Shown here: positions 1 through 22,906 of the stretch, piece after piece
Layout of the letters: each line of letters begins with the position of its first letter
Numbering within the stretch: position 1 is the first letter of the stretch
Virus record (IMG/VR): IMGVR_UViG_3300033571_010228
Location: 1-22,906 of that record
Source: a virus
Direction: 5' to 3' (one strand)
Length of the DNA stretch: 22,906 nucleotides
Notes under the pieces: generated by a model
What the model was told of the DNA's origin: nothing
The model's input: the letters and a program-made list of their open reading frames with translations, nothing else
Databases searched by the model: none
Translations under genes and position numbers: made by a program

Positions 1-692
1 AGTGGAACAAATCCATTACGACCATTTTCAGCGTCATTCCAGAACTTCCAGAAGTGATTGTAACCGAGTGGTGTAGAAGATAAAAGAATCTTGGTGGTCT
101 GACCAGCAGAAATTGTAGGATAAACAGAAGTGAAGAACTGTTCAGCCACAGTGTTTGGAATAATCGCAGCTTCGTCAACGTATAGTAAGTTTACAGATTT
201 ACCACGAATACCTGAAGCTGATGTTGCAGCTGTAAATACTTTTGAACCATTTTCTAATTCAATGTCACCTTTATTCCAAGTAGTAACACCTTGTTGCAAC
301 CACATTGGTAATTGCTCAAACATCAACTGATAACGAGATAATACTTCTCGAGCAGCAGTTGCTTTGTTAGCAAGAATAGCTACTGTTTTATTTTCTTGAA
401 ATAAAGTATACCATAAAATATATGCAGCAGAAGTAGTTGTCTTACCTTGCTGACGACCTTCCATAAGAATCACACGACGATTATTATGGATGACGTTTAC
501 TTTATTCTTTTGGCAATCGTATAATTTAAATAGTTGAAGACCATGGTCGATCGTTACAATGTAACAATAGTTCTCAATGAAGTAAATTGGATCTTGTGAA
601 CATTTAATATACTCTTGAATATTTTCAGGAGTGAACTCAACTGTAACACCAGCTGCTTTAAGATTCGAATTCGCATTATAAATTTCAGCCAT
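1..692 (-). CDS. gp17: Terminase large subunit, T4 gp17-like (partial, C-terminus beyond window)
   Basis: This is the packaging motor ATPase and nuclease that drives DNA into proheads. Only the N-terminal 230 residues are visible, and the frame is open at the left edge. The ATG at 692 follows the gene 15 stop by three bases. Walker A is GRQQGKTT at about residues 79-86, matching SRQLGKTT of T4 gp17. Walker B is LLYVDE at about 169-174, with the catalytic Glu at 174. The coupling motif LLSSTP is at about 203-208. The stretch from WNKGDIELENGS to IRGK also matches T4 gp17 in order and spacing. Walker A lies roughly 80 residues closer to the start than in T4, so the N-terminal region is shorter. 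The C-terminal RNase H-like nuclease is outside the window. No strong Shine-Dalgarno is seen, so translational coupling to gene 15 is likely. Confidence 0.95.
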   Translation of the reverse strand, partial: MAEIYNANSNLKAAGVTVEFTPENIQEYIKCSQDPIYFIENYCYIVTIDHGLQLFKLYDCQKNKVNVIHNNRRVILMEGRQQGKTTTSAAYILWYTLFQENKTVAILANKATAAREVLSRYQLMFEQLPMWLQQGVTTWNKGDIELENGSKVFTAATSASGIRGKSVNLLYVDEAAIIPNTVAEQFFTSVYPTISAGQTTKILLSSTPLGYNHFWKFWNDAENGRNGFVP

Positions 693-695
693 GGT

Positions 696-1442
696 TTAAA
701 AATTATCCATCCAATTTTCTGAAGTAACAGTTCCAGTTGAAGTATCGCCAGTTGCAGTATAAACTCTATTTGCGTTACTAAAATCTTCGTTCTCGCCAAT
801 GTTGGCATTAACAGTGCTAATAACACCTCTAGAACCAGAAGATCCAAACAAATTAACTTTCATTTGAAAATTTAATGTATGTGTAACAAATCTACGAGTT
901 TGGAAGTCCCCATCGTATTCATCAGAAACAGCCACGCTATTTAAAATAATAGGCACTTCTGTTCTAACATTCATCTCTGGGACTATATTGATATTTAGAG
1001 TATATTCTGGAGTGAATGTTGGCAAAATTTGTTCAAGAATTTGTAGACCATCTTCCTGTGTTTTTGTAAGAATATACAGAGAAAGATCTAAGTTATATGG
1101 AACTGGAGTATACATGGCGGAAACTGAGTCAGCACCACTTCCACATGTGATTTGTTGCATACGATTTAGCTTACGCTGTGGATCGTAATTGTATCCTAAA
1201 ATTTCAAAAGACATTCTAGGTAAAGAAGTATATGTATAGTTTTCTAAATTAGGATCTTGCTCTAAACGAACTACCCACTTTTCTTTTGGTGCGTATGCTA
1301 ATGGAACTTGGAGTCTTTGGACAGTAGTTCCATTAACAGAGTCACCTTGTTTGCGATCGATATAAATGTTACTAAAAAGTGTACCGAATCCTACGATACA
1401 CTTTCTAATTATACCATGATAAAATACGTTATTATTTAACAT
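696..1442 (-). CDS. gp15: Tail sheath stabiliser and tail completion protein, T4 gp15-like
   Basis: In T4, gp15 forms the hexameric cap that ends the tail and lets it join the neck (gp13/gp14). The 248-residue product (T4: 272) shows the family pattern in order. An N-terminal FGTLFSNIYIDR (T4: MGDLFSNIQIKR) is followed by VPLAYAPKEKWVVRL and LPRMSFEILGYNYDPQRKLN. Later come YNLDLSLYILTKTQEDGLQI-LEQILPTFTP and DGDFQTRRF near the C-terminus (T4: DGDNLSRRR). The ATG at 1442 sits three bases after the preceding stop, and gene 17 follows directly. In T4 a small terminase gene (16) lies between 15 and 17, but none is present here. Recognition rests on remembered T4 gp15 sequence and is strong. Confidence 0.9.
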   Translation of the reverse strand: MLNNNVFYHGIIRKCIVGFGTLFSNIYIDRKQGDSVNGTTVQRLQVPLAYAPKEKWVVRLEQDPNLENYTYTSLPRMSFEILGYNYDPQRKLNRMQQITCGSGADSVSAMYTPVPYNLDLSLYILTKTQEDGLQILEQILPTFTPEYTLNINIVPEMNVRTEVPIILNSVAVSDEYDGDFQTRRFVTHTLNFQMKVNLFGSSGSRGVISTVNANIGENEDFSNANRVYTATGDTSTGTVTSENWMDNF

Positions 1443-1445
1443 TTA

Positions 1446-3107
1446 TTAATCCCAAGCACCGCCACTTTGTTGCCAAGCACCATCTGTGAAGATCAGTGTA
1501 CACAGTCCAGTACCCTCATAAAAGCCATCACCAGAATGTTCGTATATTCTAAATGGCAATAACTCAGCTCCAGTTGTATTACCACCAACACGAGCATTAG
1601 CAACTGATACAGATACATTGTTTAGAGCAGTACCATCTTGTGGAACTAGATACATAATCTGACCTTCAACACCATCTGCCAGTGTATAATCACCGTCTAT
1701 TAGTTTGTTGATACTTTTAGTTAGGTCAATAGCAGTAGGCACTAAATTGCTCACTGTAATGGTTACGTTGTCAGCAGGAGTAGTTCCACCAAAAATATTT
1801 CCGTTTAATACTGCACTGTCACCAACGACGAAAGTAGCAGGTGAAACATCTCTAATGTTTAATGTGGAAATATTATAGAATTGATCAATATTAACATCTA
1901 GAGTAAGATTCTTGCCATCAAATCCTATAAGTATGTTGGGATAATTTCCAGGAGTAAGGTTAGAAGGATTTGCAGTACTTACTGAAAACCCTTCAGGAAT
2001 ACCACTTAGTGAAGTAGAAACAGTGGTATAAACAGTACCCGTGTAAGCAGTAGTTTGCTCTGTGCCGTCTGGGAAAGTCATACTACCATTTGCATTAAAC
2101 TCCCAAACCTTATTGGGATTGCCAGTAGATGTTACTTCAATAAGAGCTTCATTTGGAGCACGAACTTTTCTAGCTATTGGTGCAATACCAGTCCAAGCTG
2201 TAGTTTGATATGTGTTATCTGGGAAACGTAAGCCAGTAGATTCTTCAAACCTCCAGCCAACTCCATCTCCATTTTCAATATGAAGTCCACCCGCATTTGC
2301 AGTTAGGTTTGCAGTTGCTGCAGCCCAGCTATAATAAGCATTTTTAACTGTTGAAGATGCTGGGATTAAACTTGATGGAACTGATGATGGATTAGCTTCA
2401 CGTGCTTCTACCAGTGCGGCATAAGAATTTTTACTTGCAGGATATCCTGGACCAGTATAATTTGTAGTAATGAATAACTCTTCAAGAACTGATAAAGTGC
2501 CTTGATAATTATCATAAAGTTCTTGAACATCAGACGCTTCGATCTTAATTCTATTTTTTAGATTGATATTTCCTGGTGTGGTAAGTATACCATCATTATT
2601 AAATGTCCAAGACTGTGCTCCACCACCTTCAACAGCTGTAGAAATTGATACATTATTGTAGCTGTCGCTGACTTTAACGTGATTTAGTTCACCACCTAAA
2701 AATAGATCAGCATTGCTATTGTCTATTGTACCACCTGCTCTGAGGTGTATGTGATTAGGTGCTGTAGGATCGACTATAAGATATTGGTGATTAGTAAAAA
2801 CACCAGAATCTGGACCATCATCCTCGCTACCACGATATAATACAGTGTCTGGAATCAACTTAATAGTGTCACGACGTTGTCCATCGCTACTGTCAGCATT
2901 TCCTCCATAGAATACACCCTTGCTTAATACTTTGCTTTTTAGATTTGTTCGAACACCATCAAACATTAAAAGTTCTAGAGTACCATTATTATTATCTAAA
3001 TTTTCATAAATTGCAATTTCACCTCTAGGGCGAATTTCTTCACGTATGTTGTTGTTAGCGTCATCGCCATCAACTCTGTTAACTGTTATTCTGCGTACTG
3101 TTGTCAT
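1446..3107 (-). CDS. Fibre-like virion protein with duplicated domain (553 aa)
   Basis: This is a probable structural or fibre protein; its exact role is unknown. The frame is open to 3164, but I choose the ATG at 3107. That start clears the upstream gene and has an AGGAC Shine-Dalgarno at 3115-3119, seven bases away. The protein begins MTTVRRITVNRVDGDD. It has beta-rich low-complexity sequence and 'FPDGTEQTT' / 'FPDNTYQTT' motifs like those in marine T4-like fibres. Residues about 187-335 are nearly identical to residues about 372-520 of the adjacent 1521-aa protein, and the DNA is duplicated too. The C-terminal part has repeated 'GTTPADNVTITV'-like elements. No enzymatic motif, signal peptide or membrane segment is visible. 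It lies between neck gene 14 and tail gene 15, an unusual place for fibre genes relative to T4. Confidence 0.75.
   Translation of the reverse strand: MTTVRRITVNRVDGDDANNNIREEIRPRGEIAIYENLDNNNGTLELLMFDGVRTNLKSKVLSKGVFYGGNADSSDGQRRDTIKLIPDTVLYRGSEDDGPDSGVFTNHQYLIVDPTAPNHIHLRAGGTIDNSNADLFLGGELNHVKVSDSYNNVSISTAVEGGGAQSWTFNNDGILTTPGNINLKNRIKIEASDVQELYDNYQGTLSVLEELFITTNYTGPGYPASKNSYAALVEAREANPSSVPSSLIPASSTVKNAYYSWAAATANLTANAGGLHIENGDGVGWRFEESTGLRFPDNTYQTTAWTGIAPIARKVRAPNEALIEVTSTGNPNKVWEFNANGSMTFPDGTEQTTAYTGTVYTTVSTSLSGIPEGFSVSTANPSNLTPGNYPNILIGFDGKNLTLDVNIDQFYNISTLNIRDVSPATFVVGDSAVLNGNIFGGTTPADNVTITVSNLVPTAIDLTKSINKLIDGDYTLADGVEGQIMYLVPQDGTALNNVSVSVANARVGGNTTGAELLPFRIYEHSGDGFYEGTGLCTLIFTDGAWQQSGGAWD
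2103..2548 (-). repeat. 446-bp direct repeat between the two long fibre genes, copy 1
   Basis: By hand alignment this matches 6128-6573 without gaps, with about 29 mismatches (roughly 93% identity), offset 4025. It covers residues about 187-335 of the 553-aa protein, including '[15 protein letters not shown]' and '[20 protein letters not shown]'. Confidence 0.9.
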
Positions 3108-3121
3108 TTTATTTGTCCTGA

Positions 3122-6100
3122 TTAATTGTAGAGTTCTGAACCGTAAAACACTGTAGCAGACCACTGCACTTTTAGTGTTGAACCTTCATCATCTATGCGA
3201 CGATATCTAATGCGTCCTTCTGAAGTAACAAACCACAAGTCGTCGTTTTCACCATCTGAAGTACCACTCTGTACTTCGGTGTGAGTAATGTGTTCTTCAT
3301 TATCGTCGTCTACTATATGTATAGTTCCTATCCAAGTGCTATCGCTAGTGTAAGCGTGATATTTAATAATAGCACCACGGAAGTTTGTAGCACCACCTGG
3401 TAAATCATTTTTGTCCCACCAAGTTACTGGTTCCCCACCAGTTACGATTATGTAGTAAATTGTACCTTGGCCAACTGGTAATCTAATTCCATCTTCAAGT
3501 TCAATATTCACATAATCTGTTCCCCAGCCAGAAACAACACCAGTAGCCCAATCGCTTTGATTTTGTGAAACTTTTACACGATAATAAGTAATGCCTTCTG
3601 CCAATTCTATGAGCTCGTCACGATCTACACCCTCAACATCAAGTTGAACTTGACTAGTATCATTTGAATTGCTTACTGTTGAAGTAGTGATTGTATTGCT
3701 CACTGTTTTAGAAGTCACACTAACTGCTTTGTAACCGTAAACTTCTTCAATTCTGCGATTACCTGGACTTGTTAGTTTAACACGACCAGTACCTTCTGCA
3801 GTATCAAGCGTTGTGCCATCAGAGAATCTAATACCATCAACTCCATCACCACCAATAATGTTAATGTGTGATACAGCATTAGTAAAAGTTTGTTCTTCTC
3901 TGCTAGGTCCATAGATATAACCACTAATTATTTGGCTACCACTGTCAGGTCCAGATCCACTAGTACCAATGCTGGTACTAGAGTTACCTGTAACAAGTAG
4001 ACCAAATATGCCGTCATTATAGACAAAACTGTATGATGATCCTGCACCAAACGCTGCTGATCCATCCTCTACAGTTTCGCCGCTGTTGTAATTAATTTGA
4101 TTTGCGAAAGAACTGTTGATGTAGTTACCAGTGTCATATTCATCTTCGCCGCCATCATCAATTGAATTAATTGGCCAAGCTGATGCAGGAAGAGTTCCTG
4201 ATACTTCAACATTATACACTTCTCCAAGAGATGAAACGCTGGTGACTGTTAAAGTAATGTCGTTTTCTGGTGTTGTACCATTAACAAGGTTGTCTCCCGT
4301 TAAAGTTATAACATCACCTATTGCATAATTAGATCCCCAGTTGTCAAGAGAAACACTATTATTTGCTTGTACATTTAATATAGTCAATCCACTGCCAGGT
4401 ATATTAGTGCCTGTTCGTGCAGGATAACCAATCCATTCAAAACTTGGAACACTCACTCCTTCAACTTGAAAGTTACCAACTGCGCCATTTTCTGTGTAAG
4501 TAATTTTAACAATTGCATCATTTTCTGGTGTAGTACCTCCAAGGGCAGTGCCTAATATTTTAACTCTATGACCTTCTACGTAACCGCTTCCGCCTGAAGT
4601 GTTTGCTGATACGAGTATCTGAAACGTATATGAACCAGTTGGGAAGATAAAGATATTAGGACTTACTTGGATTTCCCATCCATACTCTTGAGGGACTGTA
4701 TTAGTGACAGTAAAGGTTGTTCCATTGTAGGTCATTTTACTACCAATAGGAATATTTGCAGCGCCAGAGTTAGTAGTGTGTATACTATTGCTACCGTCGT
4801 TTTCTGCTCTTTGATCTATTGATATAGTATCTAAAAGTCCAGCTATGTAATCTCCAGTGTATGGTCTAGCGATGATATCAAATGTTGCACCACTACCCGT
4901 TGGAGTTTGAGCTATAGTTGGACCACCATTTAGTGTAGGTATAGCAGTGTTAAAAAACTCAAAGTCAGTGGCTACTCCATTTGCAGCAGATACTAGACTT
5001 GGATAGTTGTCGTAGAACGCTGCTTTCATAGCGTCGACTGATCGATATTGACCTTCAGCACCATTCTCTAGGATTACATTGTCAATAACTGATTCGGCAA
5101 ATGCCACAATGTCGCTAATTGGTTTTTCTTCATTCGCATCACCTACAACCACAAACATTGCTAAAATATCACTACCGCCTACACCAGCCACTTCAAAGAA
5201 GTCGTCATTGCTATCATCTGTTATGCCAATTTCAGTTACTGCTGGTTTGTTTATAATAACCTTAGTAACATTTCGTGTAGAAGGTTGTCCGCTACTGTGG
5301 AAGCCACCGTAGGCAATCTGTAGACCTTTATATGCCGTACCAATATTTGCTGGTACTGTAACTGTAGGTAATCCTTGACCACTTCCACCACCCAATACGC
5401 TATTGCCATTGCTGTCTACAATGTCACCATCTACTGGTAGTTCTAAATCACCATTAGGTTTAAATTTCCATGCGCTATCTGCACACCAAAGTTCTAAGTT
5501 ATCTTGTCTTACTGGCTCATAGTTTGGACTTGAGAATGTTAATGTTATACCAGCATCTGGAGGTGGTAATAAATCTGCAGTTTGGAACGCAGGTTGTCCA
5601 CCAAGATCGTTTCTCATCTGAGTGATTGTAGTGGTAAAAATTGTTGAACCGTTTTGTTGTGCAGTTATAGTCCAACCAGTTAAATCTGATGTATAGTTTT
5701 CTAATATATTTGTAATTGGATCCCAACCTGAACCTATACCAACGTATCCATTGTTAGAACCAATACCAACTGAGTAAGGTATACCACTTCTACTTAAACC
5801 AACACTATTTGTTAGTCCTCTACGAATAACTCCAGGAATAAACATATTACCATTGTCATGGAATACCCATTCATTAAATCTGCCATTGGATGTCATGTCA
5901 CCTGTCGCTAATACTACATCTCTGCTGCCATTTGCGTTAAGTGAAATAGAACTAACATTTGTGTTTTGTTGACCATAACCCAACCAACCAAGATAGATAC
6001 TACCTTGATTTCCGCCAGCTCTAATATCTAATCTTTGATTGTCAACTTGATTTATAGATGTTCCTAAAGAATCTGAACCAATGCTTAAATTACTTGGTAG

Positions 6101-7687
6101 ATTTAATGTTCCATCTGATTCGAATGTCCAAACCTTATTTGGATTGCCAGTAGATGTTACTTCAATAGTTGCTTCATTTGGAGCACGAACTTTTCTAGCT
6201 ATTGGCGCAATACCAGTAAATGCTGTAGTTTGATATGTGTTATCTGGGAAACGTAAGCCAGTAGATTCTTCGAATCTCCAACCAACTCCATCTCCATTTT
6301 CAATATGAAATCCACCTGCATTTACAGTTAGGTTTGCAGTTGCTGCAGCCCAGCTATAATAAGCATTTTTAAGTGTTGTAGATGCTGGGATTAAAACTGG
6401 TGGAACTGATGATGGATTAGCTTCACGTGCTTCTATCAGTGCGTCATAAGAATTCTTACTTGCAGGATATCCTGGACCAGTATAATTTGTGGTCATGAAT
6501 AACTCTTCAAGAACTAATAAAGTGCCTTGATAATTATCATAAAGATCGTTGACATCAGACGCTTCGATCTTAAGTGTATTTTTTAATTCAATAGAAGCAG
6601 GTGCAGTTAGTTTAGCTGGACTAAATGTATAATTCCCTTCATAGACACTTAAATTAATTGTATTGTTTGCATTTTTATTATTGTAGATATTTAAAGATCC
6701 AGACCCATCCTGAGATAACAATTCAGGAATAAAAATACCAGCATAACTTTCTCCGCCTGGATCAATGCTAATTGCATGAGAACCCCAACTATTTGCGTCA
6801 ATCCCTTGGGTCCCTATTGTATTACCCTGAATCTTATAGTAACCTAAATTATCTAATACCGAGTCACCTAAACTGTTAACGATGTCGCCACCACTAGGTA
6901 ATTGTAATTTACCATCATTTGCAAATGACCAAATATTATTGTTATTTTGAATTGATATTGAAGAAGCAGTGTCATTAGCTGGAATAGTTATAGAAGCAGT
7001 GCCAGCATTTGTTTGATCTGCGTTGGTAATAATAACACCAGTTAAACTGCTCATTGAGTCATTTCTAAACTGAATATTACCAGTATTACCACCTAACACT
7101 GAACTACCATTGCTATCAAGAATGTCACCACCTTCTGGTAGTGTTAGATTACCATCTGGAGTAAATTTCCACTCATTTCTAGGACCAGCACCACCCATCA
7201 AAATACTAACAGGGGTTTGTGTTAAATTAGAACCTACAAGTAGTGTACCCTGATAGTAAGAGTTAGTGATTCTTGCGCCATCTGCATTTTCTATACCAGC
7301 AGATCCTGTAACTGTAATATCCGCAAATGTGACAGAGTTAGTTGTGTTTAAATCTTGGTTGAATGAACTTCCACCGCCACCAGCAGGTCCTTGTGGACCT
7401 TGTGGTCCAGTAGCACCTTGTGGTCCCTGTGGACCTTGTGGTCCTTGTGGCCCAGTAGCACCTTGTGGTCCCTGTGGCCCAGTTAATAGAGTTGGTTTAT
7501 TTCTTAAGTCATTATAATCGCCACTAAATAATGTTGGCTTATTAGTTAAATCGTTATATGATCCACTAAATACAGATCTAGCGTATAACTCTGTAAAGTT
7601 TTCGTTAACTTTTGTAAATGCTGTGCGTAATGCATCACCATTTCCACTATTTGGTGCTGAACCAATATTAATTGTTTGTTTTGCCAT
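3122..7687 (-). CDS. Very large fibre-like virion protein with collagen-like segment (1521 aa)
   Basis: This is a likely trimeric fibre or whisker-type virion protein, judged from composition rather than a specific family. The start [20 protein letters not shown], then '[13 protein letters not shown]', is a module common at the N-terminus of marine myovirus fibre proteins. Two '[14 protein letters not shown]'-type repeats follow at about residues 41-67. Eleven collagen Gly-X-Y triplets follow at about 70-105. Several 'LP-GGDI-DSNG-SVLGG' repeats come next, suggesting a beta-helical shaft. Residues about 372-520 are duplicated in the next gene. The C-terminal third has repeated '[12 protein letters not shown]' elements and an acidic, Tyr/Trp-rich end. 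The ATG overlaps the gene 14 stop (TAATG), indicating translational coupling. It is far longer than anything at this position in T4. No catalytic motif is recognised. Confidence 0.8.
6128..6573 (-). repeat. 446-bp direct repeat between the two long fibre genes, copy 2
   Basis: This is the partner of 2103-2548, covering residues about 372-520 of the 1521-aa protein. Equal length and lack of gaps suggest a domain-sized duplication kept in frame. Confidence 0.9.
7373..7480 (-). repeat. Collagen-like Gly-X-Y segment
   Basis: Eleven uninterrupted triplets (GPQ, GAT, GPA) lie at residues about 70-105 of the 1521-aa protein and end in a Gly hinge before SSFNQ. Such segments form triple helices in trimeric phage fibres. 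Confidence 0.9.
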
Positions 7688-8724
7688 TATACGATATCCG
7701 TAGTTAATGTTGTTGAATCTGCTGTTAATGTTGTTGAATCTGCTGTACGTAAACTTGATGGAGGAGCTACAATTGCAGCACCTGGTTCACCAAATGGATT
7801 TGTTTCTGTGAAGTCTAATATATCATTACCAAAATCTTCGTATTCGATGTTATCTGCATTAAGATCATTGCGTAGCTCAATTGGATTATCTGCTTCAGTG
7901 ATTAACCACTCTGCGTTTGTAGTAGAACCTACGAGCTTTCTAGCTAAACCACCAGCGCCTGATCCTGAAACTTCAAAGTATCCTTCTTTTCCATCACTAC
8001 GTTTAATCTCATTAATGAACAAATACATCTCAGTCGTTGAATTTGGATACTTGTAATATATGTCTGTAACTTTACCAGTCATATAAATTGGATCGTTATC
8101 AATGTCGTATCCAACTAATTGAGTTACAACTTCTTCTTTTCTAAACTGAGCAGTTGTTGCAACGTTTACAATAGTAACTCTTTGCTTAAATTGTAATTGA
8201 TCTTCTAATGCGTCAATCTCTTCAACACCAGTATTAAAGTCTTCATGACTATACTCGAATGTTTCACATTGAAGTTTATATGTAAAGATATTACCTAATT
8301 GATAGAACGGTTGTTCATGTTCTACGAATTTAATTTCATGGAATGAGTTACTAAATGGGATGTAGATTAAGTCGCCTTCATTTGGTCGACCATTAACAAT
8401 TGTCGTGTCGTTTTCACCAACGAATTGTTCCCATCTACGTTTAGATACAATCCAATTAGATTGATCTCGGATCTCAAGACCAAACTTAGACATAATAGTT
8501 TGTTCACCGGTGTAACCATCAATGTCTTCTAAATACATTTCTAACATATATGCATTACCAAATACAGATGCAATGTCTTCGTTCATAATATCGTCGACAT
8601 TCACAAGTGTACGTGGAATATAGTATACATCTATACCATACATGCGTAAAGATTCAATCACTAAATCTTCGTAAAGATTAGCTTCTGAATGAACCTTTTG
8701 ATTAAAGTATACGTTAGTTGGCAA
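7687..8724 (-). CDS. gp14: Neck protein, T4 gp14-like (TTG start)
   Basis: This is a head-completion/neck component that, with gp13, closes the filled head and receives the tail. The 345-residue product opens MPTNVYFNQKVHSEANLYED, then 'LVIESLRMYGIDVYYIPRT'. A 'SKFGLEIRDQSNWIVSKRRW' segment follows at about residues 79-98. This pattern is typical of cyanophage gp14 and the T4 neck protein family. The start codon is TTG at 8724-8722, with no in-frame ATG nearby. An AGG Shine-Dalgarno overlaps the gene 13 stop eight bases upstream. The C-terminus ends in a short tandem repeat (TADSTTL twice) encoded by a perfect 21-bp DNA duplication. It is longer than T4 gp14 (256 aa), with the excess at the C-terminus. 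Gene 13 lies just upstream, which supports the call. Confidence 0.82.
   Translation of the reverse strand: MPTNVYFNQKVHSEANLYEDLVIESLRMYGIDVYYIPRTLVNVDDIMNEDIASVFGNAYMLEMYLEDIDGYTGEQTIMSKFGLEIRDQSNWIVSKRRWEQFVGENDTTIVNGRPNEGDLIYIPFSNSFHEIKFVEHEQPFYQLGNIFTYKLQCETFEYSHEDFNTGVEEIDALEDQLQFKQRVTIVNVATTAQFRKEEVVTQLVGYDIDNDPIYMTGKVTDIYYKYPNSTTEMYLFINEIKRSDGKEGYFEVSGSGAGGLARKLVGSTTNAEWLITEADNPIELRNDLNADNIEYEDFGNDILDFTETNPFGEPGAAIVAPPSSLRTADSTTLTADSTTLTTDIV
7703..7744 (-). repeat. Perfect 21-bp tandem repeat at the end of gene 14
   Basis: Two identical 21-bp units (7703-7723 and 7724-7744) encode the repeated TADSTTL tail of gp14. They keep the frame, as expected from polymerase slippage. Confidence 0.9.
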
Positions 8725-8728
8725 AGTA

Positions 8729-9469
8729 TTAACCTGTGATAAAATCTACTGGAAGTGAGTATGAGTCTTTTAGTGATTCACCTAATGCTTCAATTTCAGC
8801 ATTGGCTTCTTCTAATATTTTAGAAGCATTAATCTGTACACCACCAGGAAGTTGCATACCATCAAACTTAGATAAGTTAGTACCCCATTGACGTTTAATC
8901 AATGCAGTAGTATATTGTTTAAGCCAAGAATCATTCCACATTTCGGGTGTATCTTCTAATGATACATAAACCTCAGCCATAATAAATTCACCTGGTTGAA
9001 TAGTACCTTTCCAATCGGTATCAATGAATAGTTTATTACCATGCTTTTGATATTGGATTGGTTGTACACCATTTAATAGTGAATCAACTTCTGATAAGTA
9101 TTGTTTCATTTGAACATAATACTGTAATGACTCTGCTTTATACAATGCATAGAAGTCATTCAAATACATTTGGTATTTCATTGAGAACATATTAGTTGCT
9201 GCAAATGAATTTGTAATAGGCAGTACACGAATAACTGAAATAATGTTATCAGTTAATGTAAGATACTTATTGTCGATATCTGTCTGTGTAACTTGAATAG
9301 GAAGATAAGATCTACGTTGACCTTCCATATGCCAATCACGGTATTTCTGAAGTGCTTCATCAACACGATCTTCTACTTGATCGTCATCTACGTTGATCTC
9401 CAAAACTGGAGCACCAAGATTTCTAAAACAGTAATCTATAAGTGTTTGTCTATTTGTTGGAATTGCCAT
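8729..9469 (-). CDS. gp13: Neck protein, T4 gp13-like
   Basis: This is a structural neck component needed for head completion and head-tail joining. The 246-residue protein starts MAIPTNRQTLIDYCFRNLGA and continues PVLEINVDDDQVEDRVDEALQ with KYRDWHMEG. This matches the gp13 N-terminal signature (T4: '[35 protein letters not shown]'-like). The middle region 'FSMKYQMYLNDFYALYK' and the 'MWNDSWLKQYTTALIKRQWG' segment at about 173-192 are typical of the marine homologues. The ATG at 9469 lies one base after the dps stop. The gene 14 TTG start lies four bases beyond its own stop. The order 13-14 is as in T4. It is somewhat shorter than T4 gp13 (309 aa). Confidence 0.85.
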   Translation of the reverse strand: MAIPTNRQTLIDYCFRNLGAPVLEINVDDDQVEDRVDEALQKYRDWHMEGQRRSYLPIQVTQTDIDNKYLTLTDNIISVIRVLPITNSFAATNMFSMKYQMYLNDFYALYKAESLQYYVQMKQYLSEVDSLLNGVQPIQYQKHGNKLFIDTDWKGTIQPGEFIMAEVYVSLEDTPEMWNDSWLKQYTTALIKRQWGTNLSKFDGMQLPGGVQINASKILEEANAEIEALGESLKDSYSLPVDFITG

Positions 9470-9470
9470 A

Positions 9471-9908
9471 TTACGCCTTTAAAATTGAACGTAGCATCCA
9501 TGCTAGTTTTTTATGTGCATCTAAACGTTGAGCTGCATAATCAGAAAGACCATGTTCTTTAGCTTCTTCAGCTACATCAAACAATTGCTGATATAGTCTA
9601 ATCATAATTTGATTATCAGAAGCAAGTTGTGTCATCATACCAGTGGCAGATGGGAAACCTTCTTCGTCTTTAATTTGAGAGATTTGTGAATATACACTTA
9701 AAGAACCAGGTGCGTATTGACCTTGAATTCTAATGTATTCTGCAATGGTGTCGTTTTGCTCGTAAAAGTCACTATAGGCGTCAGCAAAAAACTCATGATA
9801 TTGAGGGAAGTCAGAACCTTCAACATTCCAATGAAACATTTGAGTTTTTAAGTATAATGAAAAGTTCGTAGCAAGAAGTGTACGAAGTAGTTGAACAAGT
9901 TCAGTCAT
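9471..9908 (-). CDS. dps: Dps-like miniferritin
   Basis: This 145-residue ferritin-like four-helix protein is of the Dps family. Cellular Dps dodecamers oxidise and store iron and protect DNA. The signature runs from FHWNVEGSDFPQYHEFF to DTIAEYIRIQG. It aligns H26, H38, D53 and E57 with Listeria Dps ferroxidase ligands H31, H43, D58 and E62. The position of Listeria D47 is Ala42, with an Asp at 43, so one ligand appears lost or shifted. There is no Lys-rich N-terminal tail of the kind that binds DNA in E. coli Dps. A DAHKKLAWMLRS helix closes the protein. It is the first gene of the late operon leading to genes 13 and 14, behind a T4-type late promoter and a hairpin that overlaps its ribosome site. 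It could be a virion protein or act on host iron or oxidative stress; neither is shown here. Confidence 0.85.
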   Translation of the reverse strand: MTELVQLLRTLLATNFSLYLKTQMFHWNVEGSDFPQYHEFFADAYSDFYEQNDTIAEYIRIQGQYAPGSLSVYSQISQIKDEEGFPSATGMMTQLASDNQIMIRLYQQLFDVAEEAKEHGLSDYAAQRLDAHKKLAWMLRSILKA

Positions 9909-9947
9909 AAAAAAATAGCCCTATAGTTTATTTCTATAGAGCTATTT
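9909..9947 (-). terminator. Hairpin with U-tract upstream of dps: terminator and probable RBS-sequestering structure
   Basis: On the minus strand the arms 9947-9934 and 9926-9913 pair over 14 bp (one G-U) around a 7-nt AAAUAAA loop. The 3' arm runs into a seven-T tract at 9915-9909, directly before the dps ATG. It lies 22 bases after the stop of the last fibre-operon gene, so it fits an intrinsic terminator. The 3' arm also contains AGGG (9922-9919), the only Shine-Dalgarno-like stretch before dps. Read-through RNA would therefore have its ribosome site paired. Confidence 0.75.
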
Positions 9948-9950
9948 ATA
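9943..9950 (-). promoter_or_regulatory. T4-type late promoter (TATAAATA) for dps-13-14 operon
   Basis: The minus strand reads TATAAATA at 9950 to 9943, an exact match to the T4 late promoter box recognised by the gp55/gp33 sliding-clamp system. With T4 spacing (box at about -13 to -6), transcription would start near 9937, 29 bases before the dps ATG. The start falls inside the 5' arm of a hairpin. Late transcription is expected for these virion genes. Confidence 0.75.
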
Positions 9951-9968
9951 TAGTTTTAGATTAGAGGA

Positions 9969-10193
9969 TTACTCTATTTGTTGAACTACTATTGGATCGC
10001 CATTTTCATCGGCAACAGATTGAGTCCATGAATTATCTTCATTCTGAACTAAAACTGTTATTGTAAATAAACCTTCTATTGTTTTATAATAGTCTTGGCG
10101 TATTTTATCTTGAAGAATCTTAACTTCTTCAAATGTAATTGCTTCTTCTTGAAGACCAGTTAATTGATTGTGTATGCTATATTTTTTTGTCAT
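9969..10193 (-). CDS. Small conserved phage protein after the adhesins (74 aa, function unknown)
   Basis: I do not recognise a named family. The ATG at 10193 is chosen over the upstream codon at 10229 because it gives a four-base ATGA overlap with the adhesin stop, typical of translational coupling. The product MTKKYSIHNQLTGLQEEAIT is followed by an amphipathic helix (EEVKILQDKIRQDYYKTIE). Then comes a beta-strand region (GLFTITVLVQNEDNSWTQSV) and an acidic tail. It is soluble, with no membrane segment or signal. Tight coupling to a gp38-like adhesin suggests a small fibre-associated or assembly-helper protein, but that is positional inference only. It is the last gene of the fibre operon and is followed by a terminator-like hairpin. 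Confidence 0.65.
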   Translation of the reverse strand: MTKKYSIHNQLTGLQEEAITFEEVKILQDKIRQDYYKTIEGLFTITVLVQNEDNSWTQSVADENGDPIVVQQIE

Positions 10194-11131
10194 GCTACTG
10201 CTCCATATACTGTTCCGTTTGTTAACCAAGTTATTGAATTTCCATTTAAATTAATTGCTCTACCACCAGCGCCACCCGCTGGATTTGTAAATGCAAAATA
10301 ACCACCTCGGCCACCCGCAGCACCCCAACCGCCGCCACCACCGCCAGCTGAGGTGCCACCGGGGTTACCTATGTTTCCACCTGGATTTCCAGCGGAACCT
10401 CCGCTAGCTGGAGTTCCTCCGCCAGCGAAGCCTCCACCACCACCGGCGCCTCCGCCAGCGGCTGGACCACCGCCAACACCTGGCATAATTCTTCCACCAC
10501 CACCACCACTTCCACTTCCATTACCACCAACACTTCCTGGACCACCACCCCCGCCAGGAGCTCCTGAATTAAAGACTTGACCACCACGACCGCCACCAGC
10601 GCCACCGCCACCGCCAAAGGAACCACCACCACCGCCGCCACCAATAAAACTATTATTGGTAATGCGTAACGATGTTAATATACTCATAGCTGGTCCTCCA
10701 GGAAATGCAGCCGGACTGTTAACTGTTTGAGAACCATCACCACCTTTACCCATAATGAAGCCATTATTCACAAGTGTTATTGTATCTCCTGCAACAAGAC
10801 CACCGGCTATTATTAGAGCTGGTATTGATGTTGAATCCGACCAAACATATACTCCAGAATTTACAGTAATAGTGATATCTGATTTTCCAGCAACATAACC
10901 AGATAACAAAGAAGGATTTACTGTTGCCTGTTGTGTATTTGCAGAAAACACAAAATTAACTGTGGCCCTGTTTGATTTACCGCGTCCATTGCTTTTTGAA
11001 ATGGCACCAGAAGAAACACCAAATAGAGTTCTAACTACAGTACTACCTAAACTAATTGGCGCTGTAGATGAAAGACCTAACTCGGTATTAACGTTAGATA
11101 GTGAAATAGGACCGGATGTTGGTAATGGCAT
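10190..11131 (-). CDS. Glycine-rich tail-fibre adhesin, gp38-like (copy 2)
   Basis: This is a probable receptor-binding tip protein. The 313-residue product opens with the module MPLPTSGPISLSNVNTELGL and continues to 'TLFGVSSGAISKSNGRGKSN'. That N-terminus is common to many marine T4-like fibre and adhesin proteins. A predicted beta-solenoid section follows, with 'DTITLVNNGFIMGKGGDG' and 'ITNNSFIGGGG'. A long Gly-rich tract then runs from about residue 160 to 290 with many GGGGG runs. The end is 'NGNSITWLTNGTVYGAVA'. Such glycine runs resemble the polyglycine-II sandwich of the phage S16/T2 gp38 adhesins, whose variable loops bind the receptor. It is a tandem paralogue of the preceding gene and shares a 72-bp perfect DNA repeat with it. 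The Shine-Dalgarno is AAAGAG before the ATG at 11131. Homology to gp38 is by composition and is not proven. Confidence 0.75.
   Translation of the reverse strand: MPLPTSGPISLSNVNTELGLSSTAPISLGSTVVRTLFGVSSGAISKSNGRGKSNRATVNFVFSANTQQATVNPSLLSGYVAGKSDITITVNSGVYVWSDSTSIPALIIAGGLVAGDTITLVNNGFIMGKGGDGSQTVNSPAAFPGGPAMSILTSLRITNNSFIGGGGGGGSFGGGGGAGGGRGGQVFNSGAPGGGGGPGSVGGNGSGSGGGGGRIMPGVGGGPAAGGGAGGGGGFAGGGTPASGGSAGNPGGNIGNPGGTSAGGGGGGWGAAGGRGGYFAFTNPAGGAGGRAINLNGNSITWLTNGTVYGAVA
10881..10952 (-). repeat. 72-bp perfect repeat shared by the two adhesins, copy 1
   Basis: This is identical to 11858-11929 (offset 977). It encodes 'FSANTQQATVNPSLLSGYVA' and the next few residues, just before the beta-rich section of each adhesin. 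Recombination here could swap or fuse the two distal Gly-rich parts. Confidence 0.9.
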
Positions 11132-11142
11132 ATGTAAACTCT

Positions 11143-12108
11143 TTAACTAACTGCTCCATATATTGTTCCAGTAGTTGTGTATGTAACTGAATTTCCGTTT
11201 AGGATAATTGCGCTACCACCAGCACCTCCTAAACCAGCATTTGCTGCAAATGTACTCCCAGGATTATTTTGTGTACCTCCCGGCGAAGGCCCTAATGGAA
11301 AAGGTCTTTGTATAGTACCTCCTGCGCCACCAGAGGCACCCCATCCGCCGCCACCACCACCCGCTGAAAATACCCTAATATTTTCAGGTATAGTAAAAAA
11401 TCCACTACCACTTATACCACCAGCTTCATTAGCATTAATACCAGGAAGTATACGGCCACCACCACGACCAACCCAATTTGCTGGTTGAGAACCAATAGAG
11501 CCAAGAGATCCACCGGTACCACCTGCAGTGCCGTCAGCTCCACCGCCAGCTCCACCGCCAGCACCTCCGCCGCCACCTGCACCTGTTCTAGCGGAACCAC
11601 CGCCACCGCCGCCACCTGCAATAAAAGAATTATTGGTAATGGTTATGCTATGACTTAGAGAGATTGCTGGTCCACCATTCGTGCCTGAGCTTGGAGCTGA
11701 TGTCGATGTACCACCATTACCACCTCTACCCATAATAAATCCATTATTTACTAAGGTGATTGTATCTCCAGAAGCAAAAGCTCCTATAGTTAACGCAGGA
11801 ACACTAGTTAAATCTGACCAAATATAAACACCAGTATTGATTGTAATAATAACATCGGATTTTCCAGCAACATAACCAGATAACAAAGAAGGATTTACTG
11901 TTGCCTGTTGTGTATTTGCAGAAAACACACGATTAATTGTCACTCTATTAGATTTTCCTCTACCATTACTTTTTGAAATGGCACCAGAAGAAACACCAAA
12001 TAAAGTTCTAGTAAAAGAACTACCTAGTGAGTTCTGAAAGTTAAAATCAAATCCAAGTTCTCTATTAATATCAGATATTGAAATAGGACCGGATGTTGGT
12101 AATGGCAT
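11143..12108 (-). CDS. Glycine-rich tail-fibre adhesin, gp38-like (copy 1)
   Basis: This 321-residue paralogue of the next gene has the same three-part layout. The N-terminal module is MPLPTSGPISISDINRELG plus 'TLFGVSSGAISKSNGRGKSN'. The middle beta-rich part has 'DTITLVNNGFIMGRGGNG' and 'TITNNSFIAGGGGGGG'. The Gly-rich distal part covers about residues 165-300 and ends 'NGNSVTYTTTGTIYGAVS'. The glycine runs differ in length and in their intervening loops from the neighbour, while the N-terminal half is well conserved. This is what one expects if the loops contact receptors and diversify. The ATG at 12108 overlaps the upstream fibre stop (TAATG). Tandem copies could give two adhesin specificities or a recombination partner. 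A Gly-rich structural shaft without receptor binding is the alternative. Confidence 0.75.
   Translation of the reverse strand: MPLPTSGPISISDINRELGFDFNFQNSLGSSFTRTLFGVSSGAISKSNGRGKSNRVTINRVFSANTQQATVNPSLLSGYVAGKSDVIITINTGVYIWSDLTSVPALTIGAFASGDTITLVNNGFIMGRGGNGGTSTSAPSSGTNGGPAISLSHSITITNNSFIAGGGGGGGSARTGAGGGGGAGGGAGGGADGTAGGTGGSLGSIGSQPANWVGRGGGRILPGINANEAGGISGSGFFTIPENIRVFSAGGGGGGWGASGGAGGTIQRPFPLGPSPGGTQNNPGSTFAANAGLGGAGGSAIILNGNSVTYTTTGTIYGAVS
11858..11929 (-). repeat. 72-bp perfect repeat shared by the two adhesins, copy 2
   Basis: This is the partner of 10881-10952, with no mismatch over 72 bp, while flanking DNA has diverged. Confidence 0.9.
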
Positions 12109-13670
12109 TACACAGTTCCAAATGCAGTTACATCACCAGTTACAGTTAGATTTCCAGAAGAATCTAACTTCATTCTATTAACACCATTATGCGCAAAGAA
12201 TAAAACTCCACCAACTTCTTTTACTTTCCAATTAGTTCCAATCGTTAGCCAAGCATTTGCATCATATTGTGGAATTTGATTAGCACTAACACCAAAGCCA
12301 TTTGTAGATAACGTTGTTAGGTTTGCGTTCAATGGTTGTATTGATGGTTTATTAGTTAGATCATTATATGAACCAGATGTTGCTACAGTTGCTAGTGTAG
12401 GTCTATTAGTTAGATCGTTATAAGAACCAGAGAATAATGTTGGTCTATTTAATAAATCATTATAAGAACCAGTTGCAGAAACCGTTGCTAACGTAGGCCT
12501 ATTAGTTAGATCGTTATAAGAACCAGATGTTGCAACTGTTGCTAGTGTTGGTGCAGTATAGCTTATAACACCAGTTGTTGAGTTATAACTTAATGATCCT
12601 GAAACACTAATTCCAGTTCGTGTTATATAATTAGCATCATTAGTAAATGAAGATACTACAGTTGGAACTGTAGGGATAGTTGGTTTATTACTTAAATCAT
12701 TATAAGAACCAGAAGTTGCTACTGTTGCAAGATCAGCACTATTTGCTTTTAATCCAATTTGATTAGAAACAGTTGTGGCAAAGTTGGGATCATCACCTAA
12801 CGCTGCAGCCAGTTCATTTAAAGTATTTAATGTAGCAGGTGCAGTATCAACTAAATTAGCAACTTGAGTATTAACGTATGTTTCAGTTGCTAATCCAGTT
12901 GGTTTATCGTTTAAATCATTATAACTACCAGAAGTTGCCACCGTTGCTAAAACTGGTTTATTGGTTAAATCATTATATGAACCGGAGAACAATGTAGGTA
13001 ATCCAGTTAAATCACCATAAGCACCAGAGAATAATGTAGGTAATCCAGTTAAATCACCATAAGCACCAGAGAATAAAATTGGCTTATCGGTTAAATCATT
13101 ATATGAACCAGAAAATAATGTTGGCAATCCAGTTAAGTCAGCATAAACACCAGAAAATAATGTTGGTAAATTAGTTAATTGAGTATAACTAATATTTGGA
13201 ATATCACGGCCATCGATGTTTAAACGATTGCCCGGTCCTAAGTTAGTCCAATATAGAGTGTTAGAAGTTGGAAGACTTTCATTATCATAATTAGCAATGT
13301 ATATGTTTCCATTATCGTATACTACATCACCTACAAGATAACGAGTGCCATCTGCAAGTGTGTGATTAATTGTCCATTCAACTGCAGCTTTTACTAAATT
13401 TGGAAGATTAGTTAGATCATTATAAGAACCAGAAAACAGTGTTGGTAAATTGGTTAAATCGTTATATGAACCAGAGAATGATGATGAACCAAAGTTACTA
13501 ATTGCTTGAGTTACCCAAGCTTCACTAGCTAATGGGAAACCACCAGTAGTAACACCATCGTGCACAATAACCGTGTCTTTATCTTTGTCAATGTAAAGTT
13601 CGCCTTCTTCGCCTAAGAAAGCATTACTTTCTGTTGTAGAACCTCTACGGAATTTTACTGTTATTGCCAT
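12108..13670 (-). CDS. Tail-fibre protein with Mtd-N domain and SGSYNDL repeats (520 aa)
   Basis: This is a probable tail fibre. Residues 1-50 (MAITVKFRRGSTTESNAFLG, 'EEGELYIDKDKDTVIVHDG', 'GGFPLA') match the N-terminal virion-attachment domain of major tropism determinant-type proteins. About fourteen copies of a '[14 protein letters not shown]'-like motif follow. They sit in two blocks, separated by a carbohydrate-module-like stretch ('LADGTRYLVGDVVYDNGNIY') and an alpha-helical segment ('TETYVNTQVANLVDTAPATL'). The repeat is widespread in marine myovirus fibres. Two copies are a perfect 42-bp DNA tandem. The C-terminus has 'NWKVKEVGGVLFFAHNGVNR' and 'LDSSGNLTVTGDVTAFGTV', which resembles fibre regions next to a tip domain. 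The gene overlaps the next adhesin by one base, so the two products may assemble together. Confidence 0.8.
   Translation of the reverse strand: MAITVKFRRGSTTESNAFLGEEGELYIDKDKDTVIVHDGVTTGGFPLASEAWVTQAISNFGSSSFSGSYNDLTNLPTLFSGSYNDLTNLPNLVKAAVEWTINHTLADGTRYLVGDVVYDNGNIYIANYDNESLPTSNTLYWTNLGPGNRLNIDGRDIPNISYTQLTNLPTLFSGVYADLTGLPTLFSGSYNDLTDKPILFSGAYGDLTGLPTLFSGAYGDLTGLPTLFSGSYNDLTNKPVLATVATSGSYNDLNDKPTGLATETYVNTQVANLVDTAPATLNTLNELAAALGDDPNFATTVSNQIGLKANSADLATVATSGSYNDLSNKPTIPTVPTVVSSFTNDANYITRTGISVSGSLSYNSTTGVISYTAPTLATVATSGSYNDLTNRPTLATVSATGSYNDLLNRPTLFSGSYNDLTNRPTLATVATSGSYNDLTNKPSIQPLNANLTTLSTNGFGVSANQIPQYDANAWLTIGTNWKVKEVGGVLFFAHNGVNRMKLDSSGNLTVTGDVTAFGTV
12991..13074 (-). repeat. Perfect 42-bp tandem duplication in the 520-aa fibre
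   Basis: Two identical adjacent 42-bp units (12991-13032 and 13033-13074) each encode one SGAYGDLTGLPTLF repeat. The other repeats of this family in the gene differ at many bases, so this pair is recent. Confidence 0.9.
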
Positions 13671-13690
13671 ATGATTATTCTTTAGTTATG

Positions 13691-13903
13691 TTATACTGAC
13701 GTTATTAAAAATGATTTAGCTTCTTCTATAGAATTAAACCAATACCAACCATCTATAGGATAACTATAATTATTTTTAGTTTCTTTACGCAATTCATAAT
13801 TTTGATAAGGACCTAAAACGAAGTTAGGCGCATATAATAAATCATCATCTAATTTGTAAAAACCAGAAGTGTTTTCTGTGTTAGTGTCTGTGATATTTTC
13901 CAT
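13691..13903 (-). CDS. Small phage protein of unknown function (70 aa)
   Basis: The start is the ATG at 13903, with AGGAT seven bases upstream and five bases after the previous stop. The longer in-frame start at 13927 would overlap the upstream gene. The product MENITDTNTENTSGFYKLDD continues to 'LLYAPNFVLGPYQNYELRKE', then 'YPIDGWYWFNSIEEAKSFL'. It is acidic, aromatic-rich and has no transmembrane segment. I recall similar short proteins beside fibre genes in marine T4-like phages but know no assigned function. Its position between the leucine-rich-repeat protein and a tail fibre suggests a fibre-linked or assembly role, by inference only. Confidence 0.65.
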   Translation of the reverse strand: MENITDTNTENTSGFYKLDDDLLYAPNFVLGPYQNYELRKETKNNYSYPIDGWYWFNSIEEAKSFLITSV

Positions 13904-13908
13904 AATTT

Positions 13909-15978
13909 TTATCCTACAACAGTCCAACCCTTAGCTTGGGCAATACTAGGATCATCTAAAGGAGTTCCATAGTTATTATTGACAGTAATAGTTTGCCCAG
14001 TTACTATTGGTAAGTTAGTATATATTTCATTTAATGCATTTGCAGATAAATTACAATTAGCTATAGAAAAACTAAATTTAAAATCTTTTGCTCTTATGCG
14101 CTTAATATTTGGACATGCATTAAATATACTACCCAAAGATGTCACCGATGATACATTCAATTCTGGTATAGAATTTAATGATGTACAATTATTAAACATA
14201 GAACTCGCAGTAGTTACATTAGACGTATTAAACGTTGGTATTGCTAATAATATACTAGCATTTTGAAACATACTACTCATATTAGTTACGTTAGATGTGT
14301 TAAATAATGGTACTAATCGTAATGAATTACAAAGTTGAAACATACCGGCCATATTTGTTACGCTGGACGTATTAAATAATGGAACTGAAGATAACATATT
14401 ACATGATTGAAACATAATACTCATATTTGTTACTTTAGATGTATCAAATAATGGGACTGATTGTAATGAATTACAACCACTAAACATAAAGCTCATATTA
14501 GTTACGTTGGACGTATTGAATAGCGGCACTGAAGTTAATGAATTACATGTTTGAAACATAGTAGCCATATTAGTTACGTTGGACGTATTGAATAGCGGCA
14601 CTGAAGTTAATGAATTACAACCACTAAACATAGTGCTCATAGTAGTTACGCTAGACGTATTGAATAACGGAACTGAAGCTAATGCATAACAATTATTAAA
14701 CATACTATTCATAAGTGTTACTTTAGATGTATTAAACATTGGTACTAAAGTTAATGACGCGCATCCACTAAACATACTAATCATATTAGTTACGTTAGAC
14801 GTATCGAATAACGGAACTGAAGCTAATGACGTGCAGTTAGAAAACATACTACTCATACTTGTTACTTTAGATGTATTAAACATTGGCACTGAAGCTAATG
14901 TTCTACAGTTACTAAACGTACTATTCATATTTGTTACGTTAGATGTATTAAATAGCGGTACTGAAGTTAAAGAATGACATCCACTAAACATACTATTCAT
15001 ATTAGTTACTTTAGATGTATCAAATAATGGGACTGATTGTAATGAATTACAACCATCAAACATACTACCCATATCACTTACATTAGATGTGTTTAATGGT
15101 GGTATGGTTTTTAATAAATTACATCCACTAAACATACCACTCATACTTGTTAGACTTGATATGGAAGGATTTATTACAACATTTTGCAATGATCTCATAG
15201 TTCTAAGCGATAATGATGTAACATTTCCAAGTTGATTTAATGCTACTCTTTCAATAGAAATAGCACCGACATCACCACCGCTTAAAGATAATGAAGTAAT
15301 ATTACTACTTGCTATTGCAATATCTAACCATCCAGCATTATACGAAACTGTTGTTTGACTATGTCTATTGGTAAGATTAATGACGTTTAACTCGTTATTA
15401 ATCTTTGGAGTGATGACAACTGTAGCTATTTTATATGGTAAAAGAGTACCAAAACCATTATTTGTTAACGTAATTGGATTACCATTAGGCACTGTAGATA
15501 TTTGGAATGTATTAGTGGTTGCGTTTATTACATAATAATATTGGGCTTCTGCAATTCCTATAGTAGTTACTATATTCCAAAATTGAACAAGCATTCCATT
15601 AGAATATCCATGATTATTTCTAGTAACAATGTTAGTTATTTCAGTAAATGATACTGGCGCGTCTGTTCCAGATAAATTTATGTTATTATAGTTATATTCA
15701 TAATTTACTTGTACACCAGCACTACTATCAATAATTGTTCCATCACCAAGATTTACATCGCAATTGCCATTGGCAACAAGTGTAAAAAAGTTTGCATCAT
15801 TTGGATATACTGCGTATAATCCTACGAATTTATTAGATCCAACTGGTGCTTCGCATTCTGGCCATGATGGATTTCTCACCCATTCACTAGGTGTAGAAGA
15901 TAATTTAGCGCTAGAATATGTTTTTGATTTAACACTAGTATTATTATATCCATCATTTTTTAATGTGCGAAAACTCAT
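13909..15978 (-). CDS. DUF285/BspA-like leucine-rich-repeat surface protein (689 aa), probable receptor-binding fibre
   Basis: The N-terminal ~275 residues (MSFRTLKNDGYNNTSVKSKT onward) contain 'SEWVRNPSWPECEAPVGSNK' and 'VGLYAVYPNDANFFTLVANG', a lead-in seen in phage BspA-like proteins. Residues 279-614 are fourteen full 24-residue repeats of consensus MxxMFxxCxSLxSVPLFNTSNVTN, followed by a decayed fifteenth. This is the DUF285 leucine-rich-repeat type found in bacterial surface proteins. The C-terminal cap ends 'YGTPLDDPSIAQAKGWTVVG', a common ending of phage members. DUF285/BspA repeats form extended solenoids used for surface binding, so host recognition is plausible but unproven. The ATG at 15978 overlaps the upstream stop by four bases (ATGA). 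DNA-level identity between non-adjacent units points to recent exchange among repeats. Confidence 0.85.
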   Translation of the reverse strand: MSFRTLKNDGYNNTSVKSKTYSSAKLSSTPSEWVRNPSWPECEAPVGSNKFVGLYAVYPNDANFFTLVANGNCDVNLGDGTIIDSSAGVQVNYEYNYNNINLSGTDAPVSFTEITNIVTRNNHGYSNGMLVQFWNIVTTIGIAEAQYYYVINATTNTFQISTVPNGNPITLTNNGFGTLLPYKIATVVITPKINNELNVINLTNRHSQTTVSYNAGWLDIAIASSNITSLSLSGGDVGAISIERVALNQLGNVTSLSLRTMRSLQNVVINPSISSLTSMSGMFSGCNLLKTIPPLNTSNVSDMGSMFDGCNSLQSVPLFDTSKVTNMNSMFSGCHSLTSVPLFNTSNVTNMNSTFSNCRTLASVPMFNTSKVTSMSSMFSNCTSLASVPLFDTSNVTNMISMFSGCASLTLVPMFNTSKVTLMNSMFNNCYALASVPLFNTSSVTTMSTMFSGCNSLTSVPLFNTSNVTNMATMFQTCNSLTSVPLFNTSNVTNMSFMFSGCNSLQSVPLFDTSKVTNMSIMFQSCNMLSSVPLFNTSSVTNMAGMFQLCNSLRLVPLFNTSNVTNMSSMFQNASILLAIPTFNTSNVTTASSMFNNCTSLNSIPELNVSSVTSLGSIFNACPNIKRIRAKDFKFSFSIANCNLSANALNEIYTNLPIVTGQTITVNNNYGTPLDDPSIAQAKGWTVVG
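14137..15144 (-). repeat. Array of fourteen 72-bp leucine-rich repeats
   Basis: Fourteen units of 72 bp (24 codons) encode MxxMFxxCxxLxxVPxFNTSxVTx. All are the same length with no frame break. Some blocks are identical: 14494-14547 with 14566-14619 (54 bp), and 14429-14479 with 15005-15055 (51 bp, eight units apart). Confidence 0.92.
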
Positions 15979-16304
15979 TGCGTAATCTCTGATCCAAATA
16001 AGTTAAACGCTAAAGTTGAAGTTCCTGCAAAAACTGTAACTACATCAGTTTGAGCTAAAGAAATACCAATTGTTAAAAAGATAGAATCTCCAGCACTAAT
16101 AGCTGAATCATAAATTATATAATGTTTATTAACTAATGTTTCACCTGCTGGGCGTATTGCAATCCTAAAGGTTGTAGATACACCAAGATTAGCAATTGAT
16201 AAAGTAGAACATACGGCGCTTGTTGCATTAGGCACCGTATAAATGGTTGTGTTAGTATTTGCAGTAGGGACAACTTGCCCTAAGACTTTGTAGACTGAAG
16301 GCAT
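15975..16304 (-). CDS. Small conserved virion-type protein (109 aa)
   Basis: This belongs to a small protein type that recurs next to fibre genes in marine T4-like phages. It starts MPSVYKVLGQVVPTANTNTT, then 'IYTVPNATSAVCSTLSIANL' and 'TTFRIAIRPAGETL-NKHYIIYD'. The rest is 'ISAGDSIFLTIGISLAQTDVVTV', and it ends 'LAFNLFGSEITQ'. The predicted fold is an all-beta sandwich, with no signal or membrane segment. The ATG at 16304 has a GGGAG Shine-Dalgarno eight bases upstream and follows the previous stop by one base. Its downstream partner overlaps by four bases. A structural, fibre-associated role is likely from context, but no function has been shown that I can name. Confidence 0.7.
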   Translation of the reverse strand: MPSVYKVLGQVVPTANTNTTIYTVPNATSAVCSTLSIANLGVSTTFRIAIRPAGETLVNKHYIIYDSAISAGDSIFLTIGISLAQTDVVTVFAGTSTLAFNLFGSEITQ

Positions 16305-16305
16305 T

Positions 16306-16851
16306 TTATGCTCCCATTAATAAAAAAAGTTGTTCAAACCCAGATGATCCACCAGCAGTAGAAGTACTACCGCCATTAACAATATTCGTAATTCTTCCCT
16401 GTGCGTCAACGGTGACGTTTGCATTAGTATAAGAACCAGGAATAACTGCAGTATCACTTAGATTAAATGTTGTTCCTATTAGTGATAATCCTGTACCAGC
16501 TGAGTATGTCGTATTTACAATATTAGCAATTTGTGTATTGACGTACGTTTCAGTTGCTATGTTTGTAGGAATATTTAAAGTAGATGTAGAGACTGTTGTA
16601 ATCTGTCCCTGTTCATTATATGTTATAACTGGAATTTGACTACCAGAACCAACAGTTCCAGCAGTGATATTGATCTTATCTACTTTAGAGGTTAATTCTG
16701 ATTCTTTAGCTAGTAAAAAACCACCCTGTTGTACACCATCGTGAACTCTTAGTGATTTTTCGCCAAGATCTACATAAAGTTCACCTTCAGCTCCAGTAAA
16801 TGCATTGGCACTAGAAGTACTACCTCTTCGTATTTGAACTTTTGTTGACAT
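16306..16851 (-). CDS. Mtd-N domain tail-fibre protein (181 aa)
   Basis: This is the first gene of the fibre operon. Residues 1-50 (MSTKVQIRRGSTSSANAFTG, 'AEGELYVDLGEKSLRVHDG', 'QQGGFLLA') form the N-terminal domain shared with major tropism determinant-like and other short fibre proteins. The same domain opens the 520-aa fibre downstream. The centre holds 'IATETYVNTQIANIVN', also shared with that fibre. The rest is a short beta-rich part with 'YTNANVTVDAQGRITNI', a motif common in phage fibre shafts. The Ser/Gly-rich end 'GGSTSTAGGSSGFEQLFLLM' looks truncated compared with full fibres. A perfect late promoter and a hairpin overlapping the AAGGA ribosome site lie immediately upstream. It may be an attachment base or adaptor for larger fibres. 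Confidence 0.75.
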   Translation of the reverse strand: MSTKVQIRRGSTSSANAFTGAEGELYVDLGEKSLRVHDGVQQGGFLLAKESELTSKVDKINITAGTVGSGSQIPVITYNEQGQITTVSTSTLNIPTNIATETYVNTQIANIVNTTYSAGTGLSLIGTTFNLSDTAVIPGSYTNANVTVDAQGRITNIVNGGSTSTAGGSSGFEQLFLLMGA

Positions 16852-16853
16852 GT

Positions 16854-16882
16854 AATAGATCCTTTATTAACTTAGATCTATT
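16854..16882 (-). promoter_or_regulatory. RBS-overlapping hairpin at the fibre-operon leader
   Basis: Minus-strand arms AATAGATC (16882-16875) and GATCTATT (16861-16854) are perfectly complementary over 8 bp around a 13-nt loop. The 3' arm takes in the last two bases of the AAGGA Shine-Dalgarno (16864-16860) and the spacer to the ATG at 16851. The predicted late start near 16873 lies inside the loop, so late RNA would lack the whole 5' arm. There is no U-tract, so it is not a terminator. Confidence 0.6.
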
Positions 16883-16886
16883 TATA
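16879..16886 (-). promoter_or_regulatory. T4-type late promoter (TATAAATA) for the tail-fibre operon
   Basis: The minus strand reads TATAAATA from 16886 to 16879, an exact T4 late box in the only gap between the sugar cassette and the fibre operon. With T4 spacing the start would be near 16873, about 22 bases before the ATG at 16851. It marks the boundary between the two gene groups and overlaps the 5' arm of an inverted repeat. Confidence 0.75.
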
Positions 16887-16889
16887 ATT

Positions 16890-17663
16890 CTAAAGTCTTT
16901 CTATATCGCTTTCATCACAATATTCACCATATTGAATTTCAATAATTACTAATGGTTCTTTATCATGTGTATTAGTTAACTTATGCCAAGAGTTAACTGG
17001 AATCTTAAAGAAGTCTTGTTTTCTTAACTCAGTGATATCTACGTTTCTATCATTTTCTCTAGTTTGTATTAATCCTATACCTGATTCTACAAACCATAGT
17101 TCTGAACGACTAAAATGTCTTTGCATACTAATAGCTTGATTAGGTTCTAATACTAACTTCTTAACCTTAACATCAGCCTCTTGGCTTTTATAAAAGTTAA
17201 GATAATGACCCCAAGTTCTATTAGTCTTTTCATACTTCCAGTTTTGCAGTATAGTAGAACTTGAATTCTTTTTATCTACTCCACCAACACCAAAAATAAA
17301 CTCTACATTGGTATCATCTTTATAGCGATCCATCTCTGGAATATTACCTTCTTTACGATCGCCGCCATTTGCAAATATAATCTTATTCTTTGGAAATAGT
17401 TTTTTAACTTGTTCTATAGCATCACACGCTGAGTTATCAGAATCATCAAATTGAATAACACATAGAACATTCTTCATATTAGAAAGAATTGAATTGCGTT
17501 CTTCAAATGACATAAATGGAGAACCCTTTTTACGAGTTAACCATTCGTCAGAATTTAAACCAATAACAACTCTACCATATTGAGAAGCGTCTTTAATATA
17601 TTCAATATGTCCGGAGTGAATAGGATCAAATCCACCGGTTACAATTACTATATTATCTGTCAT
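16890..17663 (-). CDS. Cytidylyltransferase-cupin fusion (sugar-nucleotide metabolism)
   Basis: This is a two-domain protein of 257 residues from the ATG at 17663. That start is four bases after the previous stop; an in-frame ATG at 17681 would overlap that gene. Residues about 4-140 are a nucleotidyltransferase of the glycerol-3-phosphate cytidylyltransferase / RfaE-C type. They show VTGGFDPIHSGH with the HxGH signature at 16-19, 'SFEERNSIL', and a variant SSST near 134-137 where ISTT is usual. Residues about 160-257 are a cupin like the C-terminus of type II mannose-6-phosphate isomerase. The metal-site pattern is QRHFSRSELWFVESG (His183, Glu188) and 'WHKLTN'. The protein could activate a sugar or polyol phosphate and also isomerise or sense it. 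It lies at the end of the sugar cassette. The substrate is unknown. Confidence 0.8.
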   Translation of the reverse strand: MTDNIVIVTGGFDPIHSGHIEYIKDASQYGRVVIGLNSDEWLTRKKGSPFMSFEERNSILSNMKNVLCVIQFDDSDNSACDAIEQVKKLFPKNKIIFANGGDRKEGNIPEMDRYKDDTNVEFIFGVGGVDKKNSSSTILQNWKYEKTNRTWGHYLNFYKSQEADVKVKKLVLEPNQAISMQRHFSRSELWFVESGIGLIQTRENDRNVDITELRKQDFFKIPVNSWHKLTNTHDKEPLVIIEIQYGEYCDESDIERL

Positions 17664-17667
17664 ACTT

Positions 17668-18252
17668 TTAATGCCAGTCATGTATTTTTACATTTCTTTT
17701 GTTTAATTCATTTATTATTGTTTGTTCTCTGATTAGAATTTCTTCTTTATTAGAAAAAAACCTATTGTGCCATTCTACATAAATTTCTGATATAAGATCA
17801 ATTGAAAAGTCATTAATCATTTTTTCTAAAACGTCGTATTCAGAACCTTCTATATCAATTTTTAAAATAATAAAATCATCTCTTGTAAAATTTTCTAATA
17901 TAAATGATGAAAAATCAATTGAATTTACTAAAATTTGATGTTTAAATGTTCCATAATGTAATGGACTATTCCATTTATCTAAATCTACAATGCTAGACCC
18001 CTGTCCGGTGTTATTGCCATCATCCATTGTTTCAATATTTAAAGTTATACTTTCATTATTAATACCAATAGCTTGATTAAAAAACTTAACGTTAAGGTCT
18101 GGTCTGAAAGATTTTTTATTGAGCGTATTAAACGTTACAGGATTTGCTTCCCAAGAAAATATTTCCCAAGTGCTATCCATGCATTTATAATTTGCAATTT
18201 CGCTTAATCCTTGCCCATAGTGTGTACCGCAATCTAAAAATATTTTTCTCAT
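17668..18252 (-). CDS. FkbM-family SAM-dependent methyltransferase
   Basis: This 194-residue methyltransferase likely O-methylates a sugar or polyketide-like acceptor. SAM-binding motif I is IFLDCGTHYGQG at about residues 4-15. An acidic strand end WEANP at 34-38 is expected to hold the ribose. The FkbM hallmark LKIDIEGSEYDVLEKM lies at about 130-145, and 'EIYVEWHNRFF' follows as the family C-terminal strand. Its length is slightly short but complete. It overlaps the upstream epimerase stop by four bases (ATGA). Its position between an epimerase and a cytidylyltransferase suggests methylation of a cassette-made glycan. FkbM genes are frequent in marine T4-like phages. Confidence 0.85.
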   Translation of the reverse strand: MRKIFLDCGTHYGQGLSEIANYKCMDSTWEIFSWEANPVTFNTLNKKSFRPDLNVKFFNQAIGINNESITLNIETMDDGNNTGQGSSIVDLDKWNSPLHYGTFKHQILVNSIDFSSFILENFTRDDFIILKIDIEGSEYDVLEKMINDFSIDLISEIYVEWHNRFFSNKEEILIREQTIINELNKRNVKIHDWH

Positions 18253-19037
18253 ATTTTTACTAATTCTTCTAAAGTATATAAGTTTTTTAAATAAGACGAA
18301 GTTTCTTTTAATACACTAACTTCAATATCTCCATCTCTTCTTTTAATAAAGTTAATATTAAAATCTGCATTATTAACTTCTTTAAATTTATTTACAATCG
18401 TTAAAACTGAATTACCCTTACCATGACCGAGTGATTCTATTCTATTTGCCGGCAAATCAACCGCTTTAATAATAGCATCACATATCTCGTTTACATGTAC
18501 ATAGTCTCTAATACAAGTTCCATCTGGTGTATTATAATCGTTTCCATAAATGTTAAACTGTTTAGTATCTATAGCTTTAATTAAAGCATAAAACAAACCA
18601 TCTGGATTAGTTGGTTCTATGCCATCAGAACCTATAACATTATAAAATCTAAAAATAGTGTATGGAATACTATTAGTTGAACAATGTTGTTGAATGATTT
18701 CTTCACACGCCTTTTTAGATATTGCATATGGACAATTCACATATTCCACTGCACCAGTTGAAGCGAATATAAAATTCTTAGTCTTTATATTTAGAACGTT
18801 TATCGTTCCATTAATATTTGTATCATAATATAATAGTGGATCTTTTACAGATTCTCCAACTTGTACTTTAGCAGCAAGGTGAATAACTACATCATATTCT
18901 TCGTCAATATTAAATTGATTCCTAATATCGATTTTATATGTAGGGGTTCCGTCGATATCTAATGTGTCAACTATTTTAAGTTTCTTAACCAAGTGTTGGC
19001 CAATATATCCTTCTGAACCAGTGATTAGTATTTTCAT
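18249..19037 (-). CDS. NAD-dependent sugar epimerase/dehydratase, GalE-like
   Basis: This extended short-chain dehydrogenase is predicted to act on UDP- or other NDP-sugars. The Rossmann motif GSEGYIG is at residues 7-13. 'HLAAKVQVGESVKDPLLYYD' at about 53-72 matches the GalE pattern (HLAA..VGES...P..YY..N). The catalytic set is ST at 93-94 and YxxxK at Tyr104 and Lys108. The substrate-loop signature YNTPDGTCIRDYVHV is close to bacterial UDP-glucose 4-epimerase. At 262 residues it is clearly shorter than typical GalE (~338), mainly through compact loops and C-terminus. The ATG overlaps the upstream glycosyltransferase stop (ATGA). The first 27 codons are duplicated upstream at 19952-20034 as part of a chimeric ORF. 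Precise substrate is not readable from sequence. Confidence 0.87.
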   Translation of the reverse strand: MKILITGSEGYIGQHLVKKLKIVDTLDIDGTPTYKIDIRNQFNIDEEYDVVIHLAAKVQVGESVKDPLLYYDTNINGTINVLNIKTKNFIFASTGAVEYVNCPYAISKKACEEIIQQHCSTNSIPYTIFRFYNVIGSDGIEPTNPDGLFYALIKAIDTKQFNIYGNDYNTPDGTCIRDYVHVNEICDAIIKAVDLPANRIESLGHGKGNSVLTIVNKFKEVNNADFNINFIKRRDGDIEVSVLKETSSYLKNLYTLEELVKI

Positions 19038-19038
19038 T
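18956..19038 (-). repeat. 83-bp direct repeat, copy 1 (epimerase 5' end)
   Basis: This encodes the first 27 residues of the epimerase. By hand alignment it matches 19952-20034 with four mismatches over 83 bp, at an offset of exactly 996 bases. The two copies flank glycosyltransferase copy A in direct orientation, so recombination between them would remove that gene. Confidence 0.9.
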
Positions 19039-19822
19039 TATTAAAAAGCTCTTCTAAGTAACTACCTTTTGGTGGCAGTTTTCCTTTCAGGTTATACTTT
19101 TGATTTAATTGAGAGTTCCATATATGCGTAACATACGAATTTTTATTTTTTTCTCTAGCTACATTTATTAGATTTTTCTCAATAAACACATCTATCTCAT
19201 TCCAATGAATTGCAAAGAAAGCCTCTGCAGATAAAACTTCAGAAGAAAGGTTGTTTTCTTTTATAATATTTGAGCATAAAACTGGACCAGCTAATGCCCA
19301 TTCTGGAAATTCATAGTTATACTTAATGCAACACTCTTCAAATTTTTTACAAAATAATTCTACAAGTTCGTAATTACCAAAATGTAAAACTGCACTATTT
19401 GTATACCATTGTTCTCCAACAGCTTCATACGCTATAACAATCTTTTTATTTTCTTTTAGTTTTTTAAACTCAGACTGATCCTTTAAACAAAAGCAGTCTG
19501 CATCAAAATACCATCCACCAAATTGTCTAAGAACCATTATTCTAAATGCATCAGAAAACATTGCAAGATTAGCGTATTGTTTATTATTATCTTGTTCTAA
19601 ACCAAATGGATGTCTTTGCTTATATTTAAACTTATGTTCTTCTGGTAAGAACTCACGTATATCTCTTAATGTAGCACCATTAGGAACATTTTCTAATTTG
19701 TCATAAGACCAAAGATTAACCTCAAAGTTGCTTTTTACAAATGATTCTATACACTTTATCTCATATAAAGATAAAGTTCCGTGCCAAACAAAATGAGCTA
19801 TTTCACGTTCCAAAGTCTGCAT
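19034..19822 (-). CDS. DXD-motif glycosyltransferase, Gly_transf_sug (GT32-like) type, copy A
   Basis: This is a probable capsule/LPS-type glycosyltransferase of 262 residues. It starts MQTLEREIAHFVWHGTLSLY and has 'FEVNLWSYDKLE' and the family core 'SDAFRIMVLRQFGGWYFDAD'. The DXD nucleotide-sugar/metal motif is Asp107-Ala-Asp109. The later segment 'WALAGPVLCSNII' and the end 'LPPKGSYLEELFNK' are also shared with paralogue B at 20691-21665. I chose the ATG at 19822 because similarity to copy B begins there; an in-frame ATG at 19837 also exists. It overlaps the upstream chimeric ORF, and its stop overlaps the epimerase start. It lacks the C-terminal DUF4214-like domain of copy B. It is flanked by an 83-bp direct repeat. 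Confidence 0.83.
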   Translation of the reverse strand: MQTLEREIAHFVWHGTLSLYEIKCIESFVKSNFEVNLWSYDKLENVPNGATLRDIREFLPEEHKFKYKQRHPFGLEQDNNKQYANLAMFSDAFRIMVLRQFGGWYFDADCFCLKDQSEFKKLKENKKIVIAYEAVGEQWYTNSAVLHFGNYELVELFCKKFEECCIKYNYEFPEWALAGPVLCSNIIKENNLSSEVLSAEAFFAIHWNEIDVFIEKNLINVAREKNKNSYVTHIWNSQLNQKYNLKGKLPPKGSYLEELFNK

Positions 19823-20033
19823 GATTAATTCTGTCATTAAATGACTTAGAAAATATTTTTTGATTATTAGTATTGGCTAAAGGTCGTGTTTTTTCAAGAT
19901 CACTATCATTAAATTCTGTAAACGCACATAGAGGGTATGCTAGATGTATATTATCTAATGTGTCAACTATCTTAAGTTTCTTAACTAGGTGTTGACCAAT
20001 ATATCCTTCTGAACCAGTGATTAGTATTTTCAT
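19803..20033 (-). pseudogene. Chimeric ORF: epimerase 5' end fused to GT25-type C-terminal remnant (76 aa)
   Basis: The first 27 residues (MKILITGSEGYIGQHLVKKL plus KIVDTLD) are identical to the start of the downstream epimerase. The next 49 residues are unrelated to epimerases. They contain 'YPLCAFTEFNDSDLEK' and end INHADFGT. This resembles the C-terminus of the GT25 protein at 21646 ('NPILVHRQHEDSDIEI' ... KYHADFGT). The ORF is intact, starts with ATG in a TAATG overlap with the upstream gene and overlaps the downstream glycosyltransferase start by about 20 bases. It cannot fold as an epimerase. It is best read as a recombination remnant that may still couple translation. Expression as a small protein is not excluded. 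Confidence 0.75.
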
Positions 20034-20034
20034 T
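19952..20034 (-). repeat. 83-bp direct repeat, copy 2 (chimeric ORF 5' end)
   Basis: This is the second copy of the epimerase start. Identity ends abruptly after the codons for TLD, where the GT25-like remnant begins. This marks the recombination junction near 19952. Confidence 0.9.
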
Positions 20035-20698
20035 ATTGTATTATTAGATTGTTACATCCATTTGTATGAATTATTGTGCTAGGATGATTTAATCCACCAT
20101 ACACTGCAAATCCAAGATTAGTACCATCTAGTCTTTGTTCAATACCATAAGAACCATGTTCTCTTTTTATTTTGGGTAAACATAATTTAGAATAATTTGG
20201 TAAATATAAAATATGTGGATTATTTGAAGCACTTCGTGTTAAACAAACTTCCATATCATTAACTTTTATTTCTGCATAACAATTATAAGATGTATAAACA
20301 TGACTTTCATTATTTGTAATTCTATTAAATTTTAAATGCGAAATATTTGTATTAATAATATTGTTGCATATTTGCTCAAGACTATGTAATATATTATTTT
20401 TAAAAATCCAATCATGTTCTAACATAAACATAAATGGTGTTTTACATGATTCTATGGCTGTAATATATCCATCAGATAAACTTTGAGAGAACTTTAAATC
20501 GCAATCAATATTAGACTTTATAGAGTTAATGTAGTAGTTAACAACTGCTGGGTCGTTATTTGGATTTGGGTCTAGCCAAATCGTTGGTCTTATATAACCA
20601 AAGGTTTCAACAAATGATTTAAATGTTTCAAAAATAGTTTGTTTTGTAGTTATATAATACGTGCTATTTGTAAAAATGTGGAGTTCAATATTATTCAT
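20033..20698 (-). CDS. Putative glycosyltransferase, small GT-A-like (221 aa)
   Basis: I infer a GT2/GT-A-like glycosyltransferase, with moderate certainty. Features are an N-terminal strand 'ELHIFTNSTYYI' and 'RPTIWLDPNPNNDP'. A central 'AIESCKTPFMFMLEHDWIF' places Glu94-His-Asp96 where GT-A enzymes carry the DXD metal motif. 'HGSYGIEQRLDGTNLGFAVY' near the C-terminus resembles acceptor-side segments. There is no membrane segment. The ATG at 20698 overlaps the upstream stop by 8 bases, and the stop overlaps the chimeric ORF start (TAATG), so the gene sits in a coupled string. Donor and acceptor are unknown. The 'MLEHDW' pattern occurs in phage-encoded glycosyltransferase-like proteins I recall, without assigned function. 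Confidence 0.65.
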   Translation of the reverse strand: MNNIELHIFTNSTYYITTKQTIFETFKSFVETFGYIRPTIWLDPNPNNDPAVVNYYINSIKSNIDCDLKFSQSLSDGYITAIESCKTPFMFMLEHDWIFKNNILHSLEQICNNIINTNISHLKFNRITNNESHVYTSYNCYAEIKVNDMEVCLTRSASNNPHILYLPNYSKLCLPKIKREHGSYGIEQRLDGTNLGFAVYGGLNHPSTIIHTNGCNNLIIQ

Positions 20699-21665
20699 AT
20701 TTTCTATATTCCTTTGAATTCATAATACAATTTGCTATTTCATTTAATGGCATATTGGAATGTACATAATTTCTTAAGCCTGAAATATCGGCTGATCTTT
20801 TTAATAAGTCATTATATAATTTATTTACACTTATAAATCTATTATAGAACGCAATGGTGTCTTTAACTTGGGCACTATTTTTATTTGTTGATATGTCTAA
20901 ATTATTAAAAAGACTATGTATTATAGAACCCTTTGGAGGATTTTCTTTATCATATCCAAGTTCATTTAAACTAGAACACCATATATGAACTGCATATGCG
21001 TCTTTAATTTCAGGTTTAGCTTTATCTGCTTCTTCAGGTTTAACTAGCCAATGTCTATTTTTCCAATATATTGGAAAAAATATATGTGAAGGTAATAAAC
21101 CATCAAAAAGTTTGTGCTTTATACTAACCTCCGCCATTAATGCTGGACCAAAATCTGTAAATGTTTTAGCTATATTATTTTGTTCTTTTAGCTTTATATC
21201 TAATTCTTTTTTAAATAACTCAGCGATTTCTTTTGATAGATAAAATATGCTATTGCCAAAAATATTAATGTGAATATATTCTTGTGAAATAGCATATGGA
21301 ATATTATTTCTTAGTGTCTTAAACTCATTTGCAGATTTTAAACAATAGCAATCTGAGTCTACCCACCATCCAGGTTCTTTACATAAAAGATTGATTCTAA
21401 AGACATCAGCAAAAACAGCAATGTTCGCATGACTAGTTGATTTTCCTTCAATGACTTTTTCTAAAGTTTTATACTTAGTCAAATCCGTTTCTGATAAAAT
21501 TTCTCTAGCGTCTCTACTAATAGTGCCATCTATCTGTAAATTTGTATAAGACCATAACTGTACATTAAACCCATTGCGTATAAATGATTTTATACACGTT
21601 TCTTCAAATGTAGACAATTTACCATGCCAAAAAAAGTGAGCTATTTCAGGTTCCAAAGTCTGCAT
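20691..21665 (-). CDS. DXD-motif glycosyltransferase with C-terminal DUF4214-like domain, copy B
   Basis: This 324-residue paralogue of copy A starts MQTLEPEIAHFFWHGKLSTF. The family core is 'FADVFRINLLCKEPGWWVDSD' split by the DXD motif Asp103-Ser-Asp105. 'TFTDFGPALMAEV' and 'NPPKGSIIHSLFNN' follow. After about residue 277 it has an extra domain 'VNKLYNDLLKRSADISGLRN' plus 'YVHSNMPLNEIANCIMNSKE'. This fits DUF4214, which is often attached to surface-glycan enzymes. The ATG at 21665 is chosen because similarity to copy A starts there. A TTG start at 21704 with an AGGGA Shine-Dalgarno would add 13 residues and is a real alternative. The gene start overlaps the upstream stop by 20 bases in the same sequence context as copy A. 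Confidence 0.83.
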   Translation of the reverse strand: MQTLEPEIAHFFWHGKLSTFEETCIKSFIRNGFNVQLWSYTNLQIDGTISRDAREILSETDLTKYKTLEKVIEGKSTSHANIAVFADVFRINLLCKEPGWWVDSDCYCLKSANEFKTLRNNIPYAISQEYIHINIFGNSIFYLSKEIAELFKKELDIKLKEQNNIAKTFTDFGPALMAEVSIKHKLFDGLLPSHIFFPIYWKNRHWLVKPEEADKAKPEIKDAYAVHIWCSSLNELGYDKENPPKGSIIHSLFNNLDISTNKNSAQVKDTIAFYNRFISVNKLYNDLLKRSADISGLRNYVHSNMPLNEIANCIMNSKEYRKYE

Positions 21666-22906
21666 GATATTTTCTTTTCTTAAAGTTATCGGAATATTGA
21701 TCAAAGATTCCCTGATATTGATTTCGTTCTATTTCAATATCACTATCTTCATGCTGTCGATGCACAAGTATAGGGTTAGTGAATAAAGCTTTACAATCTT
21801 CATAAAAATAATTCCAAATATTATCAGCTTCAACTACAACTGGATAATTTAATTCTAATAGTTTTTTAGCACCTGACTTAGATATCATATAAGCGTGCGT
21901 ACCATGAACATAATCTAGCGTTTGCGTTGGATAATGTGATTTATGTATTGTCGTTTGTCCTATAGAAAACTCAACTTTATCTAGATAAGTAATAGATTCT
22001 TTTTCTATTAATCTATATGGTGATTGTTTAGTTTTTAATTTACCATTAAAAAATTGATTAGACGAAAAACTACCTAAAATTAAAAAATCAAATTTGTTTG
22101 GTTCCAAATTAAAGTCTTTAATGAACTGTTTAAATTCTAGAGTTAACTCTGCATCATCTTCTAAAATTATAGCATATTCTAAATTTTGTTCTATTATTTT
22201 TTTAGCAATTTCTACATGTGATAATGCGCAAGCGATTTCAGTTTTTTTTAATTCTCTGTGTATTAAAACAGATTTTTCTTTATTATAAATTTTACTAGTA
22301 TCATTAGGTAATTTTTTACCATCAACAGCTTTTACAATTTCATAATTCTTAATACCAATATTTGCTAACCTACCTTCTATTAATTGTTTCCTATCAGGTC
22401 TACGCTCAAGGTTAACTACAAAAATAGGAAGTTTATTATCTAATGTAGTTGGTTCATATGGATTGTATTTAAATTTATTTTTAAATTCATCTGAATTACA
22501 CATACCAGCTTGTATATCAGTTAATGATATGCGCGAATTTAAATAGTGATTTAAGCCGCTTTCGTCAGCTTCTCTACCTAACATTGTTCTATATAAGCGT
22601 TGTATTTCTTGTTTTCTATTCATTGTCTTCAATCCATTATAGTACACTTGTGTTTCATCGCTTTTACGTTGTCTTATTTCATCAGGAGCTTTAGTTATAG
22701 ACCCTTCATTAAACATTAATCTCTCACCCCTTATAATAGTAGAGTCATCATCTACATAATATGTTGCTTTATTGTGAATTAAATCACACGATAAGATTAA
22801 ATCTTCCCAACCAAATGTAGTTTTATATCCACCAATTTCTTTTAGTTTTTTAGTTTTTATTGCAGAGTTTAATATACCACCAAATGAAAAATACGATAAA
22901 TTATAA
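21646..22906 (-). CDS. Multidomain glycosyltransferase: GT-A C-terminal part + DUF4214-like + GT25 (5' end beyond window)
   Basis: The reading frame stays open from the stop at 21646 to the right edge, giving 419 visible residues. The first 63 visible residues include 'FSFGGILNSAIKTKKLKEIG' and 'TTFGWEDLILSCDLIH'. That matches the C-terminal W-E-D region of family-2-like transferases. Next, at visible residues about 95-145, is a DUF4214-like stretch ('IQRLYRTMLGREADESGLNH' ... 'SDEFKNKF'). Then follows a GT25 (LPS-type) domain with 'LPIFVVNLERRPDRKQLIEG', 'ACALSHVEIAKKI' and ILEDDAELT, and a C-terminus ending YHADFGT. An ATG at 22716 behind a GGGGTGAGAG stretch could yield a shorter DUF4214-GT25 product, but homology runs through it. 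Fusion of two transferases suggests consecutive glycan steps. Confidence 0.8.
   Translation of the reverse strand, partial: YNLSYFSFGGILNSAIKTKKLKEIGGYKTTFGWEDLILSCDLIHNKATYYVDDDSTIIRGERLMFNEGSITKAPDEIRQRKSDETQVYYNGLKTMNRKQEIQRLYRTMLGREADESGLNHYLNSRISLTDIQAGMCNSDEFKNKFKYNPYEPTTLDNKLPIFVVNLERRPDRKQLIEGRLANIGIKNYEIVKAVDGKKLPNDTSKIYNKEKSVLIHRELKKTEIACALSHVEIAKKIIEQNLEYAIILEDDAELTLEFKQFIKDFNLEPNKFDFLILGSFSSNQFFNGKLKTKQSPYRLIEKESITYLDKVEFSIGQTTIHKSHYPTQTLDYVHGTHAYMISKSGAKKLLELNYPVVVEADNIWNYFYEDCKALFTNPILVHRQHEDSDIEIERNQYQGIFDQYSDNFKKRKYHADFGT

Follow-up and report, generated by a model that had tools for sequence, protein, structure and literature searches.

The window, as the whole stretch of 22,906 nucleotides is called here, comes from a T4-like phage that is uncultured, and represents part of its genome; the main genes all lie on the minus strand. 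Homologues of gp14, gp15 and gp17 in these 22.9 kb mark it as T4-like. It carries a gene for a ferritin-like Dps protein, followed downstream by the neck genes gp13 and gp14, the tail sheath stabiliser gp15 and the terminase gp17. Upstream of dps are tail-fibre-like genes, which stand themselves behind a second late box at 16886 and, from their tail-fibre-like character, are probably late. The features used below are as follows.

7687..8724, minus strand: gp14-like neck gene (head closure Hc2; PF11649, phrog_460)
8729..9469, minus strand: gp13-like neck gene (head-tail adaptor Ad2; phrog_211)
9471..9908, minus strand: dps (ferritin-like, 145 aa; PF00210, E 1.8e-23; phrog_3636)
9909..9915, minus strand: run of seven T from the foot of the stem to the dps ATG (9908)
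9913..9926, minus strand: hairpin 3' arm, CTATAGGGCTATTT
9919..9922, minus strand: Shine-Dalgarno-like AGGG of dps, within the 3' arm
9927..9933, minus strand: hairpin loop, AAATAAA, 7 nt
9934..9947, minus strand: hairpin 5' arm, AAATAGCTCTATAG, overlapping the late box
9937, minus strand: predicted late transcription start (A), placed by T4 spacing with the box at -13 to -6
9943..9950, minus strand: T4-type late promoter box, TATAAATA, exact consensus
9969..10229, minus strand: co-directional gene 5' of dps, 86 aa
16854..16882, minus strand: second hairpin, AATAGATCT / GGATCTATT, 9 pairs (one G-U), over the Shine-Dalgarno (SD) sequence AAGGA
16879..16886, minus strand: second late box, with the layout seen at dps, before a tail-protein-like gene (start 16851)

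The 86-aa gene ends about 21 nt before the stem and 61 nt before dps; at this distance a ribosome finishing there should not keep the hairpin open. The ATG of gp13 lies just past the dps stop and has an SD sequence of its own, AAAGG; a check of the gp13 start region for folding revealed nothing unusual. Elsewhere in the window, an 83-nt direct repeat (95% identical; 18956-19038 and 19952-20034) arises because an epimerase-like gene has its 5' end repeated, in truncated form, at a distance of 1 kb, and another repeat pair of 106 nt (78%) lies at 19736-19841 and 21579-21684.

T4 late promoters consist of a TATA box of 8 bp, placed roughly one helical turn ahead of the start (PMC2988020). The box before dps agrees with this type in sequence, being an 8-bp box with no -35 box and with AT-rich DNA downstream. 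The window contains far fewer copies of ATAAATA than expected (2 seen, 16.6 expected), and both copies lie on the coding strand of intergenic gaps, just upstream of genes. The promoter is presumed to be used, and T4 spacing would place the start of transcription at 9937. In S-PM2 the T4-type late box takes the form NATAAATA (PMC2984593). Among 64 dps leaders, a set with some near-duplicates, 23 have this form within 90 bases, often as NATAAATAgtctATAGGA, and the homologues L008, L016, L019, L035 and L053 are among them. Expression of dps from a putative late promoter is thus widespread beyond the window's own clade, as judged by these boxes.

The late box lies over the 5' arm of a stem of 14 pairs, one of them G-U and only 4 of them G-C. 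The overlap of box and stem described in the earlier note, with AGGG in the 3' arm, was confirmed at 9950-9943 (box), 9947-9934 (5' arm) and 9926-9913 (3' arm), and AGGG (9922-9919) is the sole Shine-Dalgarno-like sequence before dps. On this strand of the window the stem ranks second among ungapped stems. The strongest is found at 1409-1371, inside the opening codons of the gene resembling gp15, and has 16 pairs and a 7-base loop with the core AAAGTGTATCG...CGGTACACTTT.

The folding check suggested earlier was run. For the leader of read-through RNA the folding energy is -28.5 kcal/mol (mean of shuffles -13.8, z -4.6), while RNA beginning at 9937 reaches -2.7 kcal/mol and is not better than its shuffles. 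A start at 9937 drops 10 of the 14 bases of the 5' arm and leaves four possible pairs, so the earlier arithmetic was right. If that start is assumed, the mean unpaired probability of the dps SD is predicted to rise from about 0.001 in read-through RNA to 0.55 in late RNA. When the box was held fixed and the leader shuffled, the pairing of the promoter segment was equalled in 1 of 3000 shuffles. The arrangement of box and stem is real and unlikely to be due to chance.

The same dps leader was found in six other contigs, and a search of all viral contigs with the leader pattern gave no match beyond these known relatives. The box TATAAATA is kept in 6/6, and the 3' arm is identical in every relative with a readable one. 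Two forms of the 5' arm occur, GCTCTATAG (the window, L002 and L005) and CAGTTATAG (L003, L004 and L082). The first form gives a complete and identical SD-masking stem, and L006 agrees with the window over the readable part of its 5' arm, its leader being masked further along. In the second form, the three central pairs facing the SD are lost, and the SD of read-through RNA is predicted to be unpaired at about 0.5 rather than 0.001. Conservation among relatives thus extends to the box and the 3' arm and fails at the central pairs in 3/6, two of which (L003 and L004) are near-identical. Compensatory changes, which the earlier note had proposed to look for, did not appear in this comparison: none of the relatives' leaders compensates for the broken stem of L003/L004 and L082.

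The genes upstream of dps differ between the two groups. In the complete-stem contigs various co-directional genes end about 61-63 nt before dps. In L003/L004 the upstream gene is divergent and has its own late box back to back with that of dps, so that read-through is not expected there; the sequence of L082 stops too near dps to show the upstream gene. The pattern fits a device retained only where RNA can run in, with very few independent cases behind it. The paired late boxes of L003 and L004 are separated by about 13 bases and have opposite orientations, one facing dps and the other a divergent gene of 129 aa.

A similar arrangement is found at the second late box of the window. There, AATAGATCT, which lies at the box's end, forms pairs with GGATCTATT across AAGGA, and the unpaired probability of this SD is predicted to be 0.26 in read-through RNA and 0.88 in late RNA. 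The pairing was equalled by 39 of 3000 leader shuffles, and the hairpin has no T-run behind it.

A wider survey covered 349 late-type sites, counted after deduplication and drawn from contigs of T4-like phages and a portion of T4. The set is phylogenetically non-independent, and gp13 and dps loci are over-represented in it owing to the searches by which they were collected. Promoter segments pair with their own leaders at -3.37 kcal/mol and with swapped leaders at -2.51 (z -9.8), whereas eight 7-mer control words of the same composition gave own-versus-swapped z values from -3.7 to +0.2. Exact 6-base complements of positions -8 to -3 occur in 17 own leaders against 5.05 expected, a number reached in 0 of 5000 permutations; for the control words, 6-base complements in the own leader were not enriched. 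Strong SD-hiding hairpins, at cut-offs of the author's choice, were about 3-fold enriched, with 8.3% in own and 2.8% in swapped leaders. The pipeline recovered the known users of such leaders: T4 gene e, along with several genes for homing endonucleases. The list of strong hairpins also contains gp13-like genes, another dps and a 54-aa protein found again and again in different phages. Of the 78 gp13 leaders, 56 carry a late box no more than 75 bases away, and in the gp13 set own pairing is stronger than that of swaps (z -7.4).

SD masking as an average trend was ruled out: mean SD accessibility is almost the same in own and swapped leaders over all late sites (z -1.7), and in the gp13 set it is no different from swaps (z 0.2). 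Since the two means are nearly equal, SD hiding must be restricted to a minority of sites. No clear dependence on the orientation of the upstream gene appeared among the surveyed sites (hairpin sites with co-directional upstream genes, 8.5% against 4.2%; pairing by orientation, rank test, p 0.28). Covariation at -5 against GAGTA/GACTA gave p 0.017 in one test and p 0.24 in the other, and is given no weight.

Two further features were noticed. The recurrent protein of 54-55 aa (MAKMIEEVIVIKLSKL...; L181:15740, L174:14142, L193:13256, L220:3023) has no PHROG match and is of unknown function; GATAAATACTC...GGAGTATT stands repeatedly before its ATG, with the end of the late box pairing with the SD. 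At L164:354-410 (contig G003), GACCTGC CATAAATATGTG GCAGGTC and then TATTATTTTATT precede a small gene; the hairpin so formed resembles a terminator, and its loop contains a late box.

The explanation favoured here, with moderate confidence, is that the dps hairpin is a read-through insulator, acting as an SD mask, a terminator or both, from which late initiation escapes. A T4-type late promoter would initiate inside the 5' arm of the hairpin, and the hairpin would prevent dps from being expressed from RNA entering from the upstream tail-fibre genes. In such read-through RNA, which is presumed to exist, the complete stem would hide the dps SD; the stem with its T-run may also end the transcript, and the two effects are compatible. 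RNA from about 9937 would be unable to form the stem and would be translated, so that dps expression would be tied to its own late promoter.

The documented logic of T4 genes e, soc and 49 (PMC3014915), by which an SD is hidden in RNA, had been cited correctly in the earlier note, which extended it to dps and the neck genes as a means of keeping them off until late infection. This interpretation is supported in part. The idea of a silent early RNA is weaker than claimed, since the genes directly upstream look late and stand behind another late box. The effect may consequently be to insulate dps from read-through of the fibre operon rather than to silence early RNA. The extension of the claim to the neck genes also holds only in part. 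Masking of the SD would act directly on dps only, as gp13 has its own SD; to hold back the neck genes as well, the hairpin would have to terminate transcription, or gp13 translation would have to be coupled to that of dps. As for the means, the site is predicted to be paired as had been claimed, but the T-run behind the stem, a layout absent from the earlier note, makes the hairpin a strong candidate for an intrinsic terminator as well, and the ribosome site need not be what silences read-through RNA.

That candidate leads to the principal alternative, which is given appreciable weight though less than the insulator: the hairpin may be mainly the intrinsic terminator of the tail-fibre operon, with the late promoter of the next operon placed over its 5' arm for the sake of compactness. 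Read-through RNA would then end before the dps ATG, late-start RNA lacking the stem would not be terminated, and SD masking would be a by-product of crowding. The likelihoods attached to these two explanations overlap, as the insulator includes both modes of action. The stem, the 7-nt loop and the seven T right before the ATG make up a stable hairpin with a T-run, and among the terminator-like sites listed for the window it is alone in having a solid T-run. On the d'Aubenton Carafa scale, on which positive values suggest a terminator and whose formula is tuned to E. coli, the d-score is about +28.6 to +29 in the window, +19.9 in L002 and +11.0 in L005, falling to about -41 and -50 in relatives whose stem is broken; L162, which is the contig of L002, stands at the top of the 349 late sites. 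Co-directional upstream genes are predicted by a terminator as well, and control of gp13 and gp14 would be explained too. Against it, the T-run shortens from 7 (window) to 6 (L002) and 5 (L005) while SD pairing stays unchanged. Over the 349 sites terminator-like hairpins are not enriched at late boxes (2.0%, against 2.1% at control sites), whereas promoter-leader pairing is, and the second late-box hairpin of the window has no T-run. At dps itself, SD hiding and termination would both strike only RNA from upstream and would both be escaped by a start at 9937, so they are inseparable there.

It is rather unlikely that the promoter and a conserved late leader, sharing related AT-rich words, simply fold by chance with no effect. 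CTATAG, which is its own reverse complement, is present twice and can pair with itself; the leader ATAGAA(A/T)TAAACTATAGGGC is constant even where the stem is broken, and in other T4-like dps leaders TATAGG follows right after the box with little pairing. Eight pairs, however, lie past the CTATAG repeat, those over the SD included, and the rarity of equally strong leader shuffles, together with the enrichment of own-leader pairing across T4-like late sites, speaks against coincidence. An inverted repeat acting as DNA, as operator for a repressor of the late promoter in the manner of I-TevI in T4, is highly improbable: the repeat does overlap the promoter and has that precedent (PMC2988022), but there is no candidate protein, one half-site varies among relatives while the RNA 3' arm is constant, and the repeat takes in the SD and stops near the ATG, as expected of an RNA device.

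For e, soc, 49 and I-TevI, concealment of the SD by RNA structure is established, and removal of the structure by late initiation is documented for e and I-TevI (PMC3014915). Similar layouts have been described for I-TevI, I-TevII, I-TevIII, segB and mobE, and I-TevI also represses at its own late promoter in T4 (PMC2988022). The closest likeness is to T4 gene e, since at dps TATAAATA likewise overlaps the 5' arm of an SD-hiding stem and a late start would remove that arm. Early transcripts are known to enter e, whereas the genes upstream of dps look late; the hairpin effect at e was measured, at about 100-fold (PMC3014915), whereas at dps it is predicted, and the dps stem is followed by a T-run. 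T4 soc, 49 and I-TevI share with dps a ribosome binding site inside an RNA helix on longer transcripts, and at I-TevI too the late start leaves out the 5' part (PMC3014915, PMC2988022). Compared by description, these three lie within early or middle transcripts, while dps lies between tail-fibre and neck genes. The leaders of the homing endonuclease genes segB (T4) and mobE (Aeh1) have the same layout as dps, but they belong to accessory selfish genes rather than to a Dps/neck operon. Intrinsic (rho-independent) terminators resemble the dps hairpin in stem, short loop, T-run and strong d-score, and differ in that the dps stem is AT-rich, with a late promoter over its 5' arm and an SD in its 3' arm. 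The literature searched on dps, or on late promoters overlapping terminators, in T4-like phages yielded nothing pertinent. The dps leader probably joins the SD-hiding leaders of the e, soc, 49 and I-TevI type, with an additional terminator-like T-run.

A broader proposal, tentative and on the whole doubtful, is that the dps hairpin is both intrinsic terminator and SD mask, one late start inside the 5' arm undoing both, and that T4-like phages in general use late promoters complementary to their own leaders as an added level of late control, one that extends to structural (neck) genes far outside the small set known from T4.

The T4 device has so far been described for a few genes inside early or middle transcripts. 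If it guards the leaders of dps and neck genes in environmental T4-like phages, RNA structure would join the late sigma factor in setting late expression there, and the need to pair with its own leader would place a second constraint on the promoter sequence. From the statistical excess in this survey comes a list of leaders for testing in cultured phages. If true, a control trick of a few T4 genes would be extended to Dps and, elsewhere, to neck genes.
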